Below are positions 1 through 64,000 of a stretch of DNA of 64,000 nucleotides, piece by piece. Both the position numbers and the translations under genes were made by a program. Origin of the DNA: Nocardioides iriomotensis (GTDB taxonomy: Bacteria > Actinomycetota > Actinomycetes > Propionibacteriales > Nocardioidaceae); assembly GCF_004168035.1 (NCBI RefSeq), contig NZ_SDPU01000035.1:248001-312000 (forward strand), read 5' to 3'. The stretch's first letter is position 1, and every line of letters starts with the position of its first letter. A model generated the notes under the pieces. It was not told the origin of the DNA and did no database searches. It saw only the letters and a list, made by a program, of their open reading frames with translations.

Positions 1-1
1 G

Positions 2-406
2 CCGCGTCCGTCCGAGATCGCCGACGTGTTGGAGGAGGACCCCGAGCGGGTGCTGGAGGCGCTGAGCACCGACGGCTGCTACCTCCCGGACTCGCTGGAC
101 CGTCCGGTGCGCGAGGACGAGTCGAGCGGCTCGAGCCTCGGGGACCACCTCGGCGACGAGGCCGCCGCGTACGACGCGGCCGAGGCCCGGCTCCTCCTCG
201 CGCCCGTCGTACGGCGGCTCGGCGAGCGGGACCGCCGGATCCTGGACCTGCGCTTCTTCCACGACCGCACGCAGCAGGAGATCGCCGACGAGATCGGCGT
301 GACCCAGATGCACGTGTCGCGCCTGCTCGCGCGCATCCTCGACGACCTGCGCTCGCAGCTCGACGAGGACGACGCGGCCGCCGAGCACCTGGCGCTGAGC
401 GGCTGA
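2..406 (+). CDS. RNA polymerase sigma factor, SigB/SigF/SigG type (3' part only)
   Basis: The reading frame enters from the left edge, so only about the last 134 residues are present. The visible part holds the end of sigma region 3 (PSEIADVLEEDPERVLEAL) and all of region 4, with a clear -35-recognition helix-turn-helix (QEIADEIGVTQMHVSRLLARIL). The sequence fits the stress/sporulation sigma family of actinobacteria (SigF/SigB), which directs RNA polymerase to stress-response promoters and is usually controlled by an anti-sigma factor. No anti-sigma gene follows; if there is one it lies upstream, outside the window. The gene ends 52 bases before the flavodoxin-like gene. Family assignment is firm; the subtype is inferred from region 4 alone. 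Confidence 0.88.
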   Translation, partial: PRPSEIADVLEEDPERVLEALSTDGCYLPDSLDRPVREDESSGSSLGDHLGDEAAAYDAAEARLLLAPVVRRLGERDRRILDLRFFHDRTQQEIADEIGVTQMHVSRLLARILDDLRSQLDEDDAAAEHLALSG

Positions 407-458
407 GCCCGGGGGAACAGAGAGGACTACCTGGCGGGCACGTGGGCACCGCCGGCGC

Positions 459-1067
459 ATGAGCGAACTCAGCGCCCTGGTCCTCAACTGCAGCCTGAAG
501 CCGGCACCGACCGCCTCCAGCAGCGAGACGCTGGGGCAGGAGCTGCTCGACGCCCTCGCCGAGCACGACGTGCGCGGAGAGCAGGTGCGCGTGGTCGACG
601 AGCGGGTGAGCTTCGGTGTCCAGACCGACGAGGGAGACGGTGACGGGTGGCCCTCGATCCGCCGGCGCATGCTCGACAGCGACATCGTGGTCATCGCGAC
701 ACCGATCTGGCTGGGACAGCCCTCGTCGGTGTGCAAGGTCGTGCTGGAGCGGCTCGACGCGGAGCTGTCCGAGACCGACGACGAGGGCCGCATGCTCACG
801 TACGGCAAGGTGGGCTGCCTGGCCGTCGTCGGCAACGAGGACGGCGCCCACCACGTGACCGCGGAGGTCTACCAGGCGATGAGCGATGTCGGCTTCACGA
901 TCCCCGCGAACGGCGTCACCTACTGGGTCGGCGAGGCGATGCAGCCGACCGACTACGCAGATGTGGACCCGCGGCCGCAGAAGACGGCGCAGACGACCAA
1001 GACTCTCGCGGCGAACGCCGCGCACCTGGCCCGTCTGCTGCGCTCCTCGAGCTACCCCGCCGCCTGA
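459..1067 (+). CDS. Flavodoxin-like NAD(P)H-dependent FMN reductase family protein
   Basis: A 202-residue protein of the flavodoxin/FMN reductase fold. It starts with a beta strand leading into a phosphate-binding loop rich in Ser/Thr (LNCSLKPAPTASSSETL), followed by a second strand at DSDIVVIATPIWLGQPSSVCK, where the PIWLGQPS loop is the usual flavin contact, and a third at KVGCLAVVGNEDGAHH. The length matches the family. Such proteins reduce quinones or bind FMN in the cytoplasm; the substrate cannot be told from sequence. The ATG start has no strong Shine-Dalgarno sequence. It ends 12 bases before the GAF-ANTAR gene, so the two are probably co-transcribed. Confidence 0.82.
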   Translation: MSELSALVLNCSLKPAPTASSSETLGQELLDALAEHDVRGEQVRVVDERVSFGVQTDEGDGDGWPSIRRRMLDSDIVVIATPIWLGQPSSVCKVVLERLDAELSETDDEGRMLTYGKVGCLAVVGNEDGAHHVTAEVYQAMSDVGFTIPANGVTYWVGEAMQPTDYADVDPRPQKTAQTTKTLAANAAHLARLLRSSSYPAA

Positions 1068-1079
1068 GGAGGGACCGAC

Positions 1080-1769
1080 ATGGATGCCCGTGCCTTCGCC
1101 GAGCTGGCCCGTGAGCTGGCGGCTCAGCCGGACGAGGTCGTCACGTTCGAGCAGGTCGTCAAGCGAGCTCTGGAGGTCGTGCCCGGGTGCACCCACGCGG
1201 GCGTCACGCTGCGGACGCGCCGCGGACGCCTCGAGTCGACCGCCACGAGCGACGGCGTCGTCGTCGCCTGCGACGAGCTTCAGTACGAGCTCGGTGAGGG
1301 GCCGTGCCTCGAGGCGGTGACCGAGGACTTCTCGTACGTCTCCAACGACCTGGCGCACGACGACCGGTGGCCGCGGTGGGGGCCGCGGGCCGCCGAGCTC
1401 GGGGTCGGCTCGGTGATCGCCGTCCAGCTCACGGACACGACGAACGTGCTGGGCGCGCTCAACATGTACGGCGACGGCCCGCGGGCGTTCAGCACGAACG
1501 ACGTGGACCTCGCGATCACCTACGGCATCCACGCCACCACCGCCATGCGCACGGCCCGGTTGATCACCGGGCTGGAGTCGGCACTCCGGTCGCGGCACGA
1601 CATCGGCCTGGCCCAGGGGATCCTCATGCAGAAGTTCCGCCTCACGCCCGACCGGTCGTTCGAGGCGCTGCGGCGGGTGTCCAACGACCGCAACGTCCCG
1701 CTGCGGGACCTGGCGCGGCAGGTCGTGGAGCACGGCGGGATCCCGACGGCCGGTGACGACCCCGGCTGA
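1080..1769 (+). CDS. GAF and ANTAR domain protein, copy 1
   Basis: A 229-residue regulator with an N-terminal GAF sensor domain (about residues 25-160) and a C-terminal ANTAR RNA-binding domain (about 165-222, containing RHDIGLAQGILMQKF and ALRRVSNDRN). ANTAR domains bind paired hexanucleotide stem-loops in nascent RNA and prevent termination; GAF domains bind small ligands or other proteins. A strong Shine-Dalgarno sequence (GAGGAGG) lies just before the ATG. It is the most divergent of three such genes between 1 and 5 kb, with QKF where copies 2 and 3 have ERY. Its RNA target is unknown and no twin-hairpin target was recognised close by. Confidence 0.88.
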   Translation: MDARAFAELARELAAQPDEVVTFEQVVKRALEVVPGCTHAGVTLRTRRGRLESTATSDGVVVACDELQYELGEGPCLEAVTEDFSYVSNDLAHDDRWPRWGPRAAELGVGSVIAVQLTDTTNVLGALNMYGDGPRAFSTNDVDLAITYGIHATTAMRTARLITGLESALRSRHDIGLAQGILMQKFRLTPDRSFEALRRVSNDRNVPLRDLARQVVEHGGIPTAGDDPG

Positions 1770-2009
1770 CGACGCCGGGTGGAAGCCGGCCTCGAGCCCG
1801 AGGCGCATGGTCACTGTGCGACCGGGTACCGCAACCCGTGGAGCCCGCTCCGACGCCGAGCCCACTCGACCCCGACCTGCCCGGGCCGGACCCGACCGAG
1901 CCGCAGACCGAGCCCTCCACTCCGCCGCCGCCTCCGGGCTGACCGGACGGAGCGAGGATGACGACCGAGGTCCTGCCCGCACGGCAGGACCCGGACGGAC
2001 GGAGTGCCG

Positions 2010-3329
2010 ATGACCGCCGACCTCGTCTACGCCTTCGTGGGCGGCGCCCTCCTGCTGGCCGTGACGCTCCCGGTCCTGCTGCACCGGCAGGCCGTCTCGG
2101 CCCCGATGGTGCTGCTGACCGTCGGGGCGCTGCTCGGGCTGCTCCCGATGCGCGACGCCTCGCTGTCACCGGGGGAGCACCGGGTCTTCGTCGAGCACCT
2201 GACCGAGTTCACCGTGGTGGTCGCGCTGATGGGCGTCGGGCTGGCGCTGGACCGGCCGCTGCGCTGGCTCCGGCCCCGGAGCTGGGGTGCGTGGAGCACG
2301 ACGTGGCGCATGCTCGGCATCGCGATGCCGGTGTGCATCGCGGGCGTCTTCCTGCTCGGGTGGGGGCTGCTGGGGATGGCCCCCGCGGCGGCGCTCCTGC
2401 TCGGAGCCGCCCTGGCGCCGACGGACCCGGTGCTCGCGTCCGACGTACAGGTGGGCGGGCCGACGGTGCTCGAGGACGACGCCCAGGAGCACGAGGGCAT
2501 CGACGAGGACGACGAGGTGCGGTTCGCGCTGACGTCCGAGGCGGGGCTCAACGACGGCCTCGCCTTCCCCTTCGTGCACGCGGCCCTGCTGGTGGCGGCG
2601 TCGGCCGGCGCGGCTTCGTGGACCGTCTGGTTCGCCTGGGACCTGGTGGGCCGGGTGGTGCTCGGCGTGCTCGTCGGCGCCGCGACCGGGTGGGTGCTCG
2701 CGCGCGCGGCCTTCCGCTCGCCCGCCCCGTCGCTGCGGCTGGCGGAGTCGGGGGAGCCCTTGCTCGCCCTGGCCGCCGTCCTGCTGTCGTACGGCGTCAC
2801 CGAGCTGGTGCACGGCTACGGCTTCGTCGCGGTCTTCGCCTGCGCGGTGGCGCTGCGCCAGGCGGAGCGCGGGCACAGCTACCACGAGCACATGCACGCG
2901 ATGATCGAGCGGCTCGAACGCCTGATGACGCTCGTGGTCCTGCTCCTGCTCGGGATGGCGCTGACCAACGGCCTGCTGGAGCACCTCACCTGGCGCAGCG
3001 TCGTGATCGGTGTCGGGCTGCTCCTGGTGGTGCGGCCGCTGTCGGGCGTCGTGGCGCTCTTCCTCGGCCGCACCGGGCGCCCAGGCACCGGCCCGTTCCG
3101 CCCCGCGGAGCGGTTCGCCGTCGCCTTCTTCGGCGTGCGCGGCGTGGGCTCGCTCTACTACCTCGCGTATGCCACGGGTCAGGCCGACTTCGGTGGGCAC
3201 GACGAGCTGTGGGCGACCGTGGGGTTCACCGTCACCGCCTCGGTGCTGCTGCACGGCATCACCGCGACGCCGTGGCTGCGCCGGCTCGAGCGGACGCGGG
3301 AGCGCGTCCGTGCCGACGGCGGGTCCTAG
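2010..3329 (+). CDS. Cation:proton antiporter, CPA1/NhaP type
   Basis: A 439-residue membrane protein with about 12 hydrophobic segments, the usual size for bacterial NhaP-type sodium(potassium)/proton exchangers. The conserved transport core is visible as APTDPVLASD and TSEAGLNDG, where the Asp of the ND pair is the expected ion-binding residue. The acidic cytoplasmic loop DEDDEVRF precedes it. The ATG at 2010 is preferred because GGAG lies 5 bases upstream; a GTG two codons earlier is possible. The gene exports cations in exchange for protons and so handles salt or pH stress, which fits the stress-type sigma factor and signalling genes around it. It lies between GAF-ANTAR copies 1 and 2. 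Confidence 0.88.
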   Translation: MTADLVYAFVGGALLLAVTLPVLLHRQAVSAPMVLLTVGALLGLLPMRDASLSPGEHRVFVEHLTEFTVVVALMGVGLALDRPLRWLRPRSWGAWSTTWRMLGIAMPVCIAGVFLLGWGLLGMAPAAALLLGAALAPTDPVLASDVQVGGPTVLEDDAQEHEGIDEDDEVRFALTSEAGLNDGLAFPFVHAALLVAASAGAASWTVWFAWDLVGRVVLGVLVGAATGWVLARAAFRSPAPSLRLAESGEPLLALAAVLLSYGVTELVHGYGFVAVFACAVALRQAERGHSYHEHMHAMIERLERLMTLVVLLLLGMALTNGLLEHLTWRSVVIGVGLLLVVRPLSGVVALFLGRTGRPGTGPFRPAERFAVAFFGVRGVGSLYYLAYATGQADFGGHDELWATVGFTVTASVLLHGITATPWLRRLERTRERVRADGGS

Positions 3330-3466
3330 TCGGCGACGAGGAGGTCTCCACCGCCGCGGCCTGGCCTCGTGGCCATGGCCTGGATCAAGGGGACGGCTCG
3401 CCGTACCTGCGCCTGCGAGCGATCGACGGTGCGCCGAGGGTGCGCGACGACGACTACGCTGGTGGG

Positions 3467-4210
3467 GTGCCGACACCTCGGGCCGACCACGACGACCCCG
3501 CTACCTCCACCGTGTCGTCGCACGACCGTGCCGAGCTCCTGGCGCGGCTCGCCGCCGAGCTCCAGCAGGCGCCCGGCGAGGCCCTGACCGCGAGGACGAT
3601 GGTCGAGCGCACTCTCGACCTGCTGCCCGGGGCGGACTGCGCGAGCATCACGGTCCGCGCCCGGCACAACCGGTTCGTCACGCTCGGCGCGACGGACGAC
3701 TGCGCCGCTCTGGCGGACGCTCTCCAGTACGACCTCGGCCAGGGGCCGTGCCTCGAGGCGGGCGACCACGTCGAGTGGTACCGCAGCGGGGACGTGGCCA
3801 CCGACCCGCGGTGGCCGGTCTGGGGGCCTCGGGCCGCCGGCGAGCTCGGGGTCCGTTCGCTGCTCAGCGTCCGGCTGGTGGGGGAGACGGACTCCCTGGG
3901 CGCGCTCACCGTGTACGCGCGCTCCGCCGGCCGCTTCGGCGACCGGAGCGACATCGACCTGCTGCTGCTCTTCGCGACCCACGCGACGATCGCCCTCGCC
4001 GCCGCCCGGGAGGTCAGCGGGCTGCAGACGGCCGTGCACTCGCGGCACGTCATCGGGATGGCGCAGGGCGTCCTCATGGAGCGCTACGACCTGGACTCCG
4101 ACCAGGCGTTCGCCTTGCTCCGGCGGTACTCCAACGCCCTGAACGTGAAGGTGCACGACGTCTGCGAGGACATCGCCGCCACCCGGCGGCTGCCGGTCCT
4201 GCCCGACTGA
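3467..4210 (+). CDS. GAF and ANTAR domain protein, copy 2
   Basis: A 247-residue protein if started at GTG 3467, with a GAF domain followed by a C-terminal ANTAR domain (RHVIGMAQGVLMERYDLDSD, then LLRRYSNALNV). The GTG at 3467 is chosen because TACGCT (3455-3460) sits exactly six bases before it, the arrangement of a leaderless actinobacterial transcript. An internal GTG at 3512 aligns better with the N-terminus of copy 3 and is the alternative. The sequence is closely similar to copy 3, including DIDLLLLFATHA, so the two look like a recent tandem duplication. It probably acts as an RNA-binding antiterminator with a ligand-sensing domain. Confidence 0.87.
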   Translation: MPTPRADHDDPATSTVSSHDRAELLARLAAELQQAPGEALTARTMVERTLDLLPGADCASITVRARHNRFVTLGATDDCAALADALQYDLGQGPCLEAGDHVEWYRSGDVATDPRWPVWGPRAAGELGVRSLLSVRLVGETDSLGALTVYARSAGRFGDRSDIDLLLLFATHATIALAAAREVSGLQTAVHSRHVIGMAQGVLMERYDLDSDQAFALLRRYSNALNVKVHDVCEDIAATRRLPVLPD

Positions 4211-4313
4211 GGCAGCGCGTGCCGGTGCCGGTCCCGCCATCGCCCTCCGAGACGTCACCGGCGCTTGTGTCACAGTGGCGGGAACCGACGTCGACGTCTG
4301 TTGGGGCGACCAC

Positions 4314-5033
4314 ATGAGCACGCAGGACCGCGCCGCGCTGCTGGCCGACATGGCCGGCGAGCTGAAGCGAGCACCCGACGACGAGGTCACCGCCAAGACG
4401 ATGGTCGCCCGCACCCTCGACCTCCTGCCGAGGTCGGACGCCGTCAGTCTCACCGTCCGCGGCCGGCACGGCCGGTTCGCGACGCTGGGCGCGACGGACG
4501 AGCGCGCCGAGCGCGCCGACGCGCTGCAGTACGACACCGGCGAGGGCCCCTGCCTCAGCGCGGTGGAGCAGGCGGACTGGTTCCGCAGCGGCGACGTCTC
4601 GGTCGACGCCCGGTGGCCGACCTGGGGGCCGCGCGTCGCCGCCGAGGTCGGGGTCCGCTCCCTGCTCAGCGTCCGGCTGATGGGCGACGAGGACGCCCTC
4701 GGCGCGCTCAACGTGTACGGCGTGGAGCCGGGGCTCTTCACCGACCCAGACGACATCGACCTGCTGCTGCTCTTCGCGACCCACGCGGCGATCGCCCTGT
4801 CCGCCGCCCGGGAGATCGCCGGTCTGCAGACGGCCGTGCACACGCGGCACGTCATCGGCCTGTCCCAGGGCATCCTCATGGAGCGCTACGACCTCAGCGC
4901 CGACCAGGCCTTCGCGCTGCTGCGCCGCTACTCCAACGACCTCAACGTCAAGCTGCACGACGTCGCGCACGAGCTCGCCACCCACCGCGAGCTGCCGGAC
5001 CTGCCCGGGGCGCGCCGCCCCGAGCCCGACTGA
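4314..5033 (+). CDS. GAF and ANTAR domain protein, copy 3
   Basis: A 239-residue paralogue of the preceding gene, again GAF (about residues 25-165) then ANTAR (RHVIGLSQGILMERYDLSAD and LLRRYSNDLNV). The ATG at 4314 gives an N-terminus (MSTQDRAALLADM) matching that of copy 2; a GTG in frame at 4275 is possible. The GAF domains of copies 2 and 3 are strongly alike, while their N-terminal extensions and the 100-base spacer differ. It is likely an antiterminator regulator of the same class. What the GAF domain senses is not visible in the sequence. Confidence 0.87.
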   Translation: MSTQDRAALLADMAGELKRAPDDEVTAKTMVARTLDLLPRSDAVSLTVRGRHGRFATLGATDERAERADALQYDTGEGPCLSAVEQADWFRSGDVSVDARWPTWGPRVAAEVGVRSLLSVRLMGDEDALGALNVYGVEPGLFTDPDDIDLLLLFATHAAIALSAAREIAGLQTAVHTRHVIGLSQGILMERYDLSADQAFALLRRYSNDLNVKLHDVAHELATHRELPDLPGARRPEPD

Positions 5034-5178
5034 CCGAACCCGGGTCGGACCCGGCGGCTCACCACGACGAGGGCAGGTCGCCGGCCAGGTCGTCGCTCGG
5101 GGCACCGTCCTCGGCCGCCCCCGAGAGCCGCGACGGGCGCTGCTGCTGGGAAGGGCGCACACGCGCACGTGCAGTCGA

Positions 5179-5658
5179 TCAGCCGGACTGCGCCGCTGCG
5201 ACCGACCGGACGTCCAGCCAGCGCGGCACCGTCGCGCAGTACTCGTCGTACGCCGCGCCGAACTTCGCCGCCAGGGCCTGCTCCTCGAAGAGCACCTGGT
5301 ACCGGTCGATGAAGGTGACGAACGTCGCGGCCGGCACGAGCGCCCGCCAGGAGCCGCGGTACGCCGCGTGAGCGAGCAGCAGGCCGGTCATGCCGACGTA
5401 CATCGGGTTGCGGGTCAGCGCGTTGGCGCCCGTCGTCACGAGCGTCGAGGCCTGCTCGGGCTCGAACGGCTGGACCGTGGTGCCGCTGCGGCGGAAGCGG
5501 GTGGCCGACGCGCCGGCCAACGACGCCGACGCGACCGCCAGAGCGACGGCCACCGTCGTCCGGCCGCGGCTCGGCGTGGCGGACGGTGAGACGACCCGCT
5601 GGACGACGCCGGCGGCGAGCATCAGGAGCGGTGGCGGGAGGCGCAGCACACCTGACAC
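5179..5658 (-). CDS. Isoprenylcysteine carboxyl methyltransferase (ICMT) family protein
   Basis: About 159 residues, a small multi-pass membrane protein of the ICMT/phospholipid methyltransferase family. The diagnostic motif is GANALTRNPMYVGMTGLLLAH, corresponding to the R(H/N)P-x-Y-x-G core, followed by a C-terminal EEQALAAKFGAAYDEYCATVPRW, the conserved Glu/Tyr end that contacts S-adenosylmethionine. In bacteria the substrate is generally unknown. The GTG at 5658 is a tentative start; no clear Shine-Dalgarno sequence is seen. The gene is convergent with GAF-ANTAR copy 3 and divergent from the hydrolase at 5824. Confidence 0.78.
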   Translation of the reverse strand: MSGVLRLPPPLLMLAAGVVQRVVSPSATPSRGRTTVAVALAVASASLAGASATRFRRSGTTVQPFEPEQASTLVTTGANALTRNPMYVGMTGLLLAHAAYRGSWRALVPAATFVTFIDRYQVLFEEQALAAKFGAAYDEYCATVPRWLDVRSVAAAQSG

Positions 5659-5823
5659 GGTCCACCATCGGCGCGCGTACGTCGAGAGGTGGGGGCACGA
5701 CCGGGTGGGCCGGTGCCCCACCCGAACGGTGTCTACCGAGGGGCCGGGGGGCGTGCTTAGCGTGAGAGGGACGCACGCGCACGGTGCATCCTCTCGGGCT
5801 GTCACGTCCGGAAGGGGGACGCC

Positions 5824-7170
5824 ATGGTGACGACGGAACATCGGGCCCACCTCGCCACGACGAACCGGCTGCACATCGGCCCGGTGGTCGCCGGGTCCCT
5901 CCTGACCGGGCTCCTGGTCGCCGTGTTCCTCGTGCTCGCCCCCTTCGTCCCGCCGGAGGAGCACGTCGTCACCGGCGTGACCCTGCTCGGCTTCGCCGTC
6001 GGGTGGGCCGCGCTGGCGTTGCTGTCGACCCGGCTGACCCTGCAGCCGCAGCGCTGGGCCTGGGCACCGGCGGCGTACATGGCCGCGAGCGTGGCCGTCG
6101 TGCTCCTGGCGCCGGGGACGACGCTCGAGCGCGCCGCTGCCTGGGTGTGGCCGCCCGTGCTGCTGGTGCTGGTCGTGTGGATGTTCCTCCGCTCCCGCAG
6201 GGACCTGATCAGCGCGACGCGCCCTTGGCTGCTCTACCCGGTGTTCACCGTCCTGCTGGTCCTCGCCCTCGGCGGAGGCTACGAAGCGGTCAGCTCCGCG
6301 CGCGACGTGTCGGCGGCCGTGCCGGGCCGGCTCGTCGACGTCGGCGACCACCGGCTGCACCTCAGCTGCACCGGGTCGGGCAGCCCCACCGTCGTGCTCG
6401 AGCCGGGCGCCGGCCTGATGTCCGCCGAGATGGGCTGGGTCGCCCCGGCCGTGGCGCGCGACACGACGGTCTGCGTGTACGACCGCGCTGGCCGCGGCTG
6501 GAGCGACCCCGCGCCCACACCCCCCGACGGCGCCCAGACGGCCACCGACCTCCGCACGGCGCTGCACCGGGCCCACGTGCCCGGCCCGTACGTGCTCGCC
6601 GGGCACTCCTTCGGTGGGCTGTACGTCATGTCGTTCGCCGCGCAGTACCCCCGCGAGGTCGCCGGACTGGTGCTCATCGACTCCACCGCCCCGTCGTCGG
6701 CTCCCGTGCCCCCCGAGAGCACCGGGTACGACCTGGCCGGACGCGTGGCGGCAATCGCGGCGGCGACCACCCGCGTGGGCGTCGGCCATCTCCTCGCCCA
6801 GACGAGCTACGCCGACCTGCCCCCGGGGTCGCGTGACGTGGCCCGGGCCAGCGCCTCCACCGCCGACCACGTCGCCGGCACGGTCGAGGAGTACGCCGTG
6901 GGCTCCCGCTCGACCAGCCAGGCCGGGCGTCTCGACGACCTCGGCGACCGGCCGCTCGTCGTGCTGACCGCGGGCGTCGGCAGCGACGCCGAGTGGATCG
7001 CCGACCAGGACGAGCTGGCCACACTGTCGACCAACAGCCTGCACCGGGTCGTGGCCGGCGCCAGCCACGGCACACTGCTCGAGGACCCGGTTGCTGCCGC
7101 GGCTGTCAGCAAGGCCGTGCAGGACGTCGTCGAGTCGGTGCGAACGTCCTCGCCGCTGCCTCGCCGGTGA
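5824..7170 (+). CDS. Membrane-anchored alpha/beta hydrolase
   Basis: A 448-residue two-part protein. Residues 1-155 hold about four or five hydrophobic segments; the rest is an alpha/beta hydrolase fold. The nucleophile elbow GHSFGG places the catalytic Ser at residue 262, and a late His in GASHGTLLED is the likely triad base. The oxyanion region VVLEPGAG is also present. Esterase or peptidase-like chemistry at the membrane is likely, but the substrate is not evident. A good Shine-Dalgarno sequence (GGAAGGGGG) precedes the ATG at 5824. The membrane part resembles those of other actinobacterial hydrolases of unknown function. Confidence 0.83.
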   Translation: MVTTEHRAHLATTNRLHIGPVVAGSLLTGLLVAVFLVLAPFVPPEEHVVTGVTLLGFAVGWAALALLSTRLTLQPQRWAWAPAAYMAASVAVVLLAPGTTLERAAAWVWPPVLLVLVVWMFLRSRRDLISATRPWLLYPVFTVLLVLALGGGYEAVSSARDVSAAVPGRLVDVGDHRLHLSCTGSGSPTVVLEPGAGLMSAEMGWVAPAVARDTTVCVYDRAGRGWSDPAPTPPDGAQTATDLRTALHRAHVPGPYVLAGHSFGGLYVMSFAAQYPREVAGLVLIDSTAPSSAPVPPESTGYDLAGRVAAIAAATTRVGVGHLLAQTSYADLPPGSRDVARASASTADHVAGTVEEYAVGSRSTSQAGRLDDLGDRPLVVLTAGVGSDAEWIADQDELATLSTNSLHRVVAGASHGTLLEDPVAAAAVSKAVQDVVESVRTSSPLPRR

Positions 7171-7247
7171 CGGCCAGGGACCTCGGCCACGCTGTGCGGT
7201 GACGTTCGGCCCTGGCAGTCACGTCGTGCCGCCGTACGTTCGCTTGT

Positions 7248-8342
7248 ATGGAGCGTGTGCTGGTCGACCGCTTCGGCGGGCCTGAGGTGATCAGGGTGGT
7301 GGAGGTCGACGACCCGCAGCCGGGTCCGGGTGAGGTGCGGGTCGAGGTGCTGGCCGCGGGGGTGTCGTTCACCGACGCCCAGCTGCGTGCCGGCACGTAC
7401 CTGGGTGTCCCGAAGCCCCCGTTCACGCCGGGGTACGAGCTGGTGGGAGTGGTCGACCAGGTCGGTCCGGGCTGCACCCGGCTCCGGGTCGGGGACCGCG
7501 TCGCGGCCCTCACGGTGTGGGGCGCGGACGCCGAGCGCGTGTGCGTGCTCGAGGAGAACACGGTGGAGGTGCCCGACGACCTGGACCCGGCCGAGGTGGC
7601 CGGCCTCGTGCTGACCTACATGACCGCCTACCAGCTGCTCCACCGCATGGCCGAGGTCCGGGCGGGGGAGTCCGTCCTGGTGCACGGCGCGGCCGGCCGG
7701 GTCGGCACGGCGGTGCTGGAGCTCGGAGCGGTCGCGGGACTCCGGATGTTCGGGACCGCCGCGCACCGCGACCTGGCCACGGTGGAGAGCAAGGGCGCGG
7801 TGGCGATCGACTACCGCAACGACGACTTCCTCGCCCGGGTGCGGGCCCTGCCCGAGGGCGGCGTCGACGTGGTGCTCGACGGCATGGGTGGCGCGCTCTC
7901 GCTGCGCTCGTTCCGGGCGCTCCGGCCGGGCGGCCGGTTGGTCGTCTTCGGCCACTACTCGACGCTGTCGCACGGCCACAAGAGCTGGCGGGCGTGGGCG
8001 GAGTGGTACGCCGCGACGGGCGGCGTGGCGCTGTGGGGCCTGCTGTCGCCGCGGCGGAAGGTGATGGCCTACCGCATCCAGAAGCTCCGTGAGGGACGTC
8101 AGCTGGTCCCGGTCAGCAAGCGGTCCGAGGCGCTCCCGGTCGGCGGGGGTCCACGCGACCCGGCACAGTTCCGCGAGGACTTCTCCGCGCTGCTCGCGCT
8201 GCTGCGGGCCGGCCGGATCCGGCCGATGATCGCCGAACGCCTGCCGCTCTCCGAGGCGCGGCGCGCGCACGAGCTGCTGGCCGGCTCCGCGGAGAAGGGC
8301 AAGCTCGTCCTGGTCCCGGACGGGTCGGACCGACCGGGCTGA
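7248..8342 (+). CDS. Medium-chain dehydrogenase/reductase, quinone-oxidoreductase type
   Basis: A 364-residue MDR-superfamily oxidoreductase. An N-terminal GroES-like domain (about 1-130) is followed by a Rossmann domain whose dinucleotide loop is VHGAAGRVGTAVLELG. No structural-zinc cysteine cluster is seen, which fits zinc-free quinone oxidoreductases rather than alcohol dehydrogenases. It most likely uses NADPH to reduce quinones or enones in the cytoplasm. TACGTT (7235-7240) lies seven bases before the ATG, indicating a leaderless transcript. The gene stands alone between the hydrolase and the ArsR gene. Confidence 0.86.
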   Translation: MERVLVDRFGGPEVIRVVEVDDPQPGPGEVRVEVLAAGVSFTDAQLRAGTYLGVPKPPFTPGYELVGVVDQVGPGCTRLRVGDRVAALTVWGADAERVCVLEENTVEVPDDLDPAEVAGLVLTYMTAYQLLHRMAEVRAGESVLVHGAAGRVGTAVLELGAVAGLRMFGTAAHRDLATVESKGAVAIDYRNDDFLARVRALPEGGVDVVLDGMGGALSLRSFRALRPGGRLVVFGHYSTLSHGHKSWRAWAEWYAATGGVALWGLLSPRRKVMAYRIQKLREGRQLVPVSKRSEALPVGGGPRDPAQFREDFSALLALLRAGRIRPMIAERLPLSEARRAHELLAGSAEKGKLVLVPDGSDRPG

Positions 8343-8463
8343 CCGTCACCGGTCGGCCGCCCCGGACATTGCGATCGACCGGGCGGCGTCCATGCCGCGC
8401 ATCGTCTCGGGCGCGGGGCGGGGCCGGCTCGCCGCGGGGCGCTCTGGACGCTAGCATCGTCAT

Positions 8464-8877
8464 ATGGCGATGAAAGAGGTGGTGGGCGATGTCATGGCGG
8501 CAGCCGTGCGGGACGACGATGTCGCGGAGGTCGACGAGGTCGCCGCGCTCACGGCGGCGGCCTGCCTGTTCCACGGCTTCAGCGACCGGTCGCGCCTGAC
8601 GATCGTGCAGCACCTGGCGCTGGGGGAGCACCGGGTCGTCGACCTCACCCGGCACCTGGGGCTCGCGCAGTCGACGGTGTCGAAGCACCTCGCCTGCCTC
8701 CTCGACTGCGGGATCCTCACCGTACGTCCCGAGGGGCGCGCCTCGGTCTACGCGCTGGCACACCCGGACGCCACGCTGGCCCTGCTGGCCGCCGCGGAGC
8801 GGCTGCTCGGCGAGACCGGCGACGCCGTCGTGCTGTGCCCGCGGTTCGGCCCGGGTGGCACCGAGGAGCACGGGTGA
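8464..8877 (+). CDS. ArsR/SmtB-family metal-sensing transcriptional regulator
   Basis: A 137-residue winged-helix regulator. The DNA-recognition helix is visible in DLTRHLGLAQSTVSKHLACLLDCG, typical of ArsR/SmtB repressors that release DNA on metal binding. Candidate metal ligands are Cys in TAAACLFH, Cys in HLACLLDC and the late Cys in VVLCPRFG. TAGCAT (8452-8457) lies six bases before the ATG, a textbook leaderless start. It overlaps the next gene by GTGA and so heads a three-gene unit with two cation transporters, which it probably represses in the absence of Zn, Co, Ni or Cd. The exact metal cannot be read from the sequence. Confidence 0.9.
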   Translation: MAMKEVVGDVMAAAVRDDDVAEVDEVAALTAAACLFHGFSDRSRLTIVQHLALGEHRVVDLTRHLGLAQSTVSKHLACLLDCGILTVRPEGRASVYALAHPDATLALLAAAERLLGETGDAVVLCPRFGPGGTEEHG

Positions 8878-9578
8878 GCGCCACGACTGCGGCGACGGTC
8901 GACCGCGACGAGCTGCGGCGCCGGCTCGGCCGGCGGGCGCAGCTGCTGGCGCTCGCGTCGGTGACCTACAACGTCGTCGAGGCGGCCGTCGCCATCGGTG
9001 CCGGGCTCGTCGCCGGATCGGTCGCCCTCGTCGGGTTCGGGCTGGACTCCGTGGTCGAGGTCTCCTCGGGGTTGATCATCCTGTGGCAGTTCCGGCACCG
9101 GATGCCCGAGAGCCGCGAGCGCCAGGCGCTTCGGCTCATGGCCCTCTCGTTCTTCGCGCTGGCGGCGTACGTCGCGTTCGAGTCCGTCCGTGCCCTGGTC
9201 ATGGGTCACGACCCGGACGCGTCGCCCGTCGGCATCGCGCTCGCGGTCGCGTCGCTGGCGATCATGCCGTTCCTCTCGTTCGCGCAGCGGCGCACGGGCA
9301 GGGCGCTCGGTTCCAACGCCGTGGTGGCCGACTCCACCCAGACCCTGCTGTGCACGTACCTGTCGGCCGTCCTGCTCCTCGGGCTGCTGCTCAACGCCAC
9401 CGTCGGCTGGTCCTGGGCCGACCCGGTGGCCGGCCTGGTCATCGCGGCGGTCGCGGTCAAGGAGGGTCGCGAGGCCTGGCGCGGCGAGGGTTGCTGCGCC
9501 GGCTGCGGTACCGACGCGAGCGGTCCGCGGGCGATGTCACTCCTGCCGGTCACCTCCGATCCGAAGGCGCGCGACTGA
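8874..9578 (+). CDS. CDF-type cation transporter, first of pair
   Basis: A 234-residue membrane protein of the cation efflux family, with about five or six hydrophobic segments and a cation-site motif in SVALVGFGLDSVVEVSSG (the Asp corresponds to the HxxxD/DxxxD sites of CDF proteins). The cytoplasmic C-terminal domain usual for CDF exporters is missing and replaced by a short Cys-rich tail (GCCAGCGTD). Such short forms occur in actinobacteria beside ArsR regulators. The GTG start overlaps the ArsR stop codon. Export of a divalent metal is likely; specificity is unknown. Confidence 0.84.
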   Translation: MSATTAATVDRDELRRRLGRRAQLLALASVTYNVVEAAVAIGAGLVAGSVALVGFGLDSVVEVSSGLIILWQFRHRMPESRERQALRLMALSFFALAAYVAFESVRALVMGHDPDASPVGIALAVASLAIMPFLSFAQRRTGRALGSNAVVADSTQTLLCTYLSAVLLLGLLLNATVGWSWADPVAGLVIAAVAVKEGREAWRGEGCCAGCGTDASGPRAMSLLPVTSDPKARD

Positions 9579-10504
9579 TGGGCGCCGGGCACGGGCACGG
9601 TCACGCGCCTCTGGCCGGGTCGGAGGGGCACGCGGGCGGGAGGCACCGTTGGCGCCTCGCGGTCGCGTTCGGCCTCGTCGCGTCGTTCTTCGTGTTCGAG
9701 CTGGTCGTCGCCCTTCTGTCGGGATCGCTCGCCCTGCTGTCCGACGCCGGCCACATGGCCGCCGACGTGGTGGCGCTGGGCGCTGCCCTGGTCGCGACCC
9801 GGATCGCGACGAGACCCGACAGCAGCGGGCGGCGCACCTATGGCTCCTACCGCGCCGAGATCTTCGCGTCGGGCCTCACCGTCCTGCTCATGCTCGGCAT
9901 GTCGGTGTACGTCGTCGTCCAGGCGGTGTCGCGGCTCGGTGAGGGCGTCGTGGTCGACACCGGTCCGATGCTCGTCGTCGGCGCGATCGGCCTGGCGGTC
10001 AACGTCGTCGCGCTCCTGCTGCTGCGCGGTGGGTCGTCGGAGTCGCTGAACGTCAAGGGCGCCTACCTCGAGGTCGTCGCCGACACCGCCGGCTCGGTCG
10101 GGGTCATCGCCGCCGGCTGGTTGATCGCCGTCACCGGTGACCCGGTGTGGGACACCGTCGTCGCGCTGGCGATCGGACTCTTCGTCGCCGTACGCGCGGT
10201 CGTCCTCGGCCGCCAGGTCCTCGCCGTCCTCGGCCAGCACGTCCCGGCGGACATGGACGTCGACGTGGTCGCGCGCGACCTCACGGCCGTCGACGGCGTC
10301 GACGACGTGCACGACCTGCACCTGTGGACCCTGACGTCGGGCATGCACGTCGCGACGGCACACCTCGTCGCGACCGAGTCGGGCGACTTCGCCGGCATCC
10401 TCGAGGAGGCCCGACGCGTGCTGCGCGACGACCACGGGATCGTGCATGCCACGCTGCAGGTGGAGCCGACGTCGAGCCGCGCCTGCCACGAGCTCGACTG
10501 GTGA
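9578..10504 (+). CDS. Cation diffusion facilitator transporter, CzcD/ZitB type
   Basis: A 308-residue CDF protein. The N-terminus is His-rich (GHGHGHAP), followed by six membrane segments. The two zinc-site signatures are LLSDAGHMAADVVAL (HxxxD) and YLEVVADTAGSVG (the E/DxxxD site). A cytoplasmic ferredoxin-like domain closes the protein (VDDVHDLHLWTLTSGMH). The family exports zinc or cobalt in exchange for protons. The ATG overlaps the previous stop codon (TGATG), so it is translationally coupled to the ArsR/short-CDF pair. The same operon therefore carries two different CDF forms. Confidence 0.92.
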   Translation: MGAGHGHGHAPLAGSEGHAGGRHRWRLAVAFGLVASFFVFELVVALLSGSLALLSDAGHMAADVVALGAALVATRIATRPDSSGRRTYGSYRAEIFASGLTVLLMLGMSVYVVVQAVSRLGEGVVVDTGPMLVVGAIGLAVNVVALLLLRGGSSESLNVKGAYLEVVADTAGSVGVIAAGWLIAVTGDPVWDTVVALAIGLFVAVRAVVLGRQVLAVLGQHVPADMDVDVVARDLTAVDGVDDVHDLHLWTLTSGMHVATAHLVATESGDFAGILEEARRVLRDDHGIVHATLQVEPTSSRACHELDW

Positions 10505-10636
10505 GGGGACTGGCTCGGTTGGGGCGTTCCGATCTGGTGTGAATTCGCCATGGCGGAAGGACGGAGCCGCAGGGTCCACTGACGTTCTCAGCAGGACGTC
10601 ACCATCGGCGTCCAGCCGGAACCGACGGGGGTTCTC

Positions 10637-11218
10637 ATGGCTCACTCGATCTCGCGCGTCGTCATCGTCGTCGCGACGGCGCTGGCCGCCATCGGAGGGG
10701 GAGCGGCGCACGGCCAGGAGCTGACGTACGCCGACGGCGCCTCCGACGTCTACCTGCTCCAGGCCGACAACACCGCGACGCTCTACGGCGACATGGTCAA
10801 CACCGACGTCGTGTCGGTGCTCGTCGACCACCGCAACCGGCAGATCAAGGCGAAGTTCGGCTTCACCGACCTCGCCCGCACGAGCCAGCGCTTCATCGCA
10901 GCCCTGAGCGTGCGCACCTCCGACAGCCGGCGCTACCGCGTGGTGGTCAACGCGCTCAGCTCCTGGCGCGGCGAGGCGGCGTTCGAGACCTGGAACGGCA
11001 AGGAGATCGAGTGCGCGTCGATCCACCACGCGATCGACTACGACGCCAACACGATCGAGCTCGCGTTGGACACGGACTGCCTCGAGAAGCCGCGCTGGGT
11101 GCAGGTGGGCCTGGTCACGGCGTCGACGCCGGACGGCAACACGGTGTACGTCGACGACGCGCAGCGCCCCGACTTCCCGCGGTGGAACGTGTGGTCGAGC
11201 AAGGTCCGGCGCGGCTGA
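10637..11218 (+). CDS. Secreted protein of unknown function
   Basis: A 193-residue protein with a clear signal peptide (hydrophobic VVIVVATALAAIGGGAAHGQE, cleavage likely after AHG). The mature part is about 165 residues with predicted alternating beta strands and two cysteines (in IECASIHH and DTDCLEKP) that could form a disulfide. I do not recognise the family. The preceding 130 bases contain no other gene. It stands alone, before the metallophosphoesterase. Confidence 0.72.
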   Translation: MAHSISRVVIVVATALAAIGGGAAHGQELTYADGASDVYLLQADNTATLYGDMVNTDVVSVLVDHRNRQIKAKFGFTDLARTSQRFIAALSVRTSDSRRYRVVVNALSSWRGEAAFETWNGKEIECASIHHAIDYDANTIELALDTDCLEKPRWVQVGLVTASTPDGNTVYVDDAQRPDFPRWNVWSSKVRRG

Positions 11219-11287
11219 GGACGCGCCTCCAGCCGAGTCACGAAGGACGAACAGGCGGCGCGCGGCCGGCCTGGCATGATCCGCCGC

Positions 11288-12115
11288 ATGATCATCGGTC
11301 TGGTCGGCGACCTCGAGGGTGACCGCGAGTGGGCCGTCAGCCGCCTCCGAGCACTGGGGGAGCGCGGCGACGTGGAGGTGGCCTGTCAGCTGGGTGACCT
11401 GCGGTTCGGCATGGGGGCCGACCCCGAGGGTTACCTCGCCGCGATCGAGTCGGTCTGCGCGGAGCTCGGGCTGCGGCTCCTCTGCATCGGTGGCAACCAC
11501 GAGAACTGGGCTCGCCTCGACCAGCTGTGGGCCGACCCGCGCCGGCGCAGCGACGACGGCAGCCTGAGGCCGATCCAGCTGTCCGACCATGTCGCGATGC
11601 TGCCGCGCGGACATCGCTGGGAGATGGGCGGCCGCTCGTTCGTGGCGCTCGGGGGTGCTCCGTCGGTCAACCGCCACCTGCTGACCGAGGGGATCGACTG
11701 GTGGTCGTCCGAGGTGATCCGCGACGAGCACGTCGAGGCGACGATCGCCGGCGGCCACGCCGAGATCATGCTCACCCACGACAGCCCGGGACCGCCGTAC
11801 TGCACCGAACCCGTCGCCGACATCATCCGGAGCAACCCGTGGGGCTGGCCGGACTCGTCGCTCGCCTACGCCCAGGACGGCATCGAGAAGGTCACGCGGG
11901 CCGTGCTCGGCGTCCAGCCGCTGCTGCTCGCCCACGGTCACTTCCACGTCACCGGCCAGGCCGCCGTACGACTCGCGGGGTCCGGCCACGACACGACGAT
12001 CTGGTCCCTGGCCGCCAACCAGGACCCCGGCAACGTCCGGCTGCTCGACCTGGACACCCTCTCCGACGCGAGCGAGACGGACGGTTCACGACACCAGGAG
12101 GCCCGCAGCCGATGA
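11288..12115 (+). CDS. Metallophosphoesterase family protein
   Basis: About 275 residues of the calcineurin-like phosphoesterase fold. Recognisable metal-binding motifs are GGNHENW (the GNHE block), MLTHDSPGP and HGHFHVTG (the GHxH block). The first block, normally GDxHG, reads GDLEGD, so the usual His ligand is missing or moved. ATG 11288 is preferred because the protein then starts directly with the first strand (MIIGLVGDLEGD); an in-frame ATG at 11276 is the alternative. It overlaps the following zinc-ribbon gene by ATGA, which suggests the two products act together. Substrate unknown. Confidence 0.82.
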   Translation: MIIGLVGDLEGDREWAVSRLRALGERGDVEVACQLGDLRFGMGADPEGYLAAIESVCAELGLRLLCIGGNHENWARLDQLWADPRRRSDDGSLRPIQLSDHVAMLPRGHRWEMGGRSFVALGGAPSVNRHLLTEGIDWWSSEVIRDEHVEATIAGGHAEIMLTHDSPGPPYCTEPVADIIRSNPWGWPDSSLAYAQDGIEKVTRAVLGVQPLLLAHGHFHVTGQAAVRLAGSGHDTTIWSLAANQDPGNVRLLDLDTLSDASETDGSRHQEARSR

Positions 12116-12396
12116 GCTCGAGCGTCACGTGTGCCAACTGTGGGAGACCGCTGCCGGCCGACCATCCCGGGGACGGCGGGTACTGCGCGACCTGCACCAC
12201 GGCCTGGAGCGGGGGCAGCGAGGCCGACCCGCCGTCGGCGGCCGACGTGGCCACCGACCCCCGCGGAAGTGCCCGTCTCTGTACCAACTGCGGGGCACCC
12301 TTGCCGGCCGGCAGACCCGCGAACCACGGCTACTGCGACGCCTGCACAGCCAGGTGGCAGCGAGGCAGGGCAACTCGGGCGAAGCCCGACTCCTGA
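12112..12396 (+). CDS. Small protein with two zinc ribbons
   Basis: A 94-residue protein built from two near-repeats, each with a CxxC...CxxC pattern (CANCGRPLP...YCATC and CTNCGAPLP...YCDAC). Each set of four cysteines should bind one zinc ion. The ATG overlaps the stop of the metallophosphoesterase (ATGA) and follows a good CAGGAGG ribosome site placed inside that gene. It was probably formed by internal duplication of one ribbon. It may bind nucleic acid or a protein partner; the coupling suggests a tie to the phosphoesterase, which is an inference. Confidence 0.75.
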   Translation: MSSSVTCANCGRPLPADHPGDGGYCATCTTAWSGGSEADPPSAADVATDPRGSARLCTNCGAPLPAGRPANHGYCDACTARWQRGRATRAKPDS

Positions 12397-12478
12397 ACCG
12401 GTTGACGCGCGGGGCCGTCCTGAGGAATCTGAGGCAACGGGAGGCGTCCGCTCGGACGCACGATGACCGAGGAGCGCC

Positions 12479-12736
12479 ATGCTGTTCCACATCAAGCAAT
12501 CGCACGCACCGGCGGACTGCCCCTTCGGCTCGGGTGGATCGCGCTCGTTGTTCGACGGCGACCACCCCGACGTGACGGTCCACGGCTACTGGCTGGCGTT
12601 CCCGCAGCACACGACGTACCTGGTGGTGGAGACGGACGACATCGCGCACCTCCAGGCGTTCCTCAAGCCGGGCGCCGGCGTCACGTTGTGCGAGATCACC
12701 CCGGTCAGCGACCGGCCGGTCGCCCCCCACCGCTAG
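12479..12736 (+). CDS. Small protein, DUF3303-like
   Basis: An 85-residue protein beginning MLFHIKQSHAP and containing GYWLAFPQHTTYLVVETDD and LKPGAGVTLCEITPV. The pattern of a short ferredoxin-like alpha/beta domain with a C-terminal strand matches small DUF3303-type proteins, whose function is unknown. A GAGGAG ribosome site lies six bases before the ATG. It is transcribed alone, with an 82-base gap to the next small gene. Confidence 0.68.
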   Translation: MLFHIKQSHAPADCPFGSGGSRSLFDGDHPDVTVHGYWLAFPQHTTYLVVETDDIAHLQAFLKPGAGVTLCEITPVSDRPVAPHR

Positions 12737-12782
12737 ACGCTGCCGGAGAAATCTGCCGACGCCGGCGGCGCCTCGCGGCGAT

Positions 12783-12788
12783 AGGCTT
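12783..12788 (+). promoter_or_regulatory. Probable -10 element of the small membrane protein gene
   Basis: TAGGCT lies about 30 bases upstream of the ATG at 12818, which would give a transcript with a short leader carrying the GGAAGGAG ribosome site (12802-12810 region). Confidence 0.45.
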
Positions 12789-12817
12789 GTGCCTGTCGAC
12801 ACGGAAGGAGTCGTGTC

Positions 12818-12988
12818 ATGGCGCTGCTGGCCTGGTTCGTGGGCATCACCCTGGTGCTCGGTCTGCTGTGGGCGGGGTGGTACGACCACAAGCAACGACG
12901 CCGCGGGGCCGACCCGCACGACATCAGGGGCGCCGCCCGCGACGCACGCACCAAGGCCGAGGGCAAGGGCACCGAATGGGGCTCCTAG
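12818..12988 (+). CDS. Small single-pass membrane protein (56 residues)
   Basis: A short gene with a strong GGAAGGAG ribosome site seven bases before the ATG and a plausible -10 further upstream. Residues 1-20 (MALLAWFVGITLVLGLLWAG) form one membrane segment. The rest is short, charged and basic (HKQRRRG, then a DxRxAAxDxR stretch ending in EGKGTEWGS). Actinobacteria often carry such tiny membrane proteins; none has a function I can name from this sequence. It ends 46 bases before the convergent SDR gene. Confidence 0.65.
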   Translation: MALLAWFVGITLVLGLLWAGWYDHKQRRRGADPHDIRGAARDARTKAEGKGTEWGS

Positions 12989-13034
12989 TCAGGTGGCCAC
13001 GGCGACACCGCCGGGGCAGGGCGACGAGCGCGAC

Positions 13035-13799
13035 TCAGATCGCGAGCTGCCCGCCGTCGGCGACGAGCTCCGTCCCGTGGATGTAGGACGACTCGTCGGA
13101 GGCGAGGAACGCGACCAGCGCGCTGACCTCGTCCGGGTCACCGAACCGCTGCATCGGGATGGACGCGGCCGCGATCTGGTTGCGCAGCTCCTCCGGGACG
13201 GTGTCGACCAGCATCTTGGTCAGGATGCCGCCGGGGTGCACGGAGTTCACGCGGATGTTGCTCGCGCCGTACTCCGCCGCGACCGCCTTCGTCATCCCGC
13301 GGACTGCGAACTTCGCACTGGTGTACGCCAGGTTCGGTGTGTCCGGCTTGTGCTGGAAACCGGCGGTGGAGGAGATGTTGACGATGGACCCGCCGCCGAC
13401 CTCGAGCATCCCGGGGATGACGGCGCGCATGCCGTAGAAGACGCCGTGCTGGTCGATCGCGATGGTGCGCAGGTAGTCCGCGTCGCTGAAGTCGGCTGCC
13501 TTGACCTCGGGGCCGGCGTACCCGGCGTTGTTCACCAGGACGTTCGGAATGCCGTAGGTCTCTCGAGCGATCTCGACGACCTGGGCCCACGAAGCCGGGT
13601 CGGTGACGTCGTGCTGGACGAAGACGGCGGCCCCGTCGATGGAGTCGGCGACCTGCTGACCCAGGTCGGCGTTCAGGTCGGTCAGGACGACCTTCGCACC
13701 GGCGGAGGCGAGCCGTCGTGCGTGCGCCTCTCCCGCACATCCCGGGCGGGCCGACCCGGCACCGCACGTCAGCCGAAGGTGGGGTGCTGCTGACTCACC
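13035..13799 (-). pseudogene. Short-chain dehydrogenase/reductase with a frameshifted, probably broken 5' end
   Basis: Residues from AHARRLASAGAKVVLTD to the stop are a normal SDR: an NNAGYAG strand, the catalytic Ser in NISSTAG and the YxxxK motif in AYTSAKFAV, with a usual C-terminus. The 5' end is abnormal. A GTG at 13799 overlaps the upstream stop (GTGA), as expected for a coupled start, but after nine codons (VSQQHPTFG) it meets TGA at 13772-13770. The open frame, which can be extended to GTG 13811, instead reads LRLTCGAGSARPGCAGEAHARR. This lacks the first beta strand and the TGxxxGxG cofactor loop. The simplest reading is an indel or small deletion that broke the NAD(P)-binding site; a sequencing error is the main alternative. 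Confidence 0.72.
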
Positions 13800-14136
13800 A
13801 TCCGAGCTCACGCAGCCGCGCGTCGCCGATTCCGAAGTGATGACCCACCTCGTGGATCACTGTCCGCCGAACCTGCTCGACGACCTCGGCCTCGCTGGCA
13901 CACACCGCGCAGATGGCACGCCGATAGATCGTGATCCGGTCGGGCAGGGCGCCGGCGTACGACATCGAGCGTCGGGTCAGGGGCACGCCCTGATAGAGCC
14001 CCAGCAGGCCCGCCGGGCCGCCGTCGTGCTGCACCGTGACGGCCACGTTGCTCATGAGCTCGCCCAGCTCGTCCGGGATGCCGTCGAGCGCCTCGGCCAC
14101 CATCACCTCGAAGCCCTCGGGATCGACCTCGACCAT
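13795..14136 (-). CDS. Zincin-like metallopeptidase domain protein
   Basis: A 113-residue protein of the small 'metallopeptidase family' found across actinobacteria. The zinc site HEVGHHFGIGD (HExxHxxGxxD type) lies near the C-terminus. The ATG at 14136 is chosen because GACACT sits six bases before it, giving a likely leaderless start, and the protein then begins MVEVDPEGF. An in-frame upstream start would add a basic, unlikely extension. The stop codon overlaps the GTG of the damaged SDR gene, so both probably share a transcript. Protease activity is inferred from the HExxH motif only. Confidence 0.84.
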   Translation of the reverse strand: MVEVDPEGFEVMVAEALDGIPDELGELMSNVAVTVQHDGGPAGLLGLYQGVPLTRRSMSYAGALPDRITIYRRAICAVCASEAEVVEQVRRTVIHEVGHHFGIGDARLRELGW

Positions 14137-14198
14137 GCCGCAAGTGTCCAACCCGATGTGCACGCGCGGCCACCGACGTCGTCGCCTGGCCCCTCCCG

Positions 14199-14870
14199 TC
14201 ATCGAGCCTGTGGCTCGCGGAGGTAGAGGTCGCGCAGCAGACTGATCTCTGCACCGTGGTGGAAGATCTCGACGCTCGTGTAGAGGACGACCCTCGCGAC
14301 GGGCGCGTCGGCGAACTCGGGTGGACTCTTGGAGCCTTGCCGCGCGGCGAGGCCCTCGTCGCCGAGCTCGCGGACTCCGGCCACCCAGGCGGCGTAGGTG
14401 TCGTCGAGCCGGCGGAGAGCCGTCTCGGCGCTGCCCGGGTAGTCGAACGTCTCGGCCGTCACCCTCGGGCCACCGAAGTAGACGCCGTTCATGGAGGCGA
14501 GGGTCTCGATGAGGTGCCCGAGCCGCCAGGCGATGGTGGTCATCGGCGCCGGACCATCGGACGCCGGGCCGTAGTCCCAGGTGTAGTCGCCGGCCCCGTA
14601 CGACACGGGTGCCGGGCTTTCCCCGCGGCGGTGGATCGTCCAGCTGCCGGGCGCCGGTGCCCAGTAGTACTCCTCGTCCGACAGCCCCTCCAGGCGGGGT
14701 CGCAGCCGTTGGTGCCAGTGCGTCTCGACCTGGTCGAGCAGCTCACCGTTCCAGTCGATCGCCATCGGCGGACGTGAGCGCCGTGACCGCGCCACCTTGG
14801 TCCCGCGGACCGCGACCGGCTGCGCCTCGTGCGACATGGAGCCCTCGTCGGGCGGGTCGGTGTCGGTCAT
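14199..14870 (-). CDS. DinB family protein
   Basis: A 223-residue protein with a four-helix DinB-like domain. Likely metal ligands are spread as His in DQVETHWHQRL, in WRLGHLIETL and in EIFHHGAEISLLRD, the three-His pattern of the DinB/YfiT fold. The family includes thiol-dependent transferases (mycothiol or bacillithiol) and damage-inducible proteins; actinobacterial members are often mycothiol-linked. The first 45 residues are low-complexity and basic. The ATG overlaps the stop of the upstream GNAT gene (ATGA), so the two are co-expressed. Confidence 0.83.
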   Translation of the reverse strand: MTDTDPPDEGSMSHEAQPVAVRGTKVARSRRSRPPMAIDWNGELLDQVETHWHQRLRPRLEGLSDEEYYWAPAPGSWTIHRRGESPAPVSYGAGDYTWDYGPASDGPAPMTTIAWRLGHLIETLASMNGVYFGGPRVTAETFDYPGSAETALRRLDDTYAAWVAGVRELGDEGLAARQGSKSPPEFADAPVARVVLYTSVEIFHHGAEISLLRDLYLREPQAR

Positions 14871-15463
14871 GAGTGGGTGCCCAGTCGACGTCGCACCACG
14901 CGTCGCCGAAGGGTGGGCGAGGACACCACCTCGTAACCGGCCTCGACGAAGACCTGCACCAGCCCGACGGAGGCCTCGTCCCAGATCACGGACTTTCCCG
15001 GCGGCGGCTCGATCGGGTACCCCTCCAGGACCCGGGCGCCGACCTGCTCGCCGTACTCGACGGTGGCGGTGGCGAGCTCGTAGGTCAGCCCCGACTGGCG
15101 CCAGCCCTTGCGCACGACGAAACACGTGACCGACCAGACGCCCTCCAGATCGGGGTCCATCCGCATCCACGCCTGCTTCCGGCTCCACAGCCTGGGGTAG
15201 TTCTCGCGAGGCTCGACCGCGACCCAGCCGACCGCCTCGCCGTCGACGTACCCGATCAGCCCAGACGTCGGTCCGGTCGTCGTGCCGCAGGCGGTTTGCT
15301 CCAGCAGCGCGGCGTCCCTCTGCTCCTGGGTGGTGTCGCGCCAGATCCAGCCAGGCACCTTCAACGCTTGGCAGCGGCACTTGTGGGCGCCCCCCGTGGC
15401 GAACACCGCCTCGACGTCCTCTGGTGCTGCTTGGTTGGCCGGGAGCCAGGTGAACTCAGGCAT
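14867..15463 (-). CDS. GNAT family N-acetyltransferase
   Basis: A 198-residue GNAT-fold protein. The acceptor-side strand GLIGYVDGEAVGWVAVEPRENY and the acetyl-CoA region SVTCFVVRKGWRQSGLTYELATATVEYG are visible, although the usual R/QxxGxG/A loop is degenerate. Residues 26-34 hold a Cys pair (KCRCQ). TAGGGT lies on the minus strand at 15470-15475, six bases before the ATG, so the gene is very likely leaderless. It heads the GNAT-DinB pair. The substrate is not evident. Confidence 0.85.
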   Translation of the reverse strand: MPEFTWLPANQAAPEDVEAVFATGGAHKCRCQALKVPGWIWRDTTQEQRDAALLEQTACGTTTGPTSGLIGYVDGEAVGWVAVEPRENYPRLWSRKQAWMRMDPDLEGVWSVTCFVVRKGWRQSGLTYELATATVEYGEQVGARVLEGYPIEPPPGKSVIWDEASVGLVQVFVEAGYEVVSSPTLRRRVVRRRLGTHS

Positions 15464-15516
15464 GCGGCGACCCTAGTTGCCGGCCGGACGCTCGGAAGCG
15501 GATCAGGACCCGAGGT

Positions 15517-15636
15517 GTGAGCCGACGGGTCGCCGACGTCACCGCACTCGTCGAACGGGGTATCGCCCGAGGAGAGCCGCGGTCCGACCTCGACCCGGAA
15601 CTGGTGACCGACCTCCTGCTGGGACCGCTCCACCAC
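15517..15636 (+). pseudogene. Relic of a TetR-family regulator C-terminus
   Basis: About 40 codons read RVADVTALVERGIARGEPR, then DLDPELVTDLLLGPLHHR. This is the last helix pair of the TetR ligand-binding domain, where the pattern of a Gly-rich LLxGPLxxR near the end is typical. No helix-turn-helix domain lies upstream: the 53 bases before it reach the divergent GNAT promoter. The frame then runs on into arginine-rich nonsense. It looks like a truncated remnant, perhaps left by the insertion or deletion that brought in the neighbouring accessory genes. Confidence 0.55.
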
Positions 15637-15722
15637 CGGCGTCGATTCCCACCGACCCTGTGGCCTGTCGCGTCCACGAATAACCGGCTGCGCATCCGGG
15701 GCAAGCGCGGCAGGCTCTGCCT

Positions 15723-16481
15723 GTGGCAACGGCGATCCAGACTCTTCAGGAACTGGTCTCCCGGGAGGCGCCGGGCTCACCCGTGGCCATGTACCTGACC
15801 GGCTCGTACTGCGACGGCGGGCTGCGCCCCGAGAGCGATCTCGACATCTTGCTCATCACCCGCGCGCCGCTACAGACTGGTGAACGTCGCGTTCTGGTGG
15901 AGCACCTCCTGCGCTGCTCCGGGAGGCGGGCCACCCTGCAGCCGGGCCGCCCCATCGAGCTGATCTCACTCGTCCAGGACGACATCAAGCCGTGGCGCTA
16001 CCCGGCGATGCGCGACTTTCTGTACGGCGAGTGGCGTCGGGCCGACTACGAGGCCGGCGTCCTACCCCGCCGCGAGACCGATCCCAACCTTCCGGTTCTG
16101 ATCACGTCCGCACGCCAGCACTCGTCCGTGCTGATGGGTCCGCCGCTGGTCGAGCTCACCGACCCGGTGCCCCGGGAGCACCTGACGCAGTCGATGTTCG
16201 ACGCCTTGCCCAGCCTGCTCGACGGTCTCGTCGGCGACGAGCGCAACGTGCTTCTCACGCTCGCTCGCATCCTATTCTCGCTCCGCACCGGCCTCATTGC
16301 GCCGAAAGATGTGGCTGCGGCCGACATCTGTTCGAGCCTCGCATCGGCGCACGCAGACATCGTGGACCTCGCTGCGCGGGCTTACCGGGGCGAGGCCCGA
16401 GACGACTGGACCGAGCTCCACAGCGAAGCAGCCGCCACAGCCACGGCCCTGACTGATCGCATCCACGCGTTCCGGGCTTGA
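15723..16481 (+). CDS. AadA-like aminoglycoside nucleotidyltransferase family protein
   Basis: A 252-residue protein with the domain plan of ANT(3'')/AadA enzymes. The nucleotidyltransferase signature is TGSYCDGGLRPESDLDILL (G27-S28, metal ligands D39 and D41); E79 in RPIEL matches the catalytic-base position of AadA. DIKPWRYP, a YGEWRRADYEAG segment and the helical domain LLTLARILFSLRTG...APKDVAA follow the AadA order. Known AadA proteins adenylylate streptomycin and spectinomycin. Whether this one does is not shown; housekeeping homologues exist. The GTG start lies six bases after CAGGCT (15711-15716), a probable leaderless promoter. Confidence 0.83.
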   Translation: MATAIQTLQELVSREAPGSPVAMYLTGSYCDGGLRPESDLDILLITRAPLQTGERRVLVEHLLRCSGRRATLQPGRPIELISLVQDDIKPWRYPAMRDFLYGEWRRADYEAGVLPRRETDPNLPVLITSARQHSSVLMGPPLVELTDPVPREHLTQSMFDALPSLLDGLVGDERNVLLTLARILFSLRTGLIAPKDVAAADICSSLASAHADIVDLAARAYRGEARDDWTELHSEAAATATALTDRIHAFRA

Positions 16482-16548
16482 CCCCACGGCCGGCCGCCAC
16501 TCATCGCTGGGCCACCGAACCCCACGCCTGCGCTGTGATCCGTACGCG

Positions 16549-17205
16549 CTAATCGGCTCTCACGCGTCTGGTGTCGTATGCCCACATCGCGATCTCGACG
16601 CGGTTGCGGGCGCCGAGCTTGGTCATCAACGATGCGACGTGGGTCTTGACCGTGCTCAGGCCGACGAAGAGCTCGGTGGCGATCTCGGCGTTGGTCCGGC
16701 CCCGCGCCACCAGCGCGAGCACCTCCTCCTCGCGCTCGGTGAGCGGGTCGATGGGCTGGACCGGTACCACCGGCGCCTGGTCGGCGAAGGTCGCCAGCAG
16801 CCGGCGGGTGACGTTGGGGGCGATCAGCGCGTCCCCGTTGGCCGCCGCGTGGATGGCCTGCACGAGGAGCTCCGGCCCGGCGTCCTTGAGCAGGAAGCCG
16901 CGGGCGCCGGCGCGTAGGGCGCCGAGGACGTACTCATCGAGGTCGAAGGTGGTGATCACGACGACCGCCATCGGGTCTGTCACGCCTGGCCCGGCCAGGC
17001 GCCGCGTCACCTCGACGCCGTCGAGGCCGGGCATCCGGATGTCGACGAGGAGGACATCGGGACGCAGCCGGGTCGCCAGGTCGAGCGCTGCGAGCCCGTC
17101 TGCTGCCTCCCCCACGACCTCGAGGCCGGGTTGCGCGCCGAGGATCATCACCAGCCCGGTCCGGACCAAGTCCTGGTCGTCGGCTACGACAACACGGATG
17201 CTCAT
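16549..17205 (-). CDS. LuxR/NarL-family response regulator
   Basis: A 218-residue two-component regulator. The receiver domain (1-120) has the acidic pair D9/D10, the phosphoacceptor D55 in LLVDIRMPG, a Thr in VVITTFD and Lys in FLLKDAG. A NarL-type helix-turn-helix follows at about 150-205 (LTEREEEVLALVARGRTNAE, then STVKTHVASLMTKLG). The ATG overlaps the stop codon of the kinase gene (ATGA), so the pair is translationally coupled. The targets are unknown; the DUF6326 gene divergent from the kinase is the nearest candidate. Confidence 0.95.
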   Translation of the reverse strand: MSIRVVVADDQDLVRTGLVMILGAQPGLEVVGEAADGLAALDLATRLRPDVLLVDIRMPGLDGVEVTRRLAGPGVTDPMAVVVITTFDLDEYVLGALRAGARGFLLKDAGPELLVQAIHAAANGDALIAPNVTRRLLATFADQAPVVPVQPIDPLTEREEEVLALVARGRTNAEIATELFVGLSTVKTHVASLMTKLGARNRVEIAMWAYDTRRVRAD

Positions 17206-18341
17206 GCCGGCGCCTCCACCGGCAGCACGGCCTCGACCACCCAGCCACCCTCGGGCCCCGGCCCCGCGGAGAGCGATCCGCCGAGGAGCTGGGCGCGTTC
17301 GGCCATGCCCAGCAGGCCGAACCCAGGCTCCGGGGCTGACCCCGGCTCGGTCTGTCCATCGTCGCTGACACGCAGCCTGACGGCGTCGCCCTCCCGGCGT
17401 ACGTCGATCCCGACGCGGGTCGCGCTCCGGGCGTGCCGTACGGCGTTGGTCAGCGATTCCTGCGCGAGCCGGTAGAGCGCGGCATCGACGGGTCGTGCCA
17501 GCCGGGTCAACGCACCGTCCAGCGAGACCTCGACGGTGGGCGTCGCGTCGGCGCGCGCCAGAGCGCGCAGGTCCGCGACACCCAGCTGCGGTGAGTAGGC
17601 GACGGCTTCCTCCTCACGCAGCACCCGCACCATGGATCTCATCTCCGCCAGGGTTCGCGACGCTTCAGACTCGATCGCGGCCAGGACCTCGACGGCCTTC
17701 TCAGGCTGGATGCCGGCGACCACGCCACCGGCCTGCGCCTGCACCGCGATGGCCGAGACGTGGTGGGCCACGGTGTCGTGCAGCTCGCGCGCCAGCGCCA
17801 CCCGTTCCTGATTGCGGATCTCGCGCTGTTGGCGGTGCCAGAGGTCCGCGCGGTAGCGGAACACCGCCGCGAGGGCGACGAACAACAGCAAGAGGACGCT
17901 CCCGCCGAAAACGTCGGCCCAGCCCGCGGAGGCGACGTACATCCCCAGCGCGACGACGACTGTCACGAACGCCGTCCCCAGGACCATCTCCCGACCCGAG
18001 CCCCACCGCACCAGGGAGTAGAGCAGGATCAGGACGGCCATCATGGAGGAGAGGCCGAGGTCCCCGGCGTGCGCAGTCAGCTGGAGGACCGAGAGCAGCC
18101 CGGCGACGCCCCATCCGAGCAGGGCGGCCGTCAGGGGGCGACTCCGCCGCCAGAGCAGGGCAGGCATCAGCGCCAGGGCGAGCACCGTCACCAGGGGGCG
18201 CCAGGCCAAGCCCGGCCGAGCGATGCCCTCGATCAAGGCGGCGGCCGCGAACACGCCCACCAGCAGCCAGTCGAGCCGACCGATGGGTGGGGCGTCAGCA
18301 GGCCGCGGCTCATGCCAGATGGAGCGCCGGGCAGTGACCAC
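17202..18341 (-). CDS. Sensor histidine kinase, NarL-partner (HisKA_3) type
   Basis: A 379-residue membrane kinase. The N-terminal third has about five hydrophobic segments and no large extracellular sensor domain. The dimerisation/phosphoacceptor helix is ARELHDTVAHHVSAI with H188 as the phosphorylated residue. The ATPase domain follows (LTNAVRHARSATR as the N box, VSDDGQTEPGSAPEPGFGLLGM as the G boxes). The GTG start sits six bases after TAGGCT (minus strand, 18348-18353), again a leaderless arrangement. It phosphorylates the adjoining response regulator; the stimulus is probably sensed in or near the membrane. Confidence 0.95.
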   Translation of the reverse strand: MVTARRSIWHEPRPADAPPIGRLDWLLVGVFAAAALIEGIARPGLAWRPLVTVLALALMPALLWRRSRPLTAALLGWGVAGLLSVLQLTAHAGDLGLSSMMAVLILLYSLVRWGSGREMVLGTAFVTVVVALGMYVASAGWADVFGGSVLLLLFVALAAVFRYRADLWHRQQREIRNQERVALARELHDTVAHHVSAIAVQAQAGGVVAGIQPEKAVEVLAAIESEASRTLAEMRSMVRVLREEEAVAYSPQLGVADLRALARADATPTVEVSLDGALTRLARPVDAALYRLAQESLTNAVRHARSATRVGIDVRREGDAVRLRVSDDGQTEPGSAPEPGFGLLGMAERAQLLGGSLSAGPGPEGGWVVEAVLPVEAPA

Positions 18342-18503
18342 GGCTCCAGCCTAGGGATCGGCGCGCCTCTGCGTGTCCGCCTAAAGAACGAGAGAGAGAC
18401 CGTGCCATCGGCCGGGTGAACCCCAGCCTCCGGGCCGAGGCGCCCGCCACCGGGCTCAGTGATCGTGGACCTACCGATCCTCACCACCACAACGGAGCCC
18501 ATG

Positions 18504-19010
<507 letters not shown>

Positions 19011-19326
19011 CCCACGAGCAGTCCCCGTCCTGTTCGGAGCCATCCGCCTCGATGCCGCGGTGCGGGCCTCCTGGCGGTGGGAGACCAACTACCACTGGGA
19101 CGTCGCGTAGGGCCCTCCAAGGCCCCTGTCCACTCAACCCGGGATCGGCGACCTGCCCGGGTTCGCTTTGTGCTGGTGAGGTACTCCGCCCACCGCTGGG
19201 TCGCCATCGCCGAGCACATGACGCATGATCGTAAAGACTTGGTCTCGCGCGCAGGCAGCGTGCCGTAACCCAGCGGCGGAACTCGGCGGTCCACGAGGTC
19301 GTGGGCGTTGAGGAAGCGGTGGTCAT
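19011..19326. other. Intergenic stretch without a supported gene
   Basis: I see no convincing gene here. One short open tail at about 19024-19110 ends WETNYHWDVA and then stops; it has no start codon and may be the end of a decayed gene. The rest has no clear promoter pair or hairpin, apart from the approach to the deacetylase gene. Confidence 0.5.
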
Positions 19327-20586
19327 TTGGCTCCTGACAGTCCGAATTGTCGGTCGACGTGGTGCCAACGCCGGTTGGCGCGCGTCGTCCGGACAGTGAT
19401 GGTGTGCCTTGCCCTGGCGCTGGGACCGGGTGCGATCAACCCCGGACCGGCATGGGGGGCCGACGGGAACACCGTGATCAGTCTGACCTTCGACGATGGG
19501 CATGCCAGCCAGATGGCGGTGGCCCGGATGCTCCGGTCCCGGGGCATGTCCGGGACCTTCTACATCAATTCGGGGCTGGTCGGCGCGAGCCCGTACTACC
19601 TCACCTGGTCCCAGGTGCACCGGGTGGCCGAGGCCGGCAACGAGATCGGCGGGCACACGGCCCACCACGTGCCGCTGGTCGCAGGCACCAGCCGGCGCAC
19701 CGCCGTCGCCGAGGTGTGCTCGGACCGCCACCAGCTGACCGAGCTGGCCCACGCGCCGGTGGCGTCGTTCGCCTACCCCGAGGCCGTGGTTCCGGGCCGC
19801 GGTGTGGAGAACCTGATCCGAGCGTGTGGCTATCGAAGTGCGCGGAATGTCGGAGGAGTGTTCAACCTGGACTGTCCTCGGTGTGCGTACGGCGAGAGCA
19901 TCCCGCCGCGTGATCCCTACAAGCTGCGTACCGTCCCGGGGGTGACCGACCGGGTCGTCCCGGCGAGCCTGCAGGCCAGCGTGACCAATGCCGAGCGGCA
20001 TGGCGGGGGATGGGTGATCTTCACCTTCCACGGCATCTGCGACAACCGGTGCACCGCGGCCGATTCGATGGCGACCAGGCCGTTCACCCAATTCCTGGAC
20101 TGGCTCGCGACCAGGCGTGATCGGGGCACTGAGGTCCGGACCGTCGGAGACGTGGTCTCGAACGGCCGATCGGTGCCGCGAGCCCCGTTGCGCACCGCGA
20201 TCCGCTGCGACTCCAAACCCTGCGCCGCCCGGCTCGGCGATCGCGGCACCGTGTCCATCAGCTTCGACCTCACCGGCGGCGGACATGCTCCGACAGCCAC
20301 GTACTACACGACCGACGGCTCCGACCCTCGCACCAGTCTCACGACCCATCACTACACGCGCCCGTTCGTCGTGGTCACGAACGAGGTGATCCGGTACTTC
20401 TCACGAGATGTGGCAGGACGCGCCGAACCGACACAGATGCAGGAGGTGCGGGTCACGAGCGGGCCTGACGAAGCCGACGCGCCGACGGGAGTCGACGCCT
20501 TCCTGTGGTTGGGCGGGCTGCTGGTCTTGGGTATCACGTTCCTGGGCATGGTTGCGCGTCACCGGCAGTTAGCCCGATTCGGCTGA
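19327..20586 (+). CDS. Secreted polysaccharide deacetylase with C-terminal chitobiase-like domain and membrane anchor
   Basis: About 419 residues from the TTG at 19327; a start nearer GTG/ATG 19397-19403 is also possible. A signal peptide (VMVCLALALGPG...AWGAD) leads to a NodB-type deacetylase domain with the metal-binding Asp pair in LTFDDGHA and the HTAHH His pair, and FAYPEAV as the third motif. FTFHGIC is the late catalytic region. A beta-sandwich segment follows (YYTTDGSDPRTS), typical of chitobiase/hexosaminidase C-terminal modules. One hydrophobic helix (LWLGGLLVLGITFLGMVA) anchors the end. It should deacetylate cell-wall or exopolysaccharide N-acetyl sugars outside the cell. Confidence 0.85.
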   Translation: MAPDSPNCRSTWCQRRLARVVRTVMVCLALALGPGAINPGPAWGADGNTVISLTFDDGHASQMAVARMLRSRGMSGTFYINSGLVGASPYYLTWSQVHRVAEAGNEIGGHTAHHVPLVAGTSRRTAVAEVCSDRHQLTELAHAPVASFAYPEAVVPGRGVENLIRACGYRSARNVGGVFNLDCPRCAYGESIPPRDPYKLRTVPGVTDRVVPASLQASVTNAERHGGGWVIFTFHGICDNRCTAADSMATRPFTQFLDWLATRRDRGTEVRTVGDVVSNGRSVPRAPLRTAIRCDSKPCAARLGDRGTVSISFDLTGGGHAPTATYYTTDGSDPRTSLTTHHYTRPFVVVTNEVIRYFSRDVAGRAEPTQMQEVRVTSGPDEADAPTGVDAFLWLGGLLVLGITFLGMVARHRQLARFG

Positions 20587-21004
20587 CTGCGGCGTGACCG
20601 CGACGTCCGCGGTCCGGCTCTGACTGAGCAGACTCCTTCGTCCGGCGCGTGACGATGCCGCGGTCGACGCAACCCGCTGAGTTCCTGCCTGGGGTGGTCC
20701 ATTCGCACATCAGCTGGCACGTGGACGAAGGGGCCAGATCCGCCGCTCAACGGCCCTGCGGGCGGCGCTGCCGCGCCGTCCTCGGGGCGTCGACCGCAGG
20801 AGGGCAGCGGTACCAAGGGGCTTCCACCCCTCTGGACCCTCGAACACGGAGCACCCTCGACGGCCAGCCGTTGACCTCGGGTCGTGTTCGAAGCCGTCGA
20901 GGCCGCCCTGGGGAGCGACGACCGCGGTCACTCTCGTCCCTCCGTACACGCCTGTGGTCGGCCAGGGCTCCGGCGGGCGCTGAGTACACATGGGGTAGGG
21001 AAAA

Positions 21005-21069
21005 CGGAAAACGGCGGCAGACGCTGCGATACCTCTGAAGGTACAGCCGCAGGTCAGCCGCCGTTTCCG
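21005..21069 (+). other. Nested stem-loop element
   Basis: CGGAAAACGGCGGC (21005-21018) pairs with GCCGCCGTTTCCG (21057-21069), giving a 13-bp stem with one bulged A. Inside, GCTG/CAGC (21023-21026 and 21044-21047) and TACCT/AGGTA (21030-21034 and 21039-21043) form a second arm with a CTGA loop. The design is that of a folded RNA or a recombination/replication site. No known RNA family was recognised. The strand is not determined, because the structure can fold on either. Confidence 0.55.
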
Positions 21070-21080
21070 ATCAGGCCGAG

Positions 21081-21097
21081 CGGGGCGTGTAGCCCCG
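21081..21097. terminator. GC hairpin next to the 13-bp glnA-end repeat
   Basis: CGGGGC (21081-21086), a 5-base loop and GCCCCG (21092-21097). It lies just beyond the LYYDI-stop relic on the minus strand, in the same relation that the glnA terminator at 24787-24803 has to glnA. It may be the original glnA terminator, displaced. No T-run follows. Confidence 0.5.
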
Positions 21098-21103
21098 ACT
21101 GCT

Positions 21104-21116
21104 AGATGTCGTAGTA
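21104..21116. other. Left copy of a 13-bp repeat matching the glnA 3' end (attachment-site candidate)
   Basis: AGATGTCGTAGTA is identical to 24811-24823, where it encodes the last glnA codons. Here the minus strand reads GLYYDI followed by TAG, a short copy of the GlnA C-terminus with unrelated sequence before it. The same orientation is kept. This is what an integrative element leaves when it uses a gene 3' end as attachment site. Confidence 0.5.
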
Positions 21117-21235
21117 CAGGCCGACACCGGGAAGGCACGCATCGAACCGTCGCAAAAGCGCAGGTCAGAGGCCCAGTCTGCAGCTCGTCTGAATGGGGGT
21201 AGGCGCGCCAGACCGGCGCTGATTCGGCGTGCCGT

Positions 21236-21257
21236 TGGGGGATTCCTGGGGGAAAGC
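21236..21257. repeat. Tandem 11-bp repeat, left pair
   Basis: TGGGGGATTCC followed directly by TGGGGGAAAGC. The pair closely resembles 24735-24756 (two exact copies of TGGGGGAATCC), and lies about 120 bases inside the left 13-bp repeat. Integrase arm-type sites are one explanation. Confidence 0.55.
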
Positions 21258-21420
21258 AGTTCCCACGGATCCATCATGCGAGCCCGCAGATCCCATCGCT
21301 ACAGCCCGAACGGACGGTCGCGGACCCCCTCGGCGGGCAGTGCGTGCCGGACCGTCTTGCGACGCGCACGAGGTGCTCGACCCGGCGAACGCGCGTGGGG
21401 AGTTGGGGCGACCGGGCCGC

Positions 21421-22398
21421 TCAGCCCTCGACAACGTGACCGTGCGGCCGCCCGGGGTCGTCGTACACCGGTGACCCCTGACCGGCCCGCAACGACTCCA
21501 GTTGCGCGCACACCGCCGCTCCGTAGAACAGCGCGATCGACGACAGCAGTGCCCAAAGCAGCAGCGCGAAGACGCCGGCGAGAGGCCCGTAGATGCTGCC
21601 GAATGACGAACTGGCGTTGACGTACACCGCCAGACCGCCGGTCGCGAGCATGGCCAGCAGCACGGCGACGCCGGAGCCGAGCGCGAGCCAGGAGAGTGCC
21701 GGTTGTCGACGCCGCGGTGCATGGTCGAGCAGGACGGCAATGGTGATGACGAGGAGGACCACACCGACCGGCCAGCGGACCACATTCCACACGTCGACGG
21801 TGGTGCGGGACCACCCGTAGTCACGCGCCATCGCGTCCGCAAACGCTCCGCCGGCGACGAGCAGCACGAACCCGGTTCCGACCGGTCCGGCGAGCAGGGC
21901 CGTGAAGACCGCGGCACGGCCGTACTTGCCCAGCGCCGGCCGGTCCCGCCGGATGCCGTAGATCCGGTTGGTGCCGCGCTCGATCTGAGCCATGGCCGTG
22001 GTCATTGAGACCAGCGCGAATGCCAGGCCGAACCCGAGGGCCAGCTCGCCGGCCTCCTCGCTGCTGTCCTCGCCCGTGACCGCGCTCGCCAGCGCGTCCG
22101 ACTCGCCCTGGCCGGGCGAGACCGCCTCGATGGTGCGCGCCACGACGCGCGCCGGCCGTTCCTCGTCGAGGTCGGCGGCCAGGCCGGTCAGCGCCAGCAG
22201 GAACGGCACGACGGCCAGGCAGGCCTGCAGCGCGAGCGCGCGGCTGTTGGTGAAGCCGTCGCCGTACCGGAAGCGAACGAAGGCTCCGATGGCGACGCGC
22301 CGCAGCCCGAACCGTCGGGCGAGGTGCCAGGCGTCCTCCGCGTCGAGCTCCTCACCGTCCATCTCCGTGGTGACGGGGACGGTGCGCGCCGTGGTCAT
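21421..22398 (-). CDS. YihY/BrkB family inner-membrane protein
   Basis: A 325-residue membrane protein with six hydrophobic segments and the family patterns NSRALALQACLAVVPFLLALTG near the N-terminus and SSFGSIYGPLAGVFALLLWALLSS towards the end. YihY/BrkB proteins were once called ribonuclease BN in error; their role is unknown, possibly transport. ATG 22398 is preferred because TAGCCT (minus strand, 22406-22411) lies seven bases before it, a leaderless start. A longer GTG start at 22446 is less likely. It lies inside the block bounded by the 13-bp repeats. Confidence 0.87.
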   Translation of the reverse strand: MTTARTVPVTTEMDGEELDAEDAWHLARRFGLRRVAIGAFVRFRYGDGFTNSRALALQACLAVVPFLLALTGLAADLDEERPARVVARTIEAVSPGQGESDALASAVTGEDSSEEAGELALGFGLAFALVSMTTAMAQIERGTNRIYGIRRDRPALGKYGRAAVFTALLAGPVGTGFVLLVAGGAFADAMARDYGWSRTTVDVWNVVRWPVGVVLLVITIAVLLDHAPRRRQPALSWLALGSGVAVLLAMLATGGLAVYVNASSSFGSIYGPLAGVFALLLWALLSSIALFYGAAVCAQLESLRAGQGSPVYDDPGRPHGHVVEG

Positions 22399-22617
22399 GG
22401 CGAGCAGGCTACGGGACCGCAACGGTGCGCGAGTGGCATGGGACACGCTCGGCGGCTACCCGGAACAGCGGGCCGGCGTCAGATCGTGCGCCGTCGACAT
22501 CAGATGGGCGAAGGACTCATCGGTGAGCGCGGCTGGTGCTGCTGCGGTCCTCGGGAGACGGCTGGGCACCCAACGCTGCGGCGCACGGATTTCGCTGTCG
22601 CAGGGCGGGTGGCGGCA

Positions 22618-22623
22618 TACGCT
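22618..22623 (+). promoter_or_regulatory. Probable -10 element of the secreted propeller gene
   Basis: TACGCT lies about 35 bases before the GTG at 22658, leaving room for a transcript start and the AGGAGG ribosome site at 22647-22652. Confidence 0.5.
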
Positions 22624-22657
22624 GCTGCCACTGCCGTCGCGACCACAGGAGGCCGCC

Positions 22658-23956
22658 GTGCCCGTTCTCAACGGCCGCGAGTGGGGCGCCCTCCGTGTCT
22701 GCTCCGGGGCGTTTGCGGTGCTGGTGGCGGCGGCGCTGGCGCCCTCGTCGGCGAACGCGGACGCGCCGCGTGGTCGAGCGGCTGCCGGGAAAGTCGTGTT
22801 CGCCTCGGCGCTCGACCCATCCCTTGGCGCTGCGCGCGCGGGCTACGCGCGTCTGTCGGCCGACGGCCGTGTCGTCGCGTTCGACGCGGCTGTGCCCGCG
22901 TCCTCGGTGCCGACCCAGGCGTACGCTCGCGACCTTCGTTCCGGTTCCCCCGCGCAGTTGGTTTCCGTCGCCGTCGACGGCGGCCCCGCGGACGCGGACG
23001 CCCGCGTGGCGTCGGTCTCGACCGATGGGAGGTTCGTCGCGTTCTGGTCGGCGGCAACGAACCTGGTTGCCGGTGACACCAACGGCGTGTACGACGTGTT
23101 CGTCCGCGACCGGGTCGCCGGGACGACCAGCAGGGTGTCGGTCGGGTCGGCGGGGGAGCAGGCGACCGGCGACAGCACGGCCGGGTTCATGTCGGCGGAC
23201 GGGAACCGGGTGGCGTTCATGTCGAAGGCGGACAACCTGGTCCCCGCGGACACGAACCGCAGAGGCGACGTCTTCGTGCGTGACCTGACCGCCGGAACCA
23301 CCCGTCGGGTCTCGCTCGCCCCGGGTGGGGCGCAGTCCGCGTGGCCGTCGCATGTCACGTCGATCTCTGCGGACGGCGACCACGTGGCGTTCATGTCCAC
23401 CGGCTCGGACTTGGCGGACCCCGACTCGGCGCACCGGTACCTGGTCTACGTGCACCATCTGCGGTCCGGTCGCACTGAGATTGCCTCGGTCGACCGGCAT
23501 GGTCGGCTGCCGGACGGCCGGTCACTGGGCGGGTCCCTGTCCGGGAACGGCAGGTTCGTCGCGTTCGCCTCCAGCGCGGACGACCTGGTGTCCAGTGATC
23601 CGGGCCGGGACACCGACGTGTACGTCCGCGATCTCAAGCGCGACCGTAACGAGATTGTCTCGGTGCGCCGGGACGGCAGCTCGGTGAACAAGGCATTCAG
23701 CTCATTGGTCTGGGACGGCGCTCTCTCCTACGACGGCCGCTTCGTCGCGTTCTCCTCGTCGGCGCGCCTGCTGCCGGGTCAGCCTCCTGGCAACTTCATC
23801 CGCGATCGCCGCACCGACACGACCACTCGGGTTACTTCAGGGGGTGACCTGCGGCTGGCCGGGGTCGCCCGTCGCGCCTCCTTCACCTCGGGCCGGGTAC
23901 TGGTCGACGCAGACACTGACGGCCTCTCCGACGTGTACGTGACGTCCTTCCGCTGA
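22658..23956 (+). CDS. Secreted TolB/WD40-like beta-propeller protein
   Basis: A 432-residue protein with a signal peptide (VCSGAFAVLVAAALAPSSANADA). It has repeated PD40-type blades: the pattern S.DGRxVAFxSxAxNLVxxDTN...DVFVRDxxxGTTxRVS recurs about seven times, the last being DGRFVAFSSSARLL. A strong AGGAGG ribosome site precedes the GTG at 22658. Propellers of this type bind proteins or glycans outside the cell; no catalytic residues are visible and the role is unknown. It lies within the block bounded by the glnA-end repeats. Confidence 0.82.
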   Translation: MPVLNGREWGALRVCSGAFAVLVAAALAPSSANADAPRGRAAAGKVVFASALDPSLGAARAGYARLSADGRVVAFDAAVPASSVPTQAYARDLRSGSPAQLVSVAVDGGPADADARVASVSTDGRFVAFWSAATNLVAGDTNGVYDVFVRDRVAGTTSRVSVGSAGEQATGDSTAGFMSADGNRVAFMSKADNLVPADTNRRGDVFVRDLTAGTTRRVSLAPGGAQSAWPSHVTSISADGDHVAFMSTGSDLADPDSAHRYLVYVHHLRSGRTEIASVDRHGRLPDGRSLGGSLSGNGRFVAFASSADDLVSSDPGRDTDVYVRDLKRDRNEIVSVRRDGSSVNKAFSSLVWDGALSYDGRFVAFSSSARLLPGQPPGNFIRDRRTDTTTRVTSGGDLRLAGVARRASFTSGRVLVDADTDGLSDVYVTSFR

Positions 23957-24421
23957 CCACGGGCCAGGACTTTCGCGGCGGGTGTCGGGGCGTGTCGCAT
24001 CCCTGTCGAGCGGCCCGCGGTTCGCTGGGGGCGGCGACGTCGCGGCTCAGTCCCGGCAGAACCTCCGGGGAGTCCGAGACCGCCGAGGCCCACCGCAGTC
24101 CAGCGAGGTGCCGGCGCGGCGGCTCATCAGCTCAAATGCTTCGGCTCTCGACCGACCAACATCGGCACCCATGACGACCGCATCCACGGCACGTCGGCCG
24201 ACGCCGTCACCCACGGCGGAAACGATGCGGTCATCGGAATCCCCCGCGCAGGGCGCGGCCCAGGTTCCGCCGCAGGGACTTGCGGTGGCTCTTCGCGAAC
24301 GGGTCACCGGTCTTCTGGCTGACCCCGGTCGCGATGTACTCCGCGACGAATCCCCGGCAGCGTGAGGGCGGACCTCGGCTTGTAGGCGCGGCGGGTCGCC
24401 GGCACCGCGGTGCGCCGGCCA

Positions 24422-24600
24422 GTCGGCGCGGCGCCCAGGCCAGCGAACCAGGCCAGCGCCTCCTCGCGCAGCCACAGGTTCCGGGCAAAGCCGGCCTTGG
24501 ACCGGGGAAAGGCGGCGGTGTAGTTGTGGGTGCGGGCGGCGTCCAGCGACAGGTGGAGGGCGGCCGCGACGTGGTCGATGGTCCAGATCGCTCGGTCGGT
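24422..24600 (-). pseudogene. Relic of an excisionase/AlpA-like helix-turn-helix protein
   Basis: The minus strand reads TDRAIWTIDHVAAALHLSLD, then AARTHNYTAAFPRSKAGFARNLWLREEALAWFAGLG in successive parts. This is the winged-helix pattern of small DNA-binding proteins (MerR/AlpA/Xis-like) carried by actinobacterial mobile elements: TIDxVAxxLxxS for the first helices, FPRP/S for the wing and LWxxEExxxWF for the last helix. No start codon is found upstream in this frame and the downstream tail (RRTAVPATRRAYKPRSAL) runs into a stop. I take it as a decayed gene. Confidence 0.5.
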
Positions 24601-24734
24601 CGCGGCGGGACCGACCCGGTGGGGTCCACGCGCGCCGCCGGTGGATGGCGGCCGGCACCGCCCGGCCGTGTCCGCGGGGCTCCGGCCAGCGGACGCGTGC
24701 CGAACCCGGGTGCCGCAACGACGACGGCCCCCGC

Positions 24735-24756
24735 TGGGGGAATCCTGGGGGAATCC
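24735..24756. repeat. Tandem 11-bp repeat, right pair
   Basis: Two exact consecutive copies of TGGGGGAATCC, 54 bases inside the right 13-bp repeat. It mirrors the pair at 21236-21257 near the left repeat, in the same orientation. Confidence 0.6.
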
Positions 24757-24786
24757 TCCGCGGGGGCCGCGCGAACCTGCAGGCCA

Positions 24787-24803
24787 GGGGCGGTTTCCGC
24801 CCC
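24787..24803 (-). terminator. glnA terminator hairpin
   Basis: GGGGCGG (24787-24793), a TTT loop and CCGCCCC (24797-24803) form a perfect 7-bp stem five bases after the glnA stop codon. There is no strong U-tract, as is common in actinobacterial terminators. Confidence 0.7.
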
Positions 24804-24808
24804 GACCG

Positions 24809-26227
24809 TCAGATGTCGTAGTAGAGCTCGAACTCGTGCGGGTGCGGCCGCTGCTGCACCGGCGCGATCTCCTGCGTGCGCTTGTAGTGGATCCACGTCT
24901 CGATCAGGTCCGGCGTGAAGACATTGCCGGCGGTGAGGAACTCGTGGTCCGCCTCGAGCGCGTCGAGGACGGCACCGAGCGAGGTCGGCACCTGGTCGAT
25001 CTCGGCCATCTCGTCCGGCGGGAGCTCGTAGATGTCCTTGTCGATCGGGGCGGCCGGCTCGATCTTGTTCTTGATGCCGTCGACACCGGCGAGCATCAGC
25101 GCCGAGAACGCGAGGTACGGGTTCGCCGACGGGTCGGGGAACCGGGTCTCGATGCGCTTGGCCTTCGGGTTGCTGCCCGTGATCGGGATGCGGACCGACG
25201 CCGACCGGTTGCGCGAGGAGTACACCAGCGAGATCGGGGCCTCGAAGCCCGGCACCAGGCGGTGGTAGGAGTTCACCGTCGGGTTCGTGAACGCCAGCAG
25301 CGACGGGGCGTGCTTGAGGATGCCGCCGATGTAGTAGCGCGCCATGTCGGACAGCCCGGCGTAGCCGACCTCGTCGTAGAACAGCGGGTCGCCGTCCTTC
25401 CAGAGCGACTGGTGCACGTGCATGCCGGAGCCGTTGTCACCGAAGATCGGCTTCGGCATGAAGGTGACCGACTTGCCGTTGTGCCAGGCCGTGTTCTTGA
25501 TGATGTACTTGAACTTCATCACGTCGTCGGCGGCGCGGAGCAGCGTGTCGAAGCGGTAGTTGATCTCCGCCTGGCCGGCCGTGCCGACCTCGTGGTGCGC
25601 GCGCTCGACGAGCAGGCCCGAGGCCTCGAGGTTCTTCACCATCTCGTCGCGCAGGTCGCTGTAGTGGTCGTACGGCGCGACGGGGAAGTAGCCACCCTTG
25701 AAGCGGGTCTTGTAGCCCAGGTTGTCGCCCTCGGCGCCGGAGTTCCACCAGCCCTCGACCGAGTCGATGTGGTAGTAGCCCTCGTTGGCGTCGGTGGAGT
25801 AGCGGACGGAGTCGAAGATGTAGAACTCCGCCTCGGGAGCGAAGTACGCCGTGTCCGCGATGCCCGTCGTCTCGAGGTAGGACAGCGCCTTGCGGGCGAT
25901 GTTGCGCGGGTCGCGGGAGTAGGCCTCGCCCGTGATCGGGTCGTGGATGAAGAAGTTCAGGACCAGGGTCTTGGCGGTCCGGAACGGGTCGATGAAGGCG
26001 GTGGTCGGGTCCGGGAACAGCGCCATGTCGGACTCGTTGATGGCCTGGAAGCCGCGGATCGAGCTGCCGTCGAAGGCCAGACCGTCCTCGAAGACGCTCT
26101 TGTCGAACGACGACACGGGGACCGTGAAGTGCTGCATGATGCCCGGCAGGTCGCAGAACCGGATGTCGACCATCTCGACGCCCTCGTCCTTGACGTACTT
26201 CAGCAGCTCTTCGCTGTTTGCGAACAT
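24809..26227 (-). CDS. glnA: Glutamine synthetase, type I
   Basis: A 472-residue GSI enzyme that makes glutamine from glutamate, ammonia and ATP as a dodecamer. The beta-grasp N-terminus ([20 protein letters not shown]) and catalytic patterns FDGSSIRGF, the GSGMHVHQS active-site loop and [20 protein letters not shown] are complete. [13 protein letters not shown] contains the Tyr that is adenylylated in GSI-beta enzymes, so activity is probably controlled by adenylylation. The ATG at 26227 has a GGAGGA ribosome site. Upstream lie two GlnR boxes and TAGGTT. The start chosen gives the standard length; longer in-frame starts run through the promoter. Confidence 0.98.
24811..24823. other. Right copy of the 13-bp repeat, within the 3' end of glnA
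   Basis: AGATGTCGTAGTA forms the last codons of glnA and part of the stop. The identical left copy is at 21104-21116, 3.7 kb away. See the findings for the integrative-element interpretation. Confidence 0.5.
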
Positions 26228-26303
26228 TCGTCCTCCTGCGGCCGCGGGTCGCGGCCATGAATCCATCACATGTGTCAGGTGCGGCGCTGCACCACTGATC
26301 CGC

Positions 26304-26309
26304 AACCTA
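26304..26309 (-). promoter_or_regulatory. Probable -10 element of glnA
   Basis: TAGGTT on the minus strand, about 77 bases before the glnA ATG and 10 bases downstream of the proximal GlnR box, leaves a leader of roughly 70 bases. Confidence 0.6.
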
Positions 26310-26319
26310 CGGAGATGCG

Positions 26320-26357
26320 GTTTCTCGACCGTATCCGGTTTGTTTCGTCCATGTAAC
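26320..26357 (-). promoter_or_regulatory. Tandem GlnR boxes upstream of glnA
   Basis: On the minus strand the sequence reads GTTAC-ATGGAC-GAAAC, six bases, then GATAC-GGTCGA-GAAAC. This fits the GlnR consensus gTnAC-n6-GaAAC twice, with the n6 spacing between boxes known from Streptomyces glnA. Only one consensus base deviates (A for T in the second box). GlnR should activate or tune glnA under nitrogen limitation. Confidence 0.9.
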
Positions 26358-26417
26358 AGACCTCTGGACCGCTCGGGCGGTACGGCGACCCGCGGAGCGG
26401 CTCGGTAGGTTGACGCC

Positions 26418-26831
26418 GTGAACACCGACGCGCCGTACCCCGGTCAACGGCTCGGCGTGCCCGCCGACGGACCAGGCTCCGTGGCGTCCTGGGGCCGGCG
26501 GCTCCTCGCGCTGGTCGTCGACTGGGCGGCGTCCCTGCTCGTCGCCGGCCTCGTCTTCGGACGCGAGGTCTGGGGCCAGGACTGGCAGGCGTGGATGCCG
26601 ATGGCGGTGTTCCTCGTCGAGGCGAGCCTCCTGACGGCGCTGCTCGGCGGCTCGTTCGGCCAGCTCGTGCTGCGACTCGGCGTCGCGCGGCTCGACGGCA
26701 GGCCGGTCAACCTGCTCCAGGCGCTCGGCCGGACGGCGCTGATCTGCCTGGTGGTGCCGCCGCTGGTGTTCAACCGCGACAACCGCGGCCTGCACGACCT
26801 GGCGTTCGGCACGGTCGCGCTGCGGCGCTGA
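26418..26831 (+). CDS. RDD family membrane protein
   Basis: A 137-residue protein with three hydrophobic segments and the RDD signature residues (Arg in [12 protein letters not shown] with the following Asp, and a late [13 protein letters not shown]). Function of the family is uncertain; ion exchange has been reported for some members. Actinobacteria commonly keep an RDD gene beside glnA. TAGGTT (26406-26411) lies six bases before the GTG, a leaderless start. It is divergent from glnA across a 190-base region that also holds the GlnR boxes. Confidence 0.88.
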
Positions 26832-26841
26832 CGGCCGGCGG

Positions 26842-28089
26842 TCAGGGGCGCACCAGCCGGAGCTGCGCCACGTCGAGGTAGCCCGTGCGGAACCCGGCCT
26901 CGCAGTAGGCGAGGTAGTACTCCCACATCCGCCGGAACCGGTCGTCGAAGCCGAGGTCCGCCACCCGCGACCAGCTGGCGCCGAACTTCTCGCGCCACAG
27001 CCGCAGCGTGTGGGCGTAGTGCTGACCCATCCCGTCGACCCGGTCGAGCGCCAGCGCTGTGTGCGACGTGAGCGTCTCCTCGATCGCCCGCACCGACGGG
27101 AGCAGGCCGCCCGGGAAGATGTACTTGTGGATCCAGGTGTAGGTGTCCCGGGTCGCGAGGTAGCGGTCGTGCTCCATCAGGATCGCCTGGATCGAGACGG
27201 CACCGCCGGGGGCGAGGAGGGCGTCGATGGCGCCGAAGTAGGTCGGCCAGTACTTCTCGCCGACCGCCTCGATCATCTCCACGCTGACGATCGCGTCGAA
27301 CAGCCCGGTCTGGTCGCGGTAGTCGCGCAGCGCGATCTCGACGCGGTCGCCGACCCCGGCGGCGTCGACGCGCTGCTGGGCGAGCGCGGCTTGCTCCGAG
27401 GAGATCGTCAGCGTCGTGACGTGCGCGCCGCGGCGGGCGGCCCGGATCGCGAGTGTTCCCCAGCCGGTGCCGATCTCCAGCACCCGGCTGCCCTCGGTGA
27501 CGCCGGCCTGGTCGAGGACGGCGTCGATCTTGCGCAGCTGCGCGGCCTCCAGGTCGGGAAGGGCCGGGTCGGTGTCGAGGGAGTCGAACAGCGCCGAGGA
27601 GTACATCATCGACGGGTCGAGGAACGCCGCGAACATCTCGTTGGAGAGGTCGTAGTGCGCCTCGATGTTCCTGCGCGCGCCGGCGACGGTGTTCTCGGGG
27701 TTCAGCCCGCGGGGCAGCACCGCGTGCCGCATCTTGTAGAACACCGGCTTGATCAGGCTGGTCATCCGCTCGGCGAACGGCGCCAGCGCGTCGGCGAGGT
27801 CGGTGCCCGGCGCGGCGCGCCACTCGCCGGCCATGTAGGCCTCGCCGAGACCGATCATCGGGCTCTGCGCGAGCCGGGCGAAGAACGCGTCCGGCTCGTC
27901 GATCACCAGCGTCGGCGCGCCCGGTGCGCGGGCGCCGTACACCTCACCGGTGGCGAGCCGGGCGGTCACCGGCATCGGCTTCAGGATGCGGGCCAGGACC
28001 CGCTTGGCGATCGCGCCGCGCAGGCCGTAGGTCGGGGCGGGAGCGAGCGCCTGCGAAGCGTTGGGGACAACAGGTGCGAGGGACGTCAT
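26842..28089 (-). CDS. Cyclopropane-fatty-acyl-phospholipid synthase family methyltransferase
   Basis: A 415-residue SAM-dependent lipid methyltransferase. The SAM-binding motif is VLEIGTGWGTLAIRAARRG; AHYDLSNEMFAAFLDPSMMYSSA and EMIEAVGEKYWPTYF are the conserved CFA-synthase blocks, and HKYIFPGGLLPS is the late active-site block. It adds a methylene or methyl group to unsaturated acyl chains of membrane phospholipids. The ATG overlaps the stop of the DUF1365 gene (ATGA), and the set forms a four-gene operon with the FAD oxidoreductase and an AlaX-like gene. The exact product (cyclopropane, methyl branch or other) is not decided by sequence. Confidence 0.92.
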   Translation of the reverse strand: MTSLAPVVPNASQALAPAPTYGLRGAIAKRVLARILKPMPVTARLATGEVYGARAPGAPTLVIDEPDAFFARLAQSPMIGLGEAYMAGEWRAAPGTDLADALAPFAERMTSLIKPVFYKMRHAVLPRGLNPENTVAGARRNIEAHYDLSNEMFAAFLDPSMMYSSALFDSLDTDPALPDLEAAQLRKIDAVLDQAGVTEGSRVLEIGTGWGTLAIRAARRGAHVTTLTISSEQAALAQQRVDAAGVGDRVEIALRDYRDQTGLFDAIVSVEMIEAVGEKYWPTYFGAIDALLAPGGAVSIQAILMEHDRYLATRDTYTWIHKYIFPGGLLPSVRAIEETLTSHTALALDRVDGMGQHYAHTLRLWREKFGASWSRVADLGFDDRFRRMWEYYLAYCEAGFRTGYLDVAQLRLVRP

Positions 28090-28826
28090 GCCATGCCTTC
28101 CGGTGCTTCGTGCGGCCGCCGCGGGATGACCGGGAGGCGGCGCAGCCAGAGCCTGATGCCGTGCCAGCGGATCAGCGCGGACACGCGGTGGGACGGGAGC
28201 GGGTTGCGCGCCACGGCGGCGAGCGTACGTCGGGCCGTGGCGGGCGACAGGGGGCCGTCGACGGAGGCGGTGAACACCGTCTCGTCCTCCTGGCTCAGCG
28301 AGATCGCGACGGCGACCCGGTCGCCGGTGAGCCGGGTGCGGATGTCGTAGCGGCCCTCGACGGTGAAGAACGGCGAGACGTAGAACTCCTTGTCGACCGC
28401 GGCCGCGCCGTTCTCGACGGCCAGCGGGTAGCAGTGCCGCTCGCCGTAGGTGTTGTGCACCTCGGCGAGCACGCCCTCGACCCGGCCCTCGGCGTCGAGG
28501 CAGAAGTACGTCGTCAGCGGGTCGAACACGTAGCCCAGCGACCGCGCGTTGGCGAGCACGAGCACCCGGTCGGCCGACCAGCCGAGCCCCTGCGCGTCGA
28601 GGAACGAGCGCACCTTGGCCAGGAGCGGCCGGTCGTCGCCCGCGGCGAAGTGGTCGACGGCGCGGATCGACGCCAGCGGGCGCAGCCAGCGCGGGAAGGC
28701 CGCATCGGGCGCGGCCGCGTCGACGAGCCACATCGTCGTCCGGTGCGCGAACTCGTAGCGGAACGGGCGGTTGCGGCGGTGCCGCACGCGCGCCCGGACC
28801 ACCGCGGGGGTCGGGCCGGCCGTCAC
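28086..28826 (-). CDS. DUF1365 family protein
   Basis: A 246-residue protein with the DUF1365 hallmarks: an N-terminal RHRRNRPFRYEF, a conserved LGYVFDPLTTYFCLD, EVHNTYGERHCY and FYVSPFFTVEGRYD. DUF1365 genes nearly always sit between an FAD-dependent amine-oxidase-like gene and a cyclopropane synthase gene, exactly as here, and are linked with fatty-acid modification; their own chemistry is unknown. Both ends overlap neighbours by four bases, so the three products are likely made in fixed proportion. Confidence 0.92.
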   Translation of the reverse strand: MTAGPTPAVVRARVRHRRNRPFRYEFAHRTTMWLVDAAAPDAAFPRWLRPLASIRAVDHFAAGDDRPLLAKVRSFLDAQGLGWSADRVLVLANARSLGYVFDPLTTYFCLDAEGRVEGVLAEVHNTYGERHCYPLAVENGAAAVDKEFYVSPFFTVEGRYDIRTRLTGDRVAVAISLSQEDETVFTASVDGPLSPATARRTLAAVARNPLPSHRVSALIRWHGIRLWLRRLPVIPRRPHEAPEGMA

Positions 28827-30112
28827 CAGGAGGCCCCCAGCGCGCGAGCGGCGTCGACGCCCGAACGGCAGCCGTCCTCGTGGAAGCCCCAGCCGTGGTA
28901 GGCGCCGGCGAAGGCGAGCCGGTCGTCCTTCAGCCCGGCCAGCCGCCGCTGGGCGGCGACGCTGGCGGGGGAGTAGGTGGGATGCCGGTAGGTCATCGTC
29001 GCGACGACGTCGTCCGGGGCCGCGCCCTCGTCGGGGTTGAGCGTGACCAGCAGCGGGTCGGCCTCGGGGTGCGCTTGCAGCCGGTTCATCCAGTAGGTGA
29101 CGCGGGTCCGGTCGGTGAGCGTGTCGCAGTCCTCCAGCCGGTAGTTCCAGCTCGCCCGCGCCCGGGCGTGCGCCGGGAGGAAGGACGTGTCGCGGTGCAG
29201 CCAGGTGAGGTTCGTGGAGTAGCCGAACGTGCCGAGCACGTCCTGCTCCTCGTCGCCGGCGTCGGTGAGCAGGTCGAGCGCGATGTCGGCCGGAGTCGCG
29301 ATCACGACCTTGTCGAAGCCGACGTGCTCGGTGGGCCCGCCGCCGGCCGGCTGGACGTCGAGCTCGACCGCCTCGGGCTTGCGGCTCACCGCGACGACGC
29401 GGTGCCCGGGCCGGACCGCGTCGAGCCGGCTCGTGATCGCCTCGACGTACGACCGGGAGCCGCCGACCACGGTGTGCCAGGTGGGGGCGTCGCCGAGGGT
29501 GAGGAAGCCGTGGTGGTCGAGGAACGCGAAGAGGTACGCCGCGGGGTAGGCGAGCGCGTCGGCGTGACCCATCGACCAGACGCAGGAGACGACCGGCAGG
29601 GCGTAGTGGGTGACGAAGTGGGTGTCGAAGCCGTGCTGCTCGAGGAACTGCCCGTAGCTCAGGTCGGGGTCGGCCGGGCCGTCGAGCAGCGCGCGGGCCT
29701 CCTTCTGGAACCGGCGCACGCCGAGCAGCAGCCGCCAGAACGTCGGGTCCACGGCCCGGCGGCGCTGCGCGAAGATGCCGTCTGCGCGGGTGCCGCCCTT
29801 GTAGCTCAGCCCGCAGCCCTCGCAGCTGATGCTCATGCTCATCTCGGTCGGCCGGGTCTCCACGCCGAGCTCGGCGAACAGCCGGCGTAGCAGCGGGTAG
29901 GTCCGGTCGTTGAGCACGATGAAGCCCGAGTCGACGGGGACGACGCGGCCGTCGGAGAGGGGTACGTCGTGGGTGTGGGCGTGCCCGCCGAGACGGTCCT
30001 CGGCCTCGAAGAGCGTGACGTGGTGGCTCGGCTGGAGCAGGTAGGCGGCGGTGAGGCCGGACACGCCGGCCCCCACCACGGCGACGCGGGGGCGGGCGTC
30101 AGGGGTCGTCAT
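28823..30112 (-). CDS. FAD-dependent oxidoreductase (amine-oxidase fold) of the CFA-DUF1365 cluster
   Basis: A 429-residue flavoprotein. The FAD-binding GxGxxG loop is VAVVGAGVSGLTAAYLL, followed by LFEAEDRLGGHAHTHDV, the second dinucleotide-binding signature. The C-terminal region (AFAGAYHGWGFHEDGCRSGVDA) closes the FAD site. In known clusters this protein is thought to oxidise or desaturate a modified acyl chain together with the methyltransferase. The ATG overlaps the AlaX-like stop codon. Function in this organism is inferred from operon context. Confidence 0.9.
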   Translation of the reverse strand: MTTPDARPRVAVVGAGVSGLTAAYLLQPSHHVTLFEAEDRLGGHAHTHDVPLSDGRVVPVDSGFIVLNDRTYPLLRRLFAELGVETRPTEMSMSISCEGCGLSYKGGTRADGIFAQRRRAVDPTFWRLLLGVRRFQKEARALLDGPADPDLSYGQFLEQHGFDTHFVTHYALPVVSCVWSMGHADALAYPAAYLFAFLDHHGFLTLGDAPTWHTVVGGSRSYVEAITSRLDAVRPGHRVVAVSRKPEAVELDVQPAGGGPTEHVGFDKVVIATPADIALDLLTDAGDEEQDVLGTFGYSTNLTWLHRDTSFLPAHARARASWNYRLEDCDTLTDRTRVTYWMNRLQAHPEADPLLVTLNPDEGAAPDDVVATMTYRHPTYSPASVAAQRRLAGLKDDRLAFAGAYHGWGFHEDGCRSGVDAARALGASW

Positions 30113-30927
30113 GCACCGGGTTCGTGGTCGGCGGTCCCGGGGATTGGTCCGTCGACGACCTCGAGGCGGACCCGTTTGTTGCCCTTGCCCTTCGACTCCG
30201 TGCCGGTGACGCGGACGCCGCCGACCTCGGAGGTGTCGAGCACGTGGGTGCCGCCGTCGGCCTGCTTGTCGAGGCCGACGATGTCGATGACCCGCAGCGG
30301 GTCGATCTCGCGGGGGATGAGGTTGGCGCTGGTGCGGATCAGCGCGTGGTCCTCGTCGGCGACCTCACGCCCGACGAACTCCACGAGGATGCGGTGCGCC
30401 CGGGCGATCTCCTGGTTGATCCGGGCCTCGACCTCGCGTCCGAACTCGGCCGACATCGACGGCAGTGGGAAGTCCAGACGGCCCCGGCCGGGGTCCATGT
30501 TGCCGCCGGTCACCGCGACCTGGTGGTCGGCCCAGATCACCCCGCAGAGGATGTGCAGCGCCGTGTGCGTGCGCATCGTGAGGTGGCGGCGCTCCCAGTC
30601 GAGGAGACCCTCGACCGTGGCGCCCGGGTCGGGCAGGCCCGCCTCGGGGTCCAGCCAGTGCCAGATCCTGCCCCGGTCGCGGCCCACCTTGGTGACCGCC
30701 GCCTCGCCGTCGCCCCAGCGCAGCGTGCCGAGGTCGTGCGGCTGACCGCCGCCGCCGGGGTAGAACGCCGTGCGCGCCAGCAGCACCCGGCCGCCCTCGA
30801 CGTCGACCTCCTCGACCTCGGCCTCGAAGTCGCGCATGTAGGCGTCCACCGCGAACAGCTCCCGCGCGGCCAGCTCCGCCGGCGCGTTGTCGGGGACCGG
30901 CCGGTCGGCTCGTCCGGGTACCGCCAT
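30109..30927 (-). CDS. AlaX-like alanyl-tRNA editing protein
   Basis: A 272-residue protein of the AlaX/alanyl-tRNA synthetase editing family. The N-terminal domain has TAFYPGGGGQPHDLG and the C-terminal one the zinc motif HTALH (HxxxH) and GGTHVLDTSEVG. The residue before GGTH, normally the zinc-binding Cys of CGGTH, is Asp here, so zinc binding may be altered. It hydrolyses mischarged Ser- or Gly-tRNA(Ala) in known members. A GGAGGG ribosome site precedes the ATG. Unusually, it heads the lipid-modification operon by overlapping it with ATGA. Confidence 0.85.
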   Translation of the reverse strand: MAVPGRADRPVPDNAPAELAARELFAVDAYMRDFEAEVEEVDVEGGRVLLARTAFYPGGGGQPHDLGTLRWGDGEAAVTKVGRDRGRIWHWLDPEAGLPDPGATVEGLLDWERRHLTMRTHTALHILCGVIWADHQVAVTGGNMDPGRGRLDFPLPSMSAEFGREVEARINQEIARAHRILVEFVGREVADEDHALIRTSANLIPREIDPLRVIDIVGLDKQADGGTHVLDTSEVGGVRVTGTESKGKGNKRVRLEVVDGPIPGTADHEPGA

Positions 30928-31023
30928 GGTCCTGCTCCCTCCGTCGCCACTTGCTGCCCGTTCCGCCCCTCGGGCAAACGCCGTCGACCCCGGCGGGTCG
31001 TTACCGCCCGTCAGGACGGCGCC

Positions 31024-31029
31024 GTACGC
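31024..31029 (+). promoter_or_regulatory. Probable -10 element of the lipoprotein gene
   Basis: TACGCT about 35 bases before the ATG at 31064, followed by the GAAGGGGGAG ribosome site. Confidence 0.5.
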
Positions 31030-31063
31030 TTCAGGAAGACCCTAGGCCCGAAGGGGGAGCTGC

Positions 31064-31957
31064 ATGCGTTCCCAGCGCGTCATGACCCGCGTCCTGTCCG
31101 GCGTCGCCGGATCCGTCCTGCTGCTGACCGTGGCGGCGTGTGCCGGCGATGGCACCGGCACCGCCGAGGACACGCCCGGCAGCGACACCGCCTCGTCGGC
31201 CGGCGTCGAGGAGTCGCCCGCCGCGGACGACACCGCGGAGTCGCCATCGGCGGACAGCGAGACCGAGGCGGAGGGTGGCTACGACTCCGCCGAGCTGCTC
31301 GACGCGATGAAGGCGGCGATCGCTGACGCCGAGTCCGCGCACGTGACCATGGAGGTCAACGGCAACGGGCAGCAGGCCATGACGGGCGAGGGCGACGTCT
31401 CGTACGCCGGTGACTCCACCGCGATGCAGATGACGATGTCGATCCCGCAGATGGGCACCGGCGAGATGGAGATCCGGATGCTCGACGGCGTGATGTACAT
31501 GGCGATGCCGCCGATGACGCCCAAGGGCAAGTTCATCAAGATCGACACCAACGACCCCAACAGCCCGCTCGGTGACCTGAGTGGGGTCACGACCGGCGAT
31601 CCGCTGGCGACGTTCGACGCGTTCGACGCCGGTCTGCAGGACGTCGAGTACGTCGGTGCCGAGAGCGTCGAGGGCGAGCAGATGGACCACTACATCCTCA
31701 CCGTCGACGCCAAGAAGGCCGCCAAGGCTCAGGGCCAGAAGTGGCAGCAGGGGATGCCCGACACCATCTCCTACGACATGTGGCTCGACGACTCCGACCT
31801 GATGCGTCGCATCGAGTTCGACATGGGCGCGATGATGGGCCAGTCCGGCGGCACCGGCGGCATGGTGATGACGATGTCCGACTGGGGCAAGCCGGTCTCG
31901 GTCAAGGCCCCGCCGGCCAAGGACCTCATGGAGATGCCGGGGGCACCCCAGAGCTGA
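31064..31957 (+). CDS. Secreted lipoprotein, LppX/LprG-like or DUF6612-like
   Basis: A 297-residue lipoprotein. The signal peptide ends in the lipobox TVAAC, with Cys26 as the lipid-modified residue. An acidic, low-complexity linker (about 27-70) precedes a LolA/LppX-type beta-rich domain (about 80-290) rich in Met (QMTMSIPQMGTGEMEIRMLD, MYMAMPPMTPKG). Family members carry lipids or sense envelope state. The 3' end overlaps the convergent LysR gene by 32 bases. Whether it binds lipid is not shown. Confidence 0.83.
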   Translation: MRSQRVMTRVLSGVAGSVLLLTVAACAGDGTGTAEDTPGSDTASSAGVEESPAADDTAESPSADSETEAEGGYDSAELLDAMKAAIADAESAHVTMEVNGNGQQAMTGEGDVSYAGDSTAMQMTMSIPQMGTGEMEIRMLDGVMYMAMPPMTPKGKFIKIDTNDPNSPLGDLSGVTTGDPLATFDAFDAGLQDVEYVGAESVEGEQMDHYILTVDAKKAAKAQGQKWQQGMPDTISYDMWLDDSDLMRRIEFDMGAMMGQSGGTGGMVMTMSDWGKPVSVKAPPAKDLMEMPGAPQS

Positions 31958-32873
31958 CCGGGCCCAGCAGCGCGGGGAGCACGTCCTCGACGCTGCGCCG
32001 GAGCAGCCGCACCGGCGCCGCGTCCAGCGCCGCCTCGTGCCAGAGCAGCTGGACCGCCCGCGTGGGGGTGCGCCCGGCGACGTCGAGCGCGACCTCGACC
32101 GTGCCGGGACCGCCCGCGCCGCGTGGGGCGACGGTGACGCCGAGGCCGGCCGCGACCAGCCCCGAGGCGGTCGCCAGGTCGCGGCACTCGTAGCTCGGCT
32201 CGACGTCCACGCCGACCTCGGCGACGAGCGCCTCGGTGATCGTGCGCATGCCGTAGCCGTCGGCCATTCGCACCAGCGGCTCGCCCTGGATCGCGGTCAA
32301 CGGGACCGGCGCGTCCGCGCCGGCGAGCCGGTGCTCGGCCGGGACGACCAGCACCAGCTCCTGCTCGCCGAGCACCTCGCTGGTGACGTGCGGCCGCTCG
32401 ACCGGCGCCGGCAGCGCGACCAGCCCGAGGTCGATCTCGCCGTCGGCGACCTGGCCGGCGAGCATGTGCGCGCCGCCCTCGACCAGGTCCACGCGGATCG
32501 CCGGGTGCTCGTCGTGCAGCTGCCGCAGCACCCGGGGCACGAGCTGGGTGCCCATCAGGTGCTGGAAGCCGAAGCGCACGAGCCCCCGCTCCGGGTCGAC
32601 CTCGGCGCGGATCCGCCGGACCGCCGCCTCGGTGTCCGCGACGACCCGCTCGGCGACCGCGGCGAGCTGCTCGCCGTACCTCGTCAGCACGATGCCGCGC
32701 CCGTGCCGACGGACCAGGGGAGCGCCCACTTCGGCGGAGACCCGGGCCAGCGAGCGGCTGAGGGTGGGCTGCGCGACGCCGAGGATGGCGGCGGTGTCGG
32801 TGACGTGCCCGGTCTCGGCGAGGACGGCCAGCTCGCGCCAGGACCGGAGCAGCGACGACAAGTCATGCGTCAT
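31926..32873 (-). CDS. LysR-family transcriptional regulator
   Basis: About 315 residues: an N-terminal winged helix (ETGHVTDTAAILGVAQPTLS, then RSLARVSAEVGAPLVRRHGR) and a periplasmic-binding-protein-like effector domain. ATG 32873 is preferred, with CACACT about seven bases upstream; an ATG eight codons earlier is possible. It is divergent from the MFS gene across about 65 bases, the usual arrangement for a LysR regulator and its target transporter. The effector is not known. Confidence 0.9.
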   Translation of the reverse strand: MTHDLSSLLRSWRELAVLAETGHVTDTAAILGVAQPTLSRSLARVSAEVGAPLVRRHGRGIVLTRYGEQLAAVAERVVADTEAAVRRIRAEVDPERGLVRFGFQHLMGTQLVPRVLRQLHDEHPAIRVDLVEGGAHMLAGQVADGEIDLGLVALPAPVERPHVTSEVLGEQELVLVVPAEHRLAGADAPVPLTAIQGEPLVRMADGYGMRTITEALVAEVGVDVEPSYECRDLATASGLVAAGLGVTVAPRGAGGPGTVEVALDVAGRTPTRAVQLLWHEAALDAAPVRLLRRSVEDVLPALLGPVSSGVPPASP

Positions 32874-32937
32874 GGCTATGAGTGTGCCGTGTCTCATGCA
32901 TTGGAGTCATGGTCGGGTTCCTGGCACCGTCGGACGG

Positions 32938-34179
32938 GTGAGCACGAGGACGCCCGCGACGGCCCCGACGACCGCCGTACCCGACCTCCGGCACCGGCCT
33001 GGGTCGCCGGGCTTCCGCCGGCTGAACCTCGCGACCGCGCTGGTCGGTCTGGCCGGCTTCGGCCTGCTCTACGCCACCCAGCCGGTGCTGCCGGAGCTGA
33101 GCGCGGAGTTCGACGTACCGGCCGCCACCGCGAGCCTGAGCGTCTCGGCGACCACCGGCGCGCTGGCTCTGCTGGTCGTCCCGGCCACCCTGCTCGGGCT
33201 GCGGCTCGGCCGGGTGCGGCTGATCCGGGGCGGCCTGCTGGCGGCCGTGCTGCTCACGCTGCTCGCGGCGGCCGCACCGACGTTTCCGCTGCTCGTCGTG
33301 CTCCGCGGTCTCGGGGGAGCGGCCCTGGCCTGCGCGGTCGCGCTCGCGATGGGTCACGTCGCCGCGGAGGTGCATCCGCGCGGGCTCGCCGCCGCGATGG
33401 GCCTGTATGTCGCTGGCAACTCGCTCGGCGGCGTGGGCGGGCGGCTGGTCACGGCCGGCCTGGCCGACCTGGTCTCGTGGCGCTGGGCCATTGGCGGGCT
33501 CGCCGGTGTGGCGCTGCTCGCCGCGCTCGCCGCGTGGTGGCTCCTGCCCGACCCGCAGCCGGTGACCTCCGAGCACGCCCGGGGCGAGCGCGGCTTCGGC
33601 GTCCTGCTGCGCGACCCCGCCGTGGCGGCGGTGCTGGTCGTGCCGTTCGTGCTGATGGGCGGCTTCGTCGCCACCTTCAACTACCTGACCTACCGGCTGG
33701 CCGCCCCGCCGTTCGCGCTGCCGCCCGCCGTGATCGGGCTCGTCTTCGTCACCTACCTCTCCGGGTCGGCGTCGTCGGCGGCCGCGGGCTCGCTGGCCGG
33801 CCGGATCGGCCGCGGGCCGGTGCTGCTCGGCGCGCTGGGCGTGATGGCCGTCGGGGTCGCGCTCACCCTGCCGGACACGCTCCCGACGCTCGTCGTCGGG
33901 CTGGTCCTGCTCACGGCCGGCTTCTTCGCCGCGCACGCGGTCGCCAGCGGCTGGGCGCCGGTCGTCGGGAGCGCGTCGCCGTCGCGGGCGAGCGGGCTCT
34001 ACGTCGCGGCCTACTACGCCGGCGCGAGCGTGCTCGGCTCGCTGGCCGGGCTCGCCTGGGACGGCGCGGGCTGGCCGGCGGTGGCCGCGACGGTCGGCGG
34101 ACTGGCCGCGGCGGCCGCGCTCGCGGCGGCGTACCTCTGGCGGGTCAGCGCCCGCGCATGTTCTGCCGCGCGCCCTTGA
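32938..34179 (+). CDS. Major facilitator superfamily transporter, YnfM-like
   Basis: A 413-residue transporter with about 12 hydrophobic segments. YATQPVLPELSAEF near the start and HPRGLAAAMGLYVAGNSLGGVGGR in the cytoplasmic loop resemble the YnfM/arabinose-efflux subgroup. It exports a small molecule in exchange for protons; the substrate is unknown. The GTG at 32938 is the start that includes the whole first helix. It is paired divergently with the LysR gene. Its 3' end overlaps the convergent DUF4191 gene by 35 bases. Confidence 0.9.
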   Translation: MSTRTPATAPTTAVPDLRHRPGSPGFRRLNLATALVGLAGFGLLYATQPVLPELSAEFDVPAATASLSVSATTGALALLVVPATLLGLRLGRVRLIRGGLLAAVLLTLLAAAAPTFPLLVVLRGLGGAALACAVALAMGHVAAEVHPRGLAAAMGLYVAGNSLGGVGGRLVTAGLADLVSWRWAIGGLAGVALLAALAAWWLLPDPQPVTSEHARGERGFGVLLRDPAVAAVLVVPFVLMGGFVATFNYLTYRLAAPPFALPPAVIGLVFVTYLSGSASSAAAGSLAGRIGRGPVLLGALGVMAVGVALTLPDTLPTLVVGLVLLTAGFFAAHAVASGWAPVVGSASPSRASGLYVAAYYAGASVLGSLAGLAWDGAGWPAVAATVGGLAAAAALAAAYLWRVSARACSAARP

Positions 34180-34858
34180 GGTTGGTCGGCATCGGGCCCT
34201 TGGGCAGCGGGATGTTGGACCGGTTGGCGTCGAGCGCCCGGAGCCGCGAGAGAACGTCGGTCATCTGCGCGCCCTTGAGGTTGCGGCCGAGCTTGGTCAC
34301 GTGGCGGGTCAGCTTGGAGATCGGCACGGCGCCGGGGGTGCGGCTCGGGTCGCCGACGAGGACCTCGTGGATGGGCGTCTCGGAGACCACCCGCTCGTGC
34401 TTGCGGCGCTCGGTGGCGATCAGGGTCTTGAGCCGGTTGGGGTTGCCCTCGCCGATGAGCACGATGCCGGGCGGGCCGACGACCCGGTGCACGATGTCCT
34501 GGTTCTTGTTGAACGCGATCGCCGGGTCGGTCTTCCAGCCCCGCTTGAGCATGCCGAGCGCGGCCGCGGCGGCGCCGGGCTGGCCCTCGATCTGGGCGTA
34601 CGCCGCCCGCTGGGCGCGGCGGCCGAACACCACGAGCGCGGCCAGCAGGCCGATCATCACCGCGGTGACGAGGTCGAGGATCCAGTCGCCGGGCAGGAAG
34701 AGGAACAGCAGGTAGCCGAGCGCGGCCGCGACGACGAACACCCCGAGCAGGACGAGCCCGATCTTGGGGTCGGACTTCTTCGTCATCCGGTAGCTGGCCG
34801 CGATCTGCTTGATGCGGCCCTGCTTCTCGGGGGCGGTCGGGTTGTCCTTCTTGGCCAT
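34145..34858 (-). CDS. DUF4191 domain membrane protein
   Basis: A 237-residue protein with two hydrophobic segments near residues 35-75 and a long soluble C-terminal region (KTDPAIAFNKNQDIVHRVVG, then GEGNPNRLKTLIATERRKHERV). It matches the actinobacterial DUF4191 family (Rv2219 in M. tuberculosis), which keeps its place beside lipA and glnA. Function unknown. The N-terminus is basic (KKDNPTAPEKQGRIKQ). A GGTGGTCGAG repeat lies in the gap to lipA. Confidence 0.9.
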   Translation of the reverse strand: MAKKDNPTAPEKQGRIKQIAASYRMTKKSDPKIGLVLLGVFVVAAALGYLLFLFLPGDWILDLVTAVMIGLLAALVVFGRRAQRAAYAQIEGQPGAAAAALGMLKRGWKTDPAIAFNKNQDIVHRVVGPPGIVLIGEGNPNRLKTLIATERRKHERVVSETPIHEVLVGDPSRTPGAVPISKLTRHVTKLGRNLKGAQMTDVLSRLRALDANRSNIPLPKGPMPTNLKGARQNMRGR

Positions 34859-34878
34859 CGGCTGGGTGCCTCTCAGCG

Positions 34879-34903
34879 GGTGGTCGAGCTCGTCGAGACC
34901 ACC
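34879..34903. repeat. Intergenic palindromic repeat, copy 1
   Basis: GGTGGTC at 34879-34885 and GACCACC at 34897-34903 flank a GAGCTC-rich centre. It has the same core (GGTGGTCGAG...GTCGAGACC) as the tandem pair at 41144-41192 and is of the REP-like type seen between genes in Nocardioides and relatives. Confidence 0.8.
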
Positions 34904-34928
34904 TCGGGTTGTTCGGGTGGAGCGCGGG

Positions 34929-35945
34929 TCAGTGTACGGGGCTGCTGATCGGCAGCGGCATGCCCTCGGGCTCCCGGCCCTCCCGGCGCGCGACGGCCTG
35001 CTGGTAGAGCCGGCCGGCGCGGTACGAGGAGCGCACGAGCGGCCCGGACATCACGCCGGCGAAGCCGATCTCGTCGGCCTCCTGCTTGAGCTCGACGAAC
35101 TCCTCCGGCTTGACCCACCGCTCGACGGGGTGGTGCCGCACGGAGGGACGGAGGTACTGGGTGATCGTCACCAGCTCGCAGCCCGCGTCGTGCAGGTCGC
35201 GCAGCGCCTGGGAGATCTCCTCGCGGGTCTCGCCCATGCCGAGGATCAGGTTGGACTTGGTGACCAGGCCGAACTCGCGGGCGGCGGTGAGCACGCCCAG
35301 CGACCGGTCGTAGCGGAACGCCGGCCGGATCCGCTTGAAGATGCGCGGCACGGTCTCCACGTTGTGGGCGAGCACCTCGGGGCGCGACTCGAACACCTCG
35401 GCGAGCAGGTCGGGCTTGCCGTTGAAGTCGGGGATGAGGTTCTCCACGCCGGTGCCCGGGTTGAGCTCGTGGATCGCGCGGACCGTCTCGGCGTACAGCC
35501 AGGCGCCGCCGTCGGGCAGGTCGTCGCGGGCAACGCCGGTGATCGTGGCGTAGCGCAGGCCCATCGTCTGCACCGACTCGGCGACGCGCCGCGGCTCGTC
35601 GCGGTCGAGCGGCTCGGGCTTGCCGGTGTCGATCTGGCAGAAGTCGCACCGCCGCGTGCACTGGTCGCCGCCGATGAGGAACGTGGCCTCGCGGTCCTCC
35701 CAGCACTCGAAGATGTTGGGGCAGCCGGCCTCCTGGCACACCGTGTGCAGGCCCTCGGACTTCACCAGCCCCTGGAGCTCGCGGTACTGCGGACCCATCT
35801 TCGCGCGCGTCTTGATCCACTCGGGCTTGCGCTCGATCGGCGTCTCGCTGTTGCGCACCTCCAGCCGCAGCAGCCGCCGCCCCGCGGGCTCGACGGCACC
35901 GCTGGAGGAGCCGGTGCTGGTGGGCTGGGTGGGTGCGTGAGTCAC
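34929..35945 (-). CDS. lipA: Lipoyl synthase
   Basis: A 338-residue radical-SAM enzyme that inserts sulfur into octanoyl groups on lipoyl domains. Both iron-sulfur sites are visible: the auxiliary cluster motif [12 protein letters not shown] and the radical-SAM motif CTRRCDFC. The late RSSYRAG supplies the third conserved Ser. GTG 35945 is chosen because TAGCAT (minus strand, 35952-35957) lies six bases before it, a leaderless start. With lipB it forms the lipoate assembly pathway serving SucB in this window. An ABC exporter separates the two lip genes. Confidence 0.97.
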
Positions 35946-36034
35946 CCGACCATGCTACGCCGCGGGCCAACCCCGATTCGTCCGTGGTCACCCCGCGTGG
36001 GACGGACGCGGAAGTGCGGACGAATCGGGTGGGG

Positions 36035-37009
36035 TCAGGCGACGTCCCGCCGGGAGAACACCAGCCACGACACCAGCAGGGCCAGCAGCAGCACGCCGCC
36101 GAGGTACGCCGCGCCATGGCCCAGCGACAGCTCGTAGGAGCGCTGGCAGCCTGCGAGACCGGGGCGGCAGGGAAGGTTGTCGTCGAAGACCCGGGCGCCG
36201 TCGTGGATCCAGGCCAGCGCGTTGTTGGCCAGGCTCCACTCGCCGGCCCGCTGGAACGGCAGCGCGAAGACCAGCGCCTCGCCGCCCACGACGTACGCGA
36301 AGAGGAGCGCGACCGTGCCGACGGTACGGCGCAGCACGACCGTCACGGCGTACCCGCCGAGCCCGCCGCACGCGGCGATCACGATGCCGCGCAGCGCGGT
36401 CCACCTGACGTCCCAGAGCACCCGGTCGGGCGTGCTGATGCCGCGCGCGTCGGCGACGAGCGACAGCACCGCCCAGAAGCCGACGACCAGCACCGCGGCG
36501 ACGACGAGGCCGCTGAGCAGCACGGCGAGGCCCTTGGCCGCCCACACCGTCGTCCGGCGCGGCACGAACAGCAGCTGGTTGCTCATCGACCCCGTGGTGA
36601 AGTCGGCGCCGACGAAGGTCGCGCCGGCGATCACCAGCAGTGACGTGACGATCACGATCAGCGCGGTGCCGCGGCCGTGGACGACCTTGCCGAGGTCGAG
36701 CGTGGCCCGGGGCACGAAGTTCTCCAGGCGGGGCACCAGGAAGTCCGCGCACTGCTCGCTGGTCGTGCCCGGACCGAAGAACGCCTCGGGGTTGTCGCGG
36801 CAGTCGTCGACGTCCTCCTGCAGCTGGGGGTCGTCGAGCGCCTGCTGCAGCTGGGCCTCGGCCCGGGCCCGCTCGGCCCAGGACACCGGCCGGGTGTCCC
36901 AGAGCGCGGTGGCGGCGAGCAGCACGGTCAGCAGCGTCGCGACCAGCACGAGCATCGCGACGGCACGACGGGAGCGGTACCGGTCGAGCTCGACCGCGAG
37001 GAGCCTCAT
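36035..37009 (-). CDS. ABC-2 type transporter permease
   Basis: A 324-residue membrane protein with about six hydrophobic segments and a long loop after the first (about 40-100). The first segment (AVAMLVLVATLLTVLLAATALW) and the later cluster match ABC-2-type permeases. Its ATG overlaps the stop of the ATPase gene (ATGA), so both form one exporter. The substrate is unknown. A Cys pair in the first loop (DDCRDN...EQCADF) may form a disulfide. Confidence 0.85.
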   Translation of the reverse strand: MRLLAVELDRYRSRRAVAMLVLVATLLTVLLAATALWDTRPVSWAERARAEAQLQQALDDPQLQEDVDDCRDNPEAFFGPGTTSEQCADFLVPRLENFVPRATLDLGKVVHGRGTALIVIVTSLLVIAGATFVGADFTTGSMSNQLLFVPRRTTVWAAKGLAVLLSGLVVAAVLVVGFWAVLSLVADARGISTPDRVLWDVRWTALRGIVIAACGGLGGYAVTVVLRRTVGTVALLFAYVVGGEALVFALPFQRAGEWSLANNALAWIHDGARVFDDNLPCRPGLAGCQRSYELSLGHGAAYLGGVLLLALLVSWLVFSRRDVA

Positions 37010-38025
37010 CGCCGGTCCTCCCCGTGGTGGTCGCCGTCGTCGGTGTCCTCGGTGTCGTCGAGGTCGCCGGGGAGCGGACCGCTGGCCCCGCCGAGCGTCA
37101 CGTCGCGGGTGAGCTGCAGGAAGACGGACTCGAGGTCGCCGCGGACCGGCATGAGGGCGCGGACGTAGTGGCCCCGGTCGGCCAGGGCGCGGGTGATGTC
37201 CTCGGGGTGCTGGGCGCCCTCGACGTCGAGGTGGTCGCCGGCGCGCGCGACGTGGTAGCCGGCTGCCTCGAGGATCCCCGTGGCCGCGTCGGGATCGGCG
37301 ACGTACACGCGGACGACGGAGAGCGTGTTGTCGCCCACCAGGTCCGCGACCGGCCCGGACGCGAGCAGGTGGCCGTTGCCGATGATCGACACCGAGTGGC
37401 AGACCTGCTGCACCTCGGCCAGGATGTGCGAGCTCAGCAGCACGGTCACGCCGCTCTCGCCGAGGCCGCGGATCATGTCGCGGATGTCGCGGATGCCGGC
37501 CGGGTCGAGGCCGTTGGTGGGCTCGTCGAGGATGAGCAGCTCGGGCTGCTTGAGCAGCGTGGCCGCGATCGCGAGCCGCTGCCGCATGCCGAGCGAGTAG
37601 CCGCCGTACCGGTCCCGGTCACGGGTGTCGAGCCCGACCTGCTCCAGCGCCGCGTCGACGGCCGTGCTGGGGATGCCGAGCGGCCGGGCGAGCAGCTGGA
37701 GGTTCTTGCGGCCGGAGAAGGTCGGCACGAACTTCGGCTCCTCGACGACCGCGCCCACCCGGTCCATCACGGCCGGGAGCCGCGCGGGGACGGTCTCGCC
37801 GAACAGCCGCATCTCGCCGCGGTTCGCGCGGGCCAGGCCGAGCAGCATCCGGATCGTGGTGGTCTTGCCCGACCCGTTGGGCCCGAGGAACCCGTGCACG
37901 CCTCCGGCGGGGACGACCAGGTCGAGGTCGTCCACGGCGACCACGCGCCGGCCGGCCCGGGTCCGGTACACCTTGCGCAGGCCCGCGGTCTCGATGACCG
38001 CGGTCGCGTCCGCTGTCACGCTCAC
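37006..38025 (-). CDS. ABC transporter ATP-binding protein
   Basis: A 339-residue ATPase of the drug/lipid exporter type. Walker A GPNGSGKTTTIR, the signature YSLGMRQRLAIAATLL, Walker B LLILDEPTNGLDP and the H-loop SSHILAEV are all intact. A C-terminal domain (about 230-339) ends in an acidic, Asp-rich tail. GTG 38025 is chosen as CAGGGT sits six bases before it. It powers the coupled permease. Confidence 0.94.
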   Translation of the reverse strand: MSVTADATAVIETAGLRKVYRTRAGRRVVAVDDLDLVVPAGGVHGFLGPNGSGKTTTIRMLLGLARANRGEMRLFGETVPARLPAVMDRVGAVVEEPKFVPTFSGRKNLQLLARPLGIPSTAVDAALEQVGLDTRDRDRYGGYSLGMRQRLAIAATLLKQPELLILDEPTNGLDPAGIRDIRDMIRGLGESGVTVLLSSHILAEVQQVCHSVSIIGNGHLLASGPVADLVGDNTLSVVRVYVADPDAATGILEAAGYHVARAGDHLDVEGAQHPEDITRALADRGHYVRALMPVRGDLESVFLQLTRDVTLGGASGPLPGDLDDTEDTDDGDHHGEDRR

Positions 38026-38090
38026 CCGTCCACCCTGTCGCACCGGCCACGGCCAGGTCGCACCGACACGCCCCGCCGGGCCGGGACGGC

Positions 38091-38816
38091 TCAGCGCAGG
38101 GCGGCAGCGGGGTCGATCAGGCGGACCCGGCCCGGCTCCGGCTTGGCGGCGTAGTCCGGGGTCGGGTCGAACGGCTCCCACGCGAGCAGCGCCCGCAGGT
38201 GCTTCTCCGCCACCGGCGCGACCTCCTCGACGGTCACGTCGCGGCCGAGCTCCTTGCTCAGCGACGTCACGCCGGCGTCAGCGATGCCGCAGGGCACGAA
38301 CGTGTCGTACCAGCCGAGGTCGACGTCGCAGTTGAGCGCGAAGCCGTGCATCGTCACGCCGCGGCTGACCCGGATGCCGATCGCGCCGATCTTGCGCTCG
38401 GGGCCGCGGTCGTCCTCCGCGAGCCAGGCTCCGCTGCGGCCGGGCACGCGGGCGGTCTCGACGCCGAAGTCGCGGCACGTGGCGATCAGTGCCTCCTCGA
38501 TCCGGCGCACGTAGTCGACGACGAGCACGTGGTCCGGCAGCCGCACGATCGGGTACCCGACCAGCTGGCCCGGGCCGTGGAAGGTGATCTTGCCGCCCCG
38601 GTCGACGTCGATCACGGGGGCGCCGGGCACCACCGGGCGCTCGTGGTCGTCGGTGCGCTTGCCCGCCGTGTAGACCGGCGGGTGCTCGAGGAGCAGCACG
38701 ACGTCGGAGCCACCGTCGGCGACGCCCGCGTGGACCTCGCGCTGCAGCTCCCACGCGGCGACGTACTCCACGGCGTCGTCGCCGAACCCGACCACCCGGA
38801 ACTCCAGATCGCTCAC
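38091..38816 (-). CDS. lipB: Lipoyl(octanoyl) transferase
   Basis: A 241-residue enzyme that moves octanoyl groups from acyl carrier protein to lipoyl domains. The catalytic pair is present: the thioester Cys in FVPCGIAD and the Lys in [11 protein letters not shown], with [16 protein letters not shown] as the third conserved block. GTG 38816 follows TACCCT (minus strand, 38824-38829) by seven bases, again leaderless. Separated from lipA by the ABC exporter; in mycobacteria the two are adjacent. Confidence 0.96.
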
Positions 38817-38922
38817 GTCCCCGAGGGTACGCCGCTCCGTGGAGCCGTCTGCGGTGCGTCCGCCACGGCCATGCCACACAATGGGACCCCTCGGTCCGGC
38901 AGTCCGCGAGAGAGGCCGCACG

Positions 38923-41136
38923 ATGCCTGAGCACGCAAGGCCGGAGCACGCCCGGCACGAGCACGTCCGTGCGTCCCACCGGGGCACACGGTCCCGGCGA
39001 TGGGTCCTCCCGCTCCTCGTGGTCCTCCTGTGGCTCGTCGTGGGTGGCCCGATGGGCTCCTTCGCCGGACGGCTCGCCGAGGTGCAGGAGAACGACAACG
39101 CCGCGTTCCTGCCGCAGAGCGCCGAGTCGACACGCGTGCTCGACACCTTCCTCGAGTTCACCGGCGTGGAGACCATCCCGGCCACCGTGGTGTTCGAGCG
39201 CGAGGGCGGGCTCACCGACGACGACAAGGCCGCGATCGAGGCCTACGCCCAGGACCTCGCCGCCGTCGACCACGTCGACGCCGACGGCGTGGAGCAGCCG
39301 GTGTACTCCGAGGACGGCACCGCCGCCCAGGTCGTCGTTCCGGTGGCCAGCAGCGACGGGGAGGTCATCCAGAGCACCATCGCCGACCTGCGCGAGGTGG
39401 TCGCCGACCCGCCGGACGGGCTGACCGCGCTCGTCGGCGGGCAGGCCGGAGTGCTCGGCGACTTCATCAAGGCGTTCGGCGCGATCGACGGGATCCTGCT
39501 CGTCGTCGCCGGCATCGCGGTGCTGCTGATCCTGCTGCTCGTCTACCGCTCGCCGATCCTGCCGTTGGTCGTCGTGTTCTGCGCGCTGCTGTCCCTGGGC
39601 GTCGCCGCGGGCGTGGTCTACGCGCTGGCGACGAACGACGTGCTCGACGTCAACGGCCAGAGCCAGGGGATCCTGTTCATCCTGGCGATCGGCGCCGCCA
39701 CCGACTACGCCCTGCTGATCGTCGCCCGGTTCCGCGAGGAGCTGCGCGACACCGAGTCGAAGTACGACGCGATGGGGCGCGCCTACCGGCGCTCCCTCGA
39801 ACCGATCCTGGCCTCCGGGCTGACCGTGATCCTCGGCCTGCTGTGCCTGCTGCTCTCGGACCTGTCCAGCCTGCGCGGCCTCGGCCCGGTCGGGGCGCTC
39901 GGCGTCGCGTTCGCCATGCTCTCCGCGCTGACCGCCGTACCGGCGGCGCTGGTGCTGCTCGGCCGCGCGGCGTACTGGCCGTTCCGGCCCGCCTTCGGGT
40001 CCGAGCACCCCGACACCCGGGGTGTCTGGGGGCGGGTCGCGCGGCTGGTGGGGCGCCGGGCCCGGCCCGTGTGGGGGCTGACGTTCGTCGTGCTCGCGGC
40101 GTTCGCCGCCTTCCTGCCCACGATCAACGAGGACCCCGCACCGCAGACCGAGCTGTTCCTGACCGAGGTCGACTCCGTCACCGCCCAGGACGTGCTCGAC
40201 CGGCACTTCACCGCCGACAGCGCCAACCCGGCGATCATCGTCACCCCCGAGAGCAAGCTGCAGGACACGCTGGCCGTGGTCGGCGCGCACGAGGGGATCG
40301 CACCGAAGGGCACGATCTACCTGCCCGATGGCCCGCCCACCGCCGAGGGCCCGCCGCCGCCCAAGGTCGTGGACGGGCAGGCGATCGTCCTCGCGACGCT
40401 CGCCGACCCGGCCGAGTCCGAGGCCGGCACGCAGACGATCCGAGACCTGCGCACCGATCTCGACGAGGTCGGCACCGGCGTCGAGGTGGGCGGCTCCACC
40501 GCGATCCTCATCGACACCCGCGACACCACCGACTCCGACCGCGCGAAGGTGATCCCGGCGATCCTCGGCGTCATCTTCGTGGTCCTCGCGCTGCTGCTGC
40601 GCTCGCTGGCCGCGCCGCTCCTGCTGCTGGTCGCCAACGTGCTCTCGTTCGGCGCCACGATGGGCGTCTCGGCGATCCTCTTCGAGCACGTCTTCGACTT
40701 CCCGTCGACCGACCCGTCGGTGATGCTGATCGGCTTCGTCTTCCTGGTCGCGCTCGGCATCGACTACTCGATCTTCCTGATGACGCGCGTGCGGGAGGAG
40801 TCGGTGCGGCAGGGCACCCATCCCGGCGTGCTCAAGGGCCTCTCGGTCACCGGCGGCGTGATCACCTCCGCCGGCGCGGTGCTCGCCGCGACCTTCGCCG
40901 CGCTGAGCGTGATCCCGATCCTGTTCCTCGCGCAGATCTCCTTCATCGTCTCGTTCGGCGTGCTGCTCGACACCCTGGTCGTCCGGTCGTTGCTCGTGCC
41001 CGCTCTCAGCTACGACCTCGGTCCCCGCGTCTGGTGGCCCTCGAAGCTGTGGCACACCCCCGACCACGCCGACCGCCAGACCGCCGCGATGCTGCACGTC
41101 GGCGAGGCCGGGGGCGTGCAGGTGGAGCGCGACTGA
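38923..41136 (+). CDS. MMPL family RND transporter
   Basis: A 737-residue membrane transporter with about 12 hydrophobic segments in two similar halves, each with an extracellular domain (about residues 50-200 and 400-560). MMPL proteins export lipids or lipid-like compounds using the proton gradient. The proton-relay Asp pairs expected in transmembrane helices 4 and 10 are visible as [17 protein letters not shown] and [19 protein letters not shown] 38923 is chosen after a GAGAGG ribosome site. The gene is divergent from lipB. Confidence 0.92.
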
Positions 41137-41143
41137 CTCGTCG

Positions 41144-41192
41144 GGTGGTCGAGCCTGTCGAGACCCTTCGGGTGGTCGAGCCTGTCGAGACC
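41144..41192. repeat. Tandem intergenic palindromic repeat, copies 2 and 3
   Basis: Two copies of a GGTGGTCGAGCC...GTCGAGACC unit start at 41144 and 41171, 27 bases apart, just after the MMPL stop codon. They match copy 1 at 34879-34903 in core sequence. Confidence 0.85.
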
Positions 41193-41247
41193 CTTCGCCT
41201 GTGGACGACCGCCGACGCCTGTCGGCGGTTTCCGCGAGGCTGGACCC

Positions 41248-41784
41248 ATGCCCGCACTCCACGGACGACACGTCCTCCCACGCCGGTCCTGGTGGCCCGG
41301 AGTGCTGGGCGTGCTCGTGGTGCTCGCCGCGGTCGCCGGGCTGTTCCTGACCCGCCCGGGGACGATGCCGAGGCCCGCCCCCGTCAGTGCCGAGGGACCG
41401 ACCGTGCAGGCTGCCGCTGTCCTGCGCGGGTGGGACGCCGCCCGTGCCGAGGCGTGGGCCGCCGGCTCGGTGCGTTCGCTGCGTCGCCTGTACGTCGACG
41501 GGGCCGGCGAGCGCGATGTCGGGCTGCTGCGCGACTACCTCCGCCGGGGGCTCAGCGTCCACGACCTGCGCGTGCAGGTGCTCGCGCTCGACGTGCTGTG
41601 GCACCGGCCGGGGGAGTGGCGGCTGCGGGTGACCGACCGACTGGCGGCCGGCGCCTTCGTGACGGCCCGCCACGAGTCCGGCACGCGACAGCCGCTGCCA
41701 CGCGACCAGGCGACGACGCGCGAGGTGGTGCTCGTGCGCGACGCCGGGACGTGGCGGGTGGCGGAGGTGGTGCCGCTGGAGTAG
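41248..41784 (+). CDS. Membrane-anchored protein of unknown function
   Basis: A 178-residue protein with one N-terminal hydrophobic segment (PGVLGVLVVLAAVAGLFL) and an external domain of about 130 residues. The domain has a helix-rich start (VLRGWDAARAEAWAAGSVRSLRRLY) and a beta-rich end (GEWRLRVTDRLAAG...EVVLVRDAGTWRVAEV), the general shape of an NTF2/SnoaL-like fold. No catalytic residues are evident. Similar anchored NTF2-like proteins occur in actinobacteria. Function unknown. Confidence 0.72.
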   Translation: MPALHGRHVLPRRSWWPGVLGVLVVLAAVAGLFLTRPGTMPRPAPVSAEGPTVQAAAVLRGWDAARAEAWAAGSVRSLRRLYVDGAGERDVGLLRDYLRRGLSVHDLRVQVLALDVLWHRPGEWRLRVTDRLAAGAFVTARHESGTRQPLPRDQATTREVVLVRDAGTWRVAEVVPLE

Positions 41785-41889
41785 CGCCTCATCGGCTCGG
41801 CCAGTCTTGATATTCCTAGCGAAAAGACTGAATTACTATGCTTTGTGCTAGCGTCGCCCGCCACGAGAAAGAGCGACGGTGGAGAGAGC

Positions 41890-43695
41890 ATGCGACGAGA
41901 TCGACGGGCATCCAGGACGTGGTGGGCAACCATCGGCGTCGCGCTGACGGCAGTTGTCGTCGCCGCGCCGACCGCCGTCGGCGGCACAGCGACGGCCGCT
42001 GCCGGTGAGTTCGGGACGCCGGCGCCCGGGCCGGAAGGTCACCGGGTCGCGGTCGGCACCGGCGGAGCCGTCGCCACGACGAGCCCGGCGGCGACCCGCG
42101 CCGGCGTCCGGGTCCTGCGTGCGGGTGGCAACGCCGTGGACGCCGCCGTAGCCGCCGCAGCCGTGCTGGGCCTGACCAACCCGGGCAACACCGGTCCCGG
42201 TGGCCTGAACTACATGACGATCTACCGCAAGAAGCAGGACGACGCGGTGGTGATCGGCAATCGCGCGCCCGCGCCGGCCGCGTTCAAGCAGGCCGATCGG
42301 GTCGGGCTGAACGTCACCGGCGCGCTCTCGGTGGGCGTACCGACCGCGGTGAGGGGCTGGGAGCAGGCGCTCGAGCGCTACGGGACGATCTCGCTGCGCC
42401 AGGCACTGCAACCGGCGATCAAGGCAGCCCGTGACGGCTTCGTGGTCGGCACGGCGTTCCCGCGGGCCGACCGCTACAAGGCCTTCACCTCGTCCCGTGA
42501 GCTCTTCTTCGACGACGACCTCGAGCCGTACGCCGTCGGCTCCCTCTTCCGCAACCCTGACCTGGCGCGGACCTACGAGCTGATCGCGAAGCGGGGCGCG
42601 GACGCCTTCTACGAGGGGCCCATCGCCCGGGCGATCGCGGACGTCATCGAGCATCCTCCGCTCACCGACGATGCCGACCAGTACATCGCCGAGGCCGCAC
42701 AACGTCCCGGCAAGCTGGTCCTCTCCGACCTGACCGGCTACCGGCAGCCGGACGTCTGGGCCCCGACCAAGGTCGACTACCGCGGCTACGACGTGTACTC
42801 CACGCCGCCGCCGGAGAGCGGGGGATCGACGGTCAGCGAGATCCTCAACATCCTCGAGGGGTTCGACCTCTCCGGTCCGGACCGGGCGCTCGCCGAGCAC
42901 CGCGTGATCGAGGCGTCCAAGCTCGCCTACGCGGACCGTGCGCGCTTCGTCGCCGACCCGGAGTTCGTCGACGTGCCGCTCGAGGAGCTGCTCTCGGACG
43001 CCTACGCCGGCCAACGGCGCTGCCTGATCGGCGACGCGGCACTGTCGGCACCGGTCGCGGCCGGCGACCCGACGTCGCCCGACGGCGCCTGTGCGGACAA
43101 CGGACCCGGCAGCCAGGAGGGCGACCACGTGGGGTCGACCGACCATCTCGCCGTCGTCGACAGGTGGGGCAACGCGGTCAGCTACAACGGGACGAACGTC
43201 AGCAGCAGCGGGATCGTCGTGCCGGGGTACGGCTTCACCCTCAACAACGAGATGACGAACTTCAACCCGCAGCCCCTCTTCGAGGGCGACCCCAACCTGG
43301 CCGACGGTGGCAAGCGCCCGCGAGGCAACATGGCGCCCACAGTGGTCGTCCGCGACGGGCGGCCGGTGCTCTCGGTCGGGGCCGCGGGCGGAACGACGAT
43401 CCAGACGACCGTCCTCGGCATCATCGTGAACCACCTCGACTTCGGTCTGGGGCTGCCAGACGCCCTCGCGGCGGGCCGCGCATCGCAGGCCAACACGGCC
43501 ACGACGTCCGCCGAGTCGCCGTTCCTGCAGACCTTCGGCAACGAGCTCACCACCAGGTTCGGCCAGCGCTTCAGCGGGAGCAGCGGGATCGCGGTCGCTC
43601 AGGGTGTCTCGGTACTTCCCGACGGACGCCTCGTGGCCGTCGCCGACGCGCGCGGCGGTGACGGGGATGCCCGTGTCCTGCGCAGCGAGGAGTGA
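41890..43695 (+). CDS. ggt: Gamma-glutamyltransferase
   Basis: A 601-residue secreted enzyme with a signal peptide (TIGVALTAVVVAAPTAVGGTATA). It processes itself into two subunits at a Thr that becomes the nucleophile; here the Thr lies in HVGSTDHLAVVD. The small-subunit blocks SYNGTNVSSSGIVVPGYGF, LNNEMTNF and RGNMAPTVVV are intact. It cleaves gamma-glutamyl bonds of glutathione-like compounds outside the cytoplasm. The residue after the nucleophilic Thr is Asp where many enzymes have Ser/Thr. A GGAGAG ribosome site precedes the ATG at 41890, and an AT-rich stretch at 41800-41860 is a likely promoter. Confidence 0.93.
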   Translation: MRRDRRASRTWWATIGVALTAVVVAAPTAVGGTATAAAGEFGTPAPGPEGHRVAVGTGGAVATTSPAATRAGVRVLRAGGNAVDAAVAAAAVLGLTNPGNTGPGGLNYMTIYRKKQDDAVVIGNRAPAPAAFKQADRVGLNVTGALSVGVPTAVRGWEQALERYGTISLRQALQPAIKAARDGFVVGTAFPRADRYKAFTSSRELFFDDDLEPYAVGSLFRNPDLARTYELIAKRGADAFYEGPIARAIADVIEHPPLTDDADQYIAEAAQRPGKLVLSDLTGYRQPDVWAPTKVDYRGYDVYSTPPPESGGSTVSEILNILEGFDLSGPDRALAEHRVIEASKLAYADRARFVADPEFVDVPLEELLSDAYAGQRRCLIGDAALSAPVAAGDPTSPDGACADNGPGSQEGDHVGSTDHLAVVDRWGNAVSYNGTNVSSSGIVVPGYGFTLNNEMTNFNPQPLFEGDPNLADGGKRPRGNMAPTVVVRDGRPVLSVGAAGGTTIQTTVLGIIVNHLDFGLGLPDALAAGRASQANTATTSAESPFLQTFGNELTTRFGQRFSGSSGIAVAQGVSVLPDGRLVAVADARGGDGDARVLRSEE

Positions 43696-43716
43696 CCACC
43701 GCAGGCGGAGGTCGCG

Positions 43717-44286
43717 TCAGGCGTGCTCGGGGCCGATCGAGGGTTGCCACTCCCGTCTGAGCAGCCCGTAGACCCACGAGTCGGAGACGTCGCCGTTGAC
43801 GACGCAGTCCTCCCGCAGCGTCCCCTCGCGCACGAACCCGAGCTTCTCCAGCACCCGGGCAGACGCCGTGTTGCGGGTGTCGGTCTCGGCCTGGACGCGG
43901 TTCAGGTCCAGCGTGTCGAAGGCCCACCGCAGCAGGGCGCGCGCGGCCTCCGTGGCGTAGCCCTGGCCCCAGGCGGCCTCGGCGAGGCAGTAGCCGAGGG
44001 AGGCGCTGCGGTAGTCCGGGTTCCAGCGGTTCAGGGTGCACCAGCCGACGAACGTGCCGTCGCTGACCCGGTCCACCGCGAGGCGAGCCCCGGTGCCCTC
44101 CTCGGCCATCCGCCGGCTCAGTGACAGGAACCGGTCGGCGCGCGAGCGTTCGCTCCAGGGCGGCGCGTCCCAGTAGCGCAGCACGAAGGCATTGCTGTGC
44201 AGCGCGTAGAGGTCGTCGCGGTCGGTGTCGGCGACGGGACGCAGTCGGAGACGAGCCGTCTCCAGCGTCGGGGTGGGCAGCGACAC
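43717..44286 (-). CDS. GNAT N-acetyltransferase, RimJ/RimL type
   Basis: A 189-residue acetyltransferase. TPTLETARLRLRPVADTD at the start, GYCLAEAAWGQGYATEAARALL (the acetyl-CoA loop, WGQGYATEA) and NTASARVLEKLGFVREGTLRE are classic RimJ/RimL patterns. It may acetylate ribosomal or other protein N-termini, or small molecules. GTG 44286 fits the usual N-terminus. It ends 21 bases after ggt in convergent orientation, and follows the TIGR01777 gene by eight bases on the same strand, so those two are probably co-transcribed. Confidence 0.9.
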   Translation of the reverse strand: MSLPTPTLETARLRLRPVADTDRDDLYALHSNAFVLRYWDAPPWSERSRADRFLSLSRRMAEEGTGARLAVDRVSDGTFVGWCTLNRWNPDYRSASLGYCLAEAAWGQGYATEAARALLRWAFDTLDLNRVQAETDTRNTASARVLEKLGFVREGTLREDCVVNGDVSDSWVYGLLRREWQPSIGPEHA

Positions 44287-44294
44287 GACGGCCG

Positions 44295-45191
44295 CTAGAT
44301 CCGGCCGAGCGCCGACAGCAGGCGGGTCTCCAGGGTGGGGTGCTCGAAGACGAATCCCTCGTCGAGCAGCCGGCGCGGCTCCACCCGTGTCGACCCGAGC
44401 AGCTCGCTCGACACGTCGCGCAGCAGCGTCCTGATCGCGAATGCCGGCGCGCGGACAAGTTTCGGGCGGTGCAGCAGCTCGGCGAGCTGCGCGGTGAACT
44501 CCGCCTGGGTCGTCTGCTGCGGGGCGGTGAGGTTGTACGCGCCCTCCGCCGCGTCGTTGCCGGCGAGCCAGGTGGCAGCGCGCAGCCAGTCGACGAGGGA
44601 GATCGTCGAGAAGTACTGCTCGCCGCTGCCGATCGGGCCGCCCACGCCGGCTTTGAACTGCCGCAGCATCGGCTTCAGCGCGCCTCCGCGCCGGTCGAGC
44701 GCCACCCCGGAGCGCATCACGACGACCCGGGCGCCGGCCTCGCCGGCCGGCTCGGTGCACGCCTGCCACTCGCGGGTGACCGTGCCCATGAAGGTGTCGG
44801 CGTCCGTCGGGGACTTCTCGGTGACGACCGAGTCGCCGCGGTCGCCGTAGCCGGCGATGCCGTTCTGGGCGAGGAACGTCGGCTTGCGGTCGGACGCGGC
44901 GATCGCGGCAGCCAGCGTCCGGGTGGTGGCCGTGCGGCTGGTGACGAACGTGCGCTTGTAGGACTCGGTCCAGGGGAAGTGCGCCAGGTTCGCGCCTGAC
45001 AGGCACGCGACGACGTCGGCGGACTCGATGACGTCGCGGTCGACGCTGCCCGTCATCGGGTCCCAGGACGACTCGTTGGCCGAGAGGGCCTCGCCGCGCA
45101 CGAGGCGCACGACCTCGTGCCCCTCGCGAGCGAGGTGGTCGCGCCACGCCGTACCGAGAAAGCCGGAGGCCCCGGCCAGGACGAATCTCAT
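44295..45191 (-). CDS. TIGR01777 family NAD-dependent epimerase/sugar-nucleotide-like protein
   Basis: A 298-residue extended-SDR protein: MRFVLAGASGFLGTAWRDHL carries the GxxGxxG NAD loop, and LAQNGIAGYGDRGDSVVTEKSP the active-site region. The C-terminal DUF1731 segment ends ALGRI. In mycobacteria the homologue (Rv2216) lies between sucB and lipB, as here apart from insertions. Role unknown, possibly cell division- or lipoate-linked by context only. TAGGGT (minus strand, 45198-45203) lies six bases before the ATG, so the transcript is leaderless. Confidence 0.92.
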   Translation of the reverse strand: MRFVLAGASGFLGTAWRDHLAREGHEVVRLVRGEALSANESSWDPMTGSVDRDVIESADVVACLSGANLAHFPWTESYKRTFVTSRTATTRTLAAAIAASDRKPTFLAQNGIAGYGDRGDSVVTEKSPTDADTFMGTVTREWQACTEPAGEAGARVVVMRSGVALDRRGGALKPMLRQFKAGVGGPIGSGEQYFSTISLVDWLRAATWLAGNDAAEGAYNLTAPQQTTQAEFTAQLAELLHRPKLVRAPAFAIRTLLRDVSSELLGSTRVEPRRLLDEGFVFEHPTLETRLLSALGRI

Positions 45192-45227
45192 GAGCCGACC
45201 CTAGCCAGTCGGCCGTGCTCCGAAACG

Positions 45228-45275
45228 CGTCGTGCGCGCGACCCCTCCCCGACGGGAGGCGCCGCGCGCACGACG
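45228..45275 (-). terminator. Strong hairpin after sucB
   Basis: CGTCGTGCGCGCG (45228-45240) pairs perfectly with CGCGCGCACGACG (45263-45275) over 13 bp, with a further CCTCCC/GGGAGG inner stem. It lies 20 bases after the sucB stop and before the TIGR01777 promoter, and should end the lpd-sucB transcript. Confidence 0.8.
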
Positions 45276-45296
45276 GGCGCTGCGGTGGGGTGCCGC

Positions 45297-47258
45297 TCAG
45301 ACCTCGAACTGACCCGCCTCGAGGCGCTGCTTGACCTCGCTGAGGAAGCGGGCGGCGTCGGCGCCGTCGACGAGCCGGTGGTCGTAGGTGAGCGCCAGGT
45401 ACACCATGTTGCGCACCGCGATCGTCTCGCCGAGGTTCGCGTCGTCGATGACCACGGCCCGCTTGACCACCGAGCCGGTGCCGAGGATCGCGACCTGCGG
45501 CTGGTTGATGATCGGGGTGTCGAAGAGCGCGCCCCGGCTTCCGGTGTTGGTCAGCGTGAACGTGCCGCCGGCCAGCTCGTCGGGACCGATCTTGTTGGTG
45601 CGCGTGCGCTCCGCAACGTCAGCGATCTTGCGGGCGAGCCCGGCGATCGACAGGTCGCCGGCCTCCTTGATCACCGGGACGAGCAGACCCTTGTCGGTGT
45701 CGACGGCGATACCGAGGGCCTCGTGGTCGAAGTAGGTGACCTCGCCCTTCTCGGTGTCGATCGACGCGTTGAGCGACGGGTGCTGCTTGAGCGCGTCGAT
45801 GGCCGCCTTGGCGAAGAACGGCATGAACGACAGCTTCACGCCCTCGCGGGCGGCGAACTCGGCCTTGGCGGCGTCACGCAGGCGCGCGATCGACGTCACG
45901 TCGACCTCGACGACCGTGGTGAGCTGGGCCGAGGTCTGCAGCGACTCGACCATCCGCTTCGCGATGACCTTGCGCAGCCGGCTCATCTGCTCGGTCTTGC
46001 CGCGCAGCGGGCTCGGCGTCGGCGCCGCCGGGGCCGGAGCCTGGCCACCGGCAGCCGGAGCGGCCGAAGCGGCCGGCGCGGCTGCGGGCTCGGGCTGGGC
46101 CTTCGCGGCCTCTGCCGCGTCGAGGACGTCCTGCTTGCGGATCCGGCCGCCGACACCGCTACCGGTGAGGGTGGCGAGGTCGACACCGTGCTCGGCGGCC
46201 ATCTTGCGGACGAGCGGGGTGACGTACGCGCCGTCACCCGAGCCCTCCGCCTGCGCGGCGGCGCGAGGCGCGGCCTGCGGCTGCTGCGCGGGCTCCGGGG
46301 CCTGAGCCTCCGGCGTGGCCTGCTGGGTGGCCGGCCGCGGCGCGGGTGCGGGAGCCGACTGGGAGGACGCCTCGGCGGCGCCGTCGCTCTGGCCGGACTC
46401 GTCGGCCGGCTTCGCCTCGGGCTCGGGCGTCGGCTCGGGCTCGGGCGCCTTCTCCTCGGCCGGGGCCGGGGCGGGCTCGCCGCCTCCCGAGGGCGCGGCG
46501 TCGCCGGAGCCGATCACGGCCAGCTCGGCGCCGACCTCGACGGTCTCGTCCTCGTTGACCTTGATCTCCAACAGGGTGCCGGCGACGGGCGAGGGGATCT
46601 CGGTGTCGACCTTGTCGGTGGAGACCTCGAGCAGCGGCTCGTCGACCGCGACCTCGTCACCGACCTGCTTCAACCAGCGGGTGACGGTGCCCTCGGTGAC
46701 GGACTCGCCGAGCGCGGGCAGCGTGACCGGGGTGCCGGAGCCGCCGCCGGAGCCACCGGAGCCGCCGGCCTGGCCGGCGGCGTCGGAGGACTGCTGCTCG
46801 GGCGCGGTGTCGGCGGACCCCTGTGGGGTCTCGGCCTGGGCCGGGGCCTCGTCGGTGCGGGCGGCGGGCGGGTCGGTCTCGGTCTCGGTCTTCTGCGCAC
46901 CGGACTCGTCGGCACCGTCGGCGCCGCTCTCGTCGCCGGGTGCGGCCTGGTGCTCCTGGGCGGCGGTCTGCTCGGGCTCGGACTCCTGGCCGCCGCCGTC
47001 GGAGGAACCGGCGGACTCGCCCTCGTCGCCGACGGTGCAGAGCTCGGCGCCGACCTCGACGGTCTCGTCCTCCTGCACCTTGATCTCGATCAGCGTGCCC
47101 GCCACGGGCGAGGGGATCTCGGTGTCGACCTTGTCGGTCGAGACCTCGAGCAGCGGCTCGTCGACCGCGACGGTGTCACCCGGCTGCTTCAGCCAGCGGG
47201 TGACGGTGCCTTCGGTGACGGACTCGCCGAGGGCCGGGAGGGTGACTGAGGTCGCCAT
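45297..47258 (-). CDS. sucB: 2-oxoglutarate dehydrogenase E2 component (dihydrolipoyl succinyltransferase)
   Basis: A 653-residue E2 protein. Two lipoyl domains each carry the attachment motif [12 protein letters not shown] (first Lys at residue 43); long Ala/Pro/Glu linkers follow. A peripheral-subunit-binding domain (about 345-390, [20 protein letters not shown]) precedes the catalytic domain, whose active-site His lies in [12 protein letters not shown]. In actinobacteria this protein (SucB/DlaT) often serves pyruvate as well as 2-oxoglutarate dehydrogenase. The two lipoyl-coding segments are nearly identical DNA. It follows lpd by 57 bases and uses the lipoate made by lipB and lipA. Confidence 0.96.
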
Positions 47259-47315
47259 TGCGTTCCTTCGCTCCTTGGGTGCTTCGCTGGTCTGAGAAGT
47301 CCGGTGATCGTGAGT

Positions 47316-48725
47316 CTATGAGTGGGCGTGCAGCGGCTTCCCGGCGAGCGCGAGGTGCGCCTCGCCGAGCGCTTCGTTCTGGGTGGGGTGCGCGTGCACG
47401 AGCGGCGCGACGTCCTCGGGGTGCGCCTCCCAGGCGTAGATGAGCTGCGCCTCGCCGATCAGCTCGCCGGCACGGGCCCCGATGATGTGTACGCCGACGA
47501 CCGGGCCGTCCTTGGTGCGCACGAGCTTCACGAAGCCCTGCGTCTTGAGGATCTGGCTCTTGCCGTTGCCGCCGAGGTCGTAGGTGAGCGACTCGACGGC
47601 GTCGGCGCCGTACCGCTCCTGCGCGGCTGCCTCGGTGAGCCCGACGGAGGCCACCTCCGGGTCGCAGTAGGTCACCCGCGGAACCGTCGACTCGTCGATC
47701 GGGGCCGGCTCCAGGCCCGCGACCTCCTCGGCCACGAAGATGCCCTGCTGGAAGCCGCGGTGCGCGAGCTGGAGACCGGGCACGATGTCGCCGACGGCGT
47801 ACACGCCGTCGACGTTGGTGCGCAGCCGGTCGTCGGTGAGCACGAAGCCGCGGTCCATCGAGACGCCCTGCTCGTCGTAGCCGAGCCCCTGCGTCGTCGG
47901 GCCGCGGCCGACGGCGACGAGCAGCACCTCGGCCTCGATCACGTCGCCGCCCTGGACGGTGACCTTCACGCCCTGGTCGGTGTGCTCGACCGACTCGAAC
48001 GGGGTGCCGGTGCGAAAGCCGATGCCGCGCTTGCGGAACGACCGCTCGAGCGTCTTGGAGACCGCCTCGTCCTCGAGCGGGACGAGCCGCGGCAGTGCCT
48101 CGACGATCGTGACGTCGGCGCCGAACGACTTCCAGACGCTGGCGAACTCGCACCCGATGACACCGCCACCGAGCACGACGGCCGACGCCGGCACATGGTC
48201 GAGCTGGAGGGCGTGCTCGCTGGTGATGACCTTCTGGCCGTCGACGTCGAGCCCGGGGAGACTCTTGGAGTAGGAGCCGCTGGCGAGGACGACCGCCTTC
48301 GCCGCGGTGTACGGCGTGCCGTTGACCTCGACGGTGCGCGGGCCGGTCAGCCGGCCCTCGCCCTCGATCACGGTGATGCCGCGGCCCTTGATCAGGCCGG
48401 TGAGGCCCTTGAAGAGACGGGAGACGACGCCGTCCTTGTACTTGTTGACGCCGCCCATGTCGATGCTCTCGAAGGTGGCGTTGACGCCGAACTGCTCGGA
48501 CTCGCGGGCCGAGTCGGCCACCTCGGCGGCGTGCAGCAGCGCCTTGGTGGGGATGCAACCGACGTGCAGGCACGTGCCGCCGAGCTTGCCCTTCTCGACG
48601 AGGGCCACCGACAACCCCAACTGGGCGGCGCGGAGGGCGCAGGCGTAGCCGCCGCTCCCGGCCCCGAGAATCACGATGTCGAACTGCTGATCGCCTCCGG
48701 CTCCGCTCGTGTCGGTCACCGTCAC
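47316..48725 (-). CDS. lpd: Dihydrolipoyl dehydrogenase
   Basis: A 469-residue flavoprotein that reoxidises dihydrolipoyl groups with NAD+. The FAD loop is VILGAGSGGYACALR, the redox-active disulfide is in GGTCLHVGCIPTK, the NAD loop is VVLGGGVIGCEFASVW, and the catalytic base pair is in HAHPTQNEALGEAHL. Two GTG starts lie six bases apart at 48725 and 48719; GGACGGA is better spaced for the second. It is the E3 subunit for the SucB complex encoded next to it and can also serve glycine cleavage with GcvT. Confidence 0.97.
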   Translation of the reverse strand: MTVTDTSGAGGDQQFDIVILGAGSGGYACALRAAQLGLSVALVEKGKLGGTCLHVGCIPTKALLHAAEVADSARESEQFGVNATFESIDMGGVNKYKDGVVSRLFKGLTGLIKGRGITVIEGEGRLTGPRTVEVNGTPYTAAKAVVLASGSYSKSLPGLDVDGQKVITSEHALQLDHVPASAVVLGGGVIGCEFASVWKSFGADVTIVEALPRLVPLEDEAVSKTLERSFRKRGIGFRTGTPFESVEHTDQGVKVTVQGGDVIEAEVLLVAVGRGPTTQGLGYDEQGVSMDRGFVLTDDRLRTNVDGVYAVGDIVPGLQLAHRGFQQGIFVAEEVAGLEPAPIDESTVPRVTYCDPEVASVGLTEAAAQERYGADAVESLTYDLGGNGKSQILKTQGFVKLVRTKDGPVVGVHIIGARAGELIGEAQLIYAWEAHPEDVAPLVHAHPTQNEALGEAHLALAGKPLHAHS

Positions 48726-48891
48726 TCCGTCCTGTGTCCCAGATATGGCCAGCTCTGCCAGTCGGGTCGTACCCGCCCGTCATCCTTGCACCAAACCCGA
48801 GATGGTCGACACCCGGTCCCACGGCCCGTACCCCGTGGCCGCTGTGCCTGAACAGCGGGTCCCGCTTCGCCTCATGCGCCACACTTGCGGC

Positions 48892-49245
48892 ATGGGGTTG
48901 ATGGACCGGTTCCGCCGCGGCGGGACGAAGATGCGCCGGCCGAAAGGCCAGGGGCCGACGACGGTCCGCGCCTCGGACGGCGCCGACGCGAAGCACCTCG
49001 AGGAGTTCGCCCGCAGCCGGCGCGGCGTCGAGGGCTTCGTCGAGCCGCGCACCGCAGTCAGTGACGTCACGATCATGCTCGTCGCGCACGACGGTGAGTG
49101 GACGCGCCGGCGGGTGCCGTCGGTGCAGTGGGCACACGCGTTCGCGAACAAGCACGGCATCCCGTCGTACGACGCCGCGGTGGTCGGCTACCCGGCGCGG
49201 ATGCGCGAGTGGAACCGGCGGCAGAAGCAGAACGGCCTCTCCTGA
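48892..49245 (+). CDS. Conserved actinobacterial protein of unknown function
   Basis: A 117-residue soluble protein starting MGLMDRFRRGGTKMRRPKG, with AKHLEEFARSRRGVEGFVEP, VTIMLVAHDGEWTRRRVPS and VVGYPARMREWNRRQ. I do not recognise a functional family. CACACT lies six bases before the ATG, a possible leaderless start. It sits between the divergent lpd and the convergent pepA genes. Its basic character suggests a nucleic-acid or membrane role, which is a guess. Confidence 0.75.
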   Translation: MGLMDRFRRGGTKMRRPKGQGPTTVRASDGADAKHLEEFARSRRGVEGFVEPRTAVSDVTIMLVAHDGEWTRRRVPSVQWAHAFANKHGIPSYDAAVVGYPARMREWNRRQKQNGLS

Positions 49246-49260
49246 CCCGCCCAGGGCCTC

Positions 49261-50772
49261 CTAGGCGCTGGTCTCCGCCATCTCCCGCGCCAGCTCGACG
49301 AGCGTGGCCACGGTGACCCCGGTGCCGCCGGCCGTCACGTGGCCGTACGCGCCGCGCTTGTTGAAGCCGGGGCCGGCGATGTCGACGTGCGCCCAGGCCT
49401 GCCCCTCGGGCACGAAGGCCTGGAGGAAGGCCGCGGCGTAGCTCGCACCGCCGTAGAGGTCCACGTTGTGCTGCATCAGGTCGGCGACGGTGCTGTAGGT
49501 GCGCACCTTGACCGGCATCTCGTCCGAGATCGGCATCGGCCAGTGCGTCTCGCCGACGCGTGCGCCGGCCTCGCGCACCCGCGCCACCACGGCGTCGCTG
49601 CTGCCGAACAGCCCGCTCACCCGGTCGCCCAGCGCGGTCTCGCAGGCGCCGGTGAGCGTGGCGACGTCGACGACGAGGTCGGGCTTCGCGTCGCCGGCCA
49701 TCGAGAGCGCGTCGGCGAGCACCAGGCGCCCCTCGGCGTCGGTGTTGAGCACCTCGACGGTCTGGCCGTCGTGCATGGTCAGCACGTCACCGGGCCGGGT
49801 GGCGGTGCCCGACACCATGTTCTCCGCCATCGGCACCCAGGCCGTCACCTCGACCGGCAGGCCGAGCTCGGCGACCGCCAGGGTCGCGCTGACCACGGCG
49901 GCGGCACCGGCCATGTCGGACTTCATCGTCACCATCGACGGCCCGGGCTTGATAGTCAGGCCGCCGGAGTCGTAGGTGATGCCCTTGCCGACCAGGCCGA
50001 GGTGCGCGTGCGCACCCCGGGGCTTGTAGTGCAGCCGGACCAGCCGGGGCGGGTTCGCCGACCCCTGGCCGACGCCGAGGATGCCGCCGCACTGCTCGTC
50101 GGCGAGCGCCTTCTCGTCGAGGACGGTCGCGGTCACCTTGCCCTTGCGCTTGGCCTTGGCCGCGTCGACGACGGCGTCGGCGAAGGCGGGCGGTGCCAGG
50201 TCGCCGGCGGGCGTGTTGACCCAGTCGCGGGTGCGGGCGACCGCGGCGGCGACGACCTGCGCGGTCTCGAACGCCTCCTGCGTCGCGGCGGCGCGGGCCG
50301 CCGGGCTCAGCACGACGACCTCGCCGGGGGTGTCGTCGTCGCCCTTGCTGCTCTTGTACGTCGTGAACGTGTAGCCGCCGAGCAGGTAGCCCTCGGTCGC
50401 CGCCCGCACGTGCGCGGCGTCGTCGGCCGGCAGGGCCAGCGCGACGGTCGCCGCGTTGGTCACGGTGCGCGCGGCCGCCCCGGCGGCGCGGCGTACCGCG
50501 TCCGGGTCCACCTTGTCGGCCGGGCCGAGCCCGACCACGACCAGGAGCGGCGACTTCAGCGTGCCCCCGGTGGGGATCCGGGCGACCTCGCCGCGCTTGC
50601 CGGTGATCCCGAGCGTCGCGAGCAGCGGACCGAACTTGCGCCCGTAGGCCGAGGCGACGTCCTCGCCGCCCGACGCCGCGACGACGCCCTTGCCGGCGCT
50701 CACGACGCCGATGACGAGGGCGTCGGTGCGGGTCTTGGCCGGGGAGCCCTTGCGCAACGTGTAGGTGGTCAT
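49261..50772 (-). CDS. pepA: Leucyl aminopeptidase, M17 family
   Basis: A 503-residue two-zinc aminopeptidase. The metal-binding signature NTDAEGRLVLADAL is complete, as are KGITYDSGGLTIKPGPSM and KSDMAGAAAVVSA, with Lys and Asp ligands. The N-terminal domain (about 1-165) is the usual macro-like partner. The enzyme releases N-terminal amino acids from peptides in the cytoplasm. TAGGCT lies eight bases before the ATG on the minus strand. In M. tuberculosis the equivalent (pepB) is also close to gcvT and sucB. Confidence 0.96.
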   Translation of the reverse strand: MTTYTLRKGSPAKTRTDALVIGVVSAGKGVVAASGGEDVASAYGRKFGPLLATLGITGKRGEVARIPTGGTLKSPLLVVVGLGPADKVDPDAVRRAAGAAARTVTNAATVALALPADDAAHVRAATEGYLLGGYTFTTYKSSKGDDDTPGEVVVLSPAARAAATQEAFETAQVVAAAVARTRDWVNTPAGDLAPPAFADAVVDAAKAKRKGKVTATVLDEKALADEQCGGILGVGQGSANPPRLVRLHYKPRGAHAHLGLVGKGITYDSGGLTIKPGPSMVTMKSDMAGAAAVVSATLAVAELGLPVEVTAWVPMAENMVSGTATRPGDVLTMHDGQTVEVLNTDAEGRLVLADALSMAGDAKPDLVVDVATLTGACETALGDRVSGLFGSSDAVVARVREAGARVGETHWPMPISDEMPVKVRTYSTVADLMQHNVDLYGGASYAAAFLQAFVPEGQAWAHVDIAGPGFNKRGAYGHVTAGGTGVTVATLVELAREMAETSA

Positions 50773-50838
50773 CAGCGCAGAGCCTAGCCGCGGTCGGCAC
50801 GTGGATCCGCCGGGGATGCGCTGGGGTAGGTTGCGGCC

Positions 50839-51939
50839 ATGCCTGACCTGAAGACCTCCCCGCTGCACGACAAGCACGTCGCACTGGGCGCGAAGATGGC
50901 GGAGTTCGGGGGCTGGCTGATGCCGCTGGAGTACGCCGGGGTCCTCAAGGAGCACAACGCCGTCCGCGAGTCCGTCGGCGTCTTCGACGTCAGCCACCTC
51001 GGCAAGGCGGTGGTGCGCGGTCCGGGCGCGGCGGCGTACGTCAACGCCTGCCTGTCCAACGACCTCGGCCGGATCGAGCCGGGCAAGGCGCAGTACACCC
51101 TGTGCTGCGACGACGCGACCGGCGGCGTCGTCGACGACCTGATCGCCTACCTGCACGGCGACGACCACGTCTTCCTGATCCCGAACGCCGCCAACACCGC
51201 CGAGGTGGTCCGCCGCCTCGCGGCGGGCGCTCCGGACGGCGTCGAGGTGGTTGACCAGCACGCCGACTTCGCGATCCTCGCCGTGCAGGGCACGCACTCC
51301 GACGAGGTGCTCGACGCGATGGGTCTGCCGACCGGGCACGACTACATGTCGTTCGTCGAGGCCGAGTACGCCGGGCACACCGTCGTCGTCTGCCGCACCG
51401 GCTACACCGGCGAGCGCGGCTACGAGCTCGTCGCGCCCAACGCGGTCGCCGGCGAGCTGTGGGACGCGATCCTGGCGGCGGGGGAGTCGCACGCGATCGC
51501 GCCGGCCGGGCTCGGGGCCCGCGACACCCTGCGCACCGAGATGGGCTACCCGCTGCACGGCCAGGACATCAGCCTCGACGTCACGCCGGTCCAGGCCCGG
51601 CTCGGCTGGGCGGTCGGCTGGAAGAAGGACGCCTTCTGGGGCAAGGACGTGCTGGTCCGCGAGAAGGGGGAGGGGCCTAGCCGGCTGCTGCGCGGCCTGG
51701 TCGCCTCGGGGCGGGGCATCCCGCGCCCGGGCATGCGGGTGCTGCTCACGCCGGACTTCGCGGTCGGTGCGGTCACGTCCGGCACGTTCTCGCCGAGCCT
51801 GAAGAAGGGCGTCGGGCTCGCGCTGATCTCCGCCCAGGTGCAGGAGGGCGCCGAGGTCTCGGTCGACGTCCGCGGACGGGCCGAGGTCTTCACCGTGACC
51901 AAGCCGCCGTTCATGACGCCCGGCGTGCGCGAGAGCTGA
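50839..51939 (+). CDS. gcvT: Aminomethyltransferase, glycine cleavage T protein
   Basis: A 366-residue T protein that releases ammonia and transfers the methylene group of glycine to tetrahydrofolate. [30 protein letters not shown] and [13 protein letters not shown] with the folate-binding region [15 protein letters not shown] are typical. TAGGTT (50827-50832) lies six bases before the ATG, a leaderless start, so no riboswitch leader exists. It is divergent from pepA and its stop abuts the convergent cobS stop. The other glycine-cleavage genes are not in the window. Confidence 0.97.
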
Positions 51940-52686
51940 TCAGCCGGCCGCGACCAGCGCGACGAGGGCGACGGTGAACGTCGCCTCGACCACCGCACCG
52001 AGCACGTCGCCGGTGATGCCGCCGAACCGGCGTACGGCGCGCCGGCCGACGAGCAGACCGCCGAGCAGCCCGACCAGCGCGAACCACGGGGACGGACCCG
52101 AGACGACCACGGTCGCGGCTGCCCCGACGACCAGCACGGCGAGCACGACGAGCGCGGCCGTGGCCCGCGAGACCGACCCGGCGACCATCGCGCCGAGCCC
52201 TTCCGGACGCGCGGCCGGGATGCCGGCCAGGCAGGCCAGGGGCAGGACGAGCCGGCTCACCACCAGCGCCGCGGCGACGTCGGCCGGCCCGTGCCGGGTC
52301 GTCAGCAGGAACGCGACGCTGACGACCTGGGTCAGCAGCACGAGCACGAGGGTGACGACGCCGAAGGGGCCCACGTCGCCCTTGCGCATCACCTCCAGCG
52401 CGCCCTCGGCCGGGCGGCCCGAGCCGAGCCCGTCGGCGGTGTCGGCGAGGCCGTCGAGGTGCATGCCACGCGTGAGCAGGGCGAGGGTGCCGACGACCAG
52501 GACGGCCGTCAGCTGGGGCGGGACGAGGTCCTCGAGCACGACGGTCTCGACGAGCACCACCAGCGCCAGGACGAGCCCGACGAGGGGAGCCAGCGCCATC
52601 GCCCGCCCGGCGGTACGGCGGTCGACGGACGGCACCTTGACCGGCAGGACCGTCAGCGTGCCGAACGCCAGGCGCAGCGCGTTCAC
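51940..52686 (-). CDS. cobS: Cobalamin-5'-phosphate synthase
   Basis: A 248-residue membrane protein with about seven hydrophobic segments. It joins adenosylcobinamide-GDP and alpha-ribazole in the last steps of B12 assembly. The active-site motif is RGMHLDGLADTADGLGSG, followed by MRKGDVGPFGVV. The GTG start overlaps the cobU stop (GTGA). It is the last gene of the riboswitch-headed operon. Confidence 0.95.
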   Translation of the reverse strand: MNALRLAFGTLTVLPVKVPSVDRRTAGRAMALAPLVGLVLALVVLVETVVLEDLVPPQLTAVLVVGTLALLTRGMHLDGLADTADGLGSGRPAEGALEVMRKGDVGPFGVVTLVLVLLTQVVSVAFLLTTRHGPADVAAALVVSRLVLPLACLAGIPAARPEGLGAMVAGSVSRATAALVVLAVLVVGAAATVVVSGPSPWFALVGLLGGLLVGRRAVRRFGGITGDVLGAVVEATFTVALVALVAAG

Positions 52687-54020
52687 AGCGGTGACACGCG
52701 GCCGGCGACGCACCAGCGCACGTCCTCGGTGGCGGCCGCGACCAGCGCGTTGAGCCGGCCCATCTCGTCGCGGAACCGTCGCCCCGACGCGGTGTCCGGC
52801 ACCACGCCCTGGCCGACCTCGTTGCTCACCGCCACAACGCGCCGGGTGGTCGCGCGCCAGGCCCCGACGAGTGCGTCGACCTCGTCGCGAACCGCCTTGC
52901 GCGCCGCGGACCCCCAGGCCGCGTCGGACCAGGCGTCGTGCCGGTCCATCACTCGGGTCAGCCACAGGGTCAGGCAGTCGACAAGCAGCGGTGAGCCGTC
53001 CGCGGTCAGCAGCCCGACGAGGTCGAGGGTCTCGACGGTCGACCAGTGGTCGGGCCGGTCGGCCCGGTGCAGCCGCACCCGCTCGGACCACTCGTCGTCG
53101 TGGTCGGCCGGGTAGGCCGTCGCCACGTAGACGACCTCGGCGCGGTCGCGCAGCAGCCGCTCCGCCTCGCGGGACTTGCCGGACCGGGCGCCGCCCAGCA
53201 CGAGCGTGCGCGTCACCTCGCGCGGCGCCGGGCGCGTGCCGGCGAGCGACGTACCGTCGTCGACCACGCGCGCGCCCCAGTCCGCCAGCCGCCGGGCGAG
53301 CTCGGCGGTCGGCGGGTTGTGGTGCGACAGGTGGATCGCGACGACGTCGGTCCCGTCCTGCACCGCGCCCACCCCGCGCAACAGGCGCAGCTGGTCGGCG
53401 AACGTCGTCAGGTGCAGGTGGTCGGTGCCGTGGTCGGCCTTGTCGCCGAACGTCTCCTCCAGCAGCACGGTGTCGTACGCCGCGCCGGCTGCCGCCGCGA
53501 CCGTCTCGTCGGGCAGCCGGCCCGTGTCCGTGGCGTAGAGCAGCCGGGCGCCTCCGGAGGCCACGTCGTAGAGCACGGCGTCGTCACCGTGGGAGGCCGC
53601 GAGGACGCGGACGTCGTACGGCCCGAGCGACAACCGGTCGCCGGGAGACACGGTCGTGAATGTGACCGCGGGGTCGTCCGGGGCCAGCCACATCCGGGCC
53701 TGCTCGACCACGGACGGCGGCCCGACGACGTCGAGCGGCGCGTCACCGACCCAGGACCGGAACAGCAGGAACGCGGGGGCGCAGTGGTCGGGGTGCGCGT
53801 GGGTGATCAGCACGTGCCGCAGCCGGGACAGGTCGACGCCGGCCCGCTGCGCGGCGTGCGGCGTCTCGGGGCCGCAGTCGAGCAGCAGCACGTCGTCGAC
53901 GAGGGCCGCGGTCTGCCCGCGCAGCCGGCCGGCGGCCCGTTCGGTGGCGCAGGACGGGCAGGTGCAGAAGGGGTTCGGCCAGCCGTCGGCCGACCCGGTG
54001 CCGAGCAGCCGGACGTCCAT
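52683..54020 (-). CDS. cobU: Fusion of an MBL-fold hydrolase and adenosylcobinamide kinase/guanylyltransferase
   Basis: A 445-residue two-enzyme protein. Residues 1-265 are a metallo-beta-lactamase fold of the PhnP/RNase Z-like type, with a Cys motif near the start (CTCPSCATE) and the metal site HAHPDH. Residues about 268-445 are CobU, with the Walker A loop LGGARSGKS, the RADRPDHWSTVE region and LTLWLTR; CobU phosphorylates adenosylcobinamide and then transfers GMP to it. No frameshift separates the parts: the frame is continuous from ATG 54020. The MBL part could supply a missing step, such as alpha-ribazole-phosphate hydrolysis, which is an inference. The ATG overlaps the ECF S gene stop. 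Confidence 0.92.
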   Translation of the reverse strand: MDVRLLGTGSADGWPNPFCTCPSCATERAAGRLRGQTAALVDDVLLLDCGPETPHAAQRAGVDLSRLRHVLITHAHPDHCAPAFLLFRSWVGDAPLDVVGPPSVVEQARMWLAPDDPAVTFTTVSPGDRLSLGPYDVRVLAASHGDDAVLYDVASGGARLLYATDTGRLPDETVAAAAGAAYDTVLLEETFGDKADHGTDHLHLTTFADQLRLLRGVGAVQDGTDVVAIHLSHHNPPTAELARRLADWGARVVDDGTSLAGTRPAPREVTRTLVLGGARSGKSREAERLLRDRAEVVYVATAYPADHDDEWSERVRLHRADRPDHWSTVETLDLVGLLTADGSPLLVDCLTLWLTRVMDRHDAWSDAAWGSAARKAVRDEVDALVGAWRATTRRVVAVSNEVGQGVVPDTASGRRFRDEMGRLNALVAAATEDVRWCVAGRVSPL

Positions 54021-54823
54021 CAGGAGCTGCCCGAGTGCTCGAAGACCACGGGGGCGTCGAAGGCCGCGCGGCGGCCGGCCCTGCGCAGGGCTCGCAGGAG
54101 CGAGCGTCCGGCCAGCGCGATCACCAGCAGGGAGACCAGCGACCGGCCGAGGTCCCACGCCAGCGACGTGGTGACGTAGAAGACGAGGTAGCGCGCGAGG
54201 TTGTCGGCGACCGGGGCGCCGGCGACGTAGGAGACCTCGGGGCCGTACGCGGCGAACGGCCAGAACCACAGGTTCATCAGGGCCCCGAAGGCGAGGCCGA
54301 CCGCCGCGGCGTACCCGGCGACGACCGCGATCTCGACCCGCCCACGCGCCGGCGGCAGGCACCCGGCGAAGAAGCCGACCCAGCCGGCCGCGACCATCTG
54401 GAACGGCAACCACGGGCCGACCCCGCCGGTGAGCAGCGCGCCAACGAAGATCGTCACCGCGCCGAGGACGAACCCGAAGCCCCTGCCGAACACCCGTCCG
54501 CCCAGGATGATCACGGCGAAGCTCGGCTCCAGGCCCGCCGTGCCGGGCCCGAGCGCGCGCAGCGCGCCGCCGACCGCGGCGAGCATGCCGAGCATCGCGA
54601 CGGCCTTGGCGTCGAGGACCCCGGAGGTCAGCTCGGAGAGCACCACGACCGCGAGGAGCGGCAGCAGCGCGACGAAGACGAACGGCGCGTCCCCGGAGTG
54701 TGAGGTGTCGAGCGCCGCGCCGGGCTCGATCACGAACGGCCAGCCGAACGCGACGAGGCCGACGAGGAAGACCAGCGCGAGCGACAGCCCTGAGCGGGCG
54801 CGGACCGGGACCAGCGTGCTCAT
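54020..54823 (-). CDS. ECF transporter substrate-binding (S) component, probably for a corrinoid
   Basis: A 267-residue membrane protein with about six or seven hydrophobic segments, in the CbrT/ECF-S style (LGGRVFGRGFGFVLGAVTIFVGALLTGGVGPWLPFQMVAAGWVG). This region, with GxGPWxPFQM, is shared by the actinobacterial S components linked to B12 genes. The operon and the riboswitch make a cobalamin or cobinamide substrate likely. The ATG overlaps the ATPase stop. Confidence 0.86.
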   Translation of the reverse strand: MSTLVPVRARSGLSLALVFLVGLVAFGWPFVIEPGAALDTSHSGDAPFVFVALLPLLAVVVLSELTSGVLDAKAVAMLGMLAAVGGALRALGPGTAGLEPSFAVIILGGRVFGRGFGFVLGAVTIFVGALLTGGVGPWLPFQMVAAGWVGFFAGCLPPARGRVEIAVVAGYAAAVGLAFGALMNLWFWPFAAYGPEVSYVAGAPVADNLARYLVFYVTTSLAWDLGRSLVSLLVIALAGRSLLRALRRAGRRAAFDAPVVFEHSGSS

Positions 54824-56445
54824 CGCGGGATCCGGCTTCCCGACGCCAATGCCACCGCGACCTCGGTCGGCGTCAGCCAGCGCTGCGGCGCGAGCACCTT
54901 GGCGACCTGCGGCGCGAAGGCCGGCGACGACACCACCACGTCGGCGGTGGGTCCGTCGGCGACGAGCTCCCCGTCGGCGACGACCAGCACCCGGGTGGCC
55001 ACCTCGGCGACGAGCTCCACGTCGTGGGTGGCCAGCAGCACGGCGTGGCCGTCGGCGGCGAGGTCGCGCAGGATCTCGACGAGCCGGTGCTTGGCCGTGT
55101 AGTCGAGGCCGCGGGTCGGCTCGTCGAGCAGCACCAGCGGCGGCTCGGCCGCCAGCACGATCGCCAGGGCGAGCGTGAGCCGTTGCCCCTCGGACAGGTC
55201 CCGCGGGTGCTGGTCGAGCGGGACGCCGGTCGAGAGCCGCGCGAACAGCTCCTGCGTCGTGCCCGCCGTCAGGTCGCCGTCGCGGTCGGCCTGAGTGCAC
55301 TCGTCGCCGACGGTGGTGGCGTAGAGCAGGTCGCCGGGCACCTGGGGCACCAGGCCGACGTGGCTCAGCAGGTCGGCGGGCGGCAGCTCGGTGGGCACCT
55401 GGCCGTCGACGACGACGCGACCGCCGGACGGGCGCTTCGTGCCGACGAGCGCCTTGAGGAGGGTGGACTTGCCGGCACCGTTGCGGCCCATCAGCGCCAC
55501 CACCTCGCCCCGGCGGAGGGTGGCGGAGATCCCGCGGAGCGCGGGCACCTGGTGGTACGACGCCACGAGGTGCTCGACCTCGGCGACGACGTCGCCGGTG
55601 ACGGCGGTCTCGCGGTCGGGAGGCTCCACCTCGGTGAGCGTCTCGCGCAGCGGAGCGGCCTTGCGGCGCGCGTCGCGCACCGCGAGCGGCAGCGGCTGCC
55701 AGCCGGCGATCCGGCCGAGCTCCACCACCGGCGGTGCGACGGGGGCGTCGGCCAGCACGTCGGCGGGTGCGCCCGAGACGACCGGACGGCCGTCGCCGGG
55801 CACGAGGACGACGCGGTCGGCGTACTGCGCCACCCGCTCCAGGCGGTGCTCGGCGAGCACGACGGTGAGGCCGAGGTCGTGCACCAGCCGCTGCAGCGTG
55901 GCCAGCACCTCCTCGGCAGCGAGCGGGTCGAGCGCCGAGGTCGGCTCGTCGAGCACCAGGATCCGCGGGTGCGTGGTGAGCACCGAGCCGATGGCGACCC
56001 GCTGCTGCTGACCGCCCGAGAGGGCGGCGAGCGGCCGGTCGCGCAGGTCCGCGAGGCCGAGCAGGTCGAGCGTCTCCTCGACCCGCTTGCGCATCACGTC
56101 GGCCGGCAGCCCGAGCGACTCCATGCCGTAGGCGAGCTCGTCCTCGACGTTGTCGGAGACGAAGCCGGACAGCGGGTCCTGCCCGACGTACCCGACGACG
56201 TCGGCGAGGTCCCGCGGCCGGTGGTGCCGGGTGTCGCGGCCGTCGACGAGCACGCGGCCGGTCAGGGTGCCGCCGGAGAAGTGCGGGACCAGGCCGTTGA
56301 TCGCTCGCAGCAGCGTGGTCTTGCCCGAGCCGGTGCGGCCGACGACCAGGGCCAGCTCGCCCTCGTCGATGCGCAGGTCGACGCCTGCGAGCACGGGCCG
56401 GTCCGCGTCGGTGAACCGGACGCCGGCGTCCTCGAAGCGGATCAC
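54820..56445 (-). CDS. ECF transporter duplicated ATP-binding protein
   Basis: A 541-residue protein with two ABC ATPase domains in one chain. Domain 1 (1-235) has GRTGSGKTTLLR, LSGGQQQRVAIG and LVLDEPTSALDP; domain 2 (about 290-530) has GRNGAGKSTLLK, LSEGQRLTLALA and LLDEPTRGLDY. The second signature motif is LSEGQ in place of LSGGQ. It supplies the A and A' subunits of an ECF importer. The GTG start overlaps the T-component stop (GTGA). Confidence 0.93.
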   Translation of the reverse strand: MIRFEDAGVRFTDADRPVLAGVDLRIDEGELALVVGRTGSGKTTLLRAINGLVPHFSGGTLTGRVLVDGRDTRHHRPRDLADVVGYVGQDPLSGFVSDNVEDELAYGMESLGLPADVMRKRVEETLDLLGLADLRDRPLAALSGGQQQRVAIGSVLTTHPRILVLDEPTSALDPLAAEEVLATLQRLVHDLGLTVVLAEHRLERVAQYADRVVLVPGDGRPVVSGAPADVLADAPVAPPVVELGRIAGWQPLPLAVRDARRKAAPLRETLTEVEPPDRETAVTGDVVAEVEHLVASYHQVPALRGISATLRRGEVVALMGRNGAGKSTLLKALVGTKRPSGGRVVVDGQVPTELPPADLLSHVGLVPQVPGDLLYATTVGDECTQADRDGDLTAGTTQELFARLSTGVPLDQHPRDLSEGQRLTLALAIVLAAEPPLVLLDEPTRGLDYTAKHRLVEILRDLAADGHAVLLATHDVELVAEVATRVLVVADGELVADGPTADVVVSSPAFAPQVAKVLAPQRWLTPTEVAVALASGSRIPR

Positions 56446-57557
56446 GCGGCCACCTCCAGCGGGCGCGGCGCCCGGACGACGGGCAGTGGGGGAGCGAGGA
56501 CGGCGGGCAGCATCGCGACCAGGATGCCGAGCACCGCGATCGTCGGCACCGGCGGGACCATCACGACGGTCGCGAGGTACAGCTCCTCGGGCGCGACCGC
56601 CACGTTGACGAACATGGCGACGGCCGCCGTCACGCCGCAGCCGGCGACCAGCCACTCGGGCAGCGCCCAGGGGTCGGGGCGGTACCGCGTCCGTCCGGTA
56701 CGGCGTCCGCCGACGGCGATCCCGGCGGCGGCGATCACCGACCCGGCGAGCAGCATCGGCAGGCCCAGCCACGACGACGTGGTGCCGTCGAGCAGCCCGT
56801 AGACGCCGACGCACACGCCGAGCAGGCCGCCGAACACCAGCACCCCGGTCAGCCGGCGCGAGACCCGGGAGTCGTCGGTGGTGCGGCCGTAGCCGCGGGA
56901 GTCCATCGCCGCGGCGAGGTCCACGGAGTGCTCCAGCGCGCCCTCCAGCACCGGCATGGCCAGGCGCTTGAGCGAGCCGAGGCCGCGGGTCTTGCGGCCG
57001 CGCAGCCGGTGTGCCTCGCGGACGCGCTGCGCGTCGGTCACCAGCTGCGGGGCGAACGTCAGCGCGATCACGCAGGCGACTCCGATCTCGTAGAGCGCAC
57101 CGGGCACGTAGCGGAGCAGCCGCCGCGCGCTGCCCAGCGAGTTGGCCGCGCCGATGCAGCACAGGATCACGGCGAGCTGGAGGCCCTCGTAGAACGCACG
57201 CAGCACCGCCTCGAGGGTGACCTCCCCGCCGAGCTTGAGCCCGCTGCCCTCGGGCATCGGCACCTCGGGGAGGGTGAACAGCACGGTCGGGCCCTGCGAC
57301 CCGGTGGACAGCAGCGCCTGGAACACGATCCGGACGGCGATGATGACCAGCGCCAGCTTGAGGAAGGCGCCGTACGACTTAGCCCACGGGGCGGTGCTCC
57401 GGCGGGCGGAGACCACCAGCCCGGCCACGGCGAGGATCAGCAGCAGCGGCACCGGGTTCTGCGTGCGGCTCGCGGCCGCGGCGAGGCCGATGGCCCACAG
57501 CCACCACGCCCCCGGGTGCAGGCTCCGGGGGAACGTGAGGCGTGACTGCGGGCGCAC
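56442..57557 (-). CDS. ECF transporter transmembrane (T) component
   Basis: A 371-residue membrane protein with the T-component signature of two short Ala-Arg-Gly motifs: AQRVREAHRLRG and AAAMDSRGYGR, which couple to the ATPases. About eight hydrophobic segments are seen, more than in the shortest family members. It follows the SCO2322 gene by 16 bases and overlaps the ATPase gene. It forms the shared scaffold of the corrinoid importer. Confidence 0.93.
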   Translation of the reverse strand: MRPQSRLTFPRSLHPGAWWLWAIGLAAAASRTQNPVPLLLILAVAGLVVSARRSTAPWAKSYGAFLKLALVIIAVRIVFQALLSTGSQGPTVLFTLPEVPMPEGSGLKLGGEVTLEAVLRAFYEGLQLAVILCCIGAANSLGSARRLLRYVPGALYEIGVACVIALTFAPQLVTDAQRVREAHRLRGRKTRGLGSLKRLAMPVLEGALEHSVDLAAAMDSRGYGRTTDDSRVSRRLTGVLVFGGLLGVCVGVYGLLDGTTSSWLGLPMLLAGSVIAAAGIAVGGRRTGRTRYRPDPWALPEWLVAGCGVTAAVAMFVNVAVAPEELYLATVVMVPPVPTIAVLGILVAMLPAVLAPPLPVVRAPRPLEVAA

Positions 57558-57573
57558 CGGCGTCTCGGCCCGG

Positions 57574-58341
57574 TCAGGAGTCGCGGTTGCGTCGCGACAG
57601 CGGGATCGCGACCGCGCCGATCACCACGACGAGCGCGATGACCGCCACGAGGGGCCAGCTGATGCCGCCCTCGTCCTCGGCCGAGGCCTCGTCGGTGGAG
57701 TCGCCGGCGGTCGCGGAGGCGTCGTCGGAGGGGGCCTCCGAGTCGGTGGCGGCGGTCGCCGCCGCGGGCAGCGCGAACGCGACGGTCGCCTGGTCCTTCT
57801 CGACCTGCGCGTCCTTGACGGTGTCGAAGCAGGGACCGGAGGCCGGGTAGCCGTCGATGGCGCAGATGCCGCCCTGCTCGGTGCGCACGTCGGCGACGGA
57901 CTCGAGGGTCTGGAGGCCGGACGCGTCCTCGGGGACGACCGCGCAGTAAGCGGTCGGCTCAACGGGGGTGCTGCCGCCGGGGGCGTCGGCCTCGGTGCCG
58001 TAGTCGACCAGGACCGCGACGCGCTTCTCGCCGTCGCCGGAGTCGGTGCCCTCGCAGACCTGGTCGAACCCGGTCTCGGCGAGGTCGGCGCGGGGCTCGA
58101 TGCCGACCTGCTCGGTGGAGGTGCCGAAGCGCCAGCCCTCGACGGCGCCGTCCCTCGGTGTGGTGTCGGCCGGACCCTTCTGGGCGAACGCGTAGGCCTC
58201 GTTCTCGACCTGGAAGTAGTTCCAGTACTTGTAGCCGTCCTCGGCGCTCGCCGGACCGGCGGTGGCGAGGAGGGTGGCCGGCGCCAGCACGACGGCGGCC
58301 AGGACGCCTGCGATGCGGCGCAGGGTGGTGTGCGTGCCCAT
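57574..58341 (-). CDS. SCO2322 family membrane-anchored secreted protein
   Basis: A 255-residue protein with a signal peptide (GVLAAVVLAPATLLATAGPASAED), an external domain with several Cys (VCEGTDSGD, AYCAVVPED, GGICAIDGYPASGPCFD), an acidic Ser/Thr/Asp linker and one C-terminal membrane helix before RRNRDS. Members of this family sit with ECF transporter genes in Streptomyces and relatives. It is the first gene after the riboswitch, so it may hold or deliver the corrinoid outside the membrane. That role is inferred from position. Confidence 0.88.
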   Translation of the reverse strand: MGTHTTLRRIAGVLAAVVLAPATLLATAGPASAEDGYKYWNYFQVENEAYAFAQKGPADTTPRDGAVEGWRFGTSTEQVGIEPRADLAETGFDQVCEGTDSGDGEKRVAVLVDYGTEADAPGGSTPVEPTAYCAVVPEDASGLQTLESVADVRTEQGGICAIDGYPASGPCFDTVKDAQVEKDQATVAFALPAAATAATDSEAPSDDASATAGDSTDEASAEDEGGISWPLVAVIALVVVIGAVAIPLSRRNRDS

Positions 58342-58454
58342 GGGGCCCTTTCTTGCGGCGATCCGAAGACGGGACCGGACCGCGGGGCGCCCCAGAGCAT
58401 GCGGGTGACCGAGTCCGGCTCCGTCCCGTAGACCTCGACGGATGTGGGGAGCCG

Positions 58455-58557
58455 CTGCCTGGTCGCGGTGTTCCGGCTCGCCGTACCCGCTCGTCGCGGA
58501 CGGCCTACGGTTGCGGGTCAGCGCCGGCTTCGGACCGGCTTTCCCGCGACGCGGCAG
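58455..58557 (-). promoter_or_regulatory. Adenosylcobalamin (B12) riboswitch
   Basis: On the minus strand the conserved core reads GGGAAAGCCGGTCCGAAGCC, then GGCGCTGACCCGCAACCGTA, and later GAGCCGGAACACCGCGACC. This is the B12-box (GCTGACCCGCAAC) with its usual upstream GGGAA and downstream CCGGAACACC. CTGCC and GTCGCGG at the 5' end pair with CCGCGAC and GGCAG at the 3' end to close the aptamer. The leader continues about 113 bases to the SCO2322 gene. CGGCTCC/GGAGCCG in that leader is a candidate expression-platform hairpin. High cobalamin should shut the operon down. Confidence 0.92.
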
Positions 58558-58640
58558 TTCTGTGTTGCGCCCTCAATCTCCCACGCGCCGCGAACCGGCG
58601 TCAAAGGAACCCGGTCGGTGGACACCGTTACCCTCGCCAC

Positions 58641-58901
58641 ATGACGCACTCGCTGGAGTCCTCCGCGTTCGGCACCCCCGAGCCGCACCCGTCCCACGTG
58701 TGGCACTGGCGGTTGGAGGACGCCGACGGCAACGAGGTGACGTCCGGCGAGGGCAGTCCGCGCTTCCCGTCGCAGAGCGACGCCGAGTCGTGGGTCGGCG
58801 AGGTCTGGCGCGACCTGGCCGACGACGGCGTCGACCAGGTCACGCTGCTCGAAGGCGACCGCGAGGTCTACGGCCCGATGAGCCTGCACGCGGCCGGCTG
58901 A
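58641..58901 (+). CDS. Small protein of unknown function
   Basis: An 86-residue soluble acidic protein: VWHWRLEDADGNEV, FPSQSDAESWVGEVWRDLADDGVD and VTLLEGDREVYGPMSLH suggest a small alpha/beta domain. TACCCT (58629-58634) lies six bases before the ATG, so it is a leaderless transcript divergent from the B12 operon. Similar small proteins are widespread in actinobacteria; I cannot name a function. Confidence 0.78.
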   Translation: MTHSLESSAFGTPEPHPSHVWHWRLEDADGNEVTSGEGSPRFPSQSDAESWVGEVWRDLADDGVDQVTLLEGDREVYGPMSLHAAG

Positions 58902-58907
58902 CCGCGG

Positions 58908-59912
58908 CTAGCCGTTCCGCCGGCTCGGCGACTGGGTCTTCGCCGGGTCGCGCTCGACGACCGGGTCGAGGATCTCGTCGATCTTCTTCAGCAGGTCCGG
59001 GTCGAGGCGTACGCCGGCGGCCCTGACGTTCTCGGTCACCTGCTCGGGCCGGGAGGCGCCGATGATCGCGGTCGACACGTTGGGGTTCTGCAGCACCCAG
59101 GCGACCGCGAGCTGCGCCATCGACAGGTCGGCCTCCTCGGCGAGCGGAGCGAGCTCCTGCACCCGGGTGAGGACGTCGTCGCGCAGCCACCGCGACACCA
59201 TGTCCGCGCCGCCCTTGTCGTCGGTCGCCCGCGAGCCGGCCGGCGGCTGCTCGCCCGGCTTGTACTTGCCGGTCAGCACGCCCTGCGCGATTGGCGACCA
59301 GACGACCTGGCCGATGCCGAGCTCCTCGCTCGTCGGCACGACCTCGGTCTCGATGACGCGCCAGAGCATGGAGTACTGCGGCTGGTTGGACACGAACGGG
59401 ACGTGCAGCTCACGCGCCAGCTCGTGCCCGCGGCGGAGCTGGTCGGCCGTCCACTCCGAGACGCCGATGTAGTGCGCCTTGCCGGCCTTCACGACGTCGG
59501 CGAACGCCTCCATCGTCTCCTCGAGCGGCGTCGCGTCGTCGTACCGGTGCGCCTGGTAGAGGTCGACGTACTCGGTCTGCAGCCGTCGGAGCGAGCCGTC
59601 GATCGACTCCATGATGTGCTTGCGGGAGAGCCCGGAGTCGTTGTGCCGCTTCTCGTTGGTCGGGAAGTAGACCTTGGTGAAGATCTCGAGGCCCTCGCGG
59701 CGCTCGCCGGCCAGCGCCTTGCCGAGCACGGTCTCGGCCGCGGTGTTGGCGTACACGTCGGCGGTGTCGAACGTCGTGATCCCCTCGTCGAGGGCCTGGC
59801 GGACGCACGCCAGCGCGGCGTCCTCCTCGACCTGCGAGCCGTGGGTGAGCCAGTTGCCATAGGCGATCTCGGAGATCCGGAGACCGCTGCTGCCGAGGTG
59901 TCGGAATTCCAT
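58908..59912 (-). CDS. Aldo/keto reductase
   Basis: A 334-residue NADPH-dependent AKR of the KCNAB/YghZ-like group. The catalytic tetrad is visible as Asp in FDTADVYANTAAE (with its Tyr), Lys in IFTKVYFPTN and His in LYQAHRYD. A C-terminal NADP region (IIGASRPEQVTENV) follows. TACGTT (minus strand, 59920-59925) lies seven bases before the ATG. The substrate is unknown. It ends six bases after the small upstream gene in convergent orientation. Confidence 0.92.
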   Translation of the reverse strand: MEFRHLGSSGLRISEIAYGNWLTHGSQVEEDAALACVRQALDEGITTFDTADVYANTAAETVLGKALAGERREGLEIFTKVYFPTNEKRHNDSGLSRKHIMESIDGSLRRLQTEYVDLYQAHRYDDATPLEETMEAFADVVKAGKAHYIGVSEWTADQLRRGHELARELHVPFVSNQPQYSMLWRVIETEVVPTSEELGIGQVVWSPIAQGVLTGKYKPGEQPPAGSRATDDKGGADMVSRWLRDDVLTRVQELAPLAEEADLSMAQLAVAWVLQNPNVSTAIIGASRPEQVTENVRAAGVRLDPDLLKKIDEILDPVVERDPAKTQSPSRRNG

Positions 59913-59967
59913 GTCGTCGAACGTACCCACGGACGGTGACGACGCATCACGCCACTAGGTTGGCCGC

Positions 59968-60267
59968 ATGCTCGTCGCCTTCAGCATCAGCCCGACCGCC
60001 GCCGACGACACCGGCGGCGTCAGCGCCGCGGTCGCCGAGGCGGTGCGCGTCGTCCGCGAGTCCGGCCTGCCCCACGAGACCAACGCGATGTTCACCAACA
60101 TCGAGGGGGAGTGGGACGAGGTGATGGCCGTGGTCAAGCAGGCCGTCGACGTCGTCGCCGCGACCTCACCGCGCGTCGGGCTGGTGCTGAAGGCCGACAT
60201 CCGGCCCGGCTTCGAGGGTCAGCTCACCGCCAAGGTCGAGCGCGTCGAGCGTCACCTCGCCGGCTGA
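59968..60267 (+). CDS. MTH1187/YkoF-type thiamine-binding protein
   Basis: A 99-residue protein of the thiamine-binding ferredoxin-like fold (MLVAFSISPTAADDTGGVSA, then HETNAMFTNIEGEWDEVM and VGLVLKADIRPGFEG). TAGGTT (59956-59961) lies six bases before the ATG. Members bind thiamine pyrimidine moieties. The gene is followed at once by a 20-bp perfect palindrome that includes its stop codon. Confidence 0.87.
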   Translation: MLVAFSISPTAADDTGGVSAAVAEAVRVVRESGLPHETNAMFTNIEGEWDEVMAVVKQAVDVVAATSPRVGLVLKADIRPGFEGQLTAKVERVERHLAG

Positions 60268-60328
60268 CCACCGATATCGGTGGTCCGACCGTGACCTATG
60301 GGTCACCCTTCGACTACCGATATCGGTA
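60266..60328. repeat. Three palindromes between convergent genes
   Basis: GACCACCGATATCGGTGGTC (60266-60285) is a perfect 20-bp palindrome overlapping the stop codon. GTGACC-TATG-GGTCAC (60291-60306) and TACCGATATCGGTA (60315-60328) follow. The first and third share the core ACCGATATCGGT, 46 bases apart centre to centre. They could serve as a bidirectional terminator or as a repeated protein-binding site. Confidence 0.85.
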
Positions 60329-60365
60329 TCGAGCCACTCCCGGGGACGAGGTCGAGCGCGCCCGG

Positions 60366-60965
60366 TCAGTAGCGGTCGGGCAGCTTCTCGCCGACCTTGA
60401 CCTGCCGCTTGGGCAGCCGCAGCCAGCGCATCTGCAGCGCCCGTAGCACGGCGTACGACGTCACGCCCTTGTGCGAGTCGTCGGGGAACCGGGTGCGCAC
60501 CTCGCGCTTGAGCCGCCACACCATCAGCACGGTGTCGAGGGCCACGACCAGGATCGTGGCGCTCCACAGCCCGTTGGCGAAGGTCGGGTTGAAGGTCTGC
60601 GCGACCATGATCACGACCAGCAGGGGCAGCAGGAACTCCGCCATCGAGATCCGGGCGTCGACGAAGTCGCGGGTGAACTTCTTGACCCGGCCCTGGTCGC
60701 GGGCGGGCAAGTAGCGCTCGTCGCCGGTGCGCATCCCCTCGCGCATCTTGGCGTTCTGCTTGGTCCGCTGGTCACGCAGCGTCTGCCGGGCGGCCTTCTT
60801 GTCCATGGGGGCACGGGCCCGCGCCTTGGCGGCGGCCTCGGCCTCCTTGCGGGTCGGCGTCGGCCGGCCCTTGCCGCCCTCCTTGACCTCGGCGGTGGTG
60901 GCGGCGCTGGCGGTCTCGTCGGACTTGGAACGTCGGAACAACGGGCTCGAACTCTTCTCTGGCAC
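60366..60965 (-). CDS. DUF3043 domain membrane protein
   Basis: About 199 residues. A long basic, Ala/Lys-rich cytoplasmic N-terminus (about 1-95, including KAARQTLRDQRTKQNAKMRE and GDERYLPARDQGRVKKFTRDFVD) leads to two membrane helices (LLPLLVVIMVAQ and SATILVVALDTVLMVW). It matches the actinobacterial DUF3043 family, which in mycobacteria (Rv2206) lies near cobT and cobS. The GTG at 60965 gives the family-length N-terminus. Function unknown. Confidence 0.87.
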   Translation of the reverse strand: MPEKSSSPLFRRSKSDETASAATTAEVKEGGKGRPTPTRKEAEAAAKARARAPMDKKAARQTLRDQRTKQNAKMREGMRTGDERYLPARDQGRVKKFTRDFVDARISMAEFLLPLLVVIMVAQTFNPTFANGLWSATILVVALDTVLMVWRLKREVRTRFPDDSHKGVTSYAVLRALQMRWLRLPKRQVKVGEKLPDRY

Positions 60966-61152
60966 AGGGGAGCGGTCGTGAGGTCTCACGATACCGCCGC
61001 GCCGCAGGTGCCCCGCGACGAGAAGGCTTCCGGCGTACGGCGGGGGAGGACCGGAACTCTCTCCCGATCCCACCCGTTCTGACCGTAGGGTGGTCGGCGT
61101 CGGCAGACCGTCACCCAAACCACCCGAGACAGAACGAGGGGGCCCGCCCGTC

Positions 61153-61968
61153 ATGAGCCTCATGAAGCGCATGAGCCTGATCTTCCGCAGCAAGGCCAAC
61201 AAGGCGCTCGACCGCGCCGAGGACCCGCGCGAGACGCTCGACTACAGCTACCAGCGCCAGGTGGAGCTGCTCTCGAAGGTGCGTCGCGGCGTCGCCGACG
61301 TCGCCACCAGCCGCAAGCGGGTCGAGCTCCAGGTCGCCCAGCTCGAGCAGCAGGAGAACAAGCTGACCGAGCAGGCCAAGAAGGCCCTCTCGATGGGCCG
61401 CGAGGACCTCGCCCGCGAGGCGCTCACCCGCAAGTCCGGCCTGGCCGGTCAGGTGAGCGAGCTGCGCCAGCAGCAGGCCCAGCTCCAGGGCGAGGAGGAG
61501 AAGCTGACGGTGGCCTCGCAGCGGCTCCAGGCCAAGGTCGAGGCCTTCCGCACCCGCAAGGAGACGATCAAGGCCACCTACACCGCCGCCGAGGCGCAGA
61601 CCCGGATCAACGAGGCGTTCTCCGGCATCTCCGAGGAGATGGGCGACGTCGGCCTCGCGATCCAGCGGGCCGAGGACAAGACCGCGCAGATGCAGGCGCG
61701 CGCGGGTGCCATCGACGAGCTGATCGCCTCCGGCGCGCTCGACGACGCCACCGCCATCGGTCAGGGCGACGACATCGCCCGCGAGCTCGAGGCGCTGTCC
61801 TCGGGCTCCGACGTCGAGGCCGAGCTCGCCGCCCTCAAGGCGGGCGGGTCCGGCAGCTCCGCGCCGCAGGCGCTCGAGGCCGGCGACTCCACCCCCGCCG
61901 CGCAGCCGACCGCCCAGCCCGTCGCCGAGCCGGTCGCGGAGGAGACCAAGCAGGAGGGTCAGCCGTGA
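61153..61968 (+). CDS. pspA: PspA/IM30 family envelope-stress protein
   Basis: A 271-residue coiled-coil protein. MKRMSLIFRSKANKALDRAEDPRETLDYSYQ is the amphipathic start typical of actinobacterial PspA; residues 30-200 are a long coiled coil (RVELQVAQLEQQENKLTEQAKK). The tail is Ala/Pro/Gln-rich. It binds the inner membrane under stress and preserves proton-motive force. ATG 61153 is the family start; TAGGGT at 61086-61091 is a possible -10. It overlaps the next gene by GTGA and heads a four-gene envelope set. Confidence 0.94.
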   Translation: MSLMKRMSLIFRSKANKALDRAEDPRETLDYSYQRQVELLSKVRRGVADVATSRKRVELQVAQLEQQENKLTEQAKKALSMGREDLAREALTRKSGLAGQVSELRQQQAQLQGEEEKLTVASQRLQAKVEAFRTRKETIKATYTAAEAQTRINEAFSGISEEMGDVGLAIQRAEDKTAQMQARAGAIDELIASGALDDATAIGQGDDIARELEALSSGSDVEAELAALKAGGSGSSAPQALEAGDSTPAAQPTAQPVAEPVAEETKQEGQP

Positions 61969-62243
61969 TCATCCGGATCCTGGGCGAGGGCCAGTACGAC
62001 CTGCCCGAGGCCGAGGTGTCCGGCCTGAACACCCTCGACGACACCCTGGAGCAGGCCGTCGAGGCCGGCGACGACGCGGCGTTCACCGAGGCCCTGGCCG
62101 GCCTGCTGACGGCCGTCCGGGGTTCCGGCTCCCTGCTCGCCGACGACTCCCTCGAGGACTCCGACCTGATCCTGCCGCCCGCCGACGCGAGCATCGACGA
62201 GGTCCGGGAGATGCTCACCGGCGAGGGCCTGATCCCCGGCTGA
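61965..62243 (+). CDS. pspAA: PspA-associated protein PspAA
   Basis: A 92-residue acidic protein beginning MIIRILGEGQYDLPEAEVSGLN, with LNTLDDTLEQAVEAGDDAAF, a helix, and the ending VREMLTGEGL. This is the PspAA domain found next to PspA in actinobacteria and archaea, thought to be a partner of PspA. The GTG overlaps the pspA stop, so the two are made together. Confidence 0.92.
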   Translation: MIIRILGEGQYDLPEAEVSGLNTLDDTLEQAVEAGDDAAFTEALAGLLTAVRGSGSLLADDSLEDSDLILPPADASIDEVREMLTGEGLIPG

Positions 62244-62275
62244 CGCCCCCCACCGCACCGCACGAAGGACGACAC

Positions 62276-63235
62276 ATGGCGCACACACGGTTCATCAAGG
62301 ACACCGGCCTCACCGCCCGGATGACGCTGGTGATGTTCCTGCTCGGTGCGCTGCTCGTCGGGTTCGTCGCGGTGCTCCTCGCCGCGTTCGGCAACAGCCC
62401 CGGGCTGATCCTGCTCATCGGCGGGATCGGCCTCGGCGTGGTCTGGTTCCAGTGGTACAACTCCGACACCTTCGCGATGAAGGCGATGCGGGCCCGCGAG
62501 GTGACGCCCGAGCAGGCACCCGAGCTGCACGCCGTCATCGACCGGCTCTGCGCGCTGGCCGACATGCCCAAGCCGCGCGTGGGGATCGCCTACACCGACC
62601 TGCCCAACGCGTTCGCGACCGGCCGCTCGCCCAACCGGGCCGTGGTCTGCGTGACGACGGGCCTGCTCGACCGGCTGTCGGCCGAGGAGGTCGAAGCGGT
62701 CCTCGCGCACGAGCTGTCGCACGTCGCCCACCGCGACGTGCTCGTCATGACCCTCGCCTCGTCGGCCGGCATCATCGCCGGGATGGCCACGCGCGGCGCG
62801 CAGTACGGCGCGATCTTCGGTGGCCGCGGCCGCGACAGCAACAGCGGCGGCGCACCCGTGTGGCTGGTCGTCCTCGTGGTCAGCATGGTCACCTACGCCA
62901 TCAGCTTCTTCCTGACCCGGCTGCTGTCGCGCTACCGCGAGCTGTGCGCCGACCGGTCCGGCGCGTTCCTGACCGGCAAGCCCTCGGCCCTGGCCAGCGC
63001 GCTCACCAAGATCACCGGTGACATCGCCAGCATCCCCAACAAGGACCTCCGCTCGGCCCAGTCGATGAACGCCTTCTTCATCACCCCGGCCATCAGCGGC
63101 ATGTCGCTGAAGACACTCACCTCGACCCACCCGTCGCTGGAGCAGCGGCTCGAGCAGCTCGCCAAGATCTCGGCCGAGCTCGGCCGTCCCCTCGACGGCG
63201 GCTTCCCGCAGCCCGGCCAGCCGGGTCAGCTGTGA
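62276..63235 (+). CDS. htpX: Zinc metalloprotease HtpX
   Basis: A 319-residue membrane protease of the M48B family. Four hydrophobic segments surround the zinc site HELSHVAHRD (H145, E146, H149); the third ligand is the Glu of SRYRELCADRSGA. It degrades misfolded membrane proteins. In this operon it lies between pspAA and pspAB, an arrangement typical of actinobacteria. The gene follows pspAA by 32 bases. Confidence 0.95.
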   Translation: MAHTRFIKDTGLTARMTLVMFLLGALLVGFVAVLLAAFGNSPGLILLIGGIGLGVVWFQWYNSDTFAMKAMRAREVTPEQAPELHAVIDRLCALADMPKPRVGIAYTDLPNAFATGRSPNRAVVCVTTGLLDRLSAEEVEAVLAHELSHVAHRDVLVMTLASSAGIIAGMATRGAQYGAIFGGRGRDSNSGGAPVWLVVLVVSMVTYAISFFLTRLLSRYRELCADRSGAFLTGKPSALASALTKITGDIASIPNKDLRSAQSMNAFFITPAISGMSLKTLTSTHPSLEQRLEQLAKISAELGRPLDGGFPQPGQPGQL

Positions 63236-63801
63236 AGATCGTCGACGCGCTGCTGGGTCGCCGGCCCAAGGTCCGCAACGACCTCGACGACCTGTTCGCC
63301 GTACCCACCGCGGCGATCACCCTGCAGACCGCCGCCTCGTTCGAGCCGACCGGCGTGGGCGCGGTCTGCTTCCGGGCCGCCGAGGGTGCCGCGTTCGCCG
63401 CGGCCGAGGCCGAGATCACCGCGGTGCTCGACAACGACGAGGACCCCGATCTGGAGCGCCAGGTCGACGAGTTCGGCTTCACCTGGCTGATCGCGCGCCA
63501 GGACGACACCTCGGCGCTGGTCACCGACCTGCACGCGATCAACACCGCGCTCGAGGCGCAGGGCTTCGGCCCGCAGCTGCTGTGCTCGCTGGTGTCCTTC
63601 AAGGACGCGACCGGCCGGCCGCTCGCGCTGGTGTACCTCTACAAGCAGGGCACCTTCTACCCGTTCGCGCCGAAGCCGGGCGCCGGGCAGCAGCGCGACA
63701 ACCTGCTCGAGATGCAGGTCCGCGACCTGGTCAAGAACGACCTGCCGGTCGAGCCGGACATGCAGCGCTGGATGGCGGTCTGGGGAGCCCCCGGCGTCTA
63801 G
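63232..63801 (+). CDS. pspAB: PspA-associated protein PspAB
   Basis: A 189-residue soluble protein. It starts MKIVDALLGRRPKVRNDLDDLFAVPTAAI and holds GVGAVCFRAAEGAAFAAAEAE and DEFGFTWLIARQDDTSALVTD, with the ending LPVEPDMQRWMAVWG. This is the PspAB/HtpX-associated family. The GTG overlaps the htpX stop. Its stop codon overlaps that of the convergent nadA gene within a CTAG palindrome. Confidence 0.93.
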   Translation: MKIVDALLGRRPKVRNDLDDLFAVPTAAITLQTAASFEPTGVGAVCFRAAEGAAFAAAEAEITAVLDNDEDPDLERQVDEFGFTWLIARQDDTSALVTDLHAINTALEAQGFGPQLLCSLVSFKDATGRPLALVYLYKQGTFYPFAPKPGAGQQRDNLLEMQVRDLVKNDLPVEPDMQRWMAVWGAPGV

Positions 63802-64000
63802 TCCTTCGCCGCGGTGCGGGCCGGGAGGTCGAGCATCCGCTGCAGCGCGACCAGCGCCCACTTCTCCGTCTCCGGGTCGACCTGGATCTGGTTGACGACG
63901 GTGCCGGCGACGAGGTTCTCCAAGGCCCACACCAGGTGCGGCAGGTCGATCCGGTTCATCGTCGAGCAGTAGCAGACCGTCCTGTCCAGGAACACGATGT
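63798..64000 (-). CDS. nadA: Quinolinate synthase NadA (C-terminal part, runs off the window)
   Basis: Only the last 67 or so residues are present, on the minus strand. TVCYCSTMNRIDLPHLVWAL carries the Cys that binds the 4Fe-4S cluster, and LVAGTVVNQIQVDPETEKWALVALQRML is the family C-terminus. NadA makes quinolinate for NAD synthesis from iminoaspartate and dihydroxyacetone phosphate. The 5' part lies beyond the right edge. Confidence 0.92.
   Translation of the reverse strand, partial: IVFLDRTVCYCSTMNRIDLPHLVWALENLVAGTVVNQIQVDPETEKWALVALQRMLDLPARTAAKD

Follow-up and report, generated by a model that had tools for sequence, protein, structure and literature searches.

The glnA locus and its stem-loop

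The window, that is, the whole 64,000-nucleotide stretch of Nocardioides iriomotensis DNA analysed here, bears a stem-loop (SL) at 21005–21069, within an 834-base gap between a polysaccharide deacetylase gene (19327–20586, plus strand) and a BrkB-family gene (21421–22446, minus strand). The features are listed from glnA onwards, with element ends and arms named according to the interpretation developed below.

24809–26425, minus: glnA, glutamine synthetase, the target gene (named in the earlier note and on reading of the sequence)
24809–24823, minus: attachment core at the true glnA 3′ end
24787–24803, minus: hairpin GGGGCGGAAACCGCCCC immediately after glnA, left end of element A (from sequence)
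24731–24753, plus: left arm-type repeats of element A, TGGGGGAATCCTGGGGGAA
24436–24588, minus: remnant of a small HTH-like frame (IWTIDHVA...), 63% identical over 54 aa to locus L059 (translation)
22682–23956, plus: element A cargo, PD40 beta-propeller protein (PF07676, E 1.3e-5)
21421–22446, minus: element A cargo, BrkB/YihY family membrane protein (PF03631, E 1.9e-39)
21232–21254, plus: right arm-type repeats of element A, TGGGGGATTCCTGGGGGAA
21159–21168, plus: CGCAGGTCAG motif, right end of element A
21102–21116, minus: attachment core, detached copy of the glnA 3′ end (Tyr-Tyr-Asp-Ile-stop)
21081–21097, minus: small GC-rich hairpin CGGGGC-gtgta-GCCCCG in the interval between core and SL (from sequence)
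21003–21070, minus: SL, candidate left-end (glnA-proximal) attachment-arm hairpin of relic element B, also a probable terminator pointing away from glnA (fold z −6.3; 82 bits under model R1, which was built from 10 copies including this one)
20980–21000, minus: decayed arm-type direct repeat adjoining SL, one half (TGTGTACTCAG) intact

On the plus strand, SL folds with a minimum free energy of −39.8 kcal/mol against −20.6 ± 3.1 in dinucleotide shuffles (z = −6.3), none of 200 shuffles being as stable, and the shuffle test gives z = −6.2 for the minus strand. Its outer stem pairs GGAAAACGGCGG.. with ..CCGCCGTTTCC around a single bulge, and its tip reads TACCT-CTGA-AGGTA. Folding thus confirms the 13-bp outer stem with one bulge and the TACCT/AGGTA stem with a CTGA loop described in an earlier note on this DNA. 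The nested two-arm design proposed there holds as far as the pairing goes; the shape is a single long interrupted hairpin and not a pair of separate arms. The distance of 35 bases that the note had given from SL to a 13-bp glnA-end repeat (AGATGTCGTAGTA, 21104–21116) is correct. A BLAST search of the same genome returned one SL match, and the hairpin model scored well at SL only, with two other places at E 0.12 and 0.24. SL is therefore single-copy in its own genome, which rules out a dispersed repeat or MITE. No Rfam family matched above threshold anywhere in the window.

Between glnA and SL lies element A, a 3.7-kb remnant (21102–24823) bounded by the two cores. With mismatches admitted, the glnA-end repeat extends to 33 nt (21092–21124 and 24799–24831, 82% identity). 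TGGGGGA..TGGGGGA repeats lie within element A, inward of both its cores, two such matches being seen in 1 of 100 shuffles. The HTH-like remnant at 24436–24588 has no Pfam match, and its counterpart in the relative G143 stands next to an integrase-like frame, which it precedes. glnA itself has protein matches of 78–82% in five of the six other genus members searched, the sixth (G006) giving none at E ≤ 1e-100.

SL lies beyond the second core, outside the element A remnant, and half of a repeat pair survives beside it; in the genus mate G003, the counterpart of this decayed repeat is the pair GTGTGTACTCAATGTGTACTC. At the position of the small GC-rich hairpin, several relatives have, by eye, a GAGGG..CCCTC-type hairpin instead. 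A second copy of the CGCAGGTCAG motif lies within SL (21048–21057), and a count over the window that tolerates one mismatch shows no enrichment (14 occurrences, 11.2 expected). A third core with up to 3 mismatches is absent within the window further left of SL, so no far end of element B was found there, and PF00589 has no match on the contig. We read SL in the window as what survives of an older element, B, which has decayed to its left end and lost the other; two ends would thus be stacked here, with the element A remnant placed between glnA and the left end of element B.

Conservation of the hairpin and its place in relatives

In G003, SL stands directly behind an intact glnA. BLAST against 149 genomes of the family found an SL match in 17; ten of the 20 BLAST places (L039, L040, L042–L044, L046–L049, and L004) were dropped as partial or chance. 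With a covariance model, 178 of 341 family genomes have a match at E ≤ 0.01, weak and antisense matches included, and 42 of 245 genomes of the order have one at E ≤ 1e-8. Antisense matches were dropped from further use, and the place of the hairpin was examined for the top-of-list copies among the 178 model-positive genomes only, together with a few copies fetched otherwise. Exact pattern matches in 15 stretches belong to Nocardioides, Aeromicrobium, Arsenicicoccus, and one unclassified Actinomycetes MAG. The Arsenicicoccus copy (L109, A. piscis NZ_JAKZHV010000006.1), also behind glnA, is in a record named for a genus that we take to lie outside the order, and may reflect a transfer or a misnamed or mixed assembly.

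The glnA-end core, with up to 4 mismatches allowed, was found by script upstream of SL in the glnA sense in 38 of 39 copies. The distance from core start to SL is 45–48 nt in 36 copies and 58 nt in two, and the core is joined to a full glnA in 23 copies and detached in 15, the one remaining copy having no core. Five of the 39 copies came from a search pattern that itself contained the core and are therefore no proof of place; without these five and with L036 added, 33 of 35 copies have the core at a nearly constant spacing of about 46 nt. Three other families of the order contributed 15 loci, of which 14 have the core (the exception is L190), as do two of three further loci of the same family. 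The copies lacking a core are L057, L036, L190, and L196. Of these, L036 (G055) lies at a contig edge with a damaged 5′ half, and L057 (G003, C169, 7147–7214) is SL with a repeat pair, with genes for a LacI-type regulator and a putative chromate-resistance protein (named by eye) as neighbours. In L123 (G212) and L131 (G177), both with a detached core, an apparent inverted glnA-end piece lies between core and hairpin, and the spacing is 58 instead of 46 nt. The draft glnA of another genus mate (L055, G004:C103:2629-3621) has one in-frame TGA, possibly a sequencing error.

Conservation of the fold was assessed with a 26-pair structure, named by the analyst, on two alignments. Alignment A5 holds 36 of the 39 copies (L123, L105, and L131, though part of the place count, are omitted), and A6 holds 40 sequences, namely 24 of those 36 and 16 of 18 further loci (L182 and L194 are omitted). 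The cells pair in 93.8% and 91.5% of cases in A5 and A6, respectively, as compared with 32–48% for control structures slid along the alignment. The covariation score is 0.211 in A5 (shuffled mean 0.119) and 0.239 in A6 (shuffled mean 0.139), in each case with none of 500 shuffles as high and with the kinship of the sequences retained in the data. Cells changed on both sides number 44 and 59, again with none of 500 shuffles as high. The counts of pairs changed on both sides and of further pair types were equalled in A5 by 85 and 46 of 500 shuffles, and in A6 by 2 and 0. RNAalifold gave a small covariation term (−0.76) for the first ten copies. The CTGACCTGC half of SL is nearly invariant in the alignment, the two arms are conserved unequally (CCTGCGG versus CGCTGG), and the bulge is at the same place in most copies. 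SL is a real, conserved hairpin whose base pairs covary. The earlier note had named a lack of conserved pairing in relatives as grounds for refuting its stem-loop; the pairing is kept there and covaries.

Elements bounded by the glnA-end core

Relatives of the window contain what look like integrative elements in which the glnA-end core is followed by one or more hairpins, paired direct repeats, cargo, an excisionase-like gene with a tyrosine integrase gene, similar repeats, the GCAGGTCAG motif, and a second core. One complete case, the element of G144, measures 24.5 kb. On its glnA side come the core, a small hairpin, SL (left end, 947636–947703), the repeats GTGTAACCAGTGTGTAACC, and then cargo; an HTH_17 gene and a PF00589 integrase gene lie at 962–964 kb, followed by a second cargo block, and the far end has an exact core at 972121 with TTTCCGCAGGTCAG just before it. 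A 4.9-kb stretch in G148 has cores at both bounds and SL on the glnA side, and in G143 two further core–SL ends are stacked downstream of glnA. Neither the G148 nor the G143 element has a PF00589 match, and the integrase-like frame of G143, which has no Pfam match, is our own reading of the sequence. A direct-repeat core at both ends, identical or almost identical to the glnA end, was found in G144, G148, G143, G142, G138, G238, and G228, as well as in element A of the window.

A search of 40 SL-bearing genomes with the G144 integrase returned 25 matches at E ≤ 1e-30 in 20 genomes. Of the 14 matches below 1e-100, 12 are on the contig of SL, about 14–93 kb downstream in the glnA sense, and the remaining two (G320, G173) are on contigs other than those of their listed SL. 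Weaker or partial matches lie 0.1–20 kb downstream of SL in G025, G138, and G198; both matches in G235 are upstream of SL, and other weaker ones lie elsewhere. The other 20 of the 40 genomes, that of the window among them, have no integrase of the G144 type at this threshold. A tyrosine integrase inside the element is seen in relatives (the PF00589 protein of G144 and the 12 strong matches downstream of an SL) and not on the contig of the window. The copies of SL in relatives thus sit at a near-fixed distance from the core and bound integrase-bearing elements, in favour of the attachment structure that the earlier note had listed among its options. Two observations made separately in that note, the hairpin and the glnA-end repeat, become components of one structure.

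Nine cargo proteins from L059 (G143), L067 (G148), and L073 (G144) were compared with PADLOC: three match well (a PDC-M23B/HamB-like helicase, which lies in the second cargo block of G144, an Old/AriA-like ATPase, and AbiEii), two weakly, and four not at all. A dynamin-like GTPase, VWA, and PP2C set in the G143 cargo was named by eye only. glnA may thus be a defence-island hotspot.

The far ends were read around the likely right ends of 17 loci, with a core in 10 and not in seven. By a simple pattern, five of the 10 far cores are not followed by SL, four are, and G198 has an SL that lacks its 3′ half. The hairpin model was applied behind seven far cores without clear SL, i.e., the five pattern-negative loci together with G144 and G148. 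Nothing was found in four of them (G238, the second element of G228, G144, and G148), and weak matches were found in G138 (E 0.00025), G142 (0.014), and G270 (0.046). These weak hairpins (L128, L120, and L121) are SL-like, with a CTGACCTGCG-like motif, and could mark the ends of additional older elements or be native terminators that have diverged; their presence in three of seven elements weakens, without undoing, the claim that SL belongs to the element. The CTGACCTGC half of SL recurs singly at right ends, about 17–20 nt from the core.

The repeats beside SL resemble those at the far end of the same element, scoring on average 15.25 of 18 against 13.47 on permutation, with 0.5% of permutations as high, and the element's own far end is best or tied in only five of the eight elements compared (G270 and G148 were excluded). 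The two elements stacked in G228 differ in repeat type, and the repeats of each resemble those at that element's far end. A second post-core hairpin, of the GGCCCCGGGACTCCCCGGGGCC type, alternates with SL behind glnA (L166, L169, and L175) and also occurs behind detached cores (L122, L167, L168, L170, and L174); perhaps it is the end of another element family or a native terminator.

To look for empty sites, the DNA beyond the G228 and G238 far cores was searched for in 196 genomes each. In three genomes, one of these sequence types immediately follows glnA; because this type could itself be an end of a different element, it was not used as proof of an empty site. No intact empty and occupied pair of the same strain was found, and attB and attP are deduced.

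In L004 (G001) and L043 (G101), the GCAGGTCAG motif is also seen after tRNA-like ends, next to a long GTTTCCG hairpin, a hint that one recognition system may serve tRNA sites as well; ARAGORN identifies a tRNA-Met in L004 only, not in L043. A tRNA-linked attachment site for SL was rejected because no tRNA occurs in the window or in the 24 strong SL loci scanned; among 19 earlier loci, a tRNA was found only in L004, which is no SL copy. An excisionase operator was likewise rejected: with one mismatch, GCAGGTCAG lies upstream of the integrase gene in two of 11 Nocardioidaceae loci, once in each, which is about chance. In a Streptomyces relative, two copies of the motif lie upstream of the integrase gene. 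A search for attP in viral contigs gave one pattern match (L119), set aside on its repeats alone, which resemble no attachment site, and no relative of the integrase was found in these contigs. A plasmid collection searched with the intergenic DNA of the window gave no match.

Function of the hairpin and comparison with known systems

In our view, SL is probably the P′-arm attachment hairpin of tyrosine-integrase elements that target the glnA 3′ end, and it probably serves as a glnA terminator after integration; the copy in the window is most probably the left-over end of such a mobile element. The attachment site would be ordered as arm repeats, GCAGGTCAG motif, core (the last glnA codons with the stop), one or more hairpins, and arm repeats. 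By analogy with known integrase biology, the integrase would recombine core with core, the paired repeats being putative arm sites. The core would then supply the last glnA codons, and SL, by then the next feature after glnA, most probably stops transcription of that gene and protects the element, so that it may act as the replacement stop signal of the gene. Termination is predicted from the hairpin together with its T-rich tail, which reads GTTTTTCGTT or GTTTTCCGTT in 17 of the 39 copies, with variants in the rest. The U-tract of this tail is short and interrupted, and a scan of the window for consensus terminators returned no site. Judging from the sequences compared, the hosts of glnA-end elements would be Nocardioidaceae and related families.

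The closest competitor, which we hold to be rather improbable, differs from the attachment-arm reading only in the job of the hairpin. Here, SL would be a protein site and nothing else, two inverted copies of the CTGACCTGCGGAAACGTC motif that an integrase, an excisionase, or a host factor would bind as double-stranded DNA, with the pairing as a by-product. The near invariance of the CTGACCTGC half, its single recurrence at right ends, and its appearance after the two tRNA-like ends of L004 and L043 agree with such a site, whereas unequal arms, a bulge kept in place in most copies, and covarying flanking pairs do not; nor is the motif enriched upstream of HTH genes, unlike the site of a self-regulating excisionase. 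That SL is instead the native glnA terminator or 3′ UTR of the order, with elements inserting between it and glnA or having picked it up, and with no role in recombination, appears unlikely. The T-rich tail, the 23 of 39 copies directly behind a full glnA, and the weak SL-like hairpins behind the far core in three of seven elements would fit this, as would G123, where the gene beyond glnA and SL looks like a host gene and has host-like codon use. However, in the other four elements, which have SL at the glnA side, the model search past the far core gave no match; the stacked elements of G228 and G143 each have their own SL, in G228 with its own repeat type; and in G001, G101, G175, and G243, glnA is not directly followed by SL.

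Far less credible is a small regulatory RNA or riboswitch-like element. A covarying stem with conserved internal sequence would suit it, but SL has no Rfam match and is closely tied to the glnA-end core and to mobile-element ends, and a sigma-70 scan gave no promoter-like site, though such a scan may miss actinobacterial promoters. Of the three options of the earlier note, the attachment structure is supported and, on the RNA side, a role as terminator is likely; nothing in this analysis points to an origin-like element or to a separate regulatory RNA. A further variant, to which we give very little weight, is that the recombination machinery reads the hairpin, with its bulge and asymmetric arms, as a structure, SL acting, for instance, as single-stranded DNA delivered by conjugation or as a cruciform. 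If true, this would be a lambda-type attachment site with a folded control element that sets the direction or strand of integration. Integron attC sites are imperfect hairpins with conserved bulges at recombination sites; in contrast to attC, the presumed crossover here is in the core, outside the hairpin, and no attC core motifs were recognised in SL by eye.

On the attachment-arm reading, an unexplained hairpin becomes tied to an insertion hotspot at the 3′ end of the housekeeping gene glnA in several families of one order. Its elements span roughly 4 to over 90 kb, as estimated from core and integrase positions, and some carry defence-like cargo. Genomes that lack annotation can be scanned for such element ends with the hairpin model, and the layout suggests a way in which an element can settle at a housekeeping gene while leaving expression of that gene intact.

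The kind of system is already known; for glnA as insertion site and for this conserved hairpin, no description was found in a literature search that covered mostly openly accessible papers and is therefore weak evidence of absence, nor in the excerpts of PMC3218068, PMC3203893, PMC11706625, and PMC10654092. In phage and plasmid collections, the closest integrases (48–50%) are in Streptomyces records. One of the two closest (50% identity) belongs to a circular 18.5-kb plasmid record of Streptomyces sp. NBC_00562 (NZ_CP107792.1, L177), annotated with FtsK, prim-pol, HTH, and integrase genes. Like the glnA elements, it has an HTH gene before the integrase gene and, close to where the record starts, a near-perfect hairpin with a T/G tail, arm-like repeats on both sides, and a stretch resembling a gene end, the gene end and part of the repeats being identified by eye; the gene end and the hairpin sequence differ from those of the glnA elements. 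From its sequence, we read it as an excised integrative element.

AICEs with a tyrosine integrase target mostly tRNA 3′ ends, according to the excerpts of PMC3218068, and share with the glnA elements the order att, cargo, Xis, Int, att, direct-repeat ends that restore the gene 3′ end, and tandem arrays; the word “glutamine” is absent from the main text of that paper. Of the AICE gene set (FtsK-like translocase, Rep/prim-pol, Xis, and Int), the comparison with the glnA elements covered the Int and Xis-like genes. The attP of cluster K1 mycobacteriophages, reportedly described by Pope et al. in 2011, is close in architecture. As given in the excerpts of PMC3203893, attP of CrimD and its relatives has, between its core and its arm-type sites, a putative stem-loop terminator; the arm-type sites are pairs of 11-bp repeats on either side of the core. 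Tyrosine integrase, core, and a hairpin between core and arm sites are thus common to both systems; the K1 phages target the tmRNA gene, whereas the target here is the protein-coding glnA, and the second repeat pair of CrimD is inverted with respect to the first, whereas direct repeats were compared here (PMC3203893, same excerpts). In contrast to the K1 attP, the glnA hairpin forms one covarying family over several families of an order and contains an internal GCAGGTCAG motif common to the other arm.
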